A DNA stretch of 64,000 bases. Origin: Candidatus Saccharimonadota bacterium. Its GTDB lineage: Bacteria > Patescibacteriota > Saccharimonadia > Saccharimonadales > Saccharimonadaceae. The DNA is taken from assembly GCA_027311865.1 (NCBI GenBank), contig DAICYC010000002.1, positions 1-64,000 of the forward strand. Direction: 5' to 3'. Positions 1-64,000 of the stretch are shown here, one piece after another; within the stretch, counting starts at the first letter, position 1, and each line of letters opens with the position of its first letter. Under the pieces are notes generated by a model, which was not told where the DNA came from, made no database searches, and worked only from the letters and a program-made list of their open reading frames with translations. The position numbers and the translations under genes are program-made.

Positions 1-2
1 AC

Positions 3-380
3 GAAGACCTCCAGACTGAAGAGTTTGCCAACGAAATCAAGCAAATGATTCTCGACGGTGTAACTATGGAAGAAGAATACAATCGTGACTTGTTGCCAAA
101 CGGCATTCTCGGGCTCAACGCCGACTACATAAATCAGTACGTCAAATACTTGGCCGACCGCCGCTTGGAAGAATTAGGTTTCGAGCCTCACTATAATGTG
201 ACCAATCCGGCCAAATGGATGGCGACAGCTAACGACACGCTTCAGCTGGTTAACTTCTTTGAGGCCACCAACACCAGCTATGAAGTTAACGCCGAAGCTA
301 GCCAAGGCACTGGCGGACAAAGTCCGAGCGCCGATCGTGATGAAAACAATCCCGATAACAGCATTCTCAAGAAAAAGTAA
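3..380 (+). CDS. Ribonucleoside-diphosphate reductase small (beta/R2) subunit, C-terminal part
   Basis: The frame is open from the window edge, so this is the 3' end of a longer gene; the ATG at 45 in the ORF track is internal. The visible part carries the R2 C-terminal pattern: a helix with YVKYLADRRLEELGF, then NPAKWM and a QLVNFFEATNTSYE stretch equivalent to the NFFE..VTEY segment of class I R2 proteins. R2 houses the radical cofactor and its C-terminal tail docks on the large subunit to make deoxynucleotides. The tail here runs on with an unusual acidic and Asn/Ser-rich sequence ending in SILKKK. Metal ligands lie outside the window, so the subclass cannot be told. The gene ends 29 bases before zwf. 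Confidence 0.85.
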   Translation, partial: EDLQTEEFANEIKQMILDGVTMEEEYNRDLLPNGILGLNADYINQYVKYLADRRLEELGFEPHYNVTNPAKWMATANDTLQLVNFFEATNTSYEVNAEASQGTGGQSPSADRDENNPDNSILKKK

Positions 381-395
381 ATCATAGCGTCGGTG

Positions 396-401
396 TATAC
401 T
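396..401 (+). promoter_or_regulatory. -10 element of zwf
   Basis: TATACT ends 8 nt before the zwf ATG. Transcription would begin within about 2 nt of the start codon, and no ribosome binding site lies between. Confidence 0.6.
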
Positions 402-409
402 TAAGACAG

Positions 410-1594
410 ATGAAGACGACGATTGTTATCTTTGGAATCACGGGTGATTTGAGCCGGCGAAAATTGTTGCCGGCTCTGTCGGCGCTGCGTGAAGCTGGTC
501 ATGATTTCGATGTTGTCGGTGTTTCACGTCGACAAGTTGATGTCGCAACTTTGCTAACAGAGGCTAACGCCATGAGTATCGTCGATCAGACTACTATTTT
601 TACGATGGATTTGGCTGATGTTAATGATTACCATCGGCTGCGAACCAGGCTGTCAGATGATAACGATCGTCAAATCCTGATGTATCTCTCGGTGCCGCCG
701 GCCGCTGCCGCCAGTATCACGGAGTTGCTTGCCAAAGCTGATCTGAATCGACATAATGTCAAAATTTTGTTCGAGAAGCCATTTGGCTTTGACGTTGAGT
801 CAGCCAAGGATTTCATCGAGCAGACGGCTAAATATTTCAACGAAGACCAGCTCTACCGAATTGATCATTATATGGCCAAGGAAGTGGCCGCTGAAATTAT
901 GAAGTTCCGGGCCGAATCTCAGCACGACCATCGTTGGGATCGACGATCAATTAGTTCGGTTGAGGTTATCGCCTCGGAAACGATTGGCGTGGAAGGTCGC
1001 ACGGTCTTTTATGAGCAGACTGGCGCACTACGAGACGTACTCCAGGGGCACCTTCTCCAGTTGCTAACACTGATTATTATGAACGTCGAAGGAATTTCGT
1101 CGCTTGATGAAATTGCCCAACGTCGCTTGATTGCGCTTGAGAATTTAAAAGAAGCTGACGTTACACTGTCAATCCGCGGCCAATATGAAGGTTACGACGA
1201 AGAGGTTGATAATGTCGGTAGTCAGACTGAGACTTTCGTGACGGTTGATTTGTCTAGTCGAGACTCGGCTTGGAATGGCGTCGTCTTGCGATTAATAACC
1301 GGCAAGAAACTCGATGCCAAGCGATCGGCTATCGAGATCAACTACCATGACGGATCGAGTCAGATGTTTGAAGAAAATCTGACATCAACTGACGCTTATC
1401 AGCGGGTGTTGCTTGATGCAATTGCTGGTCGGCGGGCAATTTTTACAACGAGTCCTGAGATAGTTCGGGCTTGGGAGATAGTCGAGCCGTTACAGTATGC
1501 TTGGTCGGACGACTCGCCGCTAGTAGTCTACCCGTCGGGCTCGACTCCGGCGGCGATTCGTGAGCTAGCCCACAATACACTAGATGTAGCGTAA
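410..1594 (+). CDS. zwf: Glucose-6-phosphate 1-dehydrogenase, short form
   Basis: Oxidises glucose 6-phosphate to 6-phosphogluconolactone with NAD(P)+, the entry to the oxidative pentose phosphate route. The N-terminal Rossmann motif is GITGDLSRRKLLP (about residues 9-21), followed by LFEKPFG and the substrate-binding RIDHYMAKE near residue 149, then an ETIGVEGR..YYE-like segment and GALRDVLQGHLLQLL. At 394 aa it is about 90-100 residues shorter than usual family members (about 480-510); the loss is spread over the C-terminal domain and the end. The active-site signature is intact, so activity is likely. The start is the ATG placed 9 nt after a TATACT -10, which implies a leaderless or nearly leaderless mRNA. 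Confidence 0.93.
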   Translation: MKTTIVIFGITGDLSRRKLLPALSALREAGHDFDVVGVSRRQVDVATLLTEANAMSIVDQTTIFTMDLADVNDYHRLRTRLSDDNDRQILMYLSVPPAAAASITELLAKADLNRHNVKILFEKPFGFDVESAKDFIEQTAKYFNEDQLYRIDHYMAKEVAAEIMKFRAESQHDHRWDRRSISSVEVIASETIGVEGRTVFYEQTGALRDVLQGHLLQLLTLIIMNVEGISSLDEIAQRRLIALENLKEADVTLSIRGQYEGYDEEVDNVGSQTETFVTVDLSSRDSAWNGVVLRLITGKKLDAKRSAIEINYHDGSSQMFEENLTSTDAYQRVLLDAIAGRRAIFTTSPEIVRAWEIVEPLQYAWSDDSPLVVYPSGSTPAAIRELAHNTLDVA

Positions 1595-1642
1595 TTAAAT
1601 ATTACAACACTCTACTGCTGGTGTATTATCTCTCGGTGGTGC

Positions 1643-1648
1643 TATAAT
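1643..1648 (+). promoter_or_regulatory. -10 element of pyrG
   Basis: TATAAT lies 24 nt before the pyrG start. The resulting short leader contains GGAGGGG, so this gene uses a Shine-Dalgarno, unlike its neighbours zwf and argS. Confidence 0.65.
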
Positions 1649-1672
1649 AAAAATCCATGGAGGGGTAAGGCC

Positions 1673-3250
1673 ATGGCCAAAAAACAAAAATATATATTTG
1701 TAACCGGGGGCGTATTATCGGGAGTTGGTAAGGGTATTACCGCTGCCAGTATGGGTGCTATCTTACAAGCCAAAGGCTTGACAGTTTCGATTCAAAAATG
1801 TGATCCGTATCTGAATGTTGATGCGGGTCTTCTTAATCCCCGGGAGCATGGCGAATGCTTTGTCACCCGCGATGGTGCGGAAACAGATTTGGATCTCGGT
1901 CACTACGAACGATTTCTCGACATCGAATTGACGCAAGCTAATGCGACCCTATCGGGTCGTCTTTTTCGCCAGCTGATTGATGATGAACGAGCCGGTAAGT
2001 TTAACGGTCAAACTGTTCAATTGGTGCCACACCTGACGAATGCTATCAAGAATTCGATTTTCGAAGCGGCCGACGACGCTGATGTTCACATCGTTGAAAT
2101 TGGCGGCACGGTCGGCGACTACGAAAGCTTGAGTTTTATTGAGGCGATTCGTGATTTTTCGCGACGAGTCGATCGTGAAAATTGTTTATACGTTCATGTT
2201 GTTTACGTACCATATATTCAGACTAGCAAGGAGTTCAAGTCTAAACCGGCTCAGAATGCTCTGTACGAACTACGCGGTTTTGGCATTGAACCTGACTGCG
2301 TCGTTGTTAGGACGGACGAACCAGCTCCGCAGTCGATAGCGACTAAGATTTCTCGATTTAGCGGTGTGCCCGAGGAGGCCGTTGTCATGGTACCCAACGC
2401 CAGCACCGTCTACCAGGTTCCATTGACACTTCACGCCAGCGGAATCGGTTCAGTGCTAGCCAAATTTACCGGTAATAGCAACGAACCAGATATGGCCAAG
2501 TGGCAGTCGGTGGTAAATTCACAACTGGCATCGACTCGGCGCGTCGTTCGGGTTGGTCTAGTCGCCAAATATCTCGACAACGAAGACACTTACATTTCGG
2601 TTATAGAAGCCTTGAAGGCAGCTGCTTGGAGCGAAGGCGTCGGTTTGGCTATAGTTGGGTTGAATGCTGAAGCTATCGACGAATCAGATCTCGAGTCGGT
2701 TGATGCCCTGTTGGTGCCCGGTGGATTCGGCGCCCGTGGCGTCGAGGGTAAAATTCGGGCGGCTGATTATGCGCTAACGCACCAAAAGCCATATTTAGGT
2801 ATTTGTCTAGGCCTGCAGGTGGCGGTAATTGCGGCGGCGCGCCGGAGTGGTTTGACCGATGCTAATAGTACCGAGTTTGACATCGAGGCCACGCCCGTAA
2901 TTGGTTTGATGAATGGCCAGGCTGGTCAGGAATCGACGGGTGGCACTTTGCGACTCGGCGACTATCCAGCAACGCTGGAGAGTGAGTCGAAAGTCGCCCA
3001 GCTATATGGCTCGACAGATGTAATTGAGCGACATCGTCATCGCTATGAGGTCAATCCAAAGTATCTAAACGATGTTCATGAGGGTGGCGTGATTGTGACG
3101 GGTCGTTCGCCAGACGGCAAGCTCGTTGAATTTATTGAGGCTGTCGATCACCCTTATTTCGTGGCCACTCAGGCTCATCCTGAGTTTCGTAGTCGACCGT
3201 ACCGTGCTCATCCATTATTCAGCGGTCTGATTAGGGCGGCGCTTGATTAG
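1673..3250 (+). CDS. pyrG: CTP synthase
   Basis: Makes CTP from UTP, ATP and glutamine. The N-terminal amidoligase domain starts with GGVLSGVGKG and carries DGAETDLDLGHYERF; the C-terminal class I glutamine amidotransferase domain has PGGFGARG, the nucleophile region YLGICLGLQ and the HPEF triad end. The length (525 aa) is normal. The normally invariant stretch around residues 42-65 is altered (KCDPYLNVDAGLLNPREHGECFV, split here as KCDPYLNVDAGLL and NPREHGECFV), where most bacteria have KLDPYxNxDPGTMSPxQHGEVFV; this looks clade-specific and sits near the nucleotide site. A GGAGGGG Shine-Dalgarno supports the ATG at 1673. Confidence 0.96.
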   Translation: MAKKQKYIFVTGGVLSGVGKGITAASMGAILQAKGLTVSIQKCDPYLNVDAGLLNPREHGECFVTRDGAETDLDLGHYERFLDIELTQANATLSGRLFRQLIDDERAGKFNGQTVQLVPHLTNAIKNSIFEAADDADVHIVEIGGTVGDYESLSFIEAIRDFSRRVDRENCLYVHVVYVPYIQTSKEFKSKPAQNALYELRGFGIEPDCVVVRTDEPAPQSIATKISRFSGVPEEAVVMVPNASTVYQVPLTLHASGIGSVLAKFTGNSNEPDMAKWQSVVNSQLASTRRVVRVGLVAKYLDNEDTYISVIEALKAAAWSEGVGLAIVGLNAEAIDESDLESVDALLVPGGFGARGVEGKIRAADYALTHQKPYLGICLGLQVAVIAAARRSGLTDANSTEFDIEATPVIGLMNGQAGQESTGGTLRLGDYPATLESESKVAQLYGSTDVIERHRHRYEVNPKYLNDVHEGGVIVTGRSPDGKLVEFIEAVDHPYFVATQAHPEFRSRPYRAHPLFSGLIRAALD

Positions 3251-3258
3251 CTCTCTGT

Positions 3259-3264
3259 TATAAT
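3259..3264 (+). promoter_or_regulatory. -10 element of leaderless argS
   Basis: TATAAT ends 7 nt before the argS ATG, which places the expected transcription start at the start codon. No Shine-Dalgarno is present. Confidence 0.7.
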
Positions 3265-3271
3265 AAGCTCG

Positions 3272-4951
3272 ATGAAAAATGATATCGAACAGATAGTTCA
3301 GTCCGCTTTCGGCTTGTCGGTCGAAGCGATTATTTCACGCCCCGATGCGAATTTTGGCGATTACGCTACGAATATCGCTTTACAGCTAGCCAAGTCGGTC
3401 GGCCAGAACTCGCGTCAGATCGCCGAGCAGATCGCCGACGGTCTTCGTCAAACGGGAAATTACAGTGACGTAGCGATTGCTGGACCGGGCTTTATCAATG
3501 TTCGTCTATCAAGCTCTCGATTGGCAGCACAGTTAATCGAGAATTGGTCAGATAATTACGGTTCTTCAGCCGACGGCGCTGGTAAAACGGTCGTTGTTGA
3601 CTATCCGAGCCCGAACATGGCCAAGCCGTATTCGGTTGGCCACTTACGCCCCGGCAATCAAGGCTGGGCAGCTCGACGATTAATGGAAGAGACCGGCTGG
3701 CGGGTCATCTCAGATAACCACCTGGGTGACTATGGTGCTCCACTCGGTATTTGGATCACTGGCTTTGAAATGTTTAGTGACCGAGACCGCCTGGAGGCCA
3801 ATGGCGTTTACGAACTGGGTCGAGTGTATATCGAAATGAAGCAAGCCCTCAAGGATGAGAAAGAATCGGGCGGCAACGAGTTAGCTGACCGAGTTCAAGA
3901 TTGGCTACTTCGTTACGAGCGAGGTGACGAGGAGGCGCTGGCTTACAGTCGTCGTTTTAATGAGATATCGTTGGCCCACATACATCACGTAATGGATCGT
4001 CTGGGCATTTCAACTGATTACGAAATGGGTGAATCGCAATTTGCTGAATCCGGCAAGCTAGCAGTTAACGAACTGGTTGAGCAGGGTGTTGCCGTGCGCA
4101 ACGACGACGGGTCAGTTATCGTGCCGCTCGACGGGTTTGACGTACCCCTGTTGATACTCAAGAGCAATGGAGCGGCCCTCTACGCCACGACCGATTTGGC
4201 GACAATTTTGTATCGTGAACAGAACTGGCAGCCAGATCGGGTTATCTATGCCGTCGGGGCTGAACAACAATTTTACTTTGCTCAGTTGTTCGCAATGGCC
4301 AAGAAAATGGGCCTCACTACCGAAATGATCCATCTCTGGTTCGGTGTAATCGAACAGCGCAATCCCGATGGCACTCGTGAAAAGATGAGCAGTCGAAAAG
4401 GTGTCGTCCTGATGGAGGAATTATTAGATCAAGCCGAGGCACGCGCTCGTCGACTAGTCGGTGATCGTCCAGTTCTGGAAGAGGATATTAAAAAAATCGC
4501 CCTAGGGGCGATTAAGTTCAGTGATTTCACGGCTGATCGTCGGACCAATATCTTGTTCGATTGGGACTCCATTTTTGCCCTGAGTGGATTTAGTGGGCCT
4601 TACGTTCAATACGCTGCTGTTCGGGTGAACAAAATCTTAAATGAGAACGGTAACGGGACGGCTCAACTGGAGGATTATGACTATCAAGCTGAAAAAAATG
4701 TCTTGCTCAAACTAATTGATTATCCGGCTGTCGTGGCCGGCGCCGCCGCCGAACTAGAGCCCCATCGTATCGCTAGCTATTTGTTTGAATTAGCTCAGAC
4801 GATGAATCGTTATTACGAGTCGACACCTATCGCGACCGGCGGCGTTAGCGATGTCGAAAAACAAGCCCGGCTGAACATTTTGAGCCGAGTTAGCCACGTT
4901 TTTGGGCATGGTCTCAGTATTTTAGGAATTGAAATTCCATCATCAATGTAG
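3272..4951 (+). CDS. argS: Arginyl-tRNA synthetase
   Basis: Class I synthetase that charges tRNA-Arg; a tRNA-Arg(CCU) is also encoded in this window. The N-terminal Add-1-type domain covers about residues 1-90. The catalytic HIGH-type motif appears as SPNMAKPYSVGHLRP (family form SPNVAKPxHVGHLRS, so the first His is Ser here), and the KMSKS-type loop is REKMSSRKG near residue 370. The C-terminal DALR anticodon-binding domain ends the protein. Length is 559 aa, normal. The mRNA appears leaderless. mscL follows after 10 bases. Confidence 0.96.
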   Translation: MKNDIEQIVQSAFGLSVEAIISRPDANFGDYATNIALQLAKSVGQNSRQIAEQIADGLRQTGNYSDVAIAGPGFINVRLSSSRLAAQLIENWSDNYGSSADGAGKTVVVDYPSPNMAKPYSVGHLRPGNQGWAARRLMEETGWRVISDNHLGDYGAPLGIWITGFEMFSDRDRLEANGVYELGRVYIEMKQALKDEKESGGNELADRVQDWLLRYERGDEEALAYSRRFNEISLAHIHHVMDRLGISTDYEMGESQFAESGKLAVNELVEQGVAVRNDDGSVIVPLDGFDVPLLILKSNGAALYATTDLATILYREQNWQPDRVIYAVGAEQQFYFAQLFAMAKKMGLTTEMIHLWFGVIEQRNPDGTREKMSSRKGVVLMEELLDQAEARARRLVGDRPVLEEDIKKIALGAIKFSDFTADRRTNILFDWDSIFALSGFSGPYVQYAAVRVNKILNENGNGTAQLEDYDYQAEKNVLLKLIDYPAVVAGAAAELEPHRIASYLFELAQTMNRYYESTPIATGGVSDVEKQARLNILSRVSHVFGHGLSILGIEIPSSM

Positions 4952-4961
4952 AGGAGTGATT

Positions 4962-5378
4962 ATGGCTGCCAAAAAACAACCAAAAGAAACTGTTGTTAAG
5001 GAAAAGAAAGTAATTATTCGGGAGCGGGCGACTGGCTTGGCGACGATTGGCGGTCAGCAGGTGCGAGGCTTTATGGATTTCATTCGGACCCAAGGGGTGG
5101 TTGGTCTGGCTGTCGGTTTGCTGCTTGGTACAGCCGTTAGCGTGCTAACAAAATCGTTGATCGATAATGTTATTATGCCGCCAATTGGTTTGCTGCTCGG
5201 CTCGGGTGACGGGCTGAAAGGCCTGATGTGGACAATCGGTCAAGCCGATGGTGAGCCGGTCGTATTGAAATACGGCGTGTTCTTGAATGACTTTGTGAAT
5301 TTCTTGGTCATCGCTCTAGTTGTTTACGTCGTCTTTCATTCGCTTGGTTTGACGAAACTCGATAAGAAAAAAGCCTAA
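4962..5378 (+). CDS. mscL: Large-conductance mechanosensitive channel
   Basis: Pore protein that opens under membrane tension to release solutes during osmotic downshock. The ORF track starts at 4929 inside argS, but an AGAGGAG Shine-Dalgarno just before the ATG at 4962 fixes the start and gives 138 aa. A basic N-terminal region of about 35 residues precedes TM1 (GVVGLAVGLLLGTAVSVL) and the family motif LIDNVIMPPIGLLLG, then a short periplasmic-side loop with YGVFLNDFVNFLVIALVVY as TM2 and a Lys-rich cytoplasmic end. The N-terminal Lys-rich extension is longer than in E. coli MscL. It probably shares a transcript with argS. Confidence 0.93.
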   Translation: MAAKKQPKETVVKEKKVIIRERATGLATIGGQQVRGFMDFIRTQGVVGLAVGLLLGTAVSVLTKSLIDNVIMPPIGLLLGSGDGLKGLMWTIGQADGEPVVLKYGVFLNDFVNFLVIALVVYVVFHSLGLTKLDKKKA

Positions 5379-5392
5379 ACTGCCAATAGAAA

Positions 5393-5450
5393 AGCCGTGG
5401 AGGCCTAAGTTCTCACCCCGGCGATGGGGGATAACTTAGGCTCCACGGCT
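5393..5450 (-). terminator. Long terminator hairpin for the minus-strand orphan gene
   Basis: Arms AGCCGTGGAGGCCTAAGTT and AACTTAGGCTCCACGGCT pair over 18 bp with one bulged base; an inner CCCC/GGGG adds further pairs. Read on the minus strand the hairpin is followed by TTTTCT, so it terminates the gene at 5456-6016. On the plus strand, behind mscL, it lacks a T-run. Confidence 0.75.
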
Positions 5451-5455
5451 GGCTC

Positions 5456-6016
5456 CTAGTGACGTCGGTTGCGCTTGACCGGCGAATGACCGTCGTGATG
5501 AGTCTTCAGTCGACGCTGATCGACGGCTGTGACCGTCAGAACCCAGGCGTCGTTGACGTAGGCCAAGTCGCCTTGCTCAATGAGGTCATCGATGGCATCG
5601 CGCAGCAGCGTGGTCTGGCACTCGAGAACGAGGGCATTGACGGCCGACTCCTTGTAGCGACCCGCCTCCTTGAAGTAATCGTTGTCGAACAGGTCCTGCC
5701 GGCGGAACAAGCTCCGCCACTTGCGGGTGATGGCCGGCTGCGTCTGCGCCGGGTGGGTGGCGGCTTCATCGAAGGCCAGACTCGGGCACTGCAGCAGAAA
5801 GTTGAGCAGTTCGTCAGGCGTGCGACCGGCATTGGTCACCTCGGTGCAGAAGCCTGCTCCGAACGGTGTGCTGGACAGATGCCTGACGGCATTGACGACA
5901 AGGTCGCGAGCGACCCCGAGCCGGCGCTCGTACTTGGACTCACCGAGGATGCTCCGGGGGTGGTTCTTGCCGAGTGACTTGGGATGCAGACGCGACAGCG
6001 TGCCGATATGCGGCAT
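5456..6016 (-). CDS. Orphan 186-aa protein, GC-rich gene, function unknown
   Basis: I do not recognise this family. The coding strand is supported by a TTGCTA-N16-TATAAT promoter (-10 at 6062-6067), an AGGAG Shine-Dalgarno 7 nt before the ATG, and a strong downstream hairpin with T-run. The protein starts MPHIGTLSRLHPKSLGK, is rich in Arg and His, has no TM segment or signal peptide, and has a mid-part rich in acidic helices; the C-terminal DAIDDLIEQGDLAYVNDAWVL could be the end of a winged helix, but this is only an impression. Parts of the gene exceed 70% GC by eye (near 5700-5760), far above the neighbours. Open frames on the other strand (5459-5977, 5682-6086) are probably by-products of this base composition. 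Confidence 0.75.
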   Translation of the reverse strand: MPHIGTLSRLHPKSLGKNHPRSILGESKYERRLGVARDLVVNAVRHLSSTPFGAGFCTEVTNAGRTPDELLNFLLQCPSLAFDEAATHPAQTQPAITRKWRSLFRRQDLFDNDYFKEAGRYKESAVNALVLECQTTLLRDAIDDLIEQGDLAYVNDAWVLTVTAVDQRRLKTHHDGHSPVKRNRRH

Positions 6017-6061
6017 TTTGACTCCTATGTCTAGGTGCGGCTACTTTTGTAGCGTAGTCAT

Positions 6062-6067
6062 ATTATA
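6062..6067 (-). promoter_or_regulatory. -10 element of the GC-rich orphan gene
   Basis: TATAAT on the minus strand with TTGCTA 16 nt upstream. It stands back to back with the orn promoter, so the 93-bp gap holds two divergent promoters. Confidence 0.65.
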
Positions 6068-6096
6068 CTTACTTTCACGGTTTTAGCAATAGTTGC

Positions 6097-6102
6097 TATA
6101 CT
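6097..6102 (+). promoter_or_regulatory. -10 element of leaderless orn
   Basis: TATACT ends 7 nt before the orn ATG at 6110. The GTG start at 6104 in the ORF track would fall within the predicted untranscribed promoter region. Confidence 0.7.
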
Positions 6103-6109
6103 AGTGACT

Positions 6110-6667
6110 ATGACTCGACATTCTGCTGCAAAAATTCTTTGGCTCGATTTAGAAATGACCGGCCTCGATCCGGTTAAAGACCGGATTATGGAAGTTGGCA
6201 TGATAGCCACCGACTGGGACTTTCAAACCGTGGCGACGCTAGAGGCCGTTGTAAGGGTTAGTCCGACCATTATTAAGCGACGGATGCTCGAAGGTCCCTC
6301 GGCGGCGTTTTTTGCCCAACACACCGACACGCGCGATCAATTAATCAAACAGAACGCTGAATCGGGTCGCTCCGCTAAGAAGGTTGAGGCGGAAATTATC
6401 GATTTTATACACAAAAACTTCGCTGATAGCCAACCGGTGTTGCTGGCTGGCAACTCCATTCACATGGATCGACAATTCATTGCTCGGGAGTGGCCGAATT
6501 TTGACAAGCTGCTCCACTATCGAATGCTAGACGTCAGTGCCTGGAAAGTAGTTTTCGAAGGGCGTTATCGCAAAAAGTATGCCAAGCCAGAAGCTCACCG
6601 GGCTATGGCCGATATCCAAGGCAGTATCGAAGAATTAAAATATTATTTAGGTAAAATTAAACTATGA
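6110..6667 (+). CDS. orn: Oligoribonuclease, DEDDh 3'-5' exonuclease
   Basis: Degrades 2-5 nt RNA leftovers to mononucleotides. The DEDDh residues are visible in LWLDLEMTGLDP (D and E), GNSIHMDRQFI (D) and HRAMADI (H and D). The length, 185 aa, is typical. The start at 6110 is preferred over the GTG at 6104 because TATACT ends 7 nt upstream. The stop codon overlaps the ATG of the next gene (ATGA), so the two are translationally coupled. Confidence 0.94.
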   Translation: MTRHSAAKILWLDLEMTGLDPVKDRIMEVGMIATDWDFQTVATLEAVVRVSPTIIKRRMLEGPSAAFFAQHTDTRDQLIKQNAESGRSAKKVEAEIIDFIHKNFADSQPVLLAGNSIHMDRQFIAREWPNFDKLLHYRMLDVSAWKVVFEGRYRKKYAKPEAHRAMADIQGSIEELKYYLGKIKL

Positions 6668-7017
6668 TGACTCACGCTGAACTCGACGCCTATCTGCTGA
6701 AATTCGATGGCGCCACAAAAACTACCGACCTTGATAATCGGGATATCGGCTATACAGTCGTCAATCGAGCCGGCGAAACCAAGTTGTTTGCCGTCGTCGT
6801 TGAAAATAGCCGACCGATTCAAATAAGTTTACGCTGCGATCCGTTGCTCGCCAAAACTCTCCGAGAACGTTACGAGTCTGTCGTACCCGCCACTAAATTA
6901 CACCGACGGAGCTGGAACACGATTTTATGGACCGGCCAACTGAGTGACGATGAGATTAAAGATTTAGTTCATCTCAGCTATCGATTAGCTCGCGGTGAGG
7001 TCGTGGCGACTCTCTAG
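6664..7017 (+). CDS. MmcQ/YjbR-family protein
   Basis: A small 117-aa protein with the CyaY-like fold family pattern of YjbR/MmcQ: an early KFDGATKTTDL segment, a KLFAVVVENSRPIQISLRCDP strand pair, and the ending HRRSWNTILWTGQLSDDEIKDLVHLSYRLA, which matches the family's C-terminal WNTV..DG.vPdeel..lidhSY.LV. Members are thought to bind DNA or act as small accessory proteins; no reaction is established. It overlaps orn by 4 nt and its stop overlaps the stop of the convergent gene at 7014. Confidence 0.8.
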   Translation: MMTHAELDAYLLKFDGATKTTDLDNRDIGYTVVNRAGETKLFAVVVENSRPIQISLRCDPLLAKTLRERYESVVPATKLHRRSWNTILWTGQLSDDEIKDLVHLSYRLARGEVVATL

Positions 7018-7745
7018 TAGACAGTTTCGCTGTAGTTGGCAAAGGCCTCGCGGACTGTTGTTAGGTCGATCTTGGCTCGGTTCAGCTGATTGACTAATTC
7101 GTCGTCGCGTGTCGAAGTCAGGATCTGGTCAATTTGATTGATCAAAACGGCCAATCGATAGGCCATTTCACGAGCATAAGTCCGATCGAAGACGGCATTT
7201 AATCGAGCGTCCTCAAGGGTTGACTGGAGTTGAGCCGTGACGTCGGCCTCGGCGGCAACGGCTTTTTCGTCTAATTTAGCAGCCTCGACCCCATTATCAG
7301 CCAGCGCAGTGTTTAGGTCGCGTGATGTATTGGTTAAGGCGACGCGTAGATCGCTGTTGGCGCTCCGTAGTTGGCTGCTTTTTAACTGGCGGCGCGCGTC
7401 ATCGGCCACTTCTTCGGTAGCCAGAAGCTTGACGGCCAATCGTTCGAGACTTGAGCCCGAGGAGGAGTTGACCAGATTCAAAATCAACGCCAGTAGCAGA
7501 GTTAGAATAACGGCAACGACTGCTACTAGTAGGATGACCTTCGCCTTGCTCGACTTGTTCATTTGGGGCTGAACCGCAATCTGGTTCAAATAATCGAGGG
7601 GCACCGGTTGAACCGGGGGATTGCTAGTAACAGGCTGCGGAGAGTACGCCGGTGGCTGTGATGCCACCGGTGGTGGATAGTCCGGAGGATTTGGGCCTGA
7701 CGGTGTCGGCGGCTGGACCGGCGGTTGCGGTTGATTCGGATACAT
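7014..7745 (-). CDS. Orphan membrane protein with proline-rich N-terminus
   Basis: 243 aa. Residues 1-60 are dominated by Pro, Gln and Tyr (PPVQPPTPSGPNPPDYPPP) and would be cytoplasmic and disordered. One TM helix follows (AKVILLVAVVAVILTLLLALILNLV, about 68-92). The rest is a helical outer domain with heptad-like Leu/Ala spacing and no Cys. This topology, a Pro-rich tail with one TM and a coiled outer domain, recurs in unrelated Patescibacteria orphans. No enzyme motif is seen. The 3' ends of this gene and the YjbR-like gene overlap by 4 nt. Upstream, TTAAAT sits 6 nt before the ATG but is a poor -10. Confidence 0.82.
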   Translation of the reverse strand: MYPNQPQPPVQPPTPSGPNPPDYPPPVASQPPAYSPQPVTSNPPVQPVPLDYLNQIAVQPQMNKSSKAKVILLVAVVAVILTLLLALILNLVNSSSGSSLERLAVKLLATEEVADDARRQLKSSQLRSANSDLRVALTNTSRDLNTALADNGVEAAKLDEKAVAAEADVTAQLQSTLEDARLNAVFDRTYAREMAYRLAVLINQIDQILTSTRDDELVNQLNRAKIDLTTVREAFANYSETVY

Positions 7746-7828
7746 AATCTAATTTAAGCACAAACACTACTGTTAACAAAGTCGTCCGACTTTTGTGATT
7801 TATCTATAGAACAGAGGTGCCGGTGGAG

Positions 7829-7834
7829 TATACT
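7829..7834 (+). promoter_or_regulatory. -10 element of leaderless dnaG
   Basis: TATACT ends exactly 6 nt before the ATG at 7841, so the predicted first transcribed base is the A of ATG. The GTG start at 7817 in the ORF track lies upstream of this promoter element. Confidence 0.72.
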
Positions 7835-7840
7835 AAAGAT

Positions 7841-9595
7841 ATGCAAGACGCCAAAGAGGAGATTCGATCTCGTCTAGCGATTGAGGACGTGATTGGTGAT
7901 TATGTACAGCTTCAGCGAGCTGGACGTAGTTTCAAGGGCCTCAGTCCGTTTACAGGTGAAAAAACACCGAGTTTTTACGTTAGTCCGGAGAAAAACATCT
8001 GGCACGATTTCTCATCGAATAAGGGCGGCGATATTTTTAGTTTCATTATGGAAGTCGAGGGCGTCGAGTTTCGTGAAGCGATGGAAATACTTGCCCGACG
8101 AGCTAACGTGGACTTGTCGGCGTTCGATTCCAAGCAGGCCCAGCAGCGCGCTAAAAAGAAGCGTCGCCTGGCCGAGGCTCTCGAGCTGGCGACTCAGTAT
8201 TTCCAGCAAAGCTTGATCCGTAACAATCATGCGCTAGAATACGTTTTCAAAAAACGCCAACTCAGTAAGTCGATTGTTCAAACTTTTCGGATCGGCTATG
8301 CGCCGTCGAGCGGCAGTGCTTTAGTTGATTTTTTAACCAAGAAAGGTTTCACTCGGCAAGAACTTGACGAAGCTGGACTGACTAATCGATTCGGCGGCGA
8401 TCTGTTTCGTGGCCGGATGACCGTACCGCTGATGGATGGCTCCGGACAAGTAATTGGTTTTACGGCTCGCATCCTAGCTGATGAACCAAATGCCCCGAAG
8501 TATCTGAACACTCCGCAAACGTTACTGTTTGACAAAGGACGACACATCTTTGGGCTGAGTCAGGCCAAAGAAGCCATTCGGACCTCTGACTACGCGGTTA
8601 TTGTCGAAGGTAATCTCGATGTTGTCAGCAGTCACCAGGCTGATATTTGTCAAGTTGTAGCGACCGCCGGCACAGCCATGACCGAACATCACCTCCGTAC
8701 TCTGGGACGTTTGACGCCGCACGTTAAACTGGCCTTTGACGGTGACAAAGCCGGTTTGGCGGCAACCGAGCGATCGATTCCCATTGCTCAGTCTGTTGGT
8801 ATCGAAGCTACCATCGTTTCTTTACCAGATGGATTCAAGGATCCCGATGAAGTCATCAAAAGTGATCCCCGATTGTGGCAACAGGCGATCGATAAATCGG
8901 AGCCGATTGTCGACTGGGTACTCAAGCAATACGCCACGCGTGAGGACTTGACGACGGCTGGTGGCAAGCGCCGATTTACTGATGCCGCCATCGCGGTAAT
9001 TAGGTCACTTCACGATTCGGTTGAACAAGAACATTATCTGCAGTTGATTGCTTCGAGGACCGGCACTTCGTTCGAAGGTCTTCAGGATAAGTTAGCCGGC
9101 GTCATCGACGAACAAACCGATAAGCCACTAAAGAAAGCTGTTCAGACCGTTGAACCGGTCAAACCAGACAGCGAAATGCGTCAGGATAGTTTGCTGGCAG
9201 TTGCCGCCGTCGAGCCGAGCGCCCGGGAGGTGCTACGCGATCTGCCGATCGACATGTTTAGTGGCCCAGCTCGACAGGCATTATTTGAGTACTTGAAACA
9301 AAATCGTGAAGTTGTGTCCGAAACACCTTCCTCATTGAAAAATTACAACGATTCTGTTAAAATAATCTTATTCAAGGCCGACACACGATACGGGCAATGG
9401 AGTGATAAAGATCGCTACTTCGAAGCCGCCCGACTGGTCCGCCAGCTAATAACCGAACACAAGCAACAGCAGAAACAACAGTTGACCGATGCCCTGCGGA
9501 TCGCCGAAGATGATGGCGACGACGCCAAGGCTCAACAGATTCGTCAACAAATCAACGATCTAATCAAGGAGACGCCACGTGCCAAGAAAAGGTAA
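7841..9595 (+). CDS. dnaG: DNA primase with degenerate zinc ribbon
   Basis: Lays RNA primers at the replication fork. 584 aa from the ATG at 7841. The N-terminal CHC2-type domain is recognisable ([20 protein letters not shown], residues 31-50, then [15 protein letters not shown]), but the four zinc ligands of canonical DnaG (CPFH and CFGC) read SPFT and DFSS, so zinc cannot be bound in the usual way. The catalytic core has the Toprim motifs [10 protein letters not shown] and [13 protein letters not shown] helical C-terminal region for DnaB binding ends in a charged QQKQQ stretch. The gene overlaps rpoD by 17 nt, the classic macromolecular-synthesis pairing. Confidence 0.95.
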
Positions 9596-10598
9596 ACCAG
9601 CTGACGAAAATATCGACAAAACTAGCGACGAAATCGAAGAAGTCGTTGCTGTTACTAATCCCTTAGTCGCCGATGTCGAAGAGCCCGCTATCGAAGACCT
9701 CGAAGAAGAAGAGGTCGACACTGACGAAGATTTGCTCAGCCAAGAGCAATATTTTGATGATGCTAGTGACGACAGTGTCCGTTTGTACCTGCGCGAAATC
9801 GGCAAGATTCCACTGCTCAGTGCTGAAGAAGAGCTCGCCCTAGCGCAACGAGTCGTGGCTGGCGAAAAGAAGGCCAAGGATAAGATGGCCGAAGCCAACA
9901 TGCGACTGGTAGTTTCGATCGCCAAGCGATACAGCGGCCGCGGTCTGGACTTCTTGGACTTGATTCAAGAGGGCAATACTGGACTATTACGCGCCGTCGA
10001 GAAGTTTGATCCCGACAAGGGCTTCAAATTTTCAACTTACGCTACTTGGTGGATTCGACAGGCGATTACGCGAGCCATTGCTGACCAAGCCCGAACGATT
10101 CGCATTCCAGTTCACATGGTTGAAACTATCAACAAATTACTTCGTACCCAACGTCGGATGACCCAGGAATTGAACCGCGAGCCGAGTATCGAGGAGCTGG
10201 CTAAAGAGCTGGAAATGGAACCAGAAAAAGTCGAGTATGTCATGAAAATCAAGCAAGACATTACATCACTCGACGCCGGTGTCGGTCGAGATGGTGATGA
10301 CGAGGATTCGGTTCTACGTGATTTCATCGAGGATGAAGATTCAGCTACACCGGAAGAGTCAGCGGCCTCACAGCTACTCAAAGAGCAGGTTCAGTCGATT
10401 TTATCGACGTTGTCAGATCGTGAACAAAAGATAATCAAAATGCGCTTCGGTCTCGAAAATGGTAAGAGCCACACTCTCGAGGAAGTTGGTCAAGAATTTG
10501 CCGTTACGAGAGAGCGTATCCGCCAGATTGAAGCCAAGGCGCTAGCCAAGCTACGTAAACATAAAGACTCAAAGAAGCTTCACGAATATATTCAATAG
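9579..10598 (+). CDS. rpoD: Primary RNA polymerase sigma factor (sigma-70 group 1)
   Basis: Directs RNA polymerase to the TATAAT-type promoters seen across this window. The GTG start is supported by AAGGAG upstream and lies inside dnaG. An acidic N-terminus of about 60 residues replaces a full region 1.1. Region 1.2 is [17 protein letters not shown], region 2 has [27 protein letters not shown] and [17 protein letters not shown], region 3 follows with [12 protein letters not shown], and region 4 ends with [43 protein letters not shown]. Length 339 aa. The region 2.4 TWWIRQAI helix is canonical, consistent with ordinary -10 recognition. Confidence 0.96.
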
Positions 10599-10602
10599 TG
10601 AA

Positions 10603-11178
10603 CTATTCGCGAAAATCAATCGCCTCGAGGATATCGTCGAGGCGATTTTCAAAGGTTTCAGTATCGGCATCGTTCATCGCATAATAGTCCGCGATGGCAA
10701 TCGGGCCGCCTTTTTCAAGATGCTCAATTTCTGACCAATCGCGTTCGCTAGCTTCTTTTTCGGTGAGAGGTCGAATCGGCCGATTAGCCAGGCGATGATA
10801 ACGCTGACGCTTTGGAGCGACGATTGCAACGACCGTCAGTTCACCCGGAAAGGCTCGCTTCAAGGCCTTGTACTCAGTCCAGGTGTACAAGCCGTCGGCC
10901 ACAATCCGGTGTTGTCCGGCATTAGCTAGATTTTCAATTTGTTCAATGATTCGTTTAGCGACAAAATCTTTACCCTCCTTGGCGCGTAGATCCTCACGAA
11001 AGCGACGTTCATTTTCTTCGGTATGTTCGAGCCCGGCTTCTTTCATGGCGTCGAGTACAACACCGCCAAAATATACTTTCGGAAACGATTTGGCGGTTAG
11101 GTAGTCAACGGCGGTAGATTTGCCGGAGCCAGGTAGTCCGGTAAAAGCTAGAATCTTGAGGTTATCGAAATGTGTCAT
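10603..11178 (-). CDS. P-loop nucleotide kinase-like protein, UPF0200-type
   Basis: 191 aa with a Walker A GLPGSGKST at about residues 15-23. The order of motifs (FPKVYFGGVVLDAMKEAGLEHTEEN, FREDLRAKEGKDFVAKRI, HRIVADGLYTWTEY, VVAIVAPKRQRYHRL, ERDWSEIEHLEKGG.IAIADYYAMN) resembles the UPF0200 family best known from archaea, and more loosely dephospho-CoA and adenylate kinases. The substrate is unknown; a nucleotide or cofactor kinase is plausible. Its ATG is 6 nt from a TAGAAT -10 on the minus strand, in a 37-bp divergent gap shared with polA. The end of its coding sequence carries the rpoD terminator. Confidence 0.85.
   Translation of the reverse strand: MTHFDNLKILAFTGLPGSGKSTAVDYLTAKSFPKVYFGGVVLDAMKEAGLEHTEENERRFREDLRAKEGKDFVAKRIIEQIENLANAGQHRIVADGLYTWTEYKALKRAFPGELTVVAIVAPKRQRYHRLANRPIRPLTEKEASERDWSEIEHLEKGGPIAIADYYAMNDADTETFENRLDDILEAIDFRE
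10618..10649 (+). terminator. Terminator of dnaG-rpoD, inside the convergent gene's coding end
   Basis: ATCGCCTCGA and TCGAGGCGAT form a perfect 10-bp stem followed by TTTTC, starting 20 nt after the rpoD stop. It lies entirely within the last codons of the minus-strand kinase gene. Confidence 0.75.
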
Positions 11179-11184
11179 GGACTT

Positions 11185-11190
11185 ATTCTA
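11185..11190 (-). promoter_or_regulatory. -10 element of the leaderless P-loop kinase gene
   Basis: TAGAAT on the minus strand ends exactly 6 nt before the ATG at 11178. Confidence 0.62.
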
Positions 11191-11203
11191 ACACCTAGGC
11201 GTG

Positions 11204-11209
11204 TATACT
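11204..11209 (+). promoter_or_regulatory. -10 element of leaderless polA
   Basis: TATACT ends exactly 6 nt before the polA ATG at 11216. The GTG start in the ORF track (11201) is upstream of the hexamer and would not be transcribed. Confidence 0.72.
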
Positions 11210-11215
11210 AAGATT

Positions 11216-13753
11216 ATGAAGAGGTTAGCCGTTATTGACGGGAAGTCAATATTTTATCGTGGATACTATGCCATGCCCAACTTGTCGTTGGCTGACGGCA
11301 CGCCAACTGGTGGCGTTTACGGTTTCGCTTCGATTGCTATCGAGCTAATCAAGAAGCTCCAGCCAGATTATGTTGCGGTCGCCTGGGATAAGAAGTCAAC
11401 TAATATCCGCAAGCGCCGAGAAATTTATCCCGAGTATAAAGCCGGCCGCAAGCCGGCTCCTGACGATTTTTACGCGCAGATCCCAATACTCTACGAGTTG
11501 CTCGAAGCTTTTGGCTGGCCGCTGTATGAACTCGATGATTATGAGGCTGATGATATCATGGGAGCTTTTGCCAAACAGGCAACGGAGCGCGGGATTGAAA
11601 CCTGTCTACTAACGAGTGACCTCGATGCACTACAACTAGTTGGTCCACTGACCAAGGTTTACGCCATTAAGAACGGTCTGTCCAATCTCGAAGAATTTGA
11701 CATACCGTATTTTGAAAACAAGTATGGTATCTCGGTCCATCAGTTTCTCGACCTAAAATCACTAAAAGGGGACTCATCGGATAATTTGCCTGGGGTACCG
11801 GGTGTAGGTGAAAAAACGGCTATCCAGCTGCTTCAGCAGTATAAAGACTTAGACAATATTTATCGTCACGTCGATGAAATCAAGCCGGCGGTGTCAAAAA
11901 AGCTAATCGCCGGCAAAGAATTAGCTTATATGAGCAAGGAGGTCGGCCGAATTTGGGTCGATGCGCCAGTCGAGCTCGATTGGGCTGTGGCTAGTATTGA
12001 TGACATCGATTTGAACAAAGTCGCTGCCATATTACAACGGCTGGAGTTTCACTCTTTGACTCGGCGTTTGCCGAAACATATGCAGCAGGTTAGTGATGAT
12101 GATTCGTCGATTACTCAGGTGGCGGAACTACCGAAACTAACGGAACGTGACTGGCCAACGACGGCTCAGTTTGATGGTCCGGTACTATTGTCCTTCGAGG
12201 AAGCCAGTGGTGATTTGATTATGTCGACCCAGCGCGACTGGTTCTGTCGTCAGCCAGCACGAGACGTCGATTCGTCAATCTGGAGCGCGTTGGGCTTGGT
12301 TAAAATAGTTGCTTTCGATATCAAGCAGCTGCTTCATCAGTTGGCTGCCCGAGATGTACATATAAAAATCGATGAAGTCCATGACATCAAGCAGGGAGCC
12401 TTCTTGATCGATCCATTGCGTCGGGACCGTTCGTTACTCGGACTGACGGGTGCGGACTTTGATAATATTCCAGCGATGATGGCTGGATTGTGGCGGGCGT
12501 ATGATATTCAAGTCGAAAAGTTTGCTCAGAGTCCAAAGCTTCGTGATATTGCCTACGAACTAGACTTTCCTCTAACGAAGGTGTTGTTTGAGATCGAAGA
12601 CCGCGGCGTCTTAATCGATCCGACCGTATTAGCTGAGATGTCCAATCGCCTTCAGGCGCGCCATCGAGAGCTAGAGCAAAAAATGTATTCAATGGCTGGT
12701 GAAGAGTTTAACATCGGTAGTCCAGCCCAATTATCTAAGATTCTGTTCGAAAAGCTACAGCTGCCGACTCAGGGCATCAAAAAAGGCAAAACTGGCTATA
12801 GTACTGGTCAAGCCGAGCTCGATAAATTACGCAACCAGCACCCAATTATTGAATTGATTGAACAGACTAGGGAACTGGCTAAGTTAAAAAATACTTACAC
12901 AGATGCTCTACCTAAGCTGGTCGACGAAAACGATCGAATTCATACGACCTTCAACCAAGACGTCGCAGCGACAGGACGACTCAGCAGCACCCAGCCGAAC
13001 CTGCAGAATATTCCGATTCGAACTGAGTTAGGTCGTGAAATCAGACGAGCCTTCATCGCGGCGCCTGGCAAAATGTTAGTTAGCGCTGACTATTCGCAGT
13101 TTGAGCTTCGTTTGGCGGCCGTCTTGGCTGGCGACGAGGTGCTGATTGCGGACTTCAACAGGGGAGTCGATATTCACACCAAGTCAGCTAGCGACGTCTA
13201 TGGAGTTGCGATGGATCAAGTCACCAAAGATCAGCGCCGGGCTGCTAAGGTGATTAATTTTGGTGTGCTCTATGGAATGAGTCCGCACGGCTTGGCGGCG
13301 GCAACCGGCATGTCGTTTGGCGAGGCCAAGACTTTCATTGATCAATATTTTGAACTTCGCGCTCCAATCAGACAATTTATTAATCAAACCCTCGATCAGG
13401 CACGACGTGATGGCTACGTTGAGACTTTTTATGGTCGTCGTCGCCCAACGCCAGACATCCTGAGTTCAAACTTTATGGTTCGTTCCGGTGCCGAACGGGC
13501 CGCGGCGAACATGCCAATTCAGGGAACGGAAGCCGATCTGATGAAGCGAGCTATGTTGCGAATTGAGGAACAGCTAGGCGATAAAGGGCAGCAGATTCTC
13601 CAGATTCACGACAGTATTTTGGTCGAATGCGACGAAGCCAATGTTGAGTCGGTCGGTCAGATATTAAAGCGTGTCATGGAGTCGATTGCGCCGGAATTGC
13701 CGATTAAATTAGATGTCGATGTAAGTTATGGAAAAGATTGGGGAGAATTGTAG
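11216..13753 (+). CDS. polA: DNA polymerase I
   Basis: 845 aa from the ATG at 11216. The N-terminal 5'-3' exonuclease (about 1-280) has MKRLAVIDGKSIFYRGYYAM, LYELDDYEADDIMG, LLTSDLDALQLV and the H3TH segment LKGDSSDNLPGVPGVGEKTA. The middle segment shows no DxE-type 3'-5' exonuclease motif, so proofreading is probably absent. The polymerase domain has motif A VSADYSQFELRLAAVLAGD, motif B RRAAKVINFGVLYGMS and motif C LQIHDSILVE. It fills gaps and removes RNA primers. It heads a run with dut (no gap), an orphan, mutM and holA. Confidence 0.97.
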   Translation: MKRLAVIDGKSIFYRGYYAMPNLSLADGTPTGGVYGFASIAIELIKKLQPDYVAVAWDKKSTNIRKRREIYPEYKAGRKPAPDDFYAQIPILYELLEAFGWPLYELDDYEADDIMGAFAKQATERGIETCLLTSDLDALQLVGPLTKVYAIKNGLSNLEEFDIPYFENKYGISVHQFLDLKSLKGDSSDNLPGVPGVGEKTAIQLLQQYKDLDNIYRHVDEIKPAVSKKLIAGKELAYMSKEVGRIWVDAPVELDWAVASIDDIDLNKVAAILQRLEFHSLTRRLPKHMQQVSDDDSSITQVAELPKLTERDWPTTAQFDGPVLLSFEEASGDLIMSTQRDWFCRQPARDVDSSIWSALGLVKIVAFDIKQLLHQLAARDVHIKIDEVHDIKQGAFLIDPLRRDRSLLGLTGADFDNIPAMMAGLWRAYDIQVEKFAQSPKLRDIAYELDFPLTKVLFEIEDRGVLIDPTVLAEMSNRLQARHRELEQKMYSMAGEEFNIGSPAQLSKILFEKLQLPTQGIKKGKTGYSTGQAELDKLRNQHPIIELIEQTRELAKLKNTYTDALPKLVDENDRIHTTFNQDVAATGRLSSTQPNLQNIPIRTELGREIRRAFIAAPGKMLVSADYSQFELRLAAVLAGDEVLIADFNRGVDIHTKSASDVYGVAMDQVTKDQRRAAKVINFGVLYGMSPHGLAAATGMSFGEAKTFIDQYFELRAPIRQFINQTLDQARRDGYVETFYGRRRPTPDILSSNFMVRSGAERAAANMPIQGTEADLMKRAMLRIEEQLGDKGQQILQIHDSILVECDEANVESVGQILKRVMESIAPELPIKLDVDVSYGKDWGEL

Positions 13754-14209
13754 ATGAATATAAAAGTTCAATTGTTGAATCCGAAAGCCAAGCTGCCGGT
13801 TTACCAAACAAGCGGATCAGCCGCTTTGGACGTTGAGGCTTGTTTAGACGAGCCGTTGATTATCCAGCCAATGGAGCGAGTTATGGTGCCGACGGGATTG
13901 GCTTTTGAGCTGCCGGAAGGTTCTGAGCTTCAGGTGCGCGCTCGAAGTGGCTTGAGTATCAAACATGGCCTGACCCTAGTCAATGGCATCGGTACGATTG
14001 ACGCCGATTATAGGGGTGAACTAAATGTCCTGATGATTAATCTAGGAACGGAAGCCTTTACCATCGAACCGGGCATGCGCGTCGCTCAAATAATTGCTTA
14101 TCAGTATCAACCAATTGCCTGGGAGGCCGTCGACGAATTAGGCAAGAGTGATCGTGGCGCGGGTGGCTTTGGAAGCACCGGGTTTGACAATCCTACCACT
14201 AGAGAATAA
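13754..14209 (+). CDS. dut: dUTP pyrophosphatase
   Basis: Hydrolyses dUTP to dUMP and keeps uracil out of DNA. The five trimeric-dUTPase motifs are present in order: SGSAALDVEA, RARSGLS, GTIDADYRGELNVLMINLG, RVAQII and a C-terminal GAGGFGSTGF. Length is 151 aa, normal. The ATG follows the polA stop directly (TAGATG), with GGGGAG inside the polA end as its ribosome binding site. A family-4 uracil-DNA glycosylase-like gene elsewhere in the window (26712) belongs to the same uracil-avoidance theme. Confidence 0.97.
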   Translation: MNIKVQLLNPKAKLPVYQTSGSAALDVEACLDEPLIIQPMERVMVPTGLAFELPEGSELQVRARSGLSIKHGLTLVNGIGTIDADYRGELNVLMINLGTEAFTIEPGMRVAQIIAYQYQPIAWEAVDELGKSDRGAGGFGSTGFDNPTTRE

Positions 14210-14218
14210 GGTTGAAAT

Positions 14219-14824
14219 ATGGCAAAACTTCGAAATCAACGCATCATTCCATTCATCTTAGTCATCGTTATCGTTATTATTGCTATCGCTGCGCTGGTGT
14301 CTCTAGCGCGAGCCGTTTTCTTTTCAGATCGTCCGACTGAAGTAGCTATCACCGATACTAGCCGTCAACAATTGTTGGCCGTAACGGCTGATAGTAGTGT
14401 TCGTATGACGGTTCGTGGTCCGATTGTGGCCGACGAAGAATTCAACTCTTATTCAGTGGTTGTTAGTCCATCGCGACGAGCCATGACAACTTATACCGGC
14501 TACCTTGATACAATTGTCGATCAAGTAAATTACGGCAACAACAGCGCCGCTTATGAAGAGTTTGTCTATGCTCTTGATAAAGCCCAATACGCGACCGGCA
14601 AACAACTCGATGAGGACGAGGATGACACCCGCGGAGTCTGCGCCCTCGGACGAGTTTATGAGTTTTATATTTTGGATGGCTCGGATGTCACCAAGCGACT
14701 CTGGACAACGTCTTGTCGAGGTTTGAACGGTTCATTGCGGGCCGATGCGACACATTTGCGCAATTTATTCCATGCTCAGATTCCAGAGAGCAACAGCTTG
14801 TTAACTAAAATTGATATTCGTTAG
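14219..14824 (+). CDS. Orphan single-TM protein in the polA-mutM operon
   Basis: 201 aa. A basic start (MAKLRNQR) precedes one long TM helix (IIPFILVIVIVIIAIAALVSLARAVFF), leaving about 165 residues outside. The outer part is rich in Thr, Ser and Asp and has two Cys (DTRGVCALGRV and WTTSCRGLN) that could form a disulfide. AAGGTTG before the ATG serves as ribosome binding site. Close spacing to dut (9 nt) and mutM (2 nt) implies co-transcription, although nothing in the sequence ties it to DNA repair. No family recognised. Confidence 0.82.
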   Translation: MAKLRNQRIIPFILVIVIVIIAIAALVSLARAVFFSDRPTEVAITDTSRQQLLAVTADSSVRMTVRGPIVADEEFNSYSVVVSPSRRAMTTYTGYLDTIVDQVNYGNNSAAYEEFVYALDKAQYATGKQLDEDEDDTRGVCALGRVYEFYILDGSDVTKRLWTTSCRGLNGSLRADATHLRNLFHAQIPESNSLLTKIDIR

Positions 14825-14826
14825 CA

Positions 14827-15708
14827 ATGCCGGAGTTGCCGGAGGTCGAAACCGTTGTTCGTGGTCTCCGTCGATTAATCATTGGTGCTACGGTCAAGTT
14901 GGCAACTACCGACAACCCGAAGAGCTTTCCTAATGCTCCGGCTGATGTTGCCGATTACTTAATCGGCGCCCAGGTGGCGTCGATCGAGCGTCGTGCTAAA
15001 GTTTTGATGATTCATCTCGATAGTGGGTATACGCTTCTGGTACACCTGAAAATGACTGGTCAGCTAGTTTATATTGGCAATAATCAACGCTTTGGGGCCG
15101 GGCATCCCAATGACAGTCTGATCCAGGCGCTGCCCGACAAGTCGACCCGTGTGACAATTGAGTTTAGCGATGGTTCGAAGCTATTTTTTAATGATCAGCG
15201 AAAGTTCGGTTGGATGCGATTATTGCCAACGGTCAGTATTCCGGAAATAGACTTTATGAAAAAAGTCGGGCCCGAACCATTGGCCGATGACTTTACGAGC
15301 GACGATTTCATGAGTCGATTTCAGCGTCGGCGTCGCTCGTCCATCAAGGCGGCTTTGTTGGATCAGACGGTTATAGCTGGTGTTGGCAATATTTATGCCG
15401 ATGAGGCGTTGTGGGGTGCTGGTATCCATCCGTCGCGTCGTGTTGAGTCGTTGTCGGCGGTCGACTTTGAGAATTTATACGCTGAACTACGGGCTGTGTT
15501 ACAGACCTCAATCGATAATGGTGGTTCGTCTGATCGAAATTATGTCGATGCCGAAGGAAAGCGGGGGAGTTACTTGAAATTTGCCCGCGTTTTCCGTCGT
15601 GAGGGTCAAGCCTGTACGCGGTGCGGCGCCATCATCGAAAAATCACGCGTGGCAGGCCGAGGCACCCACACCTGTCCGCACTGTCAGCCGAGCGATATAA
15701 TAGAATAA
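14827..15708 (+). CDS. mutM: Formamidopyrimidine-DNA glycosylase
   Basis: Base-excision repair enzyme removing 8-oxoguanine and formamidopyrimidines. The mature N-terminus PELPEVETVVRGL holds the catalytic Pro2 and Glu3. The H2TH domain contains LLDQTVIAGVGNIYADEALW and the C-terminal zinc finger is intact (CTRCGAIIEKS and THTCPHCQ). Length 293 aa is slightly above average. The stop overlaps the holA ATG (TAATG), and the end of mutM contains the holA -10 element. Confidence 0.97.
   Translation: MPELPEVETVVRGLRRLIIGATVKLATTDNPKSFPNAPADVADYLIGAQVASIERRAKVLMIHLDSGYTLLVHLKMTGQLVYIGNNQRFGAGHPNDSLIQALPDKSTRVTIEFSDGSKLFFNDQRKFGWMRLLPTVSIPEIDFMKKVGPEPLADDFTSDDFMSRFQRRRRSSIKAALLDQTVIAGVGNIYADEALWGAGIHPSRRVESLSAVDFENLYAELRAVLQTSIDNGGSSDRNYVDAEGKRGSYLKFARVFRREGQACTRCGAIIEKSRVAGRGTHTCPHCQPSDIIE
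15696..15701 (+). promoter_or_regulatory. -10 element of leaderless holA, inside mutM
   Basis: TATAAT within the last codons of mutM ends exactly 6 nt before the holA ATG at 15708. holA can thus be transcribed independently of the polA operon. Confidence 0.62.
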
Positions 15709-16613
15709 TGATTACCGTTCTAACTGGTGATAATTCATTTGAAATTAACCGCGCATTAGGCGAGCTAACTGATAATTCCAATCAGTTAGTCGAGAACTAT
15801 GATGGCGAGACGCTGACACTTGAGCAGGCGGCTGATATTTTTAGTGGAATCAGCTTCTTTGGTGACGGGCGAACGGTTATTATTCGTTCGCTGTCGAGCA
15901 ATGGTTTAGTTTGGGCAAAGTTGACAGATTTTCTCAATCGACATCATGGAGATACGACGGTCATACTAATTGAGCCAAAACTTGATAAGCGAACGTCAAC
16001 CTATAAAGAGTTGAAATCTGCCGGCGCGATTCGTGAATTTCATCAGTGGACAGCTCGCGATGACGCCGCCGCTCTTCAGTGGCTGGCTGCTCGGTTGGCC
16101 GATGAACAAATTGAAATTTCGAGTCGTGACGTGCGCTATCTACTGGAACGGGTTGGTCGCGATCAATGGGCCTTGGCTCGAGCTGTGGAAAAACTGGCTC
16201 TGATTGGACGAGTTGACCAAGCGGTGATTGACGAACAAATTGAAGCCTCGGCTGATTACAATATCTTTCAGTTGTTAGAGTTGGCCTTGCTAGGCAAAGC
16301 TCAGGCAGTCGAAGAAGAGTTACGGAGCATGCGTCTGTCACAAGATCCGTTTGCTTTGATGGCTTTAATCGGCAGTCAAGTGGTTCAACTGTTGGCGGTG
16401 GCATCGGCCACCAAGTCCGACCATCCGGCACAAGATTTTTCGATTCACCCGTATGTTGTCGGCAAGATGGAGCGACTGAGTCGTAATGTCGATAGTGCGG
16501 TCATCCGGAGGGCCGTGCGGATTATTGCGGATACCGATTATCGATTAAAGTCGTCCGTCGACGATCCGTGGTTGGCGATTGAGTTGGCTCTGCGGAAAAT
16601 TAGTCGAAAATAA
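15708..16613 (+). CDS. holA: DNA polymerase III delta subunit (clamp loader)
   Basis: 301 aa from the ATG at 15708; the track start at 15621 lies within mutM and adds a spurious Arg/His-rich stretch. The HolA pattern is MITVLTGDNSFEI at the start, GRTVIIRSLSS, a VILIEPKLDKRT strand, DVRYLLERVGRDQWALARAVEKLAL and the helical C-terminal collar ending in DPWLAIELALRKI. Delta opens the beta clamp for loading. The start lies 6 nt behind a TATAAT, indicating a leaderless transcript in addition to read-through from mutM. Confidence 0.92.
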   Translation: MITVLTGDNSFEINRALGELTDNSNQLVENYDGETLTLEQAADIFSGISFFGDGRTVIIRSLSSNGLVWAKLTDFLNRHHGDTTVILIEPKLDKRTSTYKELKSAGAIREFHQWTARDDAAALQWLAARLADEQIEISSRDVRYLLERVGRDQWALARAVEKLALIGRVDQAVIDEQIEASADYNIFQLLELALLGKAQAVEEELRSMRLSQDPFALMALIGSQVVQLLAVASATKSDHPAQDFSIHPYVVGKMERLSRNVDSAVIRRAVRIIADTDYRLKSSVDDPWLAIELALRKISRK

Positions 16614-16618
16614 AAATC

Positions 16619-16636
16619 GCCTGTCGGGGGACAGGC
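16619..16636 (-). terminator. Terminator of rpsT
   Basis: GCCTGTC and GACAGGC pair around a G4 loop. On the minus strand the stem is followed by GATTTTTATTTT, placing a terminator 20 nt after the rpsT stop. It may also slow transcription leaving holA, though no T-run exists in that direction. Confidence 0.75.
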
Positions 16637-16656
16637 AATTATGATCAACCAAGGGT

Positions 16657-16992
16657 TTATTCAGCCGATTTTTTAACAGCTGGCTTCTTGGCGGCGGTAG
16701 AGGTTTTGGCTGGAGTTGCTTTAGTAGCTGGCTTCTTGGCGGCGAGCTTAACGCCGGCTTCTTTAGCAGTTCGTGACAACGAAGCTTTGCGGCGAGCAGC
16801 GGTGTTCTTGCTGATAAGGTTTTTCTTGACAGCCGTGTCGATTTCGCTCTGAGCTTTCGCTAGCGTATCAGCACTTGGCTTAGCCAAGAAGGCCTTGACG
16901 GCGCCCTTAATGTCGCGCTTGATACCGACATTACGCTCACGTCGTTTAACGGTTTGTTTGGCTCGCTTGATAGCGGATTTGATAATTGGCAT
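16657..16992 (-). CDS. rpsT: Ribosomal protein S20 with Lys/Ala-rich tail
   Basis: Small-subunit protein binding 16S rRNA. The first 80 residues follow S20: MPIIKSAIKRAKQTVKRRERN, then KSAIKGAVKAFLAK-like helices and NLISKNTAARRKASLSR. After residue 85 a low-complexity tail of about 28 residues repeats AAKKPA/TKATPAK units (length 111 vs about 86-88 usual). An AAAGGAAC ribosome binding site precedes the ATG, and a TTTACT-N17-TATAAT promoter lies upstream. The gene stands alone on the minus strand with its own terminator. Confidence 0.95.
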   Translation of the reverse strand: MPIIKSAIKRAKQTVKRRERNVGIKRDIKGAVKAFLAKPSADTLAKAQSEIDTAVKKNLISKNTAARRKASLSRTAKEAGVKLAAKKPATKATPAKTSTAAKKPAVKKSAE

Positions 16993-17035
16993 GAAGTTCC
17001 TTTACCTCTGATTTGTTGTATCTAGTCAAGGGGTG

Positions 17036-17041
17036 ATTATA
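17036..17041 (-). promoter_or_regulatory. -10 element of rpsT
   Basis: TATAAT on the minus strand with TTTACT 17 nt upstream; the leader is about 37 nt and contains the AAAGGA ribosome binding site. Confidence 0.65.
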
Positions 17042-17106
17042 GCGGAAAATCATCAAAAAGTAAAGGCTAGTGCGGTCATTTGTTGACGGTGTGCAAACCC
17101 TTGTGG

Positions 17107-17112
17107 TATAGT
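17107..17112 (+). promoter_or_regulatory. -10 element of the DHH-like gene
   Basis: TATAGT sits 36 nt before the ATG at 17149. The leader is short and A-rich without a convincing Shine-Dalgarno. Confidence 0.5.
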
Positions 17113-17148
17113 AAGCGAAACTGCTAGCGCTTCAAAAAGAAAAACACC

Positions 17149-18870
17149 ATGGATGATATAAAAGCCAAACAACAACTCGTCGAAAAGATTAAAGAATCAA
17201 CCAATATTTTGGTAACCGTATCCGATAATCCGTCAGTTGACGCCTTGTCGGGTGCCATCGGTCTAACGATGCTGCTCGATAAAATGGGCAAGTATGCGAC
17301 CGCTGTCTTCAGTGGGACTGTGCCGCCGGCCATCGCGTTCCTTGAACCAGAGAAGGTTCTCGATGATACGACCGATAGCTTGCGCGACTTTATTATCGCC
17401 TTGGACAAGGAAAAGGCTGATCACTTGCGCTACAAAGTCGATGGCGACGTCGTCAAAATTTTCATTACGCCGTACAAGACAACTATTACCAGTGATGACC
17501 TCGATTTCAGTCAGGGTGATTACAACGTCGAACTTATCATTGCCCTGGGTGTCGATAATCAAGAAAATCTGGACGCGGCGCTCGATGCCCACGGACAAAT
17601 TTTACACGACGCTACTGTCGCGACTCTAACAGCCGGTGAGCAGACAAGCACTCTCGGTGGAATTGATTGGCACGACGATCAGGCCAGTAGCCTCAGTGAA
17701 ATGCTAGTCGGTCTGGGTGACGTACTCAAGCCACAAAAGGGCAAATCGCCTATGAACGCCGATATTGCGACGGCTTTTTTGACCGGAATTGTCGCTGAAA
17801 CAGAACGTTTTAGCAATCCTCATACAACCTCGAAATCACTAACCGTGGCTTCACAGTTGATGGCTGCCGGTGCTGATCAGCAATTAATTGCTACCAAGCT
17901 GGAGGAGGCTGAAACTGCTGAGTCGACCGAACCAGAGCCGGCCGAGGCCATCGAAGAGGCGAGTGACAGTGAAGACGTTGCTGACAGTCCTAGCGACGAC
18001 GTGGTTGGGGCTGACGGTACATTAAAGATTTCCAAACATGAAACAGATGATTCTTCGAAACCTAACGAAGCAGATTCTCAGCCAGTTGAGTCAAAACCAA
18101 CCGAAACGCTCGAAGAACTTGATCGTCGTGTAAAAGAGTCGGAGCAAGCCGCTGCCGCGGCGGCCGCTAACGAAGCCCTAGCTTCGGCAACAGTTGAGGC
18201 TTCAGCGACACCTGAATTTATACTAGACGAAACGGCTGCGGCGCCTTCGGTCGATGCTTCGCCGGCCGAACCGGTGCCGACTGATAATCAAACACAGCCA
18301 CCAGAGATGCCGACAATTAGCGATGTATCTTACCCTTCGATTCAGATGGAACATGCCGGTGAGCCAATGCTTGGCGGAACCCTAAATGCAACTACTGATC
18401 AGGCCGAAGAGGATGCTCGCCGCCAAGCGGAAGATGAGCAAAACAAGACTATATTGTCACATGGTATGGTCGGAGGAGCGGAAACGTCGACGCCAGTTAG
18501 TGAATTTGACGACCAGCCGGCTAATCAGCCAATGCCCGGTACTCCAGCGGTCAATGCTTACGGTACGGCATATGCTGAGCCATCAACGCCAGTCGACTTG
18601 GGCTTGCCAATGCCGCCATCGGTCGTACCTGACTTTATTCCGACGCCAGCTCCGGGTGATCCGTTAGCACCACCAGCTAATTTAACAGGTCCCTACGCAC
18701 CAGTCGACAGTCCGCAACCCGAGAGACTTGGTGATATATTTGCACCCGATCCGAACGTTGGTGTCCAGCCGCCGGAAACATCTGCCGTGCCACCGATTCA
18801 ACCGGCCGGTCCATACGCTCCACCAAGCAACGATCCAGGACAATTTCAAATCCCCGGTCAGCAGCAGTAA
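17149..18870 (+). CDS. Degenerate DHH/NrnA-like protein with long low-complexity tail
   Basis: 573 aa in two parts. Residues 1-260 look like the DHH phosphoesterase fold: ILVTVSDNPSVDALSGAIGL matches the family start VxTHxNPDGDAxGSxxGL, and PMNADIATAFLTGIVAETERFSNPHTTSKSLTVASQLMAAGAD matches the region where NrnA has AxxLxxGIxxDTGxFxxxxTTxxxxxxAaxLxxxGa. The DHH and other metal ligands are largely missing, so catalysis is doubtful and nucleotide binding possible. Residues 260-573 are acidic then Pro-rich, with many PxxP runs and repeated GPYAP blocks (about 514, 550), likely disordered. No TM segment is seen. The gene stands alone, between rpsT and truB. Confidence 0.8.
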   Translation: MDDIKAKQQLVEKIKESTNILVTVSDNPSVDALSGAIGLTMLLDKMGKYATAVFSGTVPPAIAFLEPEKVLDDTTDSLRDFIIALDKEKADHLRYKVDGDVVKIFITPYKTTITSDDLDFSQGDYNVELIIALGVDNQENLDAALDAHGQILHDATVATLTAGEQTSTLGGIDWHDDQASSLSEMLVGLGDVLKPQKGKSPMNADIATAFLTGIVAETERFSNPHTTSKSLTVASQLMAAGADQQLIATKLEEAETAESTEPEPAEAIEEASDSEDVADSPSDDVVGADGTLKISKHETDDSSKPNEADSQPVESKPTETLEELDRRVKESEQAAAAAAANEALASATVEASATPEFILDETAAAPSVDASPAEPVPTDNQTQPPEMPTISDVSYPSIQMEHAGEPMLGGTLNATTDQAEEDARRQAEDEQNKTILSHGMVGGAETSTPVSEFDDQPANQPMPGTPAVNAYGTAYAEPSTPVDLGLPMPPSVVPDFIPTPAPGDPLAPPANLTGPYAPVDSPQPERLGDIFAPDPNVGVQPPETSAVPPIQPAGPYAPPSNDPGQFQIPGQQQ

Positions 18871-18880
18871 CTATTTAGGC

Positions 18881-18886
18881 TATACT
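18881..18886 (+). promoter_or_regulatory. -10 element of leaderless truB
   Basis: TATACT ends 7 nt before the truB ATG; no Shine-Dalgarno is present. Confidence 0.68.
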
Positions 18887-18893
18887 TAGCTGT

Positions 18894-19550
18894 ATGCAAA
18901 ATGACAGTATTATCTTGGTTGATAAGCCGGCTGGCCTAACCAGCTTTGGCGTTGTGGCTCGAGTGCGTCGCGTGCTCAGTGAGCAGCTTGGTAAGAAAGC
19001 CAAGGTTGGCCATACCGGCACCCTCGATCCATTCGCGACCGGTTTGATGATTATCGTAACGGGCGTTAAGTGCCGCGAGGCGATGACTTTTTCAAAGCTC
19101 GACAAAGAGTACGAAGCCGTTATTGAGTTGGGCAAAACTAGTTCGACGGGCGATCCAGAAGGTGAACTGACGCTGGTTGACTCACGTGTTCCAACACTCG
19201 AGGAGGTGCAGGCTGCTGCTGCTAAATTCACTGGTCAGATTGAGCAAACACCGCCGCAATTTAGCGCTATCAAGATTAACGGCCAGCGAGCCTACAAACT
19301 AGCCCGGAAGGGTCAAGTCGTTGAAATGCCGAAGCGTCAAGTAACTATTTATGAGCTGGAAGTGATTAGTTACGATTATCCTGATGTCAAAATCCGGGTA
19401 AGAGTTAGTAGTGGAACCTATATTCGAACATTAGCTGAGGATATTGGATCAGAACTAGGGGTCGGCGCATATTGTCGTGAACTTCGTCGAACTAGAGTAG
19501 GCGAATGGTCGGTTGAAGACGCAATCGCTACTCCTCGTCTTCATCAATAA
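18894..19550 (+). CDS. truB: tRNA pseudouridine-55 synthase
   Basis: Converts U55 in the T-loop of tRNAs to pseudouridine. Motifs: ILVDKPAGLTSFGVVARVRR, the catalytic Asp in HTGTLDPFATGLM (about residue 44), YEAVIELGKTSSTGDPEG and a late SGTYIRTLAEDIG. At 218 aa it lacks most of the C-terminal PUA-like domain of longer TruB proteins (about 300 aa). Its stop lies 23 bases into the end of the convergent VirB6-like gene. Confidence 0.95.
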   Translation: MQNDSIILVDKPAGLTSFGVVARVRRVLSEQLGKKAKVGHTGTLDPFATGLMIIVTGVKCREAMTFSKLDKEYEAVIELGKTSSTGDPEGELTLVDSRVPTLEEVQAAAAKFTGQIEQTPPQFSAIKINGQRAYKLARKGQVVEMPKRQVTIYELEVISYDYPDVKIRVRVSSGTYIRTLAEDIGSELGVGAYCRELRRTRVGEWSVEDAIATPRLHQ

Positions 19551-22278
19551 TTACGGTCGGCTGATCTAGTCTATCAGCTAGATCGGGGCGAATCTGGAGC
19601 ACTTGGTTACGAAGATCGGTCTTAACTTTCTTGAGGCTAGTGATCGTTCCCTGGGAGGCCGTTGAGCGCATCTCGGGATCATTGAGAATGTTGTGAGCGC
19701 TAACCAGCAAGCTAGTTCGGTACTTAATAAAGTTATCGTGGGCTTTGCGGCCCTTTTCGGTAGAGGTGTCAAAGAAGCGCGCTCCATTCTTGGCGCTCTC
19801 GAGCAATAGCTCAATGTTGTAGCCGTCATTGAGGGCCAATTCGCCAGTCTTTATCTTACCGCCAGCAATAGTCTCGGCACCCGATCGGTAGATATCGTTA
19901 ATGTCTCCGACCTTACCGGCCTTGACGTCATCGATAAACTTGCCGCCGAATTGAACTCCCTTGGTGGCTAGCTTATTTTCGACAATCGCGTTAGATATCT
20001 GATCGCGGAACTCGTAGTTTGCTTTACCGACACCAGACGACAGGAAGAGTGCTTGGAGTTGATCTGGAGTTGTAATTTTGGAGTGAGCGTCAATCGCTGC
20101 CGAACGTAGATACTTGTCGGTCATTGAGTCAAAAGTGTGAGTCATGCCGTCACGAGTGATTTCCAGCCGAGCTCCGTGTGCCAATTTTTCATACTCAGCG
20201 CCACTGAGCTTGAAGTGTTTATTAAGCATGTCGCGCTCCTTGATCAGCTTAGCTTCGGCTTCTTGGTGTAAGGACATAGCGATAGTTAATGCTGACTCAG
20301 CGCCATTGTCGGGATCGACGGCTCCAGCCCAGCTGCGCAGGTTCATGCCATCGATAGTTTCGGTGTTGTCCATCATCGCCTTAGCTAGGTTACGTTGTTG
20401 AACCCGCTTGGCGCTGTCAGCTGACACGCTGGCGAGTGACATATTGCGGACGGCTTCTTGATTGCGAACAGCTAGGTCGCCCAAGTTGGCACCCGAGCTG
20501 AGATCTTGGCCGGCTTTGAGGCCTTCGGCGATGCGGTTGAGACGCTCTTTTTCATCAGACGATTCAAGGTTAAGGGTTCGGCCAGCCATTTCTTTACGGA
20601 GGCGGGTTGGTGAACCACGTAGTTCACGGTTCCAGCTCAAATCAAGCTGGGCATCAACAATATTGCGGTCAAGTCCAGCGTCATGTTCTGATTCGTGAAG
20701 AGCTCGAAAGGCTTTGTTTTTATCCATGTAGTGAGTTTCAGCTTGCTGCTCGTACAGCTTAGTGGCTTTTTCGACATTTCGCTTGCGTTCGTATGACGAT
20801 CGGGCAATGGCTCGGAATGGATTCTTGTTGCTTGGGTTGGCCAAAGATTTGTTGCGATGCATATTGGCCCGCTCTTTGGAGAAGTTTTTGGTGCGGTCTA
20901 ATAGACCACGGCGTGGATCGTTGATCATACCAGCTAGGCGACCGAGCAGTCCACCGCTTAACTTAATCAATAGCGGCGTAATCACTAGCGGCGCAACCTG
21001 GACGGCCATACCGAAAAGCATCATGATGATGTTCGATTGTCCGGCGTTTTGAATGATTATGCCGCCAGCCAATTGCGAGCCACCGAATACTAACGAAAAG
21101 GCCGGGAAAAAGATTAACATCGTCGTGAAGATATCTTTCCATTTCTCAAACCATTTTTCGGTGTTGGGTAGAAGGTTAGCGACGAACGCCAAGGGGGCGA
21201 TGATAATCAGAATGATGATTAACGCTTGGCGGGCGACCAGGACAATCAACACAAAAAGTATCGTTAGGAGCAGAGCCATCATCAGTGGCAAGAGTAGGTA
21301 TACTGCCGAAGCGATGCCGCCGGCGGTGGCGGTACTGATGCCGATGATACCAGCAGAAATGGCACCACCTGACAGAATGACAGTCGTTATATCCGCCCAG
21401 GTATTCTGAGTCGAAGCTGGATAGGTCTGGTCGGTGATTACGAAAGTGCCTTCACGAATATTTATCAGCAGCTTTTGTAGTTCGAAGCCGAAGATGTTAG
21501 AGATATCAACCAGAATTGAACTAATGAAGAACGACAAGTTGACGAGCACAGCCCCAATTATCATTCGGGGAAGTAGCTTCTTGATGCCGTAATTAGTGAC
21601 GCCTAGTCCGGTTAATTGAGAGTAGATAATTATCAGAAAGACAACTATAAAGGCCAAGTTGGCCACGCTTCGCACGACATTCCAGGCAATGTACAGGGGT
21701 GTTGTAGTGTCGTTAACGGTAACGGGCTGGACGGCCACGAAACCAGAGATGGCATCAAAGACCCAGTCCATGGCGTTGGCAATCATGACCGTAATCGGGC
21801 AGATGAACCAGCCCATGCCGCCACTGATGTCACAGCTGCTAGCGATATTAGATCCACTGCCAGCCGGCGTTAAGGGTATGGTGGTGGGAGCTGATGGGTT
21901 AGCTAGGTCGCCGTTGCGTTCGACGTCATAAGTGACGTACTCGGCTGAGGTTTCCTGGGGTGGATCAACGTTTGAGCCGAAATAGATGATATAAGCCTGA
22001 CGATTTCCGCCCGTGGTTGACGGGGCGTCCATCGATAGATATAGCTGGGCATTGTTGGGGACGATATTCGATGGCTCAATTTGCTCACGCAGGGTGGGGA
22101 AGAACTGCTTGCCATCATAAATGATAGTGTCGCCTTTCCAGTCGGCGGCGGCTTGGGCGGAGACGTTGGGGCTGAGTCCGGCTGTCGTCAAGAAGGCCAT
22201 AACTAAAATGGCTAGGACAACAGATAAAATTCTTCGTACGGAGAACCCTCCGGGCGAAGTGGACCTAGTAAGCTCCAT
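19528..22278 (-). CDS. VirB6/TrbL-like polytopic membrane protein with long soluble tail
   Basis: The track start (22641) runs through rpsO; the start at 22278 is supported by a signal peptide (about residues 15-40, ILSVVLAILVMAFLTTAG, ending NVSAQA) and by TGCTATGAT 9 nt upstream. That gives 916 aa. An outer domain with two Cys pairs follows, then 6-7 TM helices between about residues 150 and 465, including YGIKKLLPRMIIGAVLVNLSF and ARQALIIILIIIAPLAF-type segments typical of VirB6/TrbL channel proteins. The last 440 residues are charged, helical and cytoplasmic, with no known domain. In Patescibacteria such proteins are found with type IV secretion-like or DNA uptake loci; here no VirB4 neighbour is present in the window. 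Confidence 0.8.
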   Translation of the reverse strand: MELTRSTSPGGFSVRRILSVVLAILVMAFLTTAGLSPNVSAQAAADWKGDTIIYDGKQFFPTLREQIEPSNIVPNNAQLYLSMDAPSTTGGNRQAYIIYFGSNVDPPQETSAEYVTYDVERNGDLANPSAPTTIPLTPAGSGSNIASSCDISGGMGWFICPITVMIANAMDWVFDAISGFVAVQPVTVNDTTTPLYIAWNVVRSVANLAFIVVFLIIIYSQLTGLGVTNYGIKKLLPRMIIGAVLVNLSFFISSILVDISNIFGFELQKLLINIREGTFVITDQTYPASTQNTWADITTVILSGGAISAGIIGISTATAGGIASAVYLLLPLMMALLLTILFVLIVLVARQALIIILIIIAPLAFVANLLPNTEKWFEKWKDIFTTMLIFFPAFSLVFGGSQLAGGIIIQNAGQSNIIMMLFGMAVQVAPLVITPLLIKLSGGLLGRLAGMINDPRRGLLDRTKNFSKERANMHRNKSLANPSNKNPFRAIARSSYERKRNVEKATKLYEQQAETHYMDKNKAFRALHESEHDAGLDRNIVDAQLDLSWNRELRGSPTRLRKEMAGRTLNLESSDEKERLNRIAEGLKAGQDLSSGANLGDLAVRNQEAVRNMSLASVSADSAKRVQQRNLAKAMMDNTETIDGMNLRSWAGAVDPDNGAESALTIAMSLHQEAEAKLIKERDMLNKHFKLSGAEYEKLAHGARLEITRDGMTHTFDSMTDKYLRSAAIDAHSKITTPDQLQALFLSSGVGKANYEFRDQISNAIVENKLATKGVQFGGKFIDDVKAGKVGDINDIYRSGAETIAGGKIKTGELALNDGYNIELLLESAKNGARFFDTSTEKGRKAHDNFIKYRTSLLVSAHNILNDPEMRSTASQGTITSLKKVKTDLRNQVLQIRPDLADRLDQPTVIIDEDEE

Positions 22279-22287
22279 ATCTCTATA

Positions 22288-22293
22288 ATCATA
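22288..22293 (-). promoter_or_regulatory. -10 element of the VirB6-like gene
   Basis: Minus-strand TATGAT preceded by TGC (extended -10) ends 9 nt before the ATG at 22278, leaving at most a 3-nt leader. Confidence 0.58.
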
Positions 22294-22411
22294 GCATTTT
22301 ACAGATAAAAAGTCAATCGCCGGCAACCATTTTTCTGGCATTTTTCGGCTCTCGAGGGACTTAGGAATTAGTCGCGCTTGATGAGCTGTTGAAAAACGCC
22401 GACTAGTCTGG

Positions 22412-22417
22412 TATAGT
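22412..22417 (+). promoter_or_regulatory. -10 element of rpsO
   Basis: TATAGT ends 9 nt before the rpsO ATG; the leader would be only about 3 nt and carries no Shine-Dalgarno. Confidence 0.6.
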
Positions 22418-22426
22418 ACGTTCCTG

Positions 22427-22693
22427 ATGATTACAGCAGAGAACAAGGCGAAGGCTTTTAGCCAGACCCAGACACACAAGAACGACGTCGGCAGTCCGCA
22501 GGCGCAAGCTTCTGTGCTCACTACTCGTATCAAAGAAGTTACCGAGCACCTAAAGACCAACAAGCACGACCACATGGCTCGTCGCGGCTTGATCCAGATG
22601 GTATCTCGACGTAAGCGACTTCTGAAGTACTTAGAAGCCAAAGACTTTGAAGCCTACAAGGCCGTCGTTGCGAAACTTGGACTCCGCAAATAG
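22427..22693 (+). CDS. rpsO: Ribosomal protein S15
   Basis: 88-aa primary 16S rRNA-binding protein. Visible S15 motifs: GSPQAQASVLTTRIKEVTEHLKTNKHDHMARRGLIQMVSRRKRLLKYL. Length is normal. Unusually for a ribosomal protein gene here, the start lacks a Shine-Dalgarno and sits just after a TATAGT hexamer. In many bacteria rpsO directly precedes pnp; here an ABC transporter pair separates them. The stop codon lies in the loop of the gene's own terminator. Confidence 0.96.
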   Translation: MITAENKAKAFSQTQTHKNDVGSPQAQASVLTTRIKEVTEHLKTNKHDHMARRGLIQMVSRRKRLLKYLEAKDFEAYKAVVAKLGLRK

Positions 22694-22709
22694 CGGAGTT
22701 CATTTTTTA
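22681..22709 (+). terminator. Terminator of rpsO overlapping its stop codon
   Basis: ACTCCGC and GCGGAGT form a 7-bp stem around AAATA, followed by TCATTTTTT. The 5' arm is coding and the TAG stop begins in the loop. Confidence 0.85.
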
Positions 22710-22724
22710 TTACGACCTCTCTGC

Positions 22725-22730
22725 TATACT
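22725..22730 (+). promoter_or_regulatory. -10 element of the ABC transporter operon
   Basis: TATACT ends 11 nt before the ATG at 22742, giving a predicted leader of about 5 nt without Shine-Dalgarno. Confidence 0.6.
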
Positions 22731-22741
22731 ACGACTTAAGT

Positions 22742-23668
22742 ATGAGCGGTAAAGAAGTTGTTATTGACGTCCAAAATCTGACCAAACGATATGGTGAGGT
22801 AGCGGCGGTTGATGATGTTAACTTTCAGGTTAAGCCCGGTGAGATAGTTGGTTTTGTCGGCCTCAACGGTGCCGGAAAATCGACCACAATCAATCTGCTG
22901 CTCGGCTTTATTAATGCCAACTCGGGTAAGGTTAAGTTGTTTGACGAGGTGGTCGCACCGGCGAATGCCGCCGATAGTCATCAAGACATCGGTTTCGCGA
23001 CCGGCGATATGGCCTTGTTCGACAAGATGACTGGCCGACAATACCATGACTTTATTGCGAAAAGTTTCCGTCGCCCGATCGACAAGACTGTCTACGATTC
23101 ACTGTGTGATCGTTTCCAGCCCGAATTAACAAAACCTATCCGACAATTGTCACGAGGTAATCGCCAAAAAGTCGCTCTGATCGCGGCCTTTATGACTGAT
23201 CCAAAGCTGGTGATACTCGACGAACCGAGCAGCGGTCTCGATCCAGTGATGCAGCAGGCTTTTCGTGATCTGCTACGCGAACATCAGAATCTTGGAACGA
23301 CGGTGTTTATGTCGTCGCACTATTTGAGCGAAGTGCGTGAGGTTTGTAGCCGGATTTTGGTTATTCGGGATGGCAAGATTATCAAAGACATCGAAGCCGA
23401 CGAGCTCGCCTCAACTGGTGGTAAGCTGATTCGCCTCGTCACTGAATCACAGTGTTCACTGCCCGAGGGTTCGAAACTCGTCCAAGCCGAACAGCTCGAT
23501 AAAGGTTTCGTGACGGAATTTGTCACTTCCTTGAATATGGCGGAACTGCAAAAATGGCTCGGTTCAATTGCTGGCCTAAGGGACATCTCAATTGCGGATT
23601 CGACCATTGAAACGGCTTTTCATGATTTATATAACGCCCCAGGAGTCGATGATGTTTCAAATTTTTAA
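22742..23668 (+). CDS. ABC transporter ATP-binding protein
   Basis: 308 aa. Walker A GLNGAGKST (about residues 39-47), Q-loop region DIGFATGD, a signature in the form LSRGNRQKVAL, Walker B LVILDEPSSGLDP and the switch His in FMSSHYLSEV. The C-terminal 80 residues are the accessory domain of DrrA/CcmA-type exporters. With the permease that follows it forms an ABC-2 exporter of unknown substrate (drug, lipid or peptide). The gene overlaps the permease by 20 nt. Confidence 0.93.
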   Translation: MSGKEVVIDVQNLTKRYGEVAAVDDVNFQVKPGEIVGFVGLNGAGKSTTINLLLGFINANSGKVKLFDEVVAPANAADSHQDIGFATGDMALFDKMTGRQYHDFIAKSFRRPIDKTVYDSLCDRFQPELTKPIRQLSRGNRQKVALIAAFMTDPKLVILDEPSSGLDPVMQQAFRDLLREHQNLGTTVFMSSHYLSEVREVCSRILVIRDGKIIKDIEADELASTGGKLIRLVTESQCSLPEGSKLVQAEQLDKGFVTEFVTSLNMAELQKWLGSIAGLRDISIADSTIETAFHDLYNAPGVDDVSNF

Positions 23669-24446
23669 AAAGACCCTCCGTGACAAACGAGTTTTTATTT
23701 ACGGCTGGTCGCTCGGTTTGATTGTGATGGCGGTTTTCATGGTGATTCTGTTCCCGTCATTTAGCGGGGGAGAGGTTGATCAGCTAGTTGAAACCCTTCC
23801 GGCTTTCTTTGACGGCTTTATGGGCAATCTTCAAGATTGGCGCCAGCTACCAGGCTATATCGGTAGCCAACTTTATGATATTCGTTTACCAATGCTATTA
23901 AGTGTTCTAGCAATCATGTTGCCGTTATCGATTTCGGTTGCCGAAGAAGAGAAAGGGCAGTTACGTACGCTGTTGTCGCTTCCGTACTATCGCCGGACGG
24001 TCTTTTGGGGCAAGTGGTTGGCAATTATTTCAATCAGCCTAATCGCTGCGTTGTCGACTCTGATTGGCGTCTGGATTGGTGTCATGTTAATCGACGAGAG
24101 TCTAGCCAGTGATGTATATGCCCGATTCGGTTTATATTCATGGCTAGTTACGATGACGATGGCTAGTGTAACTTTTGCCGTCGGTATGGCAACAGGCAGT
24201 CGTTCGGCTGCTCTGGGTGTTGGAATCATCGCCACTGTCGGTAGCTTCTTGTTAACGACTTTTGCTCAAGCGGTTGATTGGCTGGAGCCTTATACTTGGT
24301 TATCGATTCTTCATTATTTCCCGGCAGCTGATGTGGCCAAAGGGGTGATGAACTGGTCGGACATCGTTGTTCTGGCGGCAGTTACAATCCTGCCGATTGT
24401 GATTGCGTCCTTCATCTTTGGTCGTCGTGACATTAGCGCAGCCTAG
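23649..24446 (+). CDS. ABC-2 type transporter permease
   Basis: 265 aa from the ATG at 23649 (a second ATG follows at once at 23652 and has better spacing to AGGAG). The upstream part of the track ORF lies within the ATPase gene. Six hydrophobic segments: VFIYGWSLGLIVMAVFMVILF, LLSVLAIMLPLSISVA, LAIISISLIAALSTLIGVWIGV, WLVTMTMASVTFAVGM, ALGVGIIATVGSFLLTTF and VVLAAVTILPIVIASFIF. The EEEKGQLRTLLSLPYYRRTVFWGKW motif between TM2 and TM3 is the usual ABC-2 coupling stretch. It partners the preceding ATPase. Confidence 0.9.
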   Translation: MMFQIFKKTLRDKRVFIYGWSLGLIVMAVFMVILFPSFSGGEVDQLVETLPAFFDGFMGNLQDWRQLPGYIGSQLYDIRLPMLLSVLAIMLPLSISVAEEEKGQLRTLLSLPYYRRTVFWGKWLAIISISLIAALSTLIGVWIGVMLIDESLASDVYARFGLYSWLVTMTMASVTFAVGMATGSRSAALGVGIIATVGSFLLTTFAQAVDWLEPYTWLSILHYFPAADVAKGVMNWSDIVVLAAVTILPIVIASFIFGRRDISAA

Positions 24447-24451
24447 CGTGT

Positions 24452-24457
24452 TATAAT
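24452..24457 (+). promoter_or_regulatory. -10 element of pnp
   Basis: TATAAT just after the permease stop; a TGACAT sequence is 18 nt upstream. It yields a leader of about 115 nt. Confidence 0.6.
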
Positions 24458-24497
24458 ATAGCTATCGCCAAGAGTGGAGTAGGTGGTGGATAGAGCG

Positions 24498-24552
24498 ATT
24501 TGCGGCAGCGCAAATTCCTGTACCCGTTACTTATTTACTCGAGGTCGAGTAA
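24498..24552 (+). promoter_or_regulatory. Two-hairpin leader of pnp
   Basis: Perfect hairpins ATTTGCG-GCAG-CGCAAAT (24498-24515) and TTACTCG-AGGT-CGAGTAA (24535-24552) lie between promoter and start codon. By analogy with E. coli pnp, whose leader is cut by RNase III and then degraded by PNPase itself, this may be an autoregulatory site; the analogy is inference. Confidence 0.5.
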
Positions 24553-24578
24553 GTGCACAATTCTAAAAGGAGGTCCTA

Positions 24579-26696
24579 ATGGCCACAATTAATCCTTACG
24601 GTAAGGAAATTATCAGTGTAACAACCGAGTTCGAGGGTCGTCCACTGACCCTGGAGGTTAACCGAGTCGGCTTTCGAACAACAGCATCGGTTTTAGTTAA
24701 ATACGGCGACACTGTCGTCCTGGGAACCGCTATGGTTGGCAATCGTCCGGTCGCTATGGACTATTTCCCACTCAGTATTGACTATGAAGAAAAGTTTTAT
24801 GCAGCAGGCAAGATCAGCGGCAGCCGCTTTATCAAGCGAGAAGGTCGTCCGAGTGATGAAGCTATTTTAATTGGCCGATTGATTGACCGTCCGATTCGAC
24901 CGCTCTTTCCAAAGGGATACCGCCAGGAAGTTCAAGTCGTTGCCAGTATTCTATCGATGGACCCAAGCTTCCGCCCTGACGCAATTGCCATGATTGCGGC
25001 TTCGAGCGCTCTGATGCTAACTGGCACACCTTTTGACGGTCCGGTCGCCGGTCTGCGTATCGGTCGGGTGAATGGCGAATTTAAGGCTTTCTTGAACGCC
25101 GATGAACGCGCTGCTAGCGACCTTGATTTGGTCGTGGCTGGAATCGAACGCGGTATTACGATGGTCGAAGCCGGCGCCAACGAAGTTGCCGAAGAGGTGA
25201 TTGCGGATGCCCTCGAATGGGCCTTTGAGCACTATCAGCCAGCGATTGCTCTTCAGCGCGAATTAGCCGAGAAAGTTCAGCCAGCCGTTCAGGACTATAC
25301 ACTCGTTCTTCCTGATGAAGACATTCAAGCTGAAGTCGACGCTTGGGCCAAAGGTCGACTAGGTGAATCATTGCGCCATCCGTATCCACAGCGAAATGCC
25401 ATGTTGGCTGATCTCCGTGATGAATTCCACATGGCGATGGCTGACAAGCTCGGCGAAGACGACTATGCGACACTCCGCAATGAATACGACGAAGCCTTCA
25501 CGATGGCTGTCCACAAAGATGTTCGCCAGGGGATTGTTAAAGATAAGGTTCGTCCGGATGGTCGGAGCTTTGATGAAATTCGACCACTCTCGAGTGAAGT
25601 CGGAGTCCTGCCGCGCACTCATGGATCGGCATTGTTTACTCGTGGTGTGACTCAGGGACTAAACATTGTGACCCTGGCGCCGCTCAGCTACTCTCAAATG
25701 GTTGATACCATGGAAGTGAATGACGGTGAGCGTCGTTACATGCACCATTACAATGCGCCAGGCTTTACCGTCGGCGAAGTTCGCCGACTCGGCAGCCCTG
25801 GTCGTCGTGAGATTGGTCATGGCTTCCTGGCCGAAAAAGCGCTAATTCCGGTTTTGCCAGCCGAAGAAGATTTCCCGTACGCTATCCGTAGTGTCACTGA
25901 AATCATGAGCCAAAACGGCTCGACCTCGATGGCGGCAACTTGTTCAAGCTGCTTGGCCCTCATGGACGCTGGCGTGCCGTTGAAACGGCCGGTCGCTGGT
26001 ATCGCAATGGGACTTATCATGGACGGTGAGGAGCCGAACATTCTGTCGGATATCGCTGACGCTGAAGATTTTGCGGGCGATATGGACTTTAAATCAGCCG
26101 GCACCGAACAGGGTGTAACGGCTATCCAGATGGATATGAAAGTTCATGGCTTGCCGGTTAACATTTTGCGTGATGCGCTGATGACAGCTCGCTCTGGGCG
26201 CAATCGTATCCTCGAGCACATGCTCAGTACAATTGCTGCGCCACGTGTATCGCTCAGTCCATACGCTCCACGAATTGAAAAGATCAAGATTAATCCGGAA
26301 AAGATTGGAGCCGTTATCGGCAAGGGTGGCGAAGTGATTAACAAGATTACCGCCGAAACCGGTGCCGAAATTGACATCAAGGACGACGGACTAATCACGG
26401 TTGCCGCTGCGGATACCGAAAAGATTGAACTAGCCCTAAACTGGATTAAGAGTTTGACCGAAGAGCCAGAAGTTGGTCGGATTTACGAAGGAACAGTCGT
26501 TAGTATTAAGGACTTCGGTGCTTTCGTTAATATCCTTCCTGGCACCGATGGCATGGTCCATATTTCTCAGCTAGCCGATCATCGGGTTGAAAAGGTTGAA
26601 GATGTCCTCCATGAAGGCCAAATCGTTAAGGTCAAACTCACCGGTATCGATGAGCGTGGCCGTCTCAGCTTGAGTATTAAAGACGCTCAGCAATAA
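24579..26696 (+). CDS. pnp: Polyribonucleotide nucleotidyltransferase (PNPase)
   Basis: Phosphorolytic 3'-5' exoribonuclease. 705 aa with two RNase PH domains (the first including PMDYFPLSIDYEEKFYAAGKI and GRLIDRPIRPLFPKGY; the second RTHGSALFTRGVTQ and KRPVAGIAMGLI), a KH domain with INPEKIGAVIGKGGEVINKI and a C-terminal S1 domain VGRIYEGTVVSIKDFGAFVNI. A strong AAAAGGAGG ribosome binding site precedes the ATG. The leader with two hairpins suggests post-transcriptional control. RNase J (28018) and Orn (6110) complete the RNA decay set seen here. Confidence 0.97.
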   Translation: MATINPYGKEIISVTTEFEGRPLTLEVNRVGFRTTASVLVKYGDTVVLGTAMVGNRPVAMDYFPLSIDYEEKFYAAGKISGSRFIKREGRPSDEAILIGRLIDRPIRPLFPKGYRQEVQVVASILSMDPSFRPDAIAMIAASSALMLTGTPFDGPVAGLRIGRVNGEFKAFLNADERAASDLDLVVAGIERGITMVEAGANEVAEEVIADALEWAFEHYQPAIALQRELAEKVQPAVQDYTLVLPDEDIQAEVDAWAKGRLGESLRHPYPQRNAMLADLRDEFHMAMADKLGEDDYATLRNEYDEAFTMAVHKDVRQGIVKDKVRPDGRSFDEIRPLSSEVGVLPRTHGSALFTRGVTQGLNIVTLAPLSYSQMVDTMEVNDGERRYMHHYNAPGFTVGEVRRLGSPGRREIGHGFLAEKALIPVLPAEEDFPYAIRSVTEIMSQNGSTSMAATCSSCLALMDAGVPLKRPVAGIAMGLIMDGEEPNILSDIADAEDFAGDMDFKSAGTEQGVTAIQMDMKVHGLPVNILRDALMTARSGRNRILEHMLSTIAAPRVSLSPYAPRIEKIKINPEKIGAVIGKGGEVINKITAETGAEIDIKDDGLITVAAADTEKIELALNWIKSLTEEPEVGRIYEGTVVSIKDFGAFVNILPGTDGMVHISQLADHRVEKVEDVLHEGQIVKVKLTGIDERGRLSLSIKDAQQ

Positions 26697-26711
26697 CCAA
26701 AACATTCGTTG

Positions 26712-27284
26712 ATGACCAGCCAGACACAAGCTTTAGCCGATCTCGCCGCCCAAATCCGGGCGGACGAGGTCTGTCCAGAGCTAGCTGCCACCGCCAACTC
26801 TCTGGTGATGGGAGAAGGTGATTCGAACGCCAGGGTTATTTTTATTGGCGAAGCCCCTGGACGACTCGAAGATGAAACTGGTCGCCCGTTTGTCGGAGCG
26901 GCTGGCAAGATTCTCGATCAACTACTGGATTCGGCTGGCGTCAGTCGATCGGAGGTCTATATCACCAGTATCATCAAGTATCGACCACCGAATAATCGCG
27001 ATCCATCACCAGTAGAAAAAGCCGCCTTCTGGCCGTATCTTGAACGGCAGATTGAAATTATTGACCCCGACTACATCCTGACGCTGGGTCGACATGGTTT
27101 GAGTGCTTTCTTGCCGGAGGCCCAAATTCGCGATGTTCATGGACTCGTCCAGAATGTAGTGGTGGCTGGTAGGGAGCGGCATATCATTCCGCAGTATCAT
27201 CCGGCGGCGGCTATTTATAATCGGAAATTGCGCGATATCTTGACTACAGATATGGTTGAGGCTTTCAAGATCATCAATCAATGA
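26712..27284 (+). CDS. Family-4 uracil-DNA glycosylase-like protein lacking Fe-S cysteines
   Basis: 190 aa with the UDG4 motifs VIFIGEAPGRLEDETGRPFVGAAG (split VIFIGEAPGRLEDE and TGRPFVGAAG), ITSIIKYRPPNNRDPSP and IIPQYHPAAAI, so the fold and uracil pocket look right. Family 4 enzymes normally hold a [4Fe-4S] cluster through CxxC near the N-terminus, KCRPP and a Cys about 15 residues later. Here only Cys21 remains; the others are replaced (KYRPP, EKAAFWPYL). A cluster cannot form in the usual way. It follows pnp by 15 nt without a Shine-Dalgarno; a TTG directly precedes the chosen ATG. Confidence 0.88.
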   Translation: MTSQTQALADLAAQIRADEVCPELAATANSLVMGEGDSNARVIFIGEAPGRLEDETGRPFVGAAGKILDQLLDSAGVSRSEVYITSIIKYRPPNNRDPSPVEKAAFWPYLERQIEIIDPDYILTLGRHGLSAFLPEAQIRDVHGLVQNVVVAGRERHIIPQYHPAAAIYNRKLRDILTTDMVEAFKIINQ

Positions 27285-27286
27285 AA

Positions 27287-27309
27287 AAGCCCAGTGGTTA
27301 GCTGGGCTT
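27287..27309 (-). terminator. Terminator of the minus-strand orphan at 27332
   Basis: AAGCCCAG and CTGGGCTT pair over 8 bp around a 7-nt loop; on the minus strand TTTTTC follows. It may also fold in the plus-strand transcript right after the UDG stop. Confidence 0.75.
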
Positions 27310-27331
27310 GTACCGGTTAAGGATTGACGGG

Positions 27332-27799
27332 TCAGACGAACTGTTTGATGTCCGCTATAACTTTGTCGGGATCGAAGCCGTGGACTTTCACTTTTTGGAG
27401 ATAGTCGCTTAGCTGATCTTGAAAGGGTTGACGGATAATCCGCGCAATTTCGGGTCGCTCATGCTTGGTGATTTCATCGATAACGAGTTCGATAATTGGC
27501 TGAGCTTCCTTGCGATGAACATATCCAAAGACGTCTTCAAACGCCTCCATCAGTTCGCTATCGCGCATCTCAGTGCGATAGTCGGTCGGGTAGTTGTTGC
27601 GAAATTCATGACGACCGTCTTGGTTCCACCATTTACAAGTCGGTAGGAACAACCAACTGGCATGAAGGTCGATAACTCGGCGAATTGGCTTCATGCGAAT
27701 TGAGATCATCACTCGACGGTATACATCCCAGAGGACTATCGCGGCAATCGCGACGGCCAGTATCAACCACAGATAAGCTGTGTCGCTCAGCTCGTACAT
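27332..27799 (-). CDS. Orphan single-TM protein
   Basis: 155 aa. One N-terminal TM (YLWLILAVAIAAIVLWDVYR) is followed by a charged cytoplasmic region of about 120 residues with several Trp/His/Tyr (ASWLFLPTCKWWNQDGRHEF) and a helical end with paired acidic and basic residues. AAAGGAAGAGG serves as ribosome binding site. A palindrome at 27837-27860 overlaps a TTGACT-N16-TAGAGT promoter, so transcription may be controlled by a dimeric repressor. No family recognised. Confidence 0.82.
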   Translation of the reverse strand: MYELSDTAYLWLILAVAIAAIVLWDVYRRVMISIRMKPIRRVIDLHASWLFLPTCKWWNQDGRHEFRNNYPTDYRTEMRDSELMEAFEDVFGYVHRKEAQPIIELVIDEITKHERPEIARIIRQPFQDQLSDYLQKVKVHGFDPDKVIADIKQFV

Positions 27800-27836
27800 T
27801 TAACCTCTTCCTTTTTCCGGTACGTCTCGATCAAGC

Positions 27837-27860
27837 GATAGAGAATACCTATACTCTATC
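27837..27860. promoter_or_regulatory. 24-bp palindrome overlapping a minus-strand promoter
   Basis: GATAGAGAATAC and CTATACTCTATC are inverted copies with 10 of 12 positions matching. The right half overlaps the predicted -10 TAGAGT (27853-27858) of the minus-strand orphan, whose -35 TTGACT is at 27875-27880. It has the size and symmetry of a repressor operator. Confidence 0.5.
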
Positions 27861-27904
27861 AAATGCCGCTGATTAGTCAATTTGAATTCCAGCGTCATCT
27901 GTGC

Positions 27905-27910
27905 TACAAT
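27905..27910 (+). promoter_or_regulatory. -10 element of rnj
   Basis: TACAAT lies about 108 nt before the RNase J start. The leader contains no obvious long hairpin and ends with an AAAGGAG ribosome binding site. Confidence 0.5.
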
Positions 27911-28017
27911 CAGTCTACTGTCATCGTGGACGCGTACACACGTTCTCGTCCATCTCGTAACATAAATTAATCGAAAAAGAAATTTTATATTCTTAATTAA
28001 AGGAGAAATAACAATCT

Positions 28018-30135
28018 ATGGGTCAACGAAGACTCTCTACGCCTCAGTCGGACGATAGTTCAAAAATGAGGCCACAACAAAATAATCAACGACCGAAACA
28101 GAACAACACGGTCCTAGCCAACACTCAGACGCGCCGCGGCGAAGTTTTTCGAGCACAGCGCCGTACCTCGGAAGGGGTTAACCTGCGGGCTAGTCAGCAT
28201 ATTGTCAACATTCCGGTCAACAAGTCGGTCTACAACGGCTACGAAGGCCGTCAGTTCAGTCTAGCCGATCAAAAGAAGATGCCGCGTACCAACTCGCCAA
28301 AACTGCGGATTATTCCAATTGGCGGTGTCGGCGAAATGGGTATTGGTAAAAACATGAATGCTATTGAGTACGATAATGAAATTCTAATTATCGACATGGG
28401 CTTCTTGTTTCCGGGGGCTGATTATCCGGGTATTAACTATATCGTGCCTGATATCACTTATCTTGAAGAAAACAAGCACAAGATTCGCGGTATCGTCTTT
28501 ACGCACGGTCACTTAGACCACATTGGAGCTTTTAAGCACTTAATCGACAAGATTCCGGCACCGGTCTACGGTTCGAAATTTACTCTCGCCATGGTTCAAA
28601 AAACCATGGAGGAGGCAACCACTGACTACGAGCCTGAGTATCACGTGCTCGACCCCGAGGCTCATGAGCGGGTTCAGATTGGCGACAGCTTTAATGTCGA
28701 GTTAGTTCGCGTTAACCACTCAATCCCCGATGCCACTGCCGTAGTTGTTCGAACGCCGCTAGGCGTCGTTGTCGACAGTGGTGACTGGCGCTTCGAAGAT
28801 CAGCCAGTCGATGGACGAAAGTTCGACCTCGAACGCCTGTCAGAAATCGCTGCCAAAGAAGGCATCCTGATGTTCATGAACGAATCGACCAACTGTGAAT
28901 CAGAAGGTACGCATACTCACGGCGAATTCGATATTCAGCAAAGTATGGGGCAGGTTATGGATAAATATCCAAACAGTCGTCTGGTCATTTCGACTTTCTC
29001 CAGTCAGATTCACCGTATCCAGCTGATTCTTGACGAAGCCAAGCGACACGATCGCAAGGTCGCCTTTGCTGGTTACAGTATGATTCAAAACGTCGAGGTT
29101 GCTTTGCGCACTGGAACGATTAAAGTACCAAAAGACGTCGTCATGAAAATGGAGGACATTGTCAAGATTCCCGACAACAAGGTGACGATTGTTTGTACCG
29201 GCTCACAAGGTGAGTTTACGGCGGTGCTTAACCGTATGGCTAGTGGCTCGCACAAACATATTAAGGTCAAGCAATCAGATGTGATTGTCTTTAGCTCGAA
29301 TCCGATTCCAGGTAACGAGAAGTACGTCGTTCGAACAGTTGATGGTTTGATGCGTGAGGGTAGTGAAGTCATCCAGAATGGCAAGACCCACCTCACGGGT
29401 ATCGGTCCAATTCACTTGTCAGGACATGGTTATTACGAAGATCACGTTCTGTTGATTAACGCTCTCAACCCAACCTACTACATGCCAATTCACGGTGAAT
29501 TCCACATGTTGGTTCACAACGCCGAACTGGCTGAGAAGGAAGCTGGTATTCCACGCCAGAACATCTTTGTATGTGACGCTGGTGACATCATCGAAATTAC
29601 TGCCGATAGCGGTCGCAAAGTTGGTCGCGTACCAGTTGGCGGCATAATGTATGACGACTCCGGTGCCATTGTTTCGGAAGTTGTCCTAAAAGATCGTATC
29701 CACATGGCTAGCGAAGGTATGTTTGTGGTCGTACTGACTGTCGCCAAGGGCAACGGTCGACTGTTGACTAGTCCGGACATTATCTCGCGCGGTTTCATCT
29801 ATCTGCGAGATAGCGAAGAACTAATGGGGATCATTCGGCAGTACCTGAAGCAAAAAGTTGCTCGAACCTTTAATGGCCGTAAGGTTGATCTCGATATCGT
29901 CAAGAAAGAAATTAAAGACGAAATTACCCACATTCTCTACGATCAAACTCGACGCACACCGATCGTTATTCCGGTTATCAATGAAATAGGCGGCTCGGGC
30001 AAGTCTCAGCCAAAAACTGACTCAGTTGGTAATAAAGAATTTAAACGACCAGCGCCGAAAAAACTCCCAGCACCAATGGTGCCGGATAGTGAAGTCGCCG
30101 AATTGCGGGCTCGAACCGAAAGCCGCGGCTACTAG
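28018..30135 (+). CDS. rnj: Ribonuclease J
   Basis: Metallo-beta-lactamase/beta-CASP ribonuclease with 5'-3' exo- and endonuclease activity in RNA decay and rRNA maturation. 705 aa. About 95 N-terminal residues are Asn/Gln/Arg-rich and likely disordered, longer than in B. subtilis RNase J (about 555 aa). Then IIPIGGVGEMGIGKNMNAIEY, the metal site THGHLDHIGA (about residues 161-170), NHSIPDATAVV, the beta-CASP part with STFSSQIHRIQ, and a late PIHGEFHMLVHNAELA. The C-terminal domain ends in a Lys/Pro-rich tail. A canonical AAAGGAG precedes the ATG. Confidence 0.95.
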   Translation: MGQRRLSTPQSDDSSKMRPQQNNQRPKQNNTVLANTQTRRGEVFRAQRRTSEGVNLRASQHIVNIPVNKSVYNGYEGRQFSLADQKKMPRTNSPKLRIIPIGGVGEMGIGKNMNAIEYDNEILIIDMGFLFPGADYPGINYIVPDITYLEENKHKIRGIVFTHGHLDHIGAFKHLIDKIPAPVYGSKFTLAMVQKTMEEATTDYEPEYHVLDPEAHERVQIGDSFNVELVRVNHSIPDATAVVVRTPLGVVVDSGDWRFEDQPVDGRKFDLERLSEIAAKEGILMFMNESTNCESEGTHTHGEFDIQQSMGQVMDKYPNSRLVISTFSSQIHRIQLILDEAKRHDRKVAFAGYSMIQNVEVALRTGTIKVPKDVVMKMEDIVKIPDNKVTIVCTGSQGEFTAVLNRMASGSHKHIKVKQSDVIVFSSNPIPGNEKYVVRTVDGLMREGSEVIQNGKTHLTGIGPIHLSGHGYYEDHVLLINALNPTYYMPIHGEFHMLVHNAELAEKEAGIPRQNIFVCDAGDIIEITADSGRKVGRVPVGGIMYDDSGAIVSEVVLKDRIHMASEGMFVVVLTVAKGNGRLLTSPDIISRGFIYLRDSEELMGIIRQYLKQKVARTFNGRKVDLDIVKKEIKDEITHILYDQTRRTPIVIPVINEIGGSGKSQPKTDSVGNKEFKRPAPKKLPAPMVPDSEVAELRARTESRGY

Positions 30136-30141
30136 AAACCA

Positions 30142-30175
30142 GCAATGCCCTCTGTGATAACACAGGGGGTATTGC
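30142..30175. other. Hairpin after rnj without T-run
   Basis: GCAATGCCCTCTGTG and CACAGGGGGTATTGC pair (with G-U and one offset) around ATAA. No T-run follows on either strand, so it is more likely a 3'-end stabiliser or processing site than a classical terminator. Confidence 0.5.
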
Positions 30176-30194
30176 AAAATGTAGTAAATTTTGC

Positions 30195-30200
30195 TATAAT
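30195..30200 (+). promoter_or_regulatory. -10 element of ftsK
   Basis: TATAAT about 55 nt before the ftsK ATG. The segment just after it, TTAGTTAACGTTAG, contains a near-symmetric GTTAAC core that could bind a regulator. Confidence 0.58.
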
Positions 30201-30255
30201 ATGTTAGTTAACGTTAGCAAACATATCAATAAATAAAGTAAGATAAGATATAGAT

Positions 30256-32502
30256 ATGGCGAAAAAGAAAAAGCGAAACTCTTCAAGGGGTAAAAAACAA
30301 GTCCAAACAACACCACAGCACGTTTTGCCGTCCGGCTTTTGGGCGCAAGTCGGGGCTGTTTTATTAATGGTCTTTTCATTCATGATTATCTTGAGCTGGT
30401 TCGGACTAGGTGGTCCAATCCTAGAGTGGTTGTATGATGCCACTCAAGCCACAATTGGCTACGCCGTCTATGTCGTCCCGGCATTGTTTGCTTATGTGGC
30501 GATCGAAATCTTTCGAGCCGAAAACAACCGACTGCCGTTTGCGATGAAATTCGCGTCTTTCCTGTCGCTGGTGTGGTTTGCTGGTTTGTTCGGGTTGTTA
30601 CGTAATGGCAACGGTGAAACCACGGGCGGCTTTATCGGTGAACTGGTTAACGATGGCATGTTGGCCTTAGTTGAACCGGGAGTGGCTGGATTTTTGTACG
30701 TTGTCTTGATTGTTTTAACGGCCTTGTATATTTTGCGGGTTTCACCGTTTGATGTCATCAAAAAGATTTGGGAAACAATTCGACGTGACACTAGCGAGCT
30801 AGACGCCAACAGCAAGTTAATGCGTCAGGCCGCGGCAGCCGATTCACCCAAAGCATCGCTGGCCGAATTCAAGCTCAATGCCGGTGTACCAACACTTGAT
30901 CCATCCGATGAGGCTGACAAAAAGCAGCGTCACCGCTCGTCATTTAAAGACTCTGCGCCTCGAGATAAGGTAGCTGAAGAACGAAGTGCGCTGGTTGTCG
31001 TCAAGGATCCTAATTGGAAGGCGCCGAGCCTCGACCTGCTCGAAAAGAAGCAATCGCCAGCTGATGCCGGCGACGTTCAGCAGAACGCTCAGACTATCAA
31101 GGACACCTTGTCAGAATTCAACATCGATGTCGAAATGGAGGGTGCTAACATTGGTCCAAAAGTCACGCAGTACACCTTGCGTCCACCGAGCGGCGTCAAA
31201 TTAGCGCGGATTACTCAGCTCGAAACTAATCTAGCTCTTAACTTGGCGGCGTCGAGTTTGCGAATCGAAGCACCGATTCCCGGTCAAAAAGCGGTTGGTA
31301 TAGAAGTGCCAAACCGCAAGGCGGCCGACGTCCGTCTACACTCGATGTTGACTAGCCGACAGTGGAGCGTTAGTGGTGAACCACTGCCGTTCGCCATCGG
31401 TAAAGACATATCTGGTCAAGCTGTTATCGGCGAGCTTAACAAGATGCCGCACATGCTCATCGCTGGTCAAACTGGTTCCGGTAAGTCGGTCATGATTAAC
31501 ACGTTACTCAGCAGTTTGCTCTACCGCAACAGTCCGAGTGAGATGCGTTTGATTTTGGTTGACCCGAAACGAGTTGAGATGGCACCGTATGCTGACATTC
31601 CACACTTGATAACTCCAGTCATCACCGAGCCGGAGAAGACGATTAGCGCTCTCAAATGGGCTGTCAATGAAATGGAACGACGCTACAGCCTGTTGGCCGA
31701 GCACAAGATGCGCGACATTAAATCCTATAACGCGATGATTCAGTCGGCCGGCAAAAAGGTTACTGTTACGGACGAAGCCGGCAATCCTCAGCAGCATCGT
31801 GATGGAGCAATGCCGTATATCGTGATTGTCATCGATGAGTTGGCTGATTTGATGATGGCGGCCGCTCGCGATGTGGAAGCCTTGATTGTTCGTATCGCTC
31901 AAAAAGCCCGGGCTGTTGGTATTCATCTCGTTTTGGCCACTCAGCGTCCGTCAGTTGACGTTATTACTGGCTTGATTAAGGCCAATGTCCCGGCCAGGAT
32001 AGCCTTTACCGTCGCTTCGCAGATCGACTCTCGCACCATTCTCGACCAGGGTGGAGCTGAAAAGCTTCTCGGTCAAGGTGACATGCTTTACGTCACTCCA
32101 AGTATGAGCAAGCCCAAGCGTATTCAGGGCGCCTGGGTTACCGACGAAGAAGTCGTCAAGATTACCGATCATTTGCGTATGCAGTCGCCACCACAGTACG
32201 ACGATGAAGTTATTAGCCAGCCAGTTCAGCTAAACGGTAAGGGTGGCGTCGTCATGGACTTCGACAATAGCGGCAATGATGACATGTTCAAGGATGCCGT
32301 TCGAGTCGTCGTTGACAGCGGCAAGGCCAGCGCCAGTCTCTTGCAGCGCCGGTTGCGTGTTGGCTATGCCCGTGCCGCTCGTCTCATGGAGGAGATGGAA
32401 GAACAAGGTATCATCGGCCCAGCGGACGGTGCCAGACCGCGCGACGTGCTGGTCAGTAGTCTCGATGATGTCTTTGGTGGCTCGTCAGAAGACGATATCT
32501 AG
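30256..32502 (+). CDS. ftsK: FtsK/SpoIIIE-type DNA translocase
   Basis: Pumps chromosomal DNA through the division septum. 748 aa: a Lys/Arg-rich start, four TM helices (about residues 30-165), a variable linker and the motor. Motor motifs: the alpha-domain MEGANIGPKVTQYTLRPP, Walker A LIAGQTGSGKSVMIN, MRLILVDPKRVEM, Walker B PYIVIVIDELADLMM, LATQRPSVDVITGLIKANVPARIAF. The C-terminal gamma winged helix (LLQRRLRVGYARAARLMEEMEEQGIIGP) reads KOPS-type signals. A Xer recombinase at 50915 could be its partner in dimer resolution. Confidence 0.97.
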   Translation: MAKKKKRNSSRGKKQVQTTPQHVLPSGFWAQVGAVLLMVFSFMIILSWFGLGGPILEWLYDATQATIGYAVYVVPALFAYVAIEIFRAENNRLPFAMKFASFLSLVWFAGLFGLLRNGNGETTGGFIGELVNDGMLALVEPGVAGFLYVVLIVLTALYILRVSPFDVIKKIWETIRRDTSELDANSKLMRQAAAADSPKASLAEFKLNAGVPTLDPSDEADKKQRHRSSFKDSAPRDKVAEERSALVVVKDPNWKAPSLDLLEKKQSPADAGDVQQNAQTIKDTLSEFNIDVEMEGANIGPKVTQYTLRPPSGVKLARITQLETNLALNLAASSLRIEAPIPGQKAVGIEVPNRKAADVRLHSMLTSRQWSVSGEPLPFAIGKDISGQAVIGELNKMPHMLIAGQTGSGKSVMINTLLSSLLYRNSPSEMRLILVDPKRVEMAPYADIPHLITPVITEPEKTISALKWAVNEMERRYSLLAEHKMRDIKSYNAMIQSAGKKVTVTDEAGNPQQHRDGAMPYIVIVIDELADLMMAAARDVEALIVRIAQKARAVGIHLVLATQRPSVDVITGLIKANVPARIAFTVASQIDSRTILDQGGAEKLLGQGDMLYVTPSMSKPKRIQGAWVTDEEVVKITDHLRMQSPPQYDDEVISQPVQLNGKGGVVMDFDNSGNDDMFKDAVRVVVDSGKASASLLQRRLRVGYARAARLMEEMEEQGIIGPADGARPRDVLVSSLDDVFGGSSEDDI

Positions 32503-32587
32503 TCAATTAGCCAAATCTTTCATCGTCTTCTAAGAATCGCCCGCTACACTATAGAGGTAGAAGCTTGCGATAACAGGGGAGGTAGGG

Positions 32588-32593
32588 TATAAT
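32588..32593 (+). promoter_or_regulatory. -10 element of the rpsF operon
   Basis: TATAAT 75 nt before the rpsF start, giving a structured leader of about 68 nt. Confidence 0.62.
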
Positions 32594-32614
32594 AACTCGG
32601 ATATTAACTCAAGC

Positions 32615-32653
32615 TTACATGATGAGTGTAAGCATTCGTCTCACGACGGATTC
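32615..32653 (+). promoter_or_regulatory. Structured leader of rpsF operon
   Basis: GCTTACA-TGATGAG-TGTAAGC forms a 7-bp hairpin, followed by TCGTC...GACGA. In several phyla the S6:S18 complex binds a leader hairpin of the rpsF-rpsR operon; whether this is that motif cannot be decided by eye. Confidence 0.4.
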
Positions 32654-32668
32654 CAAAAGGAGATACTC

Positions 32669-33004
32669 GTGAAAGAATACGAACTAACAGTTCTAATTCA
32701 TCCAGATTTGGAAACAGACTTGGATGCGCCTTTAACAAAAGTGCGCGACATCATCACCGGTGCTGGTGGTAAAATCATCCGCGAAGATAACTGGGGCAAG
32801 AAAAAACTCGCCTACGCTATCAACAAGCAAGATTTTGCTGTCTACGTTTATATGGACGTTGAGCTTCCAGCTGATGCACCGTTGAAGGTTTCGAATACCT
32901 TGAATATCACCGAAGAAGTAATTCGTTACCTCTTGGTCAAGGTTGACCTCAAGGCTCGCAAGGCACTCGCCGAACAAGCCGCCGACGCCAAAGAAGAAGA
33001 ATAA
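32669..33004 (+). CDS. rpsF: Ribosomal protein S6
   Basis: 111 aa; GTG start backed by AAAAGGAG. S6 motifs: YELTVLIHPDLE, GGKIIREDNWGKKKLAYAINKQDFAVYVYMDVELP and an acidic C-terminus KEEE as in S6 proteins that receive Glu additions in E. coli. It heads the conserved rpsF-ssb-rpsR order, followed by efp and tlyA. S6 pairs with S18 on the 30S platform. Confidence 0.96.
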   Translation: MKEYELTVLIHPDLETDLDAPLTKVRDIITGAGGKIIREDNWGKKKLAYAINKQDFAVYVYMDVELPADAPLKVSNTLNITEEVIRYLLVKVDLKARKALAEQAADAKEEE

Positions 33005-33020
33005 TTAGGAGGGTACATCC

Positions 33021-33455
33021 ATGGCACGTAGCATCAATCAAGTCATCCTAATGGGGCGACTGACTCGTGATCCTGAACAACGAACAACCACTACCGGCAA
33101 GACGATTGCGAACTTTAGTATCGCCGTCGACCGGGCCGGCCAAGACGATAGTGCCGATTTCTTCGACGTCACGGCTTGGGAGAAGTTGGGTGAACTAGTC
33201 ATGCAATACCTTGCCAAAGGTCGTCGCGTGCTCGTTCAGGGACGTCTACGCCAAGATAGTTGGGACGACAAAGAGACCGGCAAAAAGCGTACTCGTGTCG
33301 AAGTTGTCGCGACTGATGTAACATTCCTCGATAGCCCAAGCGGTGGCGACAGTGGTTCGACTTCGTCAGCCCCTCGCCAAGCTTCCGCCTCAAAAGACGT
33401 CGTCATTGACGACATCGACGATAAACCAATTGATTTAAGTGAAATTCCGTTTTAA
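33021..33455 (+). CDS. ssb: Single-stranded DNA-binding protein
   Basis: 144 aa. OB-fold start SINQVILMGRLTRDPEQRTT, then TIANFSIAVDRAG, DFFDVTAWEKLGELVMQYLAKGRRVLVQGRL and the C-terminal tip DLSEIPF, equivalent to the DDIPF tail that recruits repair proteins. The linker is short and Ser/Ala-rich. AGGAGG precedes the ATG. Placement between rpsF and rpsR is the classic arrangement. Confidence 0.97.
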   Translation: MARSINQVILMGRLTRDPEQRTTTTGKTIANFSIAVDRAGQDDSADFFDVTAWEKLGELVMQYLAKGRRVLVQGRLRQDSWDDKETGKKRTRVEVVATDVTFLDSPSGGDSGSTSSAPRQASASKDVVIDDIDDKPIDLSEIPF

Positions 33456-33474
33456 TACTTAGGAGAACATACTC

Positions 33475-33675
33475 ATGCCAAAGCGATCTCGAAAAGATAC
33501 ACCAGCTTATTTTGACTACAAGGACGTCAAAACCTTGCAGCGTTTTATCAACATCTACGGCCAAATCGAGCCTGTCGGCAAGACTGGACTTAGCGCCAAG
33601 CAACAACGACAGCTAGCCGTTGCTATCAAGCGCGCCCGACACCTAGCTCTATTGCCATTCGTCGCCCAAGGTTAG
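33475..33675 (+). CDS. rpsR: Ribosomal protein S18
   Basis: 66 aa. S18 core: [50 protein letters not shown]. The N-terminus ([10 protein letters not shown]) has no Cys, so this is the zinc-free form. TAGGAGAA lies before the ATG. It closes the rpsF-ssb-rpsR set. Confidence 0.96.
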
Positions 33676-33681
33676 TCGCTC

Positions 33682-34251
33682 ATGGCTCAATATCAGCCAA
33701 CTGACCTCAAGAAAGGTGTCGTCGTTCAAATCGACGGCAAGCCTTTTAAGGTTATCGAATATAGTCAAAAGGTGATGGGCCGGGGCGGGTCAATCGTTAA
33801 TGTAAAGATAAAGAATCTCATCGACGGTTCGGTCCTCCCAAAGACCTTCAAGGGCCAGGAGCGGATTGAACCAGCCGACGTGACGAACAAAAACGTTCAA
33901 TATCTTTATTCGGACGGTAGCGATTTCCACTTCATGGATCCTGAAAGCTTCGAGCAATTTCAGTTACCGGCCGATGCGGTCGACGACAATGCTGGCTATC
34001 TCAAGGAAGGTGAGCAGTTGATGCTTCAGTTCTTCGATGGACGAGTCATCAACGTTGATTTGCCGAAAAACGTCTATCTCGAAGTTACGTACGCCGAGGA
34101 TGTTGTCAAAGGCGACACTACCAGTAGCGTTTTAAAGGACGCGACGCTAGAAACCGGTTTAGTTGTAAAAGTTCCGGCGTTTATTAAAGTTGGCGATGTT
34201 ATATCTGTCGATACCGCGACCGGTGAGTATCGCGAGCGCAAAAAAGATTAG
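33682..34251 (+). CDS. efp: Elongation factor P with arginine at the tip
   Basis: Relieves ribosome stalling at polyproline; Pro-rich orphans in this window (7014, 17149) would need it. 189 aa with KOW-like domain I, OB domains II and III, ending in GDVISVDTATGEYRERKKD. The tip loop reads KVMGRGGS: Arg34 stands exactly where E. coli EF-P has the modified Lys34. Arg at this site is known from the EarP-rhamnosylated branch; no modifying gene is visible in the window. It starts 7 bases after the rpsR stop. Confidence 0.96.
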   Translation: MAQYQPTDLKKGVVVQIDGKPFKVIEYSQKVMGRGGSIVNVKIKNLIDGSVLPKTFKGQERIEPADVTNKNVQYLYSDGSDFHFMDPESFEQFQLPADAVDDNAGYLKEGEQLMLQFFDGRVINVDLPKNVYLEVTYAEDVVKGDTTSSVLKDATLETGLVVKVPAFIKVGDVISVDTATGEYRERKKD

Positions 34252-34253
34252 TC

Positions 34254-35000
34254 GTGATAAAGAATCGTTTAGACATTGAATTGGTCAAACGAGGATTAGT
34301 TCCAACTCGCTCGCAAGCCGAGAGTTACATCAAATTGGGTCAGGTAACTGTCGACGGCGTCATCCAGACCAAACCTGGTTTTTACGTTCGCGATGATGCC
34401 AACGTGCGATTAACGGCTTCGGAGCAATATGTTAGTCGAGCTGGTTTGAAGCTAGCTAGCGTCGCAAAGGTTCTACAGATTGATTTTCAGAATAAAATCG
34501 TTCTTGATGTCGGTAGCAGCACGGGTGGATTCACCGACTACTCCCTCCAGCATGGCGCCAGTCAGGTTTTGGCGGTCGATGTCGGAACCGATCAGCTACA
34601 TCCATCTTTACGGAATGATGAGCGAATATCGCTCTACGAAAAGACTGATATTCGTGACTTTGTTCCGTCTATCGAACCCGATATCATTCTGATTGACGTG
34701 TCCTTTATTAGTCTGAAGGAAATTTTGCCTCATCTGACAAAGATCTCGACACCGTCAACCCAAGTTGTAGCGATGCTCAAACCTCAATTTGAAGCCGGTC
34801 CTAATGCCACAGTTCGAGGCGTTATCAAAAATGACGCCCGCCGGCGCCAAATTCTCAAAGACTTCGAAGATTGGGTGAAGCAACAGTGGGTAATTGTTAG
34901 TAAGCGCGACAGCGATGTCGCTGGCGCTAAGGGCAATCGAGAACGCTTTTATATTCTCAAGCTACAAGCACCCTCGAAAATACACAGAACCCGCCGCTAG
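34254..35000 (+). CDS. tlyA: TlyA-family rRNA 2'-O-methyltransferase
   Basis: 248 aa. An N-terminal S4 RNA-binding domain (RLDIELVKRGLVPTRSQAESYIKLGQVTVDG) is joined to a RrmJ/FtsJ-type methyltransferase with SAM motif VLDVGSSTGGFTDYSLQHGA, VLAVDVGTDQL and IILIDVSFISL. Proteins of this family methylate 16S and/or 23S rRNA and are often annotated hemolysin A. The GTG start is 3 bases after the efp stop. A terminator follows 37 bases later. Confidence 0.93.
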   Translation: MIKNRLDIELVKRGLVPTRSQAESYIKLGQVTVDGVIQTKPGFYVRDDANVRLTASEQYVSRAGLKLASVAKVLQIDFQNKIVLDVGSSTGGFTDYSLQHGASQVLAVDVGTDQLHPSLRNDERISLYEKTDIRDFVPSIEPDIILIDVSFISLKEILPHLTKISTPSTQVVAMLKPQFEAGPNATVRGVIKNDARRRQILKDFEDWVKQQWVIVSKRDSDVAGAKGNRERFYILKLQAPSKIHRTRR

Positions 35001-35037
35001 GCGAGCCCTTGGACTCCATCCCAGTTTCCCGAGATGA

Positions 35038-35085
35038 CGCGTAAACGAACCTGAACGACGGGGTCAGTATTGTTTACGCGTTTTT
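35038..35085 (+). terminator. Terminator of the rpsF-ssb-rpsR-efp-tlyA operon
   Basis: CGCGTAAAC and GTTTACGCG form a perfect 9-bp stem, directly followed by TTTTT; the 25-nt loop can form a small CTGA/TCAG inner pair. The rest of the gap to ychF (35086-35213) shows no gene or clear promoter for the plus strand. Confidence 0.82.
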
Positions 35086-35213
35086 CAACCATGCTTTTCG
35101 CCGATTGGCTAATCAGGTTAGGTTGGTTGCCGAATTGTTATAACACTACGAAAAGTAGAGTTGACGCTAGTTTAACACGACAGTGAAAATTCTTACAACA
35201 CAGGGTGAAGTTA

Positions 35214-36296
35214 TTATTTCGAAACGTTGAATCGAAACTCGACGACATCACCGGGCCGCATGATGTAGTCACGTCCTTCGGTCCGCATCTTGCCAGCAGC
35301 TTTGGCTGCCACCTCGCTACCGGCTGTAATCAAATCGTCATAGTCAACAACCTGGGCGGCGATAAAGCCTTTTTCAAAATCGGTGTGAATGACGCCAGCG
35401 GCTTGAGGCGCAGTTGAGCCTTGCTTAATCGTCCAAGCTCGGACTTCTTTCGGACCGGCCGTCAGATAGCTCTGGAGCCCGAGTGTCTCGTAAGCTACGC
35501 GCGCCAGTTTGTCGAGACCCGATTCGGTAACGCCGTAGGCATCGAGGAGCTCGGCAGCATCGGCTTCAGCTAGTCCACGCAGCTCTTCTTCGAGTTTGGC
35601 ACAAATAAAGACTGCTTCGCTTGGCGCGATTAGATCTCGGAGCTTGGCCTGTTGCTCAGCTTCGCCGAGTAACGCTTCGTCCACGTTAAAGACAAAAATC
35701 ATTGGTTTGGCGGTCAAGAGCTGGAGCTGCTTGATGAAGATGTCGTCAGGCTTGACGTGTGTCGAAGCCAACTCGCCGTCATTGAGCTTCTGGCGGAGAT
35801 CCTGAACGAGGCTTAACTCTTCACGCGCGGCTGGTCGAGCTTTAGCTTCACGCTCTAGGCGACTGACGACATTATCAAGTGTTTGGATATCAGCTAGGAT
35901 CAATTCGGTATTAATCGTCTCGATGTCTCGCTGTGGGTCAACGCTATTTTCGACGTGAGTGATATCATCGTTTTCAAAAGCTCGGACCACGTGAACAATC
36001 GCATCGCATTCGCGAATATTGGCCAAGAATCGATTGCCGAGGCCTTCGCCCTTGCTGGCACCAGCCACAAGTCCGGCGATGTCGACAAAAGTTACCGCCG
36101 CCGGAATGACTTTCGCTGCTGAATACATTTTTTGTAAGACAGCCAAACGATCATCGGGTACGGCAATAATACCGGTGTTCGGCTCAATCGTTGCAAAAGG
36201 GTAGTTAGCCGCCAGAATGTCGTTGTCAGTCAGGGCATTAAAAAGTGTTGACTTGCCGACATTAGGCAAGCCGACGATGCCGATCGATAAACTCAT
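35214..36296 (-). CDS. ychF: YchF/Obg-like ATPase
   Basis: Ribosome-associated P-loop NTPase that prefers ATP and takes part in stress responses. 360 aa. G1 is GLPNVGKSTLFNALT, G3 is FVDIAGLVAGASKGEGLGNRFL, and the NxxE region that replaces NKxD is VFNVDEALL. A coiled-coil insertion spans about residues 140-195 and the C-terminal TGS domain contains AWTIKQGSTAPQAAGVIHTDFEKGFIAA (split AWTIKQGSTAPQAAG and VIHTDFEKGFIAA). The ATG is 7 nt from a minus-strand TATAAT, another leaderless case. Confidence 0.96.
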   Translation of the reverse strand: MSLSIGIVGLPNVGKSTLFNALTDNDILAANYPFATIEPNTGIIAVPDDRLAVLQKMYSAAKVIPAAVTFVDIAGLVAGASKGEGLGNRFLANIRECDAIVHVVRAFENDDITHVENSVDPQRDIETINTELILADIQTLDNVVSRLEREAKARPAAREELSLVQDLRQKLNDGELASTHVKPDDIFIKQLQLLTAKPMIFVFNVDEALLGEAEQQAKLRDLIAPSEAVFICAKLEEELRGLAEADAAELLDAYGVTESGLDKLARVAYETLGLQSYLTAGPKEVRAWTIKQGSTAPQAAGVIHTDFEKGFIAAQVVDYDDLITAGSEVAAKAAGKMRTEGRDYIMRPGDVVEFRFNVSK

Positions 36297-36303
36297 ATAG
36301 ACG

Positions 36304-36309
36304 ATTATA
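36304..36309 (-). promoter_or_regulatory. -10 element of leaderless ychF
   Basis: Minus-strand TATAAT ends 7 nt before the ATG at 36296; no Shine-Dalgarno is present. Confidence 0.7.
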
Positions 36310-36402
36310 GCAAACAGGGGTCAGGATTGACAGAACCTGACCAAAATGCACGAACAGCAGCAGGTTTTAATGTGCCACCTTGTTGATTAAGGCGCTTTAG
36401 CT

Positions 36403-36408
36403 TACAAT
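36403..36408 (+). promoter_or_regulatory. -10 element ahead of 36437 gene
   Basis: TACAAT with TTGTTG 17 nt upstream. It probably drives the small anchored protein and the large secreted protein that follows. Confidence 0.58.
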
Positions 36409-36436
36409 TAAATCAACATTGTCAAAAGGGGATTTT

Positions 36437-36922
36437 ATGGCCAAGAAGCGCATCGTCGGAATAATTATTGCGATATTCGTCGTACTAGGAGTTGGGCTGA
36501 CAATCTGGGCTTTTCAATCAGATAGCCTTAAGGGTAAATTAGCTGGCGGCAAAGTGTCCTCAATATTTGGCGGCCAAGGTGTCGTCTGTGCGGATAAGAT
36601 TATTGCTGACTATAATGACGCTCTCGCCAAAGATACTTATGACGAACAAGATGTGTTACTAAAAACGCTTCTGACTAAAGTTGAATCTACACCCAACTAC
36701 GAGAGTGACGCCACCTGTCAGTTCATACGCTATAAAGCTTACCAGCGACAAGGTGCGATTTCAAAAGTTAAAGACGTGGCGTCCAAGCTCGAATTGTTGG
36801 TCGAAGATGGAAAATATCCCTCTTTGAATCTAGATAATATCGAGAGCATGTCTCGAATCAAGGAATTTATTGGACGTTACGAAGAGAGTGAGGCGGCTAA
36901 GCAGGCTGGGGGAGCGGGGTAG
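36437..36922 (+). CDS. Orphan anchored outer-face protein
   Basis: 161 aa from the ATG at 36437, chosen because AAAAGGGG lies 5 nt upstream (the track's TTG start at 36419 precedes this site). One N-terminal TM or uncleaved signal (IVGIIIAIFVVLGVGLTIWAF) leads to a helical outer domain with TPR-like helices and two Cys (VVCADKI, ATCQFIR) that may pair. It ends two bases before the ATG of the 765-aa secreted protein and is likely co-expressed with it. Function unknown. Confidence 0.8.
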   Translation: MAKKRIVGIIIAIFVVLGVGLTIWAFQSDSLKGKLAGGKVSSIFGGQGVVCADKIIADYNDALAKDTYDEQDVLLKTLLTKVESTPNYESDATCQFIRYKAYQRQGAISKVKDVASKLELLVEDGKYPSLNLDNIESMSRIKEFIGRYEESEAAKQAGGAG

Positions 36923-36923
36923 T

Positions 36924-39221
36924 ATGCGCTTGCTATACAAGTTGGGTCTTGCGGTCACCGTAGTGATAATAGTCGCTGTCGGCTACGGACTGCTAGACAG
37001 CTCGGCAGTTGGAGCACAGGCCTACGTAGTTAGGGGCGCCGCCAACGACTCTGAGCGAACGGCTGCGAGTCTATGTAATGTGGCGCGTCGAGGTGCTATT
37101 TGGTTTTCAAATTCCAGCAATTATTATCAGGACTTTGTTTCTGTTTCGGCTACGGCGACGTCGGTCCCGATTTACATAAGGGGGTCAGTTTACAGTTGTG
37201 GCATACTGGGTTACTCCAGCACTGGAGCTAGTAATGTCCGAGCTGAGGGTACTAACGGCTGGCGAGTCACCGGCATTAACTCATCGTCCATTTTGAATCG
37301 TGGCAGTATGAACGCCACCAGTTCGCAGCGATATGTCTGGAGCAGTACTGGAAGCAGCCTGCCCGCAACGCTAAATGTCAGCGGTTTAGCGCCATCAGTC
37401 ACTCCTGGTGTGCCTTCTCAGCAGACAATCACTATCGATTTATATCGATGCTTCTACAGCATATCGGGCAACTATACGGGAGACTGTTATTCTGACCCAG
37501 TCGATGTAACGATTCGTCGCGAAGCACGTCCATATAATTGGAGTGCTTCGGCAACAACGACGACAAATCTATCTTCCGCGCAGCCGGGGCAAACAATTAA
37601 CTGGTCGCACAATCTTCGGAATAATGGTCCAGACTTAACTAATCGTGCGATTACTAGCAGTCTGTCTGTATCGGGTTTCACTAACGGCTGGGTCTCAGGT
37701 ATGAGCTCTCTCACATCACCGACCGGTCGACCAGTTGGAGTGTTTCGATCGTCAACTTCGTTTGCCAATCGCAGTTATACTGTAACTCAGAACGATGTCG
37801 GTCGCACCTTGTGCCAGCGTGTTCAGTTTAGCCCCACGAATGCCGCCGGCTCTAGTGGTGGGCTAGGCAACCAAAGCTGTGTGTCGGTACCATATAACTA
37901 CAATCTCACACCGAGTATTTCTCTCGATACTGGTGTTGTCGAACCAAATGCAACTATTAGAATCAATCCTCGGATTGATAACGCTGGCCCAACCAAGAGT
38001 CAGACAGCCCAGTGGCGATTGTCGTACGTGACAGTTCCTCCGTCTGGTACTGTGCCGGCGGCCGCATCGTCGTCCTCGGACCCTTGTGCCTACTATGGCG
38101 GTAGCGGACGGACATGTGCTACAGCCAGCTTCACGAGCGGTGGTGGCGCTAGCGGCAGTCTGGTCGTTAATCCGCCAGGCCAGACATTTAGTCAGCGTCA
38201 AGCAATTATCGCCGATCTGCCGGTCGGGACAAGAATCTGTTACGGATTGTCAGTCAGTCCTCGCTCACACAGTGTCGGAACAACACCTTGGCGACACTCT
38301 GGCCTGGCCTGTGCCGTCGTGGCGAAACGACCGTCCCTCCATGTCACTGGTGGCGATGTGATTGTCGGCAAGGGCACGACGTCTAATATCGTCACCTCAA
38401 CCAGTACGAAGACCGTCTCTGGTTCGCAGCGGACTTTCGGCAGCTGGGCTGAATATGCCGTAACGGCGTCTGGATCGATTACGGGATTGGCTTCGGGGGC
38501 TGGCTATAGCGAGGGTGCGGCGCCAGGTAACTTTTGTAACGTCAGTTTCTTGACAATTACAACTGGTGTTAGCGGCGCTTGTACGGTTGGATCTACCAAG
38601 GGTGATTATAATTTCGGTACGGATCTGCCGAACGTGTCGTCGCGCTTTGCCCAGACAACCAATCGTGGCTCCAACCCAACAATTGACGTGGCGACAACCG
38701 GATCGGGTACTTATACTGGTTCAGGAACGATAACTGTGCGAGCCTCGACGACCGTACCGCAGGGTCGATCGATCATCATAAATGCGCCAGGGGCTAGTGT
38801 CGTTATTAACTCGAACATTACCTACAACAACGGTCCGTACAGCGATGTGGCTCAGATTCCTCAGGTCGTGATCATTGCCAATCGAATTGATATCGAAGCG
38901 GCCGTGTCGCGGGTTGACTCTTGGCTGATAGCTAGCGGTACTAATGGGACCCTAAAAACTTGTCGTAGCGTTCCAGATTCACCGTCGAGCAGTCAATTGA
39001 CGTCATCATTATGTAATACGCCTCTCTCGATCAATGGACCCGTTATGGCCCGTCGTCTCTTGGCGTTTCGAACGGCCGGTGCTGGTACGGGGGCTGATTC
39101 CTCCCGGGCGGCCGAAGTGTTTAATCTTCGACCAGACGCTTACTTGTGGGCAACTCACCAGAACAGCTTAGGTGGCCGCCTCCAGACAATGCAGACTACC
39201 GAGTTGCCGCCGCGATTTTAA
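36924..39221 (+). CDS. Large secreted Ser/Thr/Gly-rich surface protein
   Basis: 765 aa from the ATG at 36924; the track start (36870) lies in the previous gene. A signal peptide (LGLAVTVVIIVAVGYGLL, cleavage near VGAQA) exports it. Beta-rich repeats follow, including a DUF11-like unit (PGQTINWSHNLRNNGPD) and a related stretch (NATIRINPRIDNAGPT). About fourteen Cys in loose pairs suggest disulfides. The last third has a right-handed beta-helix-like end (SIIINAPGASVVINSNITYNNG, QVVIIANRIDIEAAVSRVDSWLIASG). No LPXTG or C-terminal TM is present. Directly ahead of pilM, it is a candidate adhesin or pilus-associated protein; this role is inferred from position. Confidence 0.82.
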   Translation: MRLLYKLGLAVTVVIIVAVGYGLLDSSAVGAQAYVVRGAANDSERTAASLCNVARRGAIWFSNSSNYYQDFVSVSATATSVPIYIRGSVYSCGILGYSSTGASNVRAEGTNGWRVTGINSSSILNRGSMNATSSQRYVWSSTGSSLPATLNVSGLAPSVTPGVPSQQTITIDLYRCFYSISGNYTGDCYSDPVDVTIRREARPYNWSASATTTTNLSSAQPGQTINWSHNLRNNGPDLTNRAITSSLSVSGFTNGWVSGMSSLTSPTGRPVGVFRSSTSFANRSYTVTQNDVGRTLCQRVQFSPTNAAGSSGGLGNQSCVSVPYNYNLTPSISLDTGVVEPNATIRINPRIDNAGPTKSQTAQWRLSYVTVPPSGTVPAAASSSSDPCAYYGGSGRTCATASFTSGGGASGSLVVNPPGQTFSQRQAIIADLPVGTRICYGLSVSPRSHSVGTTPWRHSGLACAVVAKRPSLHVTGGDVIVGKGTTSNIVTSTSTKTVSGSQRTFGSWAEYAVTASGSITGLASGAGYSEGAAPGNFCNVSFLTITTGVSGACTVGSTKGDYNFGTDLPNVSSRFAQTTNRGSNPTIDVATTGSGTYTGSGTITVRASTTVPQGRSIIINAPGASVVINSNITYNNGPYSDVAQIPQVVIIANRIDIEAAVSRVDSWLIASGTNGTLKTCRSVPDSPSSSQLTSSLCNTPLSINGPVMARRLLAFRTAGAGTGADSSRAAEVFNLRPDAYLWATHQNSLGGRLQTMQTTELPPRF

Positions 39222-39269
39222 TCGAGAACTTTTAGGATAATTAACTTGCTTAATCCGCTTACGCTTCTG

Positions 39270-39275
39270 TATAAT
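39270..39275 (+). promoter_or_regulatory. Promoter of the pilM operon
   Basis: TTGCTT (39246-39251), 18-nt spacer and TATAAT, ending 9 nt before the pilM ATG. The TTG start in the ORF track is the -35 itself, so it cannot be the true start. Confidence 0.7.
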
Positions 39276-39284
39276 AGGGGCAAT

Positions 39285-40328
39285 ATGGCAATACGTGGCG
39301 TGGGCGACTTCTTTGCACTCGATATCGGAACTAATGCGATTAGAGTAGTACAACTTTCACCTTCAGGGGCAGGGTGGACTTTACAGCACTATGGGTACGC
39401 ACCACTAGATGAAAAAACAGCCCTCAGTAACTCACCAGAGAGCCGACGCCGACTAGGGGAGGTCATCATGACTGCCATCGGCCAGAGTGGTATCAAAACC
39501 AAGAATGTCGTTATCGGTCTGCCGTCGAGCAAAACCTTCACGACTGTTATTGAGTTGCCGACTATGCCGGAGCAAGAGTTGAAGAGTACGCTCAAATACC
39601 AGGTCGATCAGTATATTCCGATGGCCGTCAATGAGGCCAAGGTTGACTGGGCACCACTGGGTACTTCACTTCACGATCCAAAGATGCAAGAGGTCCTTCT
39701 AGCCAGTACAGCCAACGCCTACGCCGAGGAGCGCCTCGAGTTCATCGAAGGTTTAGGGCTCAACGTGGTGGCGGCCGAACCTGACCCTCTGGCGATGATT
39801 CGATCGCTGTTGCCGGATGGCGTTAACGACGCCCGATTGATTATCGATGTCGGTGAACAATCAACCGATTTGGCGATTACGTACGATGGTAGTCCGCGAT
39901 TAGTCAGGACAATCCCAGTTGGCATACGTTCTTTAGTCAAGGCGGCTGTTCAAAATCTCAACGTTCAAGAAGATCAAGCGCGACAGTTCATTCTCAAATT
40001 CGGCTTAGCGCCTGATCGTCTCGAAGGTCAAGTCTATCGCGCTATCGAATCCACACTCGATAATTTCGCCAATGAATTGACCAAATCGATAAAATTCTTC
40101 CAGACGCGTTATCCGAGCACGCCGGTCGGCGGCATCCTGTTGTCGGGCTTTAGTGCGGTTGTGCCTCAGTTTGGTGATTATGTGACCGCCAAGACCGGCG
40201 TCGCCTCGACACCAGCTAATCCGTGGCAAAAAGTCAGTGTCGCCCAGGCTGATCAACAGCAGCTGGCACCGATTGCGGCCGAATTTGCGACCGTTCTGGG
40301 CCTAGCTCAGCGGAGGAACAAGTCATGA
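39285..40328 (+). CDS. pilM: Type IV pilus assembly ATPase-fold protein PilM
   Basis: Actin-like cytoplasmic protein linking the pilus motor to the inner-membrane alignment complex. 347 aa from the ATG at 39285. Motifs: FFALDIGTNAIRVVQLS, KNVVIGLPSSKTFTTVIELPTMPEQEL, ARLIIDVGEQSTDLAITYDG and GGILLSGFSA. Overlaps pilN by 4 nt. It opens the run pilM-pilN-pilO-like-small TM-pilB-pilT-pilC. Confidence 0.93.
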   Translation: MAIRGVGDFFALDIGTNAIRVVQLSPSGAGWTLQHYGYAPLDEKTALSNSPESRRRLGEVIMTAIGQSGIKTKNVVIGLPSSKTFTTVIELPTMPEQELKSTLKYQVDQYIPMAVNEAKVDWAPLGTSLHDPKMQEVLLASTANAYAEERLEFIEGLGLNVVAAEPDPLAMIRSLLPDGVNDARLIIDVGEQSTDLAITYDGSPRLVRTIPVGIRSLVKAAVQNLNVQEDQARQFILKFGLAPDRLEGQVYRAIESTLDNFANELTKSIKFFQTRYPSTPVGGILLSGFSAVVPQFGDYVTAKTGVASTPANPWQKVSVAQADQQQLAPIAAEFATVLGLAQRRNKS

Positions 40329-41032
40329 TTGAAATCAACCTGATTCCTGATGTGAAACAGGAGCTCATTCGAGCTCAACGTCAACGAGCGCTGGTTATTT
40401 CAGCATCGGTAATCACCGGTATCGCTGCGCTCGGAGTGGTCGTCTTGTTGGCAATATACATTTTTGGTATCCAAGCGGTTCGATTTGCGGTAGCCGAGGA
40501 CAATATTCAGAAGGGTAGCGAGCAGCTTGCTTCAATCGAAGATTTGCCCAAAGTCTTGACGATCCAGAATCAGCTTAACCAGATTTCAGCCCTTAACGAG
40601 ACCAAGAAGGCCGAATCGCGCATTTTTGATATGCTCAAGTCTGTCGTTCCGCCGGCTCCGAACCAAGTTCAAATTGCTTCGATAACCGTTGACGCTGAAC
40701 AAAAGTTAATTAGCCTCGAAGGGCAGACACCAGCCTACGACTCGGTTGAGGTATTCAAGAAGACCCTCGAGGGTGCCATGGTGACTTACGGTTCAGACGG
40801 TGAATCGACCGCCGATCCACTAGCCACCAACATTAGTTTGACTGACGTCAGCTTCGGCGAAGACAGCTCTGGCGCAAAAGTTGTCCGGTTTATGTTGTCA
40901 TTTACGTATCCCGAGAGCCTACTCGATGCCAACATAGCTGAAATTGTCATCAAGTTGACAAATATTGGCAACGTTACTGACTCATATCTCGGTGTGCCAC
41001 GCAGTATCTTTGTCGAAGAGGGGGAGCAATAG
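40325..41032 (+). CDS. pilN: PilN-like pilus alignment protein
   Basis: 235 aa. The start MIEINLIPDVKQELIRAQRQR is the PilN signature (INLLPxxxxxxR) that binds PilM. One TM (ALVISASVITGIAALGVVVLLAIYIFG) and an outer helical plus ferredoxin-like part follow, longer at the C-terminus than typical PilN (about 180-200 aa). ATG overlaps pilM. Confidence 0.85.
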   Translation: MIEINLIPDVKQELIRAQRQRALVISASVITGIAALGVVVLLAIYIFGIQAVRFAVAEDNIQKGSEQLASIEDLPKVLTIQNQLNQISALNETKKAESRIFDMLKSVVPPAPNQVQIASITVDAEQKLISLEGQTPAYDSVEVFKKTLEGAMVTYGSDGESTADPLATNISLTDVSFGEDSSGAKVVRFMLSFTYPESLLDANIAEIVIKLTNIGNVTDSYLGVPRSIFVEEGEQ

Positions 41033-41034
41033 TC

Positions 41035-41751
41035 ATGGGTGATTCAGGTAGCACGAGTAATAACGCCGCTATTCGTAAGCGCGCCCAAATAGCTAAGGCT
41101 AATCGTACGATGTTCCTATGGATTGCGATTAGCTCGGCTCTAGTGGGCTCGGCGATCGTCGTTTCCTACTTCCTCGGTCAGAAAATGATTTATAACGAAA
41201 AAGTTTTAGCTGAGATGGGTCGAACGGTGTCGACTCTCAAGGCTAACAACGATATCGCACCCGAATTACAGGCTCAGATACGAATTTTGGATACGAACGA
41301 AAATTTAAATTCCGCCAAAGCCAATCCCGACGATCAAGCCCTCCAGGTTATCCTCGATGCTTTACCCGATGACGCCAATTCGCTGGCACTCGGAGCTTCA
41401 TTCCAGTCCCGTTTGCTGACCGGCGTTGACGGTGTCGTCATTGAAAGTCTCCAGGTTGAACCGGTTGTTGGTATTGAGTCGCAGACCGAGTCAGCCGCAC
41501 CGGTTGTTATGACTGAGACGGAAGGTGAAACCGTGTCTCAGCATATGATTAATATTCAGTTCGCCGTATCTGGTAGTCAAGACGCCCTCCAGACAGTTCT
41601 ACGCAACCTTGAGCGGTCAATTCGATTAATCGACATTCGACTGCTCCAGGTCGAGAGTCGCGGCGAAACGCAGATGATGACCATTCAAGCTCGCGCTTAC
41701 TATGAGCCGGCTAAAACAATTGAGCTCCAAGAAAAGGTGGTAGAGCCATGA
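41035..41751 (+). CDS. PilO-position pilus protein
   Basis: 238 aa. A basic start (AAIRKRAQIAKANR), one TM (TMFLWIAISSALVGSAIVVSYFLG) and a coiled region lead to a C-terminal alpha/beta part (HMINIQFAVSGSQDALQTVLRNLERSIRLIDIRLLQVE, split HMINIQFAVSGSQDA and LQTVLRNLERSIRLID) like the PilO ferredoxin domain. Sequence identity to PilO is weak; the topology and the place after PilN support the call. It overlaps the next gene by 4 nt. Confidence 0.75.
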   Translation: MGDSGSTSNNAAIRKRAQIAKANRTMFLWIAISSALVGSAIVVSYFLGQKMIYNEKVLAEMGRTVSTLKANNDIAPELQAQIRILDTNENLNSAKANPDDQALQVILDALPDDANSLALGASFQSRLLTGVDGVVIESLQVEPVVGIESQTESAAPVVMTETEGETVSQHMINIQFAVSGSQDALQTVLRNLERSIRLIDIRLLQVESRGETQMMTIQARAYYEPAKTIELQEKVVEP

Positions 41752-41969
41752 AGAAAACCGATATCGCAATGATTGTCTTGATTGCTTCATTGAGTATTAT
41801 TGCCGCTTTCTTTATTACCCGGGCGATTCTGGGCGATAGTACACAGACGGAGCGCAGTGTTAAAACAATTGATCCAATTACGGCCGAAGTTGCTGAACCT
41901 GATCCGAAAATATTTAACGAGAACGCTATTAATCCTGCTGTTGAAGTTCAGGTTGGCGCATCTCAATAA
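41748..41969 (+). CDS. Small single-TM protein in the pilus operon
   Basis: 73 aa: one TM (IAMIVLIASLSIIAAFFITRAIL) and an acidic, Pro-containing outer tail. ATG overlaps the PilO-like gene (ATGA), and pilB follows by 16 nt. It occupies the place of PilP in proteobacterial operons but has no lipobox or PilP domain; with no outer membrane secretin expected, a different role is likely. Confidence 0.72.
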   Translation: MKKTDIAMIVLIASLSIIAAFFITRAILGDSTQTERSVKTIDPITAEVAEPDPKIFNENAINPAVEVQVGASQ

Positions 41970-41985
41970 TAAGGAGTAGTCGCCA

Positions 41986-43749
41986 ATGGCGCTTTTAACT
42001 GACGACAATCAGGAAAAGCTGACCAAACTTCTCATTGACGAGGGGTTGGTGACTGCTGAGGTGATCGACGAAGCGGTCGCCACGGCTAAACAGGCGAAAA
42101 AGCCACTCTTTTCGCATTTAACTGAACAAGCCATTGTTGATGAAGAGATGTTGACGCATGCTATCGCCCATGTATCTGGTGTGCCATACGTCAATCTGAC
42201 TTCAACGACTGTTGATCAAGAGATTTTAAATCTTTTGCCCGAAGATATAGCTGATCGATTCATGGCGGTGCCTCTGGCGGAGATTCAGAACCGGTTGGCA
42301 GTAGCGATGATTGACGCCAATAACGTTCAGGCTGTCGACTACTTGGCTAATCGAATTCAGCGTCCGCTAAAGGTCTTTATGGCCTCCGAATCGAGTGTTC
42401 GGCATATCATTAGTCAGTACAAAACCGACTTGTCAGATGTCGGTCGAGCAGCCGAGGACTCTCAAGAGGAGGCCGCTGAACAGTCGGCTAGCGACGTCAA
42501 GACTATTGTTCAAGATTCGCCAATTTCTCAAGCTCTCAGCAAAATTCTTGAATATGCCATCAAGGCTAGGGCCAGTGATATTCATGTTGAGCCGATGGAA
42601 AAGGCACTCAAAATTCGTGTCCGAGTCGACGGAGTACTGCGCGAAATCATGCAGCTACCAAAAAGCATCGAACCGGCCCTAGTGAGTCGAGTAAAGATTT
42701 TGTCCAACTTGAAAATCGACGAACACCGCACACCTCAGGATGGTCAATTCGCCGTCAAAGTGGCTGGTAAAGAAGTCGACCTCCGTATTGCTATCAGCCC
42801 AGTTGTTTGGGGCGAACAAATCGTTATTCGTTTGCTCGACAAAACTGGCAACACTTTTAATATTGAAGAAATGGGTTACGCCGGTCGATCACTTCGCGTA
42901 ATACGGCACGGTATCAAGCGGCCAAACGGCATGGTGCTGACGTCGGGCCCAACTGGTTCTGGTAAGTCAACCAGTCTGTACGCTTTGATAAAAGAAATCA
43001 AAGACGACAGCGTAAATATTGTGACTCTCGAGGATCCGGTCGAGTATAAAATGGCTGGCGTCAATCAGATTCAGGTTAACTCCGAAGTTGGTTTAACCTT
43101 CGCTAACGGCCTGCGATCAATTTTGCGTCAGGATCCTGATGTCGTGATGGTTGGTGAGATTCGTGACAATGAAACGGCTGCCCTAGCGGTCCAGGCAGCC
43201 CTGACCGGACACTTAGTCTTTAGTACGCTCCACACCAATAGCGCAGCGGGCGTCTTGCCGCGACTCCTTGATATGCAGATTGAACCTTTCTTGATTGCTA
43301 GTACCGTGAACACGATTATTGGTCAGCGGTTGGTTCGTCGAGTGGGGCCAAAGCGCGAGACTTATCAATCCAACGCTATCGAGACACAAAATATTTTAGC
43401 AACGGTTGGCCATCTCTTGCCAAAGACAAAAGAAGAAATCGCCTCGGTATCAGCCGATTTGGGTTATAAAGACCTACCGCTCGCAGGTCAAAACGCTTAT
43501 ACTCTAGTCAGAGGTGTCGATTCGCCCCAGCAACCAAACGGTTACAGCGGTCGGGCTGGCATCTATGAGGTCATGGACGTGAACAGTGAGATACAGAAAA
43601 TGATTGTCAATCGGGCGACGAGTTCCGAGATTCAACAAAAAGCAGTGTCTCAGGGTATGATTACGATGCGTCAGGACGGATATTTGAAAGCCTTGACAGG
43701 CATCACCACATTAGAAGAAGTAAACAGGGTAACGTCGGATACGGCATAA
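41986..43749 (+). CDS. pilB: Type IV pilus extension ATPase PilB
   Basis: 587 aa. N-terminal MshEN domain (about 1-150, with DEEMLTHAIAHVSGVPYVNL), then the GspE/PilB motor: ASDIHVEPMEKALKIRVRVDG, Walker A GPTGSGKSTSLYALI, Asp box TLEDPVEY, Walker B PDVVMVGEIRDNETA, His box FSTLHTNSA. The C-terminal tetracysteine zinc site that follows QRLVRR in most PilB/GspE proteins is absent (QRLVRRVGPKRETY). AAGGAG lies before the ATG. It powers pilus polymerisation with PilC. Confidence 0.95.
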   Translation: MALLTDDNQEKLTKLLIDEGLVTAEVIDEAVATAKQAKKPLFSHLTEQAIVDEEMLTHAIAHVSGVPYVNLTSTTVDQEILNLLPEDIADRFMAVPLAEIQNRLAVAMIDANNVQAVDYLANRIQRPLKVFMASESSVRHIISQYKTDLSDVGRAAEDSQEEAAEQSASDVKTIVQDSPISQALSKILEYAIKARASDIHVEPMEKALKIRVRVDGVLREIMQLPKSIEPALVSRVKILSNLKIDEHRTPQDGQFAVKVAGKEVDLRIAISPVVWGEQIVIRLLDKTGNTFNIEEMGYAGRSLRVIRHGIKRPNGMVLTSGPTGSGKSTSLYALIKEIKDDSVNIVTLEDPVEYKMAGVNQIQVNSEVGLTFANGLRSILRQDPDVVMVGEIRDNETAALAVQAALTGHLVFSTLHTNSAAGVLPRLLDMQIEPFLIASTVNTIIGQRLVRRVGPKRETYQSNAIETQNILATVGHLLPKTKEEIASVSADLGYKDLPLAGQNAYTLVRGVDSPQQPNGYSGRAGIYEVMDVNSEIQKMIVNRATSSEIQQKAVSQGMITMRQDGYLKALTGITTLEEVNRVTSDTA

Positions 43750-43762
43750 GGGTAGGGGAGAT

Positions 43763-44833
43763 ATGAACAATCAACAGCTCAGAATCGAAGTATTACTAGA
43801 AGAAGTCGTTCGCCGTCGGGCGTCGGACCTTCACTTGCAGGTCGGCTTGCCGCCGATGCTTCGGATTGACGGTTCACTGGTGCCAGTGGCTGGTTTCAAC
43901 CCGCTCGATGAAGCTGGTGTCGAGACTCTAGTGTTTGCCATTCTCGATCAAGACCAGCGTCAGATCTTGATGAAAGACAAAGAGTTTGACTTTAGTTTCG
44001 CTTTTGGTACGCTCGGACGTTTCCGTGTTAATGCCTTCCACGAACGCGGTAACTTGGCCGCCGCTCTTCGTCTAATCCCTAATGAAATCAAATCTGTTAC
44101 AGAGCTCGGCCTACCGAACGTTGTTATGAGTTTCGCTGATTACCCGCGCGGTTTGGTTCTAATCACCGGTCCAACTGGTTCCGGTAAGTCAACCACGCTA
44201 GCAGCGCTAGTTGATAAGATTAATACCGAGCGGTCGCATCACATTATTACCATCGAAGATCCGATTGAGTTTACTCACAAATCGAAAAAGTCGGTTGTCG
44301 TTCAGCGTGAAGTCCACTATGACACCTATAGCTTCTCGGCTGCACTGCGTTCGAGCTTGCGTCAGGACCCTGATGTCGTTCTAATCGGTGAGATGCGTGA
44401 CCTGGAGACAATTTCGGCCGCAATTACAATTGCCGAGACTGGCCACTTGGTCTTTGCGACCCTTCACACCAACAGTGCTGCTCAATCGATCGATCGTATG
44501 ATTGATGTGTTCCCACCGCACCAGCAACCGCAAGTTCGAGCGCAGCTCTCCAATATTCTGATGGCGATTGTGTCGCAGCGACTCGTGCCATCAATTGGTG
44601 GTGGTCGAGTCGCCGCCGCTGAAATCCTGGTTGCTAACCCGGCGGTTCGCAATATTATTCGCGAGGGCAAGTCTCACCAGCTCGACGCTGTGATTCAGAC
44701 CGGAGCTGACCAAGGTATGCAGACAATGGACCGCACGCTGGTTAACCTCGTCCAGTCCGGTACGGTGACTTATGATAACGCGCGTGAATACGCTGTCGAC
44801 TTGACCGAATTTGAACGGTTGATGAGAGGATAG
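43763..44833 (+). CDS. pilT: Type IV pilus retraction ATPase PilT
   Basis: 356 aa. PilT hallmarks: ASDLHLQVGLPPMLRIDGSL, Walker A GPTGSGKSTTLAALVD, IEDPIEF, RSSLRQDPDVVLIGEMRDLETI, ATLHTNSAAQSIDRMIDVFPPHQQPQVR (split ATLHTNSAAQSIDRM and IDVFPPHQQPQVR). The AIRNLIREGK-type end is AVRNIIREGKSHQLDAVIQTG. Its presence beside PilB predicts retractable pili, useful for twitching, DNA uptake or pulling toward a host cell. GGGGAG precedes the ATG. Confidence 0.95.
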   Translation: MNNQQLRIEVLLEEVVRRRASDLHLQVGLPPMLRIDGSLVPVAGFNPLDEAGVETLVFAILDQDQRQILMKDKEFDFSFAFGTLGRFRVNAFHERGNLAAALRLIPNEIKSVTELGLPNVVMSFADYPRGLVLITGPTGSGKSTTLAALVDKINTERSHHIITIEDPIEFTHKSKKSVVVQREVHYDTYSFSAALRSSLRQDPDVVLIGEMRDLETISAAITIAETGHLVFATLHTNSAAQSIDRMIDVFPPHQQPQVRAQLSNILMAIVSQRLVPSIGGGRVAAAEILVANPAVRNIIREGKSHQLDAVIQTGADQGMQTMDRTLVNLVQSGTVTYDNAREYAVDLTEFERLMRG

Positions 44834-44843
44834 GCGAGGATCG

Positions 44844-46055
44844 ATGAAAAAGTTTAACTACGAAGCCAAGGACCAAGCGACCAACAAGGTCGTCAAGGCA
44901 ACCATCCAAGCCGAATCAGAATCGTCAGCCGCCCGCTTGCTGGTAAAGCAAGGTTTTGTACCGCTGTCGATTAAAGAAATCAATGAGCAGGGCAATTTCA
45001 TCGGAAAAATAACCGGCCGAATTACTACCAAGGATCGGGTTATGCTCAGCCGTCAGCTGGCGACATTGATTGGAGCTGGTCTGCCGCTCAGCCAGAGCCT
45101 CCACACGGTACTCGAGCAGACTGAAAACAAGCAGCTTCGCTCCGTCGTCGAAGATATTGCCGCCAGTGTTGAGGGTGGCCGATCGCTATCGGAATCATTT
45201 GGTAAGTACCCGAAAGTTTTCGACGAAGTCTTTATCTCTTTGATTGCCGCCGGTGAGCTATCGGGGACGCTCGACGAGTCACTGCGTCGAATTGCTGATC
45301 AGCAGGAGAAAGACGCCTCGGTTTCGAGTAAAATTCGTGGGGCTATGACGTATCCAATTATCGTATTGGTCGTTATTTTCGCTGTTATGGCATTCATGCT
45401 GTTCACGGTTGTGCCGCAAGTTGAAAAACTCTACGAAGACCTCGGTAAAGAGTTGCCGTTCCTAACCATGATGATGGTCGGTATGGCTAACTTCTTGAAA
45501 GATTTCTGGTGGTTGGCGATCCTAGTAGTCGGCGCTGGTATTTACTTCTTGATTCAATATCTTCAGACTGACTCGGGAATTGCTTTTAAGGACAATTTCA
45601 AGCTCAAAGCGCCAATTGTTGGTGGTATGTTCCAGAAACTATACATGGCTCGATTTGCTCGGACTGGCCAAACTTTGCTCAGCTCTGGCGTGGCGATGCT
45701 CGATATGCTCAAAATTACCGGTCGAGCCGTCAACAATACCGTGCTAAAGAAGAGTATCGATCGGGCGACCGAAAAAGTTCAGGGTGGAAAAGCCTTGTCG
45801 GTAGCCTTAACTCCCGAAGATGCTATTTTGCCGCTAGTGCCGCAAATGATAAAAATCGGTGAACAGTCGGGCCGAATCGACGAAATGATGGGTCGAGTTG
45901 CCAAGGTGTACGAAGATGAACTCGACGAACAGATCAAGACCATTTCCACCGCCATTGAGCCGGTGCTGATGGTCGTCCTAGCCGTCGTAGCTGGTGGTAT
46001 GGTTGGAGCAATTTTGCTGCCGATTTACAGCTTGGTCAACGGCATTAATATCTAG
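44844..46055 (+). CDS. pilC: Type IV pilus inner-membrane platform protein PilC
   Basis: 403 aa with two GspF domains: first TKDRVMLSRQLATLIGAGLPLSQSL and SSKIRGAMTYPIIVLVVIFAVMAF, second FARTGQTLLSSGVAMLDMLKITG and the C-terminal AIEPVLMVVLAVVAGGMVGAILLPIYSLV. Three TM helices. It anchors pilin assembly over PilB and PilT. The start context GCGAGGATCG is a weak ribosome binding site 10 bases after pilT. Confidence 0.95.
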   Translation: MKKFNYEAKDQATNKVVKATIQAESESSAARLLVKQGFVPLSIKEINEQGNFIGKITGRITTKDRVMLSRQLATLIGAGLPLSQSLHTVLEQTENKQLRSVVEDIAASVEGGRSLSESFGKYPKVFDEVFISLIAAGELSGTLDESLRRIADQQEKDASVSSKIRGAMTYPIIVLVVIFAVMAFMLFTVVPQVEKLYEDLGKELPFLTMMMVGMANFLKDFWWLAILVVGAGIYFLIQYLQTDSGIAFKDNFKLKAPIVGGMFQKLYMARFARTGQTLLSSGVAMLDMLKITGRAVNNTVLKKSIDRATEKVQGGKALSVALTPEDAILPLVPQMIKIGEQSGRIDEMMGRVAKVYEDELDEQIKTISTAIEPVLMVVLAVVAGGMVGAILLPIYSLVNGINI

Positions 46056-46078
46056 ACAGATTATTAGCAGTAGAGTAC

Positions 46079-46084
46079 TATAAA
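46079..46084 (+). promoter_or_regulatory. Candidate -10 of the major pilin gene
   Basis: TATAAA in the 74-bp gap between pilC and the pilin gene, which also has a strong AAGGAAAGGTGG ribosome binding site. This would allow the pilin to be made at a higher level than the machinery. Confidence 0.45.
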
Positions 46085-46129
46085 CGTAACCAACTTAACT
46101 AGTTTGTAAGGAAAGGTGGGAAACACTTT

Positions 46130-46651
46130 ATGAGCAAACAATCAACTAATAAGGGATTCACGATCATCGAGGTCGTATTGGTCTTGGCGATTGCCGGATT
46201 GATCTTCTTGATGGTCTTTATCGCGTTACCAGCGTTGCAGCGTAACCAACGAGACACCCAGCGCAAGAACGACATGAGCCGTTTACAGACGGCCGTCGCC
46301 AACTACACTAGCGCCAACCGAGGTAACTTGCCGGCTAACACTACTGCTGGATGGGGTTCATTCACTTCGCAGTATCTAACAGTTGGTAGCGATACCTTCA
46401 TTGATCCGAGCGGAGCAAACTCAGCTCAGGCGTCCACAGTAACTACATACGTAATTACGCCACAAGCAGCCGCTACGCTAACTGGTGGATTCTCTGACAA
46501 CGGCACTAGCCCGACTCAGAATGTTATTTATGCCACTCCAGCAACAGTTTGTAGTCCAACTAACTCCGCCGCGACTCAAACGGCTGGTAGCCGCAAGGTT
46601 TCATTCCGCATGGCTCTCGAAGGTGGCGGTTACCACTGCGTCAACAATTAG
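46130..46651 (+). CDS. Major type IV prepilin
   Basis: 173 aa. Leader MSKQSTNKG, cleavage G|FTIIEVVLVLAIAGLIFLMVF, with Glu5 of the mature chain present. A hydrophilic helix (QRNQRDTQRKNDMSRLQTAVANY) follows and the globular part has two Cys (ATVCSPT and GYHCVNN at the end) that could form the D-region disulfide. It is the only pilin in the locus with its own leader and strong ribosome binding site, hence the likely major subunit. Confidence 0.9.
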   Translation: MSKQSTNKGFTIIEVVLVLAIAGLIFLMVFIALPALQRNQRDTQRKNDMSRLQTAVANYTSANRGNLPANTTAGWGSFTSQYLTVGSDTFIDPSGANSAQASTVTTYVITPQAAATLTGGFSDNGTSPTQNVIYATPATVCSPTNSAATQTAGSRKVSFRMALEGGGYHCVNN

Positions 46652-46668
46652 TCATTCGATAGTACCTT

Positions 46669-47553
46669 ATGATTTTGCCTGATTACTTTTACATCATCAG
46701 CCTAGGATTACTCGGGCTGGTGATGGGGAGTTTTGCGGGCGCCACTGTCTGGCGAGCACGAGCTCGCCAGCTTTTGTTTGACAAAGACACTGGCGGAGAG
46801 GTTGATGATGTGGAGTGGAAGCGACTCCGACCACTTACAAAAGCTTCGACCAAGGCCGACCGATCGCGGTGTCTTAATTGCCAAAAGCCACTGCGTTGGT
46901 TCAACCTGATTCCGCTGGTTAGCTGGCTCTATCAGCACGGTCGATGTCAAGCTTGTCAGCAACCAATTGGTCGCTTCGAGCCGCTGATCGAAGTTAGTGT
47001 GGCGGCTGTTTTTATTGCTTCCTATGTATTTTGGCCAGGCGAGATCGCGTCAAGTTTGGCGATAGCCGAATTTGTTGTATGGTTGATGGCCGTGGTAGTT
47101 ATGGCGATTTTATTTGCTTATGATGCCAAGTGGTTTTTGCTTCAAGATCGTCACAATCTGGCGTTGGCGGTCGTCGGTACTGTTACTACAGGCATTGCTA
47201 TCACTGGGTCATCTAATCCATCCGAGACACTGCTGAGCGCTCTAGGAGCGGTTGGCGTGCTTAGTGGAATTTATTTGCTGCTGTATCTGGTGTCGAAGGG
47301 TCGCTGGATTGGCTTTGGCGATATCAAGCTCGGTGTCGGTCTGGGACTACTTCTGGTGGACTGGAAGTTAGCCATACTGGCTTTCTTTATGGCTAATTTA
47401 ATCGGCTGTCTCTATGTTATTCCAGGCATGCTGAGCGGTCGATTAGGCCGACAGTCGCAGGTTCCGTTTGGGCCGTTTCTAATTCTCGGCACCATTATCG
47501 CCAAGCTCTTCGGCGCGGCAATAATCGCTTGGTACGTGAGTATTTTAGCCTGA
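46669..47553 (+). CDS. pilD: Prepilin peptidase / N-methyltransferase PilD
   Basis: Cleaves and methylates prepilins. 294 aa, about eight TM helices. The zinc-type CxxC pairs of the cytoplasmic domain are kept (CLNCQKPLRW and CQACQQPIGR), and the two catalytic Asp lie in FAYDAKWFLLQD and GFGDIKLGVGLG. An extra charged insert of about 25 residues (LLFDKDTGGEVDDVEWKRLRP) precedes the first CxxC. It follows the major pilin by 17 nt. Confidence 0.93.
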   Translation: MILPDYFYIISLGLLGLVMGSFAGATVWRARARQLLFDKDTGGEVDDVEWKRLRPLTKASTKADRSRCLNCQKPLRWFNLIPLVSWLYQHGRCQACQQPIGRFEPLIEVSVAAVFIASYVFWPGEIASSLAIAEFVVWLMAVVVMAILFAYDAKWFLLQDRHNLALAVVGTVTTGIAITGSSNPSETLLSALGAVGVLSGIYLLLYLVSKGRWIGFGDIKLGVGLGLLLVDWKLAILAFFMANLIGCLYVIPGMLSGRLGRQSQVPFGPFLILGTIIAKLFGAAIIAWYVSILA

Positions 47554-47574
47554 AATTATCATTATTGCTTATGC

Positions 47575-47580
47575 TATAAT
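47575..47580 (+). promoter_or_regulatory. -10 element of the minor pilin cluster
   Basis: TATAAT ends 9 nt before the ATG at 47590; leader about 2-3 nt. Confidence 0.62.
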
Positions 47581-47589
47581 GACCTCAGT

Positions 47590-48366
47590 ATGCAGACACG
47601 GGTAGAAACCGGTTTTACAATCATCGAGACGATGCTGGTCTTGGCTATTACCGGTCTGCTGGTCGCCGGTCTATTTGTTGGAGTCGGCACTTCATTATCG
47701 ATACAGCGGTATCGCGATTCAGCCGAGAGCTTCAAAGCTTTGTTGCAGAGTCAGTATGGCGAGCTGGCCAATATTCGAAATGATCGACCTGACACTTGGC
47801 AGTGTAACCCGGCCGGGCAGTCAAACTCGGGCAGCCCGGAAGTGCGCGGCCAAAGTGATTGCATAATGGTTGGTCGAATGGTAGATATCGTTGGAGCGAA
47901 CGTCAAGCTCTATACGATTGTCGGGATAGAGATTAATAATCCTACGCCCGGTAACGATATTCATGTTTTGCGAAACAACTATACACTTCGGGTGTCGAAC
48001 GTCGAAATCGAACAGGATAGCTTAGACTGGGGCTCGGAAATTGGCTGGCCAGTGAGTGGCACCGGCTCGGGCGGTTCAACACCACGTCGCTTGTCGATAT
48101 TAATCGTTCGATCGCCGGAAAGCGGCCAGGTCTACACGTTTACCTCCAACAACGTTTACAATAATCCGTCGCAAGCTCATATCCGTAACTTAATTGTTGC
48201 TAATACCGGACAAGGTGAGCGACTAGTCTGTATTCGACCAGCTGATAATGCCATCGTCGGTGAGCGCCAGGGGGTGCTGCTGACTTCCTACGCGTCATCG
48301 GCTAGTGCGGTTGAGATGGTGTCAAATAGCTTTCTGCAGACTTCAGGCAGGAGCTCACGATGCTAG
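47590..48366 (+). CDS. Minor prepilin (FimT/GspH position)
   Basis: 258 aa. Short leader MQTRVETG, cleavage G|FTIIETMLVLAITGLLVAGLFVGVG. The globular part has three or four Cys, among them TWQCNPA, SDCIMVG and VCIRPA. First of four consecutive pilin-type genes; minor pilins of this kind prime pilus assembly and form the tip. Overlaps the next gene by 7 nt. Confidence 0.85.
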   Translation: MQTRVETGFTIIETMLVLAITGLLVAGLFVGVGTSLSIQRYRDSAESFKALLQSQYGELANIRNDRPDTWQCNPAGQSNSGSPEVRGQSDCIMVGRMVDIVGANVKLYTIVGIEINNPTPGNDIHVLRNNYTLRVSNVEIEQDSLDWGSEIGWPVSGTGSGGSTPRRLSILIVRSPESGQVYTFTSNNVYNNPSQAHIRNLIVANTGQGERLVCIRPADNAIVGERQGVLLTSYASSASAVEMVSNSFLQTSGRSSRC

Positions 48367-48983
48367 GGCGTTATCAAAACGGCGACACATTAGTTGAGGT
48401 TCTGTTTGCGATTACAGTGTTTAGCTTGGTTGTCGTTGGCTCACTGGTCATCATGAATCAAGGTGTTGCAGCGGCTCAGCGTTCAATCGAGATATCATCA
48501 GTTCGTCATCAGATTGATGCCCAGGCTGAAACGCTGCGTTTTATGCACGATTCCTATTCGGCGGCTCGCCAGGCGGGGACGACTTTTAACCTTAGCGATG
48601 GCGTTACTTCGCCAGCCGAAGAATGGCAGCGGATGATTAGTTCTGGTTCGATGGTCAACTCCGCAACGGCTTTCAACACTAATGACGCTAGTGCCCGGCG
48701 CTGCCAGGCGATTCCGTCGGCTGGTTTTGTGGTTGATCCAGTTAACGTCCGTTTCATCAATAGCGGTAGTATATTAACGCAATCGCAAACTTATTCACAA
48801 CTTGTCTACAGTGGATCGGTTCTCAGCGCGGCACGCGGTATTTGGATCGAAGCTGTTCGATCAGCACCCGTGGCAAATAACACCGGTTATATTGATTTTC
48901 ATATCCGCGCGTGCTGGGATACAGTGGGCATGAATGTGCCGATGCGAATCGGAACGATTGTGAGGCTCTATGACCAACGATAA
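48360..48983 (+). CDS. Minor prepilin (PilV/GspI position) with Asp at +1
   Basis: 207 aa. Leader MLGRYQNG, then G|DTLVEVLFAITVFSLVVVGSLVIM: the usual Phe/Met at mature position 1 is Asp while Glu5 is kept. Variants of GDTLxEVL occur in some Gram-positive and CPR pilins. The rest has two Cys (ARRCQAI and RACWDT). Overlaps both neighbours, so the cluster is translationally coupled. Confidence 0.82.
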   Translation: MLGRYQNGDTLVEVLFAITVFSLVVVGSLVIMNQGVAAAQRSIEISSVRHQIDAQAETLRFMHDSYSAARQAGTTFNLSDGVTSPAEEWQRMISSGSMVNSATAFNTNDASARRCQAIPSAGFVVDPVNVRFINSGSILTQSQTYSQLVYSGSVLSAARGIWIEAVRSAPVANNTGYIDFHIRACWDTVGMNVPMRIGTIVRLYDQR

Positions 48984-49692
48984 TCACCGAAATCAGCGCG
49001 GCTTTACCATAATCGAGATGATGCTGTCGATGATTTTTATATCATTCCTGTTGCTAGCGATTGCGATGATTATTGTTCACGTTGGCAATATCTACAATAA
49101 AGGCATGACTCTCAAAGAGGTTAATCAGGCTTCACGACTAATAGAGTCTGATATTTCGCGCAGTATGCGTGAAAGTGGCTCGTTTTCTATGACTTCCAAT
49201 TATCGGCCAGTTTCCGGTGTCGGTGGTCGTTTGTGCTTGGATAAATATAGTTATTTGTGGAATTATGAGGCCGCCATTCAGTCTGGCAATTCAGGCGTCA
49301 TCACTTATGCTAGTGGGGGATCGCTGTCGGGACGGCCGATTCATCTTGTCAAAGTTCCGGATTCGTCGGGTGCTTACTGCGCACGTTCCGGCTCGAGTTT
49401 CGTATTGGGTGACGTGAGAGTAGCTGATCAGGCCGAAGCCGTTGAGTTGTTAAAAGGCGGTGACAAGATGTTGAGTATTCATAGATTGAGTCTCCAGACT
49501 AATGCGGCCGGCACCAACAGTCTAACCGGGCAGCAGCTATATCGATTGTCGTATACTATCGGCACCGGTGATATAGCGGCACTGAATTCAACGCGAACCG
49601 CTTGTCGAGTACCGAGTGACGCCGCGGCCAACTTCAATTTTTGTTCCGTTCAGCAATTTGATTTAGTTATAAGAACTGGGAATGGTATTTAA
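48970..49692 (+). CDS. Minor prepilin (PilW/GspJ position)
   Basis: 240 aa. Leader MTNDNHRNQRG, cleavage G|FTIIEMMLSMIFISFLLLAIAMIIVHV with Glu5. The VNQASRLIESDISRSMRES helix is typical of PilW/GspJ types, as is the size. Its stop overlaps the next ATG (TAATG). Confidence 0.82.
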   Translation: MTNDNHRNQRGFTIIEMMLSMIFISFLLLAIAMIIVHVGNIYNKGMTLKEVNQASRLIESDISRSMRESGSFSMTSNYRPVSGVGGRLCLDKYSYLWNYEAAIQSGNSGVITYASGGSLSGRPIHLVKVPDSSGAYCARSGSSFVLGDVRVADQAEAVELLKGGDKMLSIHRLSLQTNAAGTNSLTGQQLYRLSYTIGTGDIAALNSTRTACRVPSDAAANFNFCSVQQFDLVIRTGNGI

Positions 49693-50918
49693 TGAGAGGT
49701 GACATGAAACATAATCGACAAACCGGTGCTGTATCAATTTTTGTAGTTATTTTTGCCGCCTTGCTTTTAATTATTGTGACAGTTGGTTTTATTCAGATTA
49801 TGATTGCTGATCAACGCGAGGCGACTAATCGAGATTTGTCGCAGAGCGCCTACGATTCGGCTCTGGCGGGAGTAGAGGACTCTAAACGAGCTTTGTTAAG
49901 ATATCTGTCGATCTGTGAAACCGGTTCGGCGGCGGCTTGTAGTGCCGCTCGAACGGCTATCGATAGTGATGTCTGTAATGAGGCAGTCCGAGCGGGCAAT
50001 ATTATTGGATCCGATAGCGAAGGTCCACGCACGACTTCGGGTACTTACGGTGAAATCAAGATTCAACAAAGTACTAGTACTGGCGACGGCAGTCTGGATC
50101 AAGCTTACACTTGTGTCAAAATGGAACTCGATACCGATGATTTTGTCGGCAATACGGCTATGAATCAATCAGTTCTGGTGCCCCTCCGGGGAACCGGCGA
50201 TATCGATGCCGTGACGGTCGAGTGGTTTTCGCGGGATGATTTGAGCGGAGCCGCCAGCACCGCCGTCAGCCTGCTTGGTGCGACCGCCGCCCCAAAGCCG
50301 TTAATCGCTCAGGCCAACTGGCCAGGTAATCGTCCACCATTACTTCGAACGCAACTGATGCAGTTCGGCAATAGCTTCACGCTCGATGGTTTTGACGTGA
50401 TGCCGAGCGGTAGAAGCAACACCAACACCGTCTTCTTGTACCCAACCTCAGACGGCGCTGCCAACACATCAACTTCGTTTGCGGCGCGTGATGTTCGCAA
50501 ATCAACGGCAACCGATCCAACTTTACCGGCCACATCGGCTGACACGCCATTGCCGGTTCGTTGTAGCAACAACCTGTCGTCGGGTGGCTATTCTTGCCGT
50601 TTACGTCTGGCTCTGCCGGACCCGATCGGCGGTGGTGATCGAACGGCTTATCTGCGTCTAACGCCGCTCTACAACTCAACGCATTTTCGAATTACCATGT
50701 CACGCGGTCCACAGGCCGTTCAATTCAGCGGCGTTCAGCCGATTGTTGACTCAACTGGTCGTGCCAACGATTTGTTCCGCCGAGTTGAGAGTCGGGTCAA
50801 TTTAGTTGACACTAGCTTCCCGTATCCGGAAGCAGCCATCGATCTGACGGGCGATTTGTGCAAAGACTTTGCGGTAACTGATACAACATACTACGCCAGT
50901 TCGAGCTGTACACCTTAG
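49692..50918 (+). CDS. PilX-type pilus protein
   Basis: 408 aa. The N-terminus KHNRQTGAVSIFVVIFAALLLIIVTVGFIQIM matches the PilX_N pattern (RGxxSlfvvi) rather than a class III prepilin: no Glu5. Residues 50-408 are Ser/Thr-rich with about ten Cys, probably a large globular outer domain that could sit at the pilus tip. The ATG at 49692 is coupled to the previous stop; an ATG at 49704 with GAGGT close upstream is the alternative. Its 3' end overlaps xerC/D by 4 nt. Confidence 0.82.
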   Translation: MRGDMKHNRQTGAVSIFVVIFAALLLIIVTVGFIQIMIADQREATNRDLSQSAYDSALAGVEDSKRALLRYLSICETGSAAACSAARTAIDSDVCNEAVRAGNIIGSDSEGPRTTSGTYGEIKIQQSTSTGDGSLDQAYTCVKMELDTDDFVGNTAMNQSVLVPLRGTGDIDAVTVEWFSRDDLSGAASTAVSLLGATAAPKPLIAQANWPGNRPPLLRTQLMQFGNSFTLDGFDVMPSGRSNTNTVFLYPTSDGAANTSTSFAARDVRKSTATDPTLPATSADTPLPVRCSNNLSSGGYSCRLRLALPDPIGGGDRTAYLRLTPLYNSTHFRITMSRGPQAVQFSGVQPIVDSTGRANDLFRRVESRVNLVDTSFPYPEAAIDLTGDLCKDFAVTDTTYYASSSCTP

Positions 50919-51826
50919 CCGTCGCTGTGAAACTTTTCGTAAACTTCGCGTAAGTGTTCATCGGTAACGTGGGTATAGACCTGCGTCGTGCTGATATTGC
51001 TATGTCCGAGCATGCTTTGAACGCTTCGAATATCGGCGCCATTCATCAGTAAGTCGGTCGCAAAGCTGTGACGCATCGTATGAGGGCTGACGTGTTTCGT
51101 GATGCCGGCTAGACGGGCATATTTTGATATCATTCGTTGAATACTCCGAGCCGTCAGTCGGCGATAATCACCAGAGGTGGTGGCTTCGTTGTTGCGGCTG
51201 TAGCTTAAAAATAGCGCCGGCAGACTGTCATCTCTGGCGTCGAGGTAGCGGTTGACCCAGTCGGCGGCCGTTTGGCTGATAAAGACCGGGCGATCCTTTT
51301 GGCCTTTTCCCCGAACCATGAATTCACGTCGTTTGGTGTTGACGTGATCGCGATCGAGATTGACCAGTTCCGATACCCGTAGGCCACTAGAGAAGAGTAG
51401 TTCGATGATGGCTCGATCACGCAAGCCAGCTTCGGCTGTCAGATCAATATTGCTCAGCAGCCGTTCAACTTCGTCGTAGTGAAGAAAGGTGACTTGCTTG
51501 CGACTAATTTTCGGTAGGATAATTTTATCGGGAGCTAGGCTGTCGATGTCGCGCGAAGACAAGTATTTCAAAAAGCCACGCAGGGCAATTAGGTGGTAGG
51601 CTTGAGTAATTGTCGCCAGTTCGTCGCCGGCTGGATTTTTATAACGATTGAGCCACAAACGATATTTTCTAACCATTTCGCTATCAATCTTATCGACTGT
51701 GATATCGCCGGCAAACTCGACTAATCGTTCCAAATAGAGTCGATAGTTTTCGGCTGTCTTGGCCGAGCGACCGCCCTCAACTTCGAGGTGTTCGATGAAA
51801 TCTAAAATCAGCTCACTGAGAAACAT
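50915..51826 (-). CDS. Tyrosine recombinase XerC/XerD
   Basis: 303 aa. N-terminal SAM-like core-binding domain (FLSELILDFIEHLEVEGGRSAKTAENYRLYL, split FLSELILDFIEHLEVEGG and RSAKTAENYRLYL), then the catalytic set: Arg in SGLRVSELVNL, Lys in GKGQKDRPV, HTMRHSFATDLL, LGHSNISTTQ and the nucleophile Tyr in VYTHV. Likely the chromosome dimer resolvase working with FtsK; only one Xer is seen in the window. ATG lies 6 nt from a minus-strand TACAAT within a 36-bp divergent gap shared with uppP. Confidence 0.93.
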   Translation of the reverse strand: MFLSELILDFIEHLEVEGGRSAKTAENYRLYLERLVEFAGDITVDKIDSEMVRKYRLWLNRYKNPAGDELATITQAYHLIALRGFLKYLSSRDIDSLAPDKIILPKISRKQVTFLHYDEVERLLSNIDLTAEAGLRDRAIIELLFSSGLRVSELVNLDRDHVNTKRREFMVRGKGQKDRPVFISQTAADWVNRYLDARDDSLPALFLSYSRNNEATTSGDYRRLTARSIQRMISKYARLAGITKHVSPHTMRHSFATDLLMNGADIRSVQSMLGHSNISTTQVYTHVTDEHLREVYEKFHSDG

Positions 51827-51832
51827 AACCTC

Positions 51833-51838
51833 ATTGTA
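51833..51838 (-). promoter_or_regulatory. -10 element of the leaderless Xer gene
   Basis: Minus-strand TACAAT ends exactly 6 nt before the ATG at 51826. Confidence 0.66.
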
Positions 51839-51850
51839 TTACACATCTGG

Positions 51851-51856
51851 TAAAAT
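51851..51856 (+). promoter_or_regulatory. -10 element of leaderless uppP
   Basis: TAAAAT ends exactly 6 nt before the GTG start at 51863. Confidence 0.64.
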
Positions 51857-51862
51857 GGGGCA

Positions 51863-52651
51863 GTGGACTATGTAATAGGCATTATTCTCGGACTGATTCA
51901 GGGCTTGACGGAGTTCATTCCGATTAGTAGCTCTGGTCATCTGGTGATTGCTCAGACATTCCTGTTGGGGGCTTCAGATCACCTGCTATTAGAATTTTTG
52001 AATATTGGCACCATGCTGGCCTTGTTTGTGTACTTTCGTCGCCGAATTATTCAGATTATAAGAGATATTTTGTTTGAAAAAGACTACCGTTTACTTCGCA
52101 ACGTTATTTTGACGTCGGTGCCGGCCGGGATCATTGGTTTTGTTTTTGCCGATTATATTGCCGGAGCAGCCTTTTTTGGCAGCGCGGTGGTCGTGGTGTT
52201 CACTCTAGCTATCGTCGGCGCCATCATGATTATCATTGAGAAGTTGCCACGCGCCAGCGATGTCGCCGATGGAGCGGAGTTGAGGCCATCTCGGGCCCTG
52301 GGCGTCGGCTTGGCTCAAGCCCTAGCGCTCATACCAGGAGTGTCTCGCTCGGGTTCGACAATCGTCGCCGGACGCCTGATGGGCCTGCCGCCAGCTGCCG
52401 CCGCTGAATATAGTTTTCTGGCTTCGCTACCAATTATGCTCGGAGTTACAGCAAAAGTAATTTTGACGGATACTGATTACATGCTAACTCACGGTGGCAC
52501 CTTGTTGGTGGCCAATTTGGCGGCTTTCCTGAGTGGACTACTGGCGGTTGGCTTTCTGATGCGCTATCTGTCGAAGCACTCATTAGCAGTCTTTGGCTGG
52601 TACCGAATTGGTCTGGCTGTCGTTTTGGCAGCAGTGCTTTTGTTACAATAG
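51863..52651 (+). CDS. uppP: Undecaprenyl-diphosphate phosphatase
   Basis: Recycles the lipid carrier for peptidoglycan and surface glycan assembly. 262 aa, about eight TM helices. Signature motifs GLTEFIPISSSGHLV and LIPGVSRSGSTIVAGRLMGLP are present. The GTG start is supported by the TAAAAT hexamer 6 nt upstream and by the family start (DYVIGIILGLIQGLTEF). It precedes ndk by 18 nt. Confidence 0.95.
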   Translation: MDYVIGIILGLIQGLTEFIPISSSGHLVIAQTFLLGASDHLLLEFLNIGTMLALFVYFRRRIIQIIRDILFEKDYRLLRNVILTSVPAGIIGFVFADYIAGAAFFGSAVVVVFTLAIVGAIMIIIEKLPRASDVADGAELRPSRALGVGLAQALALIPGVSRSGSTIVAGRLMGLPPAAAAEYSFLASLPIMLGVTAKVILTDTDYMLTHGGTLLVANLAAFLSGLLAVGFLMRYLSKHSLAVFGWYRIGLAVVLAAVLLLQ

Positions 52652-52669
52652 ATTAAATAAGGAGTATTC

Positions 52670-53176
52670 ATGGCTACACACATTCAACGTACACTGATTT
52701 TATTCAAGCCTGACGCCGTCCAGCGCGGAGTCGTAGGCGAGATTTTGACCCGTTTCGAGCGAGTCGGTCTAAAAATCATTGGCACCAAAATGATTGCCCC
52801 GGATCGTGAACATTACTACAAGCACTATGAAGAAATTGGTCACGTCATCAGTCGTCGCGGCGAGAACACGTTTAATAACGTCGTCGCGCTCATGACGCAA
52901 GGTCCAGTTATTGCGATGGTCCTGGAGGGAGTTGAGGCGATTGAACTAGTCCGCAAGTTGGTTGGTTCAACTGAGCCGAAAACGGCTGCCCCCGGAACGA
53001 TACGAGGCGACTTTTCGCACATGAGCTTCGGTTACGGTGATGAAACCAATAAGGGTATCCCTAACTTGATTCACGCTTCGAGCGACGCCGATGACGCCGA
53101 AAAGGAAGTCGCTCACTGGTTCAGCGAGCAAGAGCTGTACGATTATAGTGTTTTGCATGAGAAGTACACCAGGTAA
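52670..53176 (+). CDS. ndk: Nucleoside diphosphate kinase
   Basis: Exchanges gamma-phosphates between NTPs and NDPs. 168 aa, about 20-25 longer than E. coli Ndk because of an insert after the GxTxPxxAxPGTIRGDF region (HMSFGYGDETNKGIP) and a longer C-terminus. Active-site His lies in NLIHASSDADDAEKEVAHWF. TLILFKPDAVQRGVVGEIL is the family start. AAGGAG precedes the ATG. Confidence 0.94.
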   Translation: MATHIQRTLILFKPDAVQRGVVGEILTRFERVGLKIIGTKMIAPDREHYYKHYEEIGHVISRRGENTFNNVVALMTQGPVIAMVLEGVEAIELVRKLVGSTEPKTAAPGTIRGDFSHMSFGYGDETNKGIPNLIHASSDADDAEKEVAHWFSEQELYDYSVLHEKYTR

Positions 53177-53270
53177 TTGATCGAAGTTGTTTTCTGGTGC
53201 TGGCTGCGTCGCTTCGCGACCGTGGAGGCATTAGTCTGGCCGGCGTGAAGCTAGCGAGCAAATTTCCTGC

Positions 53271-53276
53271 TACAAT
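53271..53276 (+). promoter_or_regulatory. -10 element of tRNA-Arg
   Basis: TACAAT ends 8 nt before the first base of the tRNA; the predicted transcript starts 1-2 nt upstream of the mature 5' end. Confidence 0.62.
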
Positions 53277-53284
53277 AACACTAT

Positions 53285-53361
53285 GCCCCGGTAGCTCAAC
53301 TGGATAGAGCAGATCCGTCCTAAGGATAAGGTTATAGGTTCGACTCCTGTCCGGGGTACCA
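53285..53361 (+). tRNA. tRNA-Arg (CCU)
   Basis: Cloverleaf: acceptor GCCCCGG/CCGGGGT with a G-U end pair, D arm GCTC/GAGC, anticodon loop GTCCTAA with anticodon CCU, T arm ATAGG-TTCGACT-CCTGT, discriminator A, and an encoded CCA. No terminator separates it from the PH-domain gene 32 nt downstream, so the tRNA is probably cut out of a longer mRNA. Confidence 0.93.
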
Positions 53362-53393
53362 AGTGTATTTATTTAGATTAAGGAGTCGATCAA

Positions 53394-53966
53394 GTGGCGA
53401 AGAAAGTATCGAAAGAATCGGCCGTCGTCGCTTTCGAAGGTCAACGGCCAGGCGAAGAAGTGTTATTTGTGTTTCGACGACATATTATCGCTATGCGCAA
53501 GGGCTTTTACTTATTGCTGATTCCTTTCGCCCTAACATCAATTCCGCCGCTGATTTGGCAAGATAATCTCGAGTTATTTTTATTACCACTCGGGGGCTTT
53601 ATACTCGGCTTGATTATGTTCTTTTATCACTTCATGATGTGGTATTTTACGATTTTTATCGTTTCGACCGAGCGTATCCGTCAAATCACCCAGCACGGCT
53701 TCTTCGGAACCGATGTCGTTGAGCTGCGACTGTCAAAGATTCAGAACATAAGCTATAATATACCTGGATTCACCGGTGAGATATTTAGATTTGGAACCAT
53801 TGTGATTCAGACTTTTGTCGGTGACTTGGTGATCCGTAATGTCGAGCATCCGGAAAAGATTTACTATAAGTTGCAAGACGCTGTTGCCCAGGCAATCGGC
53901 CAACAAGGAGATTATGAAGAAGATTTTCCAGAAGAGACAAGCCAAGCAGCCGCCCGAGAAAGTTGA
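53394..53966 (+). CDS. Membrane protein with bacterial PH-like domain
   Basis: 190 aa. Two close TM helices (GFYLLLIPFALTSIPPLIW and LFLLPLGGFILGLIMFFYHFMMWYF) are followed by a bPH2-type domain: FIVSTERIRQITQHGFFGTDVVELRLSKIQNISYNIPGF (split FIVSTERIRQITQHGFFG and TDVVELRLSKIQNISYN), a pattern of YdbS/YvcB-like proteins. The GTG start has AAGGAG upstream. Its end overlaps the foldase gene by 53 nt. Role unknown; such proteins often sit at the membrane in stress or secretion contexts. Confidence 0.85.
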   Translation: MAKKVSKESAVVAFEGQRPGEEVLFVFRRHIIAMRKGFYLLLIPFALTSIPPLIWQDNLELFLLPLGGFILGLIMFFYHFMMWYFTIFIVSTERIRQITQHGFFGTDVVELRLSKIQNISYNIPGFTGEIFRFGTIVIQTFVGDLVIRNVEHPEKIYYKLQDAVAQAIGQQGDYEEDFPEETSQAAARES

Positions 53967-54975
53967 GCGGATTACTAACGACACCTTGGCGCAGCACCGT
54001 GAACAAGTCCTAGCTGGCGGTCGACGATTCAAGTATCCGGTTCAATACGCGCGTCACAAGCTAGTTATCAACGCGATTTTGATTGGTGTCGGTGCCGTGA
54101 TCGCCCTGCTGGTCATCGGTTGGTGGCTGTTGTATCCAGCCCAAAATACCTCGGAGTTTATGTATCGAATCACCCGAGTGATTCCAGTGCCTGTCGCGTC
54201 AGTTGATGGTTACCCGGTCCGCTATAGCGATTACTTGATGAAATATCGAAGTTCGATGCATTACTTGGTTGAAAAAGAGCGAGTTAATCCATCGACGGAA
54301 GATGGTCAGCGTCAATCGGACTTCGTCAAAACCGAAGCAATGAAAGACGCCGTGGCTGATGCGTACGCTGCCAAGCTTGCCAAGGAGCGTGATATCGCCG
54401 TGACCGATGCCGAGCTAGAGCAGTTCTTGACTCAACAGCGCTACATGAGCGATGGTGAAGTGTCGGAACGAGCGCACGAAACGGTTGTGCGTGACTATTA
54501 CGGTTGGTCACCTGAAGAGTATCGTGAAGCTATGAAGAACAAGTTGCTTCGTCAGAAAGTAACCTATGCGATTGACGACCAGGCTAATCAACTCCGCGAT
54601 CAAGTGTCTGAACGCATCAAGGGTGGTGAAAAGGACTTGAATAAGATTGTCGAACAACTAGGCGGTGATGACAGTCAAAAGATACGTTTCGAAAGTTTAG
54701 ACTGGTTGCCACGTAGTAATCAAGACGGCGGTGTGACCGAAGCGGCGGCCAAGCTGGTACCGGGTCAAATCTCCGACGCCATACGATCGACGACTGGCGA
54801 AGGATACTATTTCGTCAAGCTGCTCGAGCGAAACGATTCACGAGTCAAATACGAGTTCATTCAGATTCCGCTGACCAAGTTTGTGGCCGACCTGAAGCAG
54901 GCTAGCGAACAACAAACTGATACGTACATCGATCTACCGGTCATTGAGAACCCGGCGCAACAACGACAACAATAG
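53914..54975 (+). CDS. Membrane-anchored SurA/PrsA-like foldase
   Basis: 353 aa from the ATG at 53914, selected for its AAGGAG; the track start at 53839 lies within the PH gene. A basic cytoplasmic part of about 50 residues, one TM (LVINAILIGVGAVIALLVIGWWLLY), then a SurA_N-type helical domain (KTEAMKDAVADAYAAKLAKERDIAVTDAEL, split KTEAMKDAVADAYAAK and LAKERDIAVTDAEL) and a parvulin-like PPIase core with GLDWLPRS-like FESLDWLPRS and GEGYYFVKLLERND. Catalytic parvulin residues are poorly kept, so it may be chiefly a chaperone for exported proteins such as pilins. SodA follows by 15 nt. Confidence 0.82.
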   Translation: MKKIFQKRQAKQPPEKVERITNDTLAQHREQVLAGGRRFKYPVQYARHKLVINAILIGVGAVIALLVIGWWLLYPAQNTSEFMYRITRVIPVPVASVDGYPVRYSDYLMKYRSSMHYLVEKERVNPSTEDGQRQSDFVKTEAMKDAVADAYAAKLAKERDIAVTDAELEQFLTQQRYMSDGEVSERAHETVVRDYYGWSPEEYREAMKNKLLRQKVTYAIDDQANQLRDQVSERIKGGEKDLNKIVEQLGGDDSQKIRFESLDWLPRSNQDGGVTEAAAKLVPGQISDAIRSTTGEGYYFVKLLERNDSRVKYEFIQIPLTKFVADLKQASEQQTDTYIDLPVIENPAQQRQQ

Positions 54976-54990
54976 GGGAGGAGACGAGCC

Positions 54991-55590
54991 ATGTATAGCT
55001 TGCCGCAACTACCATACAGTTACGAGGCTCTTGAGCCAGTTATCAGTCGCGAGATTATGCGGCTTCACCACGCGGGCCATCATCAAGCCTATGTCGATAA
55101 GCTCAATCAGGCCCTGGCTGGGCAGCCCGATGAACTTAAGGACCGACCATTAGTCCAGTTGCTAGCTGGTATCGATGAGTTGCCAAATTCGATTCGAACT
55201 GCCGTTCGCAATAACGGCGGTGGACACTATAATCACTCATTATTTTGGCAGGTGATGTCACCAAATGGCGGCGGTGAACCAGTCGGTAAACTGGCTCAAG
55301 CAATTGAACAAAAATATAGTTCATTCGCCGCTTTTAAAGCCCAATTTACAGAGGCGGCGACTGGTCTGTTTGGTAGTGGCTGGGTTTGGTTAACGGCTGA
55401 TTTGTCGATCGAGACTAGTCCGAATCAGGACTCACCAATTATGAACGGCGCGGCCGAGCCATTACTTGGTTTGGATGTTTGGGAGCACGCTTATTATTTG
55501 GATTACAAGAATAAACGGGCTGACTATATTGAGGCCTGGTGGGATGTCATCGACTGGGAGTTCGTGGCGGAACGTTTCCAGGCTAAATAA
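54991..55590 (+). CDS. sodA: Superoxide dismutase, Mn/Fe family (Mn-like)
   Basis: 199 aa. Metal ligands: His in REIMRLHHAGHHQAYV, His in GGHYNHSLFW, and Asp/His in LDVWEHAYYLDY. The residues GGGHYNH and NQDSP (Gln in the second shell from the C-terminal half) are those of Mn-type enzymes; Fe-types usually carry the Gln in the first half. No signal peptide, so it is cytosolic. GGGGAGGAG gives strong translation. It is the last gene of the tRNA-Arg/PH/foldase run. Confidence 0.95.
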   Translation: MYSLPQLPYSYEALEPVISREIMRLHHAGHHQAYVDKLNQALAGQPDELKDRPLVQLLAGIDELPNSIRTAVRNNGGGHYNHSLFWQVMSPNGGGEPVGKLAQAIEQKYSSFAAFKAQFTEAATGLFGSGWVWLTADLSIETSPNQDSPIMNGAAEPLLGLDVWEHAYYLDYKNKRADYIEAWWDVIDWEFVAERFQAK

Positions 55591-55593
55591 AAA

Positions 55594-55616
55594 ACTACCC
55601 GCGCTTGTGGGGTAGT
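55594..55616 (-). terminator. Terminator between sodA and tRNA-Asp
   Basis: ACTACCC and GGGTAGT pair over 7 bp; on the minus strand TTTTTTATTT follows, terminating tRNA-Asp. In the plus direction it follows the sodA stop by 4 nt without a T-run. Confidence 0.78.
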
Positions 55617-55629
55617 CATGTAATACTCT

Positions 55630-55707
55630 TGGCGGGCCCGACCGGATTCGAACCGGCGATCTCCTCCGTGACAGGGAGGCGTGATAGGCCAACTTCACTA
55701 CGAGCCC
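55630..55707 (-). tRNA. tRNA-Asp (GUC)
   Basis: Minus-strand cloverleaf: acceptor GGGCTCG/CGGGCCC, anticodon arm CCTCC-CTGTCAC-GGAGG with anticodon GUC, T arm GCCGG-TTCGAAT-CCGGT, discriminator G and encoded CCA. Its promoter is TTGATT-N17-TAAAAT (-10 at 55736-55741). Confidence 0.95.
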
Positions 55708-55735
55708 TCGTAGACGCTTTGGCTAAGCTCTCTGG

Positions 55736-55741
55736 ATTTTA
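55736..55741 (-). promoter_or_regulatory. Promoter of tRNA-Asp
   Basis: Minus-strand TAAAAT preceded by TGC, with TTGATT (55759-55764) exactly 17 nt upstream: one of the most complete promoters in the window. Confidence 0.7.
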
Positions 55742-55800
55742 GCAGTTTTCGTCCTTTGAATCAATAGCCTGGTGGCTGTATTTGCTTGGTCTGGCTATGG

Positions 55801-55806
55801 TATAAT
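55801..55806 (+). promoter_or_regulatory. -10 element of tRNA-Thr
   Basis: TATAAT preceded by TGG (extended -10) lies 18 nt before the tRNA 5' end. Confidence 0.65.
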
Positions 55807-55824
55807 CACAGGAGTAGGGATGAC

Positions 55825-55900
55825 GCCGCTATAGCTCAGCTGGTAGAGCGGCGCTTTCGTAAAGCGTAGGTCTCCGGTTCAATCCCGGATAGCGGCTCCA
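55825..55900 (+). tRNA. tRNA-Thr (CGU)
   Basis: Cloverleaf: acceptor GCCGCTA/TAGCGGC, anticodon arm GCGCT-TTCGTAA-AGCGT with anticodon CGU, T arm TCCGG-TTCAATC-CCGGA, discriminator U73 and encoded CCA. The U73 discriminator fits the UGGA of the T-box-like element before thrS. A protein gene begins 19 nt downstream without a terminator. Confidence 0.94.
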
Positions 55901-55919
55901 TACGACTAAACCACACGAT

Positions 55920-56297
55920 ATGCTAAATAAAATTACCACCTCACTCAAGCAACTTTTTACTAATCGCTATTTAACGACATTAGCTATCGTTATGATTCTG
56001 TTAGCGTTAGCAAATTTGATTTATATCGTGCTAACGGTCCAGCCATCGGAGCTTCAGCTTGTCGCTCATTACACAGCCTTCGGTATCACGAATTTATACC
56101 GTGACCAGTGGATTTATTTATGGGGCTTTGGTCTGTTCGGCCTATTAGTTGCTTTTTTCCATATCGGTTTGTCGATTAAAGTCTACATCGCCAAGGGGCA
56201 TCCGCTAGCCCTGATGATCGCTTGGCTGGGCATTGCCATCATCGTGTTTGCCTGGATTATGGCCTTTTCTATTATCAATGTTTGGTCACCACTCTAG
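55920..56297 (+). CDS. Orphan three-TM membrane protein
   Basis: 125 aa with three hydrophobic helices (YLTTLAIVMILLALANLIYIVL, WIYLWGFGLFGLLVAFFHIGL, LALMIAWLGIAIIVFAWIMAF). No ribosome binding site; the ATG is 19 nt after tRNA-Thr, so tRNA processing would leave a very short leader. It is 4 nt from the glycosyltransferase and may be a small partner of it. Family unknown. Confidence 0.8.
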   Translation: MLNKITTSLKQLFTNRYLTTLAIVMILLALANLIYIVLTVQPSELQLVAHYTAFGITNLYRDQWIYLWGFGLFGLLVAFFHIGLSIKVYIAKGHPLALMIAWLGIAIIVFAWIMAFSIINVWSPL

Positions 56298-56301
56298 AGC
56301 G

Positions 56302-57957
56302 ATGGCCGACTTTGAACTGCCACTAGGTAAGCGAACGCGGTTCTATCGATTCTTTGAGATGGTTCCGGCGATCTTTAGCTACGGGGCTTTTATTTTATTG
56401 ATTGTCTTGTCAATAATTTCGCCACTTTGGGCAGCCATCTATACACTTATCATCATCACGACCATGTTAGTGAAGGCGATTGGTATCGTTTATCACACGA
56501 TTCGTGGTCATCAACGTCTCGAAAAGGCTATGCGAATTGACTGGCTGGGGCGATTATCGGATATGGAAAAGCCAAAAGCGGCTTATGTTTATAGACGAGA
56601 TGAGCCAACTAATTCTTATGGTGCTTTGCAGCATGTCGAGAACCTCAGGTTGGCCGCGGCCGACCCGGAGGCCTTTCCGAAGCCATCGTCGCTGTATCAA
56701 CTGGTGATCGTCGCGGCTTATAATGAAGACTATGAAATTATTGAACCGACAATCCAATCGGTAGCCGATTCACACTACGACGCCAAGCAGATGGTCGTGG
56801 CGTTAGCCTATGAGGAGAGGGGTGGGCTTGCGATGGAGCAGACGGCCCGTCGTCTCGAAGCGCACTTCAAGGGGGTTTTTGCTGATTTTGTTATCGTCAA
56901 GCATCCGCGTGATTTGCCGAATGAAGTTGTCGGCAAGGGTGGCAACATTACCTACGCCGGCAAGCAGATGCAGGCGTGGTTCGATGATCGAAAGATTAAT
57001 TATCGAGACGTAATCGTGACGACGCTTGATTCCGATAATCGCCCGCACCCGTCGTATTTTGCTTATACGACTTATGAATTTGTCGTTAACGAAGATCGTA
57101 AGCACCTGGCCTATCAACCGATTGCCTTATTCTTTAATAACATCTGGGATGCTCCGGCTCCGATGCGGGTGGTGGCGACCGGCAATACTTTTTGGAATAT
57201 CATCAGTGCTATGCGCCCGCATATTTTGCGGAATTTTGCTTCGCACTCGCAGCCGATGGAGGCTTTGGTGGAGATGGATTGGTGGAGTACCCGGACGGTT
57301 GTCGAAGACGGTCATCAGTTCTGGCGCAGCTACTTTTACTTTAACGGTAATTATTCGGTTCATCCGGTGTATATTCCGATTTACCAGGATGCGGTCATGG
57401 ATGTTACCTACACCAAGACACTCAAGGCTCAGTTCGTTCAACTTCGCCGTTGGATGTACGGCGCATCCGATATTCCTTATATCGCCTCGCACATCTTTAA
57501 AAAGAAGCGGACCGTACCATTCTGGCCGGCCTTCGTGTGGTTTGTGCGGGCACTTGACGGCTACGTCACGGCGGCTAGCGTTTCGATTATTGTGGCCTTT
57601 GGTGGCTGGGTACCGCTATTCATTAACAGTGAAGCCTACAACAACGTTGTTGCTCATCAACTACCAGACGCCATCAGTGTGATTCAACGGATCGCGTTGA
57701 TTGGTCTATTGGTGATGGTCTTCTTGGCTTTAAAGATGCTGCCGCCGCGGCCAGCACGCTACAAGCGACATCGCAATATATTCATGGTCCTTCAGTGGGT
57801 TCTGATGCCAGTGGCTGCCATCGTCTACTTGTCGTTTGCGGCGCTCAACGCACAGGCTCGCTTGTTCGCCGGTAAGTACCTGACCAAATTCGACGTTACC
57901 ACTAAAGCGACTGTTGCTCAGCAGGAACTGGCGAAAAAGAAAAAGTCAGCTGCCTAG
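56302..57957 (+). CDS. Family 2 membrane glycosyltransferase (processive type)
   Basis: 551 aa from the ATG at 56302; the track start at 56233 lies in the previous gene. Two N-terminal TM helices, then a GT-A domain with LVIVAAYNED, TTLDSDNRPH (DxD type), TVVEDGHQFWR (catalytic ED) and QLRRW (the QxxRW motif of processive enzymes), then four C-terminal TM helices. Such enzymes polymerise or transfer sugars at the membrane for surface polysaccharide. The acceptor is unknown. Ends in a Lys-rich tail before a terminator. Confidence 0.9.
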   Translation: MADFELPLGKRTRFYRFFEMVPAIFSYGAFILLIVLSIISPLWAAIYTLIIITTMLVKAIGIVYHTIRGHQRLEKAMRIDWLGRLSDMEKPKAAYVYRRDEPTNSYGALQHVENLRLAAADPEAFPKPSSLYQLVIVAAYNEDYEIIEPTIQSVADSHYDAKQMVVALAYEERGGLAMEQTARRLEAHFKGVFADFVIVKHPRDLPNEVVGKGGNITYAGKQMQAWFDDRKINYRDVIVTTLDSDNRPHPSYFAYTTYEFVVNEDRKHLAYQPIALFFNNIWDAPAPMRVVATGNTFWNIISAMRPHILRNFASHSQPMEALVEMDWWSTRTVVEDGHQFWRSYFYFNGNYSVHPVYIPIYQDAVMDVTYTKTLKAQFVQLRRWMYGASDIPYIASHIFKKKRTVPFWPAFVWFVRALDGYVTAASVSIIVAFGGWVPLFINSEAYNNVVAHQLPDAISVIQRIALIGLLVMVFLALKMLPPRPARYKRHRNIFMVLQWVLMPVAAIVYLSFAALNAQARLFAGKYLTKFDVTTKATVAQQELAKKKKSAA

Positions 57958-57983
57958 TTTATCAAAACTTTACCGGGAATATA

Positions 57984-58015
57984 GAAATCCCCGAACCGTA
58001 GTGGTCGGGGATTTC
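57984..58015. terminator. Hairpin terminator after the GT2 gene
   Basis: GAAATCCCCGA and TCGGGGATTTC make a perfect 11-bp stem around a 10-nt loop; GTTTGC follows on the plus strand, and TATAT/TTC on the minus. It separates the glycosyltransferase from the convergent 41-codon gene. Confidence 0.7.
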
Positions 58016-58053
58016 GTTTGCTTGATCAGCGTGACGTAGCGAAGGGCGGACGA

Positions 58054-58179
58054 TTAAATCGTACGTTCGCGGACGTCGCGTTTGATTTCGCGCAGCGTCT
58101 TGTTGTATTCGAACGACAACGCGAAGCGATCAAGCGCAGTCGGTTTTTGTGTCTGTTCAATCTGTTCTTTGTGACGCAT
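58054..58179 (-). CDS. 41-aa leaderless small protein, function unknown
   Basis: Not in the ORF track because of its size. The frame starts MRHKEQIEQTQKPTALDRF and ends LREIKRDVRERTI: charged, amphipathic, probably one or two helices, no TM. Support comes from TGCTAATAT (extended -10) ending exactly 6 nt before the ATG, the same geometry as other leaderless genes here, and from an uninterrupted frame in a 390-bp gap that otherwise holds only a terminator. Codon use is like the neighbours. Could be a small regulator or RNA-binding peptide, but nothing shows this. Confidence 0.6.
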   Translation of the reverse strand: MRHKEQIEQTQKPTALDRFALSFEYNKTLREIKRDVRERTI

Positions 58180-58185
58180 ACTTAC

Positions 58186-58191
58186 ATATTA
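58186..58191 (-). promoter_or_regulatory. -10 element of the 41-aa gene
   Basis: Minus-strand TAATAT with TGC before it, ending 6 nt before the ATG at 58179. Confidence 0.5.
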
Positions 58192-58312
58192 GCATAAACA
58201 CTATAAATTGTCAATAGAACAGGTGTCGCGCCGTGATATCGTCTGTGATATACAAAGTCTGTTTCAATTCACAAAGTGATGGTGGAAAAGTCGTGGCCGA
58301 CTGTGGGCAAAT

Positions 58313-58333
58313 AAAAAACCGCCGCTAACGGCG
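58313..58333 (-). terminator. Terminator of tRNA-Val
   Basis: Minus strand CGCCG-TTAG-CGGCG followed by GTTTTTTATTT, 17 nt after the tRNA 3' end. The stretch 58192-58312 holds nothing else that I can identify. Confidence 0.78.
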
Positions 58334-58350
58334 ATCTGGTTGGTTCAATC

Positions 58351-58427
58351 TGGTGGGTCCTAGAGGGCTCGAACCTCTCACCTCCACAACGTCAATGTGG
58401 CGCTCTAGCCAAATGAGCTAAGGACCC
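58351..58427 (-). tRNA. tRNA-Val (GAC)
   Basis: Minus-strand cloverleaf: acceptor GGGTCCT/AGGACCC, D arm GCTC/GAGC, anticodon arm CCACA-TTGACGT-TGTGG with anticodon GAC, T arm GAGAGG/CCTCT, discriminator A and encoded CCA. A candidate -10 TATCAT with TGC before it lies at 58447-58452. Confidence 0.94.
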
Positions 58428-58502
58428 AGACTGGTGAACTTAGATAATGATAGCACCCTGACGGCTTTGGTGCAAGCTAATGACAGTGGTGGAGGGGAGT
58501 GC

Positions 58503-58508
58503 TATAAT
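58503..58508 (+). promoter_or_regulatory. -10 element of the thrS leader
   Basis: TATAAT 192 nt before the thrS ATG; transcription would start near 58515 and produce a structured leader of about 185 nt. Confidence 0.65.
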
Positions 58509-58516
58509 CAAATCAA

Positions 58517-58618
58517 GCGCTGATGCGACCTAACCAATCGCGGAGCTTCGTCGGTGTGGCTTCGTACGAAACGAGCCTCATAAGTTAAACGTCCGGTGGA
58601 ACCGTCCGCATCAGTGGA
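58517..58618 (+). promoter_or_regulatory. T-box-like leader element of thrS
   Basis: GGTGGAACCG (58594-58603) matches the T-box consensus GGUGGNACCG. The variable base is A, complementary to the U73 discriminator of tRNA-Thr in this window. A closing helix CTGATGCG/CGCATCAG brackets the element, and a 5' hairpin GCGA..TCGC has ACC (a Thr codon) twice in its loop as possible specifier. The element is much shorter than standard T-boxes (about 100 nt), lacks a recognisable full stem I, and no T-run follows, so control would be translational. Position before thrS fits. Confidence 0.6.
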
Positions 58619-58700
58619 CCCGAGACATGTGATTGTTGGATTTAAGCGTCAGCTTGAAACCGTCGACCGCATGTTTCTTTTAATTAACAAAGGAGTAAAT

Positions 58701-60506
58701 ATGTCAGATCACCTCTATGCTATGCGCCACAGCTTGGCCCACATTATGGCGTCGGCCGTTAAAGAACTTTGGCCAGAAGCCAAGTTTGGTGTCGGTCCGG
58801 TCGTCGAGAACGGCTTTTATTACGATATTGATTTGGATGGTCATACTATTTCCGTTGATGACTTCAAGCAAATTGAGAAAAAGATGCGTCGGATTATCAG
58901 TCAAGATCAGACTTTTGATCATCAGATGATGTCGCTTGAAAAAGCCAAAGACTGGGCGAAAGATAATAATCAGCCCTACAAGTCAGAATTACTTAACGAT
59001 CTCGGTCGCGCGGGTACGACCATCGCTCGGGACCTTGATGTCAACGAGTTGGGGCTCGACGGCGACGGCGAAAATGCTGTCAAAGAAGTGTCGTTTTATC
59101 AAAATGGCGAGTTCCTCGATTTGTGTCGAGGGCCGCATGTTCATTCGACTGGCGAGGTGGGGGCTTTCAAGTTAATGCGGGTCGCCGGCGCTTATTGGCG
59201 CGGTAAGGAAACTAACCCACAGATGCAGCGATTGTACGGTGTGGCTTTCGAGACGCAGGCCGAGTTAGATGATTACCTTGAGCGCCTCGAAATGGCCAGG
59301 CAGCGCGATCATCGTAAATTGGGCGTCGAGCTAGACTTGTTCAGTAGCTCGAAACTGATTGGGGCTGGCCTTCCACTATTTACACCTCGAGGAACGATTT
59401 TACGGGATAAGTTAAACGACTTGGCGCAGCGTTATCGTCTCGATAGGGGATATCAGAAAGTCTGGATTCCGCACATTGCCAAGCTTGATACCTATAAAAC
59501 CTCTGGACACTTCGAGAAGTTTCCCGAATTGCTTCGCTTTACATCGACGGAATCGGGTGATGAATTGGCATTAAAGCCAGTTAACTGCCCGCACCATACG
59601 CAGATTTTTGCCGCCCGGCCGCGTAGCTATCGTGATTTACCGATTAAGTACCTCGAAACGACCGCCGTCTATCGGGATGAAAAGAGCGGTGAATTGGGTG
59701 GACTGAGTCGTGTTCGAGCGATCACTCAGGATGATTCACACGTGTTTTGTACCGAAGATCAGGTCGAGGCTGTTTTTGCTGAATTAATTGAGAGTGCTCA
59801 GGATATGTATGGACTGCTGGGGCTGGGTCTGTCGTTGCGTCTATCATTTCGCGACGAAGCTGATAATTATCTAGGCGAGCGGGCGACTTGGGACAAGGCT
59901 GAGCAGTCAATTCGATCACTGGCTGAACGCTTCGAGCTCGATTTTGAAGTCGGCGTTGGTGAAGCGGCTATTTATGGTCCAAAGATGGACTTTATGGCAA
60001 CCGATGCGCTGGGTCGACAATTCCAGCTCGCTACCGTTCAGCTCGACTACGCTCAACCGGAACGCTTCGATCTCGAATACACTGCCGAAGATGGCAGCAA
60101 GCAGCGACCGGTTATGGTTCACTGTGCTTTGCTTGGGTCAATCGAGCGATTCATGAGTATCTACATCGAGCATACCGGCGGTTGGTTCCCATTCTGGTTG
60201 GCTCCGGAACAACTAAGAATTCTAACTATCAATGATACGGTGGCTGACTATGTTGATGAAATTCGACAGATTTTAGATAATGTCGTTCTGAATCATCCTA
60301 TTAAGCATAACGAACTGCGCTTTATGATTGATAATCGTAACGAATCGCTAGGCAAGAAAATTCGTGAAGCCACGGCCATGAAAATACCGGTCCAGCTAAT
60401 CGTCGGACCAAAGGACATGGAGTCACGCGAAGTGAGTGTTCGAACTCAGGCCGGTGAATCAAAAGTCGCTATCGATCAGCTAGTCGACTACTTGAACGAG
60501 CTGTAA
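58701..60506 (+). CDS. thrS: Threonyl-tRNA synthetase without TGS domain
   Basis: 601 aa from the ATG at 58701, which has AAAGGAG; the upstream part of the track ORF is the leader. The usual N-terminal TGS domain (about 60 residues) is missing: the protein begins directly with the editing domain (MRHSLAHIMASAVKELWP, GFYYDIDLDG, CRGPHV). The class II core has zinc ligands Cys in KPVNCPHHTQIF, His in TQDDSHVFCTE and His in VMVHCALLGSIERF. The anticodon domain ends the protein. Together with the T-box-like leader this suggests expression coupled to uncharged tRNA-Thr. Confidence 0.95.
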   Translation: MSDHLYAMRHSLAHIMASAVKELWPEAKFGVGPVVENGFYYDIDLDGHTISVDDFKQIEKKMRRIISQDQTFDHQMMSLEKAKDWAKDNNQPYKSELLNDLGRAGTTIARDLDVNELGLDGDGENAVKEVSFYQNGEFLDLCRGPHVHSTGEVGAFKLMRVAGAYWRGKETNPQMQRLYGVAFETQAELDDYLERLEMARQRDHRKLGVELDLFSSSKLIGAGLPLFTPRGTILRDKLNDLAQRYRLDRGYQKVWIPHIAKLDTYKTSGHFEKFPELLRFTSTESGDELALKPVNCPHHTQIFAARPRSYRDLPIKYLETTAVYRDEKSGELGGLSRVRAITQDDSHVFCTEDQVEAVFAELIESAQDMYGLLGLGLSLRLSFRDEADNYLGERATWDKAEQSIRSLAERFELDFEVGVGEAAIYGPKMDFMATDALGRQFQLATVQLDYAQPERFDLEYTAEDGSKQRPVMVHCALLGSIERFMSIYIEHTGGWFPFWLAPEQLRILTINDTVADYVDEIRQILDNVVLNHPIKHNELRFMIDNRNESLGKKIREATAMKIPVQLIVGPKDMESREVSVRTQAGESKVAIDQLVDYLNEL

Positions 60507-60508
60507 GT

Positions 60509-61399
60509 ATGCTGGTGAGTCGGGCAAGCTCGTTGCCGTTAGTCGTGATTGTTGGCCCTACGGCCAGCGGCAAGACCGCACTGGCCATTGATATTGCTGA
60601 ACGACATAACGGTGAAATAATCTGCGCCGACTCGCGCACTGTTTATAAAGGACTTGATATTGGAACCGCCAAGCCGACTCCGGCCGACCAGGCGAGAGTG
60701 CCGCATCATGGACTCGATTTGGTTGAGCCGGATGAATCTTTCTCGGCGGCTGATTTCAAGTCCTATGCCAATCAGAAAATTGCTGAAATCCGTCAGCGGG
60801 GACGAATGCCGGTTCTGGTCGGCGGGACTGGGCTATATGTTGATTCGGTTATCTATGACTATCAATTCGGACCACCAGTGGATAAAGAGCGTCGCCAAGA
60901 GTTGTCGATGATGACTATCGAAGAGCTGCATGAATATTGCCATAAGCACAACGTTCCGTTACCGGAAAATATTTACATCAAGCGCTATGTGGTTCGGTCA
61001 ATTGAACAACAAGGACTTAATCAACAGAGACGAGACACTCCGATAAGCAATTCCATTGTTGTCGGAATATCGACAGATAGGGATGTGTTGAAACAAAGAA
61101 TTGTCCAGCGGGCGAGCCAACTTTTCGCGGCCGGTATGCTCGACGAAGCCCTCGAGGCTGGTCGCAAATACGGTTGGGATAATGAAGCTATGACTGGAAA
61201 TATCTACCGACTAGCTCGTCAATATTGCGATGGTGAGCTGACGCTGGATCGAGTCAAAGAGCGTTTCGTGACTCTCGATTGGCAACTGGCGAAGCGCCAG
61301 CTGACGTGGTTGAAGCGACGTGAACACATTCATTGGGATGAGCCCGATCAGTTGGTCGAGTATCTCGACCAGGCTATCGCCCTGGCGAACAATTCGTGA
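60509..61399 (+). CDS. miaA: tRNA dimethylallyltransferase
   Basis: Adds dimethylallyl to A37 of tRNAs reading UNN codons. 296 aa: P-loop VGPTASGKTALAIDIA, DSRTVYKGLDIGTAKPTP, RVPHHGLDLVEPDE, LVGGTGLYVDSVIYDY, and late LDWQLAKRQLTWLKR. The ATG follows the thrS stop by 2 nt; no Shine-Dalgarno except AGCTGTAAG, so coupling is likely. Length is normal. Confidence 0.96.
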   Translation: MLVSRASSLPLVVIVGPTASGKTALAIDIAERHNGEIICADSRTVYKGLDIGTAKPTPADQARVPHHGLDLVEPDESFSAADFKSYANQKIAEIRQRGRMPVLVGGTGLYVDSVIYDYQFGPPVDKERRQELSMMTIEELHEYCHKHNVPLPENIYIKRYVVRSIEQQGLNQQRRDTPISNSIVVGISTDRDVLKQRIVQRASQLFAAGMLDEALEAGRKYGWDNEAMTGNIYRLARQYCDGELTLDRVKERFVTLDWQLAKRQLTWLKRREHIHWDEPDQLVEYLDQAIALANNS

Positions 61400-61437
61400 T
61401 AAGATAGAACACGAAAGTTATACGAGGGACGCCACTC

Positions 61438-62052
61438 ATGATAGATGCATTGTTCGGATCAAAAACGAGAGTTAAACTCTTGCATCTTTTCATGAACCAT
61501 CCGGGTGAGGCTTTTTATGTTCGCGAAATTACTAGACTCATTGAAGAGCAGATCAACTCGGTCCGCCGTGAACTGTCTAATATGATGGGGGTTGGTGTAA
61601 TCACTAGTGATAGTGCTGACAACAAACTCTATTATAAGGTCAACGAAGACTATGAATTCTATACGGCCCTACGGGCGATCTTTGCCAATGAGCCGATTGC
61701 CGTCACGACGTCGGCGGCGCCAGCGGCCACGGACGATGCGGCGGTTGTCGGTCGTTTCGAGTCAATTCTCGAAACAGTACCAGCTCTGCGTCTGGCGGTC
61801 GTGGCTGGGTCGTTGGTTCGTGGCTCATCGAGTCCAGTTGACCTATTGATAGTCGGTAATGTTTCAGCCGCCAAGGTGGCTGCGGCCGTCAAGGCCATTG
61901 AGCGCCAGGAGAAACAAGAACTCAATTACACGGTTCTGCCTTATGACGAGTTTTACTACCGCTTAAGCGTCCGCGATAAGTTCTTGACGCAAATATTAAC
62001 CGCCAAACATTCCATCGTCATAGATAAAGATAACGTCCTGCGACAGAAATAA
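61438..62052 (+). CDS. Winged-helix protein with degenerate nucleotidyltransferase domain
   Basis: 204 aa. Residues 1-75 form an ArsR-like wHTH (LFGSKTRVKLLHLFMNHPGEAFYVREITRLI, split LFGSKTRVKLLHLF and MNHPGEAFYVREITRLI, then INSVRRELSNMMGVGVI and a wing NKLYYKVNED). Residues 105-190 resemble a MNT-type nucleotidyltransferase: VVAGSLVRGSSSPVDLLIVG aligns with GSxARGxxxxxSDIDLLV, but the first catalytic Asp is Pro. This domain pairing is found in putative regulators. GAGGG lies 10 nt before the ATG. The MBL-like gene follows by 9 nt. Confidence 0.82.
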   Translation: MIDALFGSKTRVKLLHLFMNHPGEAFYVREITRLIEEQINSVRRELSNMMGVGVITSDSADNKLYYKVNEDYEFYTALRAIFANEPIAVTTSAAPAATDDAAVVGRFESILETVPALRLAVVAGSLVRGSSSPVDLLIVGNVSAAKVAAAVKAIERQEKQELNYTVLPYDEFYYRLSVRDKFLTQILTAKHSIVIDKDNVLRQK

Positions 62053-62061
62053 GGAGACAAT

Positions 62062-62700
62062 ATGCTAGAAATCGAATACAAAGGTGGTAACACCGTCACT
62101 ATCGGTACCAAGCAGGCGACGATAATCGTCGACCCCAAGGCTTCGTTAGTCGGCTTGAAAGATATTTCCACTAAAGGACAGATCGAACTGGCCACCGAAG
62201 ACCGCTTTGCGCTGAATAACGCTGATGCGACGCTCAACATCGAAGGTCCGGGTGAGTACGGTATCGCCAAGTTTGATATTAGGGGTATCGCAGCCCAGCG
62301 TCATCTCGATACCGAGAATCAGCCGCTGATTTCAACAATGTATCGGATTGAAGTAAACGATGTGCGGATTGGTGTTATCGGAAATATTTACGAAAAGCTC
62401 CAAGACGACCAGCTCGAAGAACTCGGTGTGATTGACATTTTGATTTTGCCAGTCGGTGGTAACGGTTATACGCTTGATGCCACGGCAGCTGCTGGGTTGA
62501 CTCGTCAAATTAGTCCGAAAGTCGTTATCCCAGTTCATTATGCTGATGCTAATTTGAAGTATGAGGTGCCACAGGATGACGTCGAAGTTTTTGTTAAGGA
62601 GCTCGGCGCCACAGTCGAAGAATCGTCTAAATTAAAAATTAAGCAAGCTTCTCAATTACCGGCCGGACTGACGATCGTTAAACTTGATCGAACGGCTTGA
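62062..62700 (+). CDS. Metallo-beta-lactamase-fold protein without the HxHxDH motif
   Basis: 212 aa. The overall order of strands (MLEIEYKGGNTVTIGTKQATIIVDP, IEGPGEYGIAKFDIRGIAA, DILILPVGGNGYTLDATAAAGLTRQISPKVVIPVHYA) follows UlaG/COG2220-type MBL hydrolases, where LPVGGxxTMxxxxA and P.HY are diagnostic. The N-terminal HxHxDH metal motif is absent, so it is probably not an active hydrolase of that kind. A ligand-binding role alongside the preceding wHTH protein is possible. AAGGAG precedes the ATG and a strong terminator follows. Confidence 0.82.
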   Translation: MLEIEYKGGNTVTIGTKQATIIVDPKASLVGLKDISTKGQIELATEDRFALNNADATLNIEGPGEYGIAKFDIRGIAAQRHLDTENQPLISTMYRIEVNDVRIGVIGNIYEKLQDDQLEELGVIDILILPVGGNGYTLDATAAAGLTRQISPKVVIPVHYADANLKYEVPQDDVEVFVKELGATVEESSKLKIKQASQLPAGLTIVKLDRTA

Positions 62701-62719
62701 GGTTAATCGTACTGACTAA

Positions 62720-62751
62720 CAAAAACTCCCTGACTAATCAGGGAGTTTTTG
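62720..62751. terminator. Bidirectional terminator between the MBL-like gene and rpmB
   Basis: CAAAAACTCCCTGA and TCAGGGAGTTTTTG form a 14-bp perfect stem around CTAA, with A/T runs on both sides, serving both converging genes. Confidence 0.92.
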
Positions 62752-62767
62752 TTTGAGGTTGATTGGC

Positions 62768-62962
62768 TTAGGCGAGAAGGCCTTTTTTCTTGAGCGTTCG
62801 AATCGCTTGCGTGCTGAGAACCATAGTGACTTTTTGGCCGTCAACAAAGAAAGTTTTCTTTTGTAGATTTGGCTTAAAGACACGGTTCGTGCGACGCAAA
62901 GAGAAGCTCACATTGTTGCCAAATTGCTTGCCTTTACCGGTTAATTCGCATCGTGCTGTCAT
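62768..62962 (-). CDS. rpmB: Ribosomal protein L28
   Basis: 64 aa. L28 core: CELTGKGKQFGNNVSFSLRRTNRVFKPNLQKKTFFVDGQ (shown in two parts: CELTGKGKQFGNNVS and RRTNRVFKPNLQKK) and the end STQAIRTLKKKG. One Cys only, so the zinc-free form. AAGGAGT precedes the ATG and the promoter is TTGACC-N17-TACAAT. Confidence 0.95.
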   Translation of the reverse strand: MTARCELTGKGKQFGNNVSFSLRRTNRVFKPNLQKKTFFVDGQKVTMVLSTQAIRTLKKKGLLA

Positions 62963-62994
62963 TGTTATTACTCCTTATCAGGACACTGCGATAC

Positions 62995-63000
62995 ATTGTA
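62995..63000 (-). promoter_or_regulatory. Promoter of rpmB
   Basis: Minus-strand TACAAT with TTGACC (63018-63023) exactly 17 nt upstream; leader about 26 nt with AAGGAGT. Confidence 0.75.
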
Positions 63001-63058
63001 CACTTTTTCCTCTGTTGGGTCAAGGGCAGTCGACGGTTCTAACTGGCCGCGAATAGGT

Positions 63059-63064
63059 TATAAT
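63059..63064 (+). promoter_or_regulatory. -10 element of the leaderless M50 protease gene
   Basis: TATAAT ends exactly 6 nt before the ATG at 63071. It stands divergent to the rpmB promoter. Confidence 0.72.
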
Positions 63065-63070
63065 GAGGCG

Positions 63071-63700
63071 ATGGATATTATTACGACAATTCTTATTGTG
63101 TTGGGTACTGTCTTGATTTCGATGACGCTTCACGAGGCGATGCACGCTTTCGTGGGTTATTGGCTGGGTGATGATACGGCTAAGCTACAGGGTCGCTTGA
63201 CGTTGAATCCAATCAAGCACATCGACCCTTTTTTGACAGTTTTGTTACCGCTGACTTTGGCGGCAATCGGTGCTCCAATTTTTGGTGGCGCCAAGCCAGT
63301 TCCCTTTAATCCCGATCGGGTCAGGGGAGGCGACTGGGGTGCTGCGCTGGTGGCGCTCGGCGGACCACTGACCAATCTGGTCCTGGCGTTCGTTGGCTAT
63401 GGTGTCTGGGTGTTGCTCGGTTCACCTCTCGGGTCGTTGTTGTCGATAGTTTTGATGACCTTCGTCTTGGTCAATCTCGGATTTTTCGTTTTTAACATGC
63501 TGCCGTTGCCGCCACTGGATGGTTCGCGAGTGATTTATGCCTTGGCACCGGAATTCGTGCGCACTTTCATGCGATTTATGGAGAGCTATGGATTGATTTT
63601 TATCTTCGCAATCGTGCTCCTGGCTTCCCAGCCGTTAGGCTTGTTTATATCAGGTGCCATCGACTATATTCTCGCTGGCTTTCAATTTATTTTCAGCTAA
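63071..63700 (+). CDS. Site-2 protease family (M50) membrane metalloprotease
   Basis: 209 aa from the ATG at 63071; the track start at 62996 precedes the promoter. Zinc site HEAMH in TM1 (LISMTLHEAMHAFVGYWLGDDTA), LGGPLTNLVLA in the middle and the third ligand Asp in NMLPLPPLDGSRV. About five TM helices, no PDZ domain: the short YwhC/Rv-like group. Substrate unknown; such proteases cut TM segments of regulators or remnants of signal peptides. Confidence 0.93.
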   Translation: MDIITTILIVLGTVLISMTLHEAMHAFVGYWLGDDTAKLQGRLTLNPIKHIDPFLTVLLPLTLAAIGAPIFGGAKPVPFNPDRVRGGDWGAALVALGGPLTNLVLAFVGYGVWVLLGSPLGSLLSIVLMTFVLVNLGFFVFNMLPLPPLDGSRVIYALAPEFVRTFMRFMESYGLIFIFAIVLLASQPLGLFISGAIDYILAGFQFIFS

Positions 63701-63707
63701 CTAGTGC

Positions 63708-63713
63708 TATAAT
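63708..63713 (+). promoter_or_regulatory. -10 element of the structured RNA
   Basis: TATAAT 8 nt after the M50 stop; transcription would begin at about 63720, right at the 5' arm of the closing helix. Confidence 0.62.
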
Positions 63714-63719
63714 AAGACG

Positions 63720-63868
63720 TGTCCAACCGGGCCAAAGGTACATATGATTTTCCGATATCATATGATAGGGAAGCCATACGCTTAACTCCGTGGAGTTGAG
63801 CTGAGGTCAACCACCGTATTCGTACGTGGGAAACTATCATGCGTACTGGCGGGCCGGCTGGACTTTTT
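63720..63868 (+). ncRNA. Orphan structured RNA with intrinsic terminator
   Basis: No known class recognised. Helices: closing stem GTCCA.CCGG / CCGG.TGGAC (63721-63730 with 63854-63863) followed by TTTTT; hairpin CATATGAT / ATCATATG (63741-63764); helix GCCATACGC / GCGTACTGGC (63773-63781 with 63841-63850, one bulge) enclosing hairpin TTAACTC / GAGTTGA (63782-63799) and a UUCG-capped hairpin CCA.CGTA / TACG.TGG (63811-63829). GATAG (63764-63768) can pair with CTATC (63834-63838) as a pseudoknot. It has its own promoter and ends before the promoter of the next gene, so it looks like an independent RNA rather than a leader. Confidence 0.6.
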
Positions 63869-63896
63869 GTTTGCCCAGAAGTCGATCAGCTCATGC

Positions 63897-63902
63897 TAAA
63901 AT
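63897..63902 (+). promoter_or_regulatory. -10 element of the leaderless prepilin gene
   Basis: TAAAAT ends exactly 6 nt before the ATG at 63909. Confidence 0.62.
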
Positions 63903-63908
63903 AAGCTT

Positions 63909-64000
63909 ATGTTAATGCCGCGCCGGACAGGGTTCACAATCATTGAAGTCATGGTCGTTGTCGTAGTGGCGATAATGGTGAGTGAGTTTAAATCCCATGA
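63909..64000 (+). CDS. Prepilin-type protein, N-terminal part
   Basis: Runs off the window end and is too short for the ORF track. It begins MLMPRRTG with cleavage G|FTIIEVMVVVVVAIMV, the class III prepilin signature with Glu5, and then continues SEFKSHE. It lies 13 kb from the main pilus locus; PilD there could process it. The start is fixed by TAAAAT 6 nt upstream. Confidence 0.8.
   Translation, partial: MLMPRRTGFTIIEVMVVVVVAIMVSEFKSH

Follow-up and report, generated by a model that had tools for sequence, protein, structure and literature searches.

The leader of thrS in the window (the whole 64-kb stretch of DNA that was analysed) raises the question of whether a T-box riboswitch, proposed in the first-pass annotation in part from a 10-nt match to the T-box core, is encoded there and, if so, by what means it would control the gene. 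The core is indeed where it was placed: GGTGGAACCG occupies 58595-58604 of the + strand, in a leader of 186 nt, and is the sole match within the window. We rejected it as proof in its own right, because a chance match is too likely (0.29 expected; present in 23 of 100 shuffles). Moreover, the Rfam T-box model leaves the element unmatched, both at the gathering threshold and at E<=10. With a core match unremarkable in 64 kb and no T-box found by Rfam in the window, the case rests on comparison.

The window belongs to an ultra-small genome of 639 kb in 29 contigs; by its threonyl-tRNA synthetase (ThrRS), the nearest named organisms are Candidatus Saccharibacteria, to which the host is assigned. 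In 101 relatives, ThrRS was searched for and the DNA upstream of thrS examined. The core recurs in nearly half of them, mostly 100-170 nt upstream of the start codon, and the variable base (N), which the pattern left free, is A in every thrS leader with the core. Using the core together with the 3' strand of helix A1 (see below), 60 distinct elements were gathered from the relatives and from named genomes; by eye, 57 have a hairpin of 4-5 bp whose loop, nearly always of 9 nt, holds ACN, and the hairpin of the remaining three departs slightly from this form and contains ACC. An alignment of 55 elements was the basis both for the helices and for a covariance model, R1. The features of the window are as follows:

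58480-58508, + strand: extended -10 promoter, with 11 of 12 consensus matches
58515-58548, + strand: Stem I; all 8 of its 8 pairs covary and are 96-99.5% paired in the 55 sequences, as is repeated in 40 out-of-sample sequences
58515-58518 with 58545-58548, + strand: outer helix of Stem I, AAGC/GCUU
58519-58523 and 58543-58544, + strand: kink-turn, with a 3-nt bulge (58519-58521) and G.A/A.G pairs formed by 58522-58523 and 58543-58544
58525-58528 with 58538-58541, + strand: inner helix of Stem I, GCGA/UCGC
58529-58537, + strand: 9-nt apical loop, CCUAACCAA, with the specifier ACC at 58533-58535 and then the purine A58536
58549-58579, + strand: pseudoknot domain, in which CGU (58549-58551) pairs with ACG (58566-58568) in the loop of a hairpin at 58556-58579
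58580-58590, + strand: purine-rich linker, AUAAGUUAAAC, as placed by the alignment; the Stem III hairpin is absent from this copy
58591-58626, + strand: antiterminator
58591-58596 with 58620-58626, + strand: helix A1, GUCCGG with CCGAGAC; column pairs 122-171 and 123-170 covary
58597-58603, + strand: 7-nt bulge UGGAACC (the same in 51 of 55 elements), with the variable base A58600
58604-58607 with 58616-58619, + strand: helix A2, GUCC with GGAC; five covarying pairs
58622-58685, + strand: intrinsic terminator, a hairpin (58622-58677) and a U-rich tract (58674-58685)
58689-58695, + strand: ribosome-binding site AAAGGAG, placed by sequence and outside all predicted helices
58701-60506, + strand: thrS, threonyl-tRNA synthetase of 601 aa (TIGR00418, 597 bits, E=5e-179)
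55825-55900, + strand: tRNA-Thr(CGU), with discriminator U73 and encoded CCA

The promoter comprises a -35 element, ATGACA, at 58480, a 17-nt spacer, and TATAAT at 58503-58508 with TG before it. Transcription would start at about 58515, the first base of Stem I. The strong extended -10 element ends at 58508, and the leader should therefore extend over about 58515-58700; the start first given to the element, 58503, is the -10 box. The aptamer measures 112 nt (58515-58626), in keeping with an initial estimate of about 100 nt, and ends 74 nt before the start of thrS.

Within Stem I, the kink-turn pairs are G.A in 55 of the 55 aligned elements and A.G in 53, and the ACC that had been noticed in a 5' hairpin loop is indeed presented by such a loop, GCGA-CCUAACCAA-UCGC (58525-58541). 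The specifier is ACC in 45 of the aligned elements, ACG in 5, ACU in 4 and ACA in 1, such that AC alone is constant, with A or C before it and a free third base; the base after the specifier is a purine in all 55, as it is in all 40 out-of-sample elements. The conserved GAG that has been described after the specifier of T-boxes (PMC2494555) is present in the thrS elements. The 3-bp pseudoknot is paired in 97% of cells, with compensations from CGU/ACG to CGC/GCG and CUA/UAG, and it may be homologous to the IIA/B pseudoknot of class II T-boxes. Stem III is seen by eye in 20 of the 55 elements, mostly flanked by RAGYG...AA, and is absent from the other 35; the window copy is among the latter, and accordingly has no Stem III between RRRxG and AA. 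The first A2 pair is G-C in the window, and is the G-U of the steric sensor in 15 of the 55 elements. For A1, the register given by RNAalifold (UGG with CCG) was replaced by CGG/CCG plus the distal pairs, of which 122-171 and 123-170 covary; both registers have the 3' strand in common.

The first-pass annotation had staked the proposal on covariation in relatives, and this is found in every helix: the two of Stem I, the 3-bp pseudoknot, A1 and A2 all show compensatory change. Across the 55 sequences, 94.2% of cells are paired and 17 of 22 pairs have double changes; the double-change cells number 200, compared with 55 in shuffles, a count reached by none of 500 shuffles. When the 3' partners are shifted one, two or three columns out of register, the paired cells fall from 94% to 21-45%. 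An out-of-sample set of 40 sequences, from genomes outside the 101 relatives (a few may be of the same species as named loci in the alignment), gave 94.3% of cells paired and again 0 of 500 shuffles, the alignment in this case being itself fitted to the model. All 40 of these hits lie directly upstream of thrS; their specifiers are ACC (38) and ACU (2), and their bulges UGGAACC (38) and UGGGACA (2). The latter two elements (L280:31-149 and L290:31-146) have N=G and a last base A in the bulge, and here N could form only a wobble with U73.

Against its own 639-kb genome at E<=10, R1 finds a single site, the thrS leader (E=4e-24). Within the order, 151 of 393 genomes contain an element that it matches, and the window copy, at 103 bits, is among the best of the 151 genomes, this copy also being in the training set of the model. 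Thus, of the two models that had been suggested as checks, the custom covariance model recovers the element and the Rfam T-box model does not. The latter (RF00230) reaches its gathering threshold (93) in 0 of the 101 relatives, with a best score of 49 bits; its sub-threshold matches include thrS leaders of relatives, namely, L006 (2.9e-8), L017 (5.3e-7), L021 (2.2e-6) and L026 (7.2e-5). One RF00230 match of 49 bits, L003 (G052:C4:77443-77642), has the bulge UGGUACC and precedes what appears by eye to be a putative valyl-tRNA synthetase gene.

The variable base A was originally set against U73 of the tRNA-Thr encoded in the window, and the match extends to each of the three tRNA-Thr genes detected in the genome (CGU, UGU and GGU), which have U73 and an encoded CCA alike. 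Across the whole phylum, R1 matches 68 of 380 genomes, and 45 loci, chiefly from outside the order, were examined. Thirty-four are upstream of thrS, and the others include glycyl (L329, L332, L334, L339, L344 and L348), aspartyl (L343), prolyl (L341) and isoleucyl (L354) tRNA synthetase loci. The glyS leaders have the specifier GGC or GGA with N=A, and tRNA-Gly has U73 and a GCC anticodon in the one genome checked; the aspS leader has GAC with N=C, and tRNA-Asp of the same genome has G73. In the proS leader (L341), N=U and the specifier has no confident placement; A73 is usual for tRNA-Pro, and would fit this base. In the 0.64 Mb of the host genome itself, two T-box-like leaders were detected by the models, that of thrS by R1 and that of ileS by RF00230; the latter has AUC and UGGUACC, matching tRNA-Ile(GAU) with A73. 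Mismatched discriminators at other synthetase genes had been named as grounds for doubt, and N instead matches base 73 for glyS, aspS and ileS.

Further features of the ileS leader (L001:1501-1660; G000:C28:22068-22227) are a 7-nt apical loop, CUAUCAA, that contains the AUC, an S-turn-like GGGAAGAA/AGUAGAACCC and a U-rich tract; its RF00230 score of 36.4 bits is below the gathering score. At another locus, L333 (G580:C3:24642-25687), tandem R1 matches, the first with a GGC specifier, precede a short uncharacterized ORF.

The expression platform departs from the initial description, according to which no terminator followed the element and its action was probably translational. A hairpin of about -27 kcal/mol (58622-58677) is followed by UUUCUUUUAAUU; it escapes a simple scan because the loop limit of the scan is 8 nt. 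At its base, the 5' arm of this hairpin has the same GAGAC that A1 uses as its 3' strand. Under a fixed rule, 98 of 100 elements have a hairpin that shares the A1 strand and leads into a U-rich tract (mean fold energy -21 kcal/mol), compared with 50 of 200 shuffles (25%) that roughly kept the dinucleotides. Such sharing in 98 of 100 elements argues that the platform is probably transcriptional, not translational, and the ribosome-binding site is free of predicted helices.

Because of the covariation, the out-of-sample conservation of the specifier and the agreement of specifier and N at other synthetase genes, the sequences strongly support a short T-box-like element before thrS whose specifier is ACC and whose variable base, A, faces U73. 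We consider it very likely that this is a T-box riboswitch of minimal form, which would sense the charging of tRNA-Thr and act by transcription attenuation. This reading is built on the conservation of the anatomy, on covariation, on specifiers and discriminators that match, on helices that exclude one another and on the position before thrS; that the leader would bind tRNA, respond to its charging and regulate in the direction given below is carried over by analogy from the T-box family. Transcription would begin at Stem I, the short, kink-turned hairpin of which would display ACC in its apical loop, to be read by the GGU anticodon of tRNA-Thr. An uncharged tRNA would pair through its UCCA end with UGGA of the UGGAACC bulge, placing A against U73; with the bulge filled, A1 and A2 would close, GAGAC would be kept in A1, and the polymerase would continue into thrS. 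With a charged tRNA, the bulge would stay unfilled and GAGAC would enter the terminator hairpin, stopping transcription upstream of the ribosome-binding site.

Of the other readings, a translational T-box, in which uncharged tRNA frees the ribosome-binding site, has a precedent in the known T-boxes with a short Stem I, such as those of actinobacterial ileS, which are mostly translational (PMC7583486); it is nevertheless improbable here, as the site is in no predicted helix and 98 of 100 elements have a terminator, with its U-rich tract, that overlaps A1. Alternatively, the element might be functional in relatives and decayed in the host genome, trapped by a private pairing of 10 bp that joins the 5' portion of Stem I (58518-58528) to the A2 hairpin (58608-58617). 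The fold with this pairing has an energy of -36.1 kcal/mol compared with -14.1 kcal/mol for the consensus fold, in a calculation that gives no credit to the kink-turn, the pseudoknot, the tRNA or co-transcriptional folding. The pairing exists in the window copy only (1 of 55) and is absent from the other 54, which led us to reject the minimum-energy RNAfold structure that contains it. Loss has a parallel in sister species: in G004, G005, G011 and G053, which are without the element, a -10 box is seen by eye with roughly 10 nt between it and the thrS ATG, such that their thrS mRNA would be leaderless, the whole leader having been lost. Of these, G004, G005 and G011 belong to the same genus as the host, and the element is therefore not essential. 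Decay of the window copy itself is very unlikely, however, as all conserved positions are intact and its score, albeit from a model trained in part on this copy, is among the best of the 151 genomes.

Two further explanations do without tRNA binding by a T-box. The E. coli thrS operator is controlled by ThrRS, a protein repressor acting through tRNA mimicry, and the window leader resembles it in that it would control thrS and is related to tRNA; ThrRS might likewise bind its own leader, which contains CGU and other tRNA-Thr-like triplets, and repress translation. The E. coli operator has neither a T-box bulge nor a terminator. Mimicry of this kind is hard to reconcile with the mutual exclusion of antiterminator and terminator, or with the same architecture before glyS, aspS and ileS, where specifier and N are altered to match, such that we regard it as highly improbable. 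Attenuation by a leader peptide could draw on the Thr codons that are present in the leader, but it is the least credible explanation, and we give it almost no weight: the codon lies in an RNA loop between covarying helices, only its AC is fixed, the base before it being A or C and the third base free, and the T-box bulge would be left unexplained.

The attenuating T-box that we favour has its nearest known counterpart in the class II translational T-box of actinobacterial ileS (Mycobacterium tuberculosis and Nocardia farcinica; PMC7583486, PMC10651847), in which the specifier may sit in the apical loop of a short Stem I (PMC7583486). Common to both are a kink-turned, short Stem I, an apical-loop specifier followed by a purine, a pseudoknot before the discriminator domain, and a 7-nt UGGN bulge between A1 and A2. 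The thrS element differs in its Thr specificity, its terminator platform and its Patescibacteria host, and lacks an S-turn-bearing Stem II, the pseudoknot following directly on Stem I: of the class II S-turn (GAA/AGUA), which packs on the codon-anticodon duplex, GGAAGAA is found in 0 and AGUAGA in 1 of the 55 elements between Stem I and A1. Nor is the ribosome-binding site sequestered as in class II; it is free, and a terminator is present. Stem III, which the antiterminator needs in order to bind tRNA in those systems that have been tested (PMC7583486), is often absent. With class I transcriptional T-boxes (RF00230; Bacillus thrS and glyQS) the element shares the exclusion between antiterminator and terminator, the UGGAACC bulge read against U73 and the GAG after the specifier. 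Unlike them, it has neither a long Stem I nor the elbow-binding double T-loop, and its specifier is not in an internal loop, Stem I being of 34 nt with an apical specifier loop. As it is without the IDTM, the S-turn and often Stem III, yet has a terminator, we class the thrS element as a T-box variant nearest class II and outside both classes as defined. We think it rather likely, with less assurance than for the thrS leader itself, that a minimal transcriptional class of T-box is widespread in Patescibacteria, with a short Stem I, a pseudoknot directly after it in place of Stem II, and neither the elbow-binding motif, the Stem II S-turn nor, often, Stem III.

One survey assigned T-boxes to Firmicutes, Actinobacteria, Chloroflexi, Deinococcus and a few Proteobacteria (PMC2494555). 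In TBDB, the search for class II members took in Actinobacteria, together with those class I hits whose Stem I was truncated (PMC7778990). We found no report of a T-box in Saccharibacteria, Patescibacteria or CPR in a search mainly of the open-access literature, which is weak evidence of absence. If our reading is correct, tRNA-based sensing of amino acids would be common in host-dependent CPR bacteria and missed by current models; a specifier hairpin, a pseudoknot and an antiterminator would suffice to read the identity and charging of a tRNA; and T-boxes without an elbow-binding motif would not be confined to translational control. An aptamer of some 110 nt that has a terminator and is without three elements to which importance in tRNA recognition is ascribed would offer a natural minimal test case.

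The effect of the T-box may extend beyond thrS: miaA (60509-61396) starts two bases past the thrS stop codon, and the two genes are therefore probably controlled together. Elsewhere in the window, a LOOT RNA (RF03000) is found at 35003-35124 on the - strand, with a score of 64.2 bits, above the gathering score.
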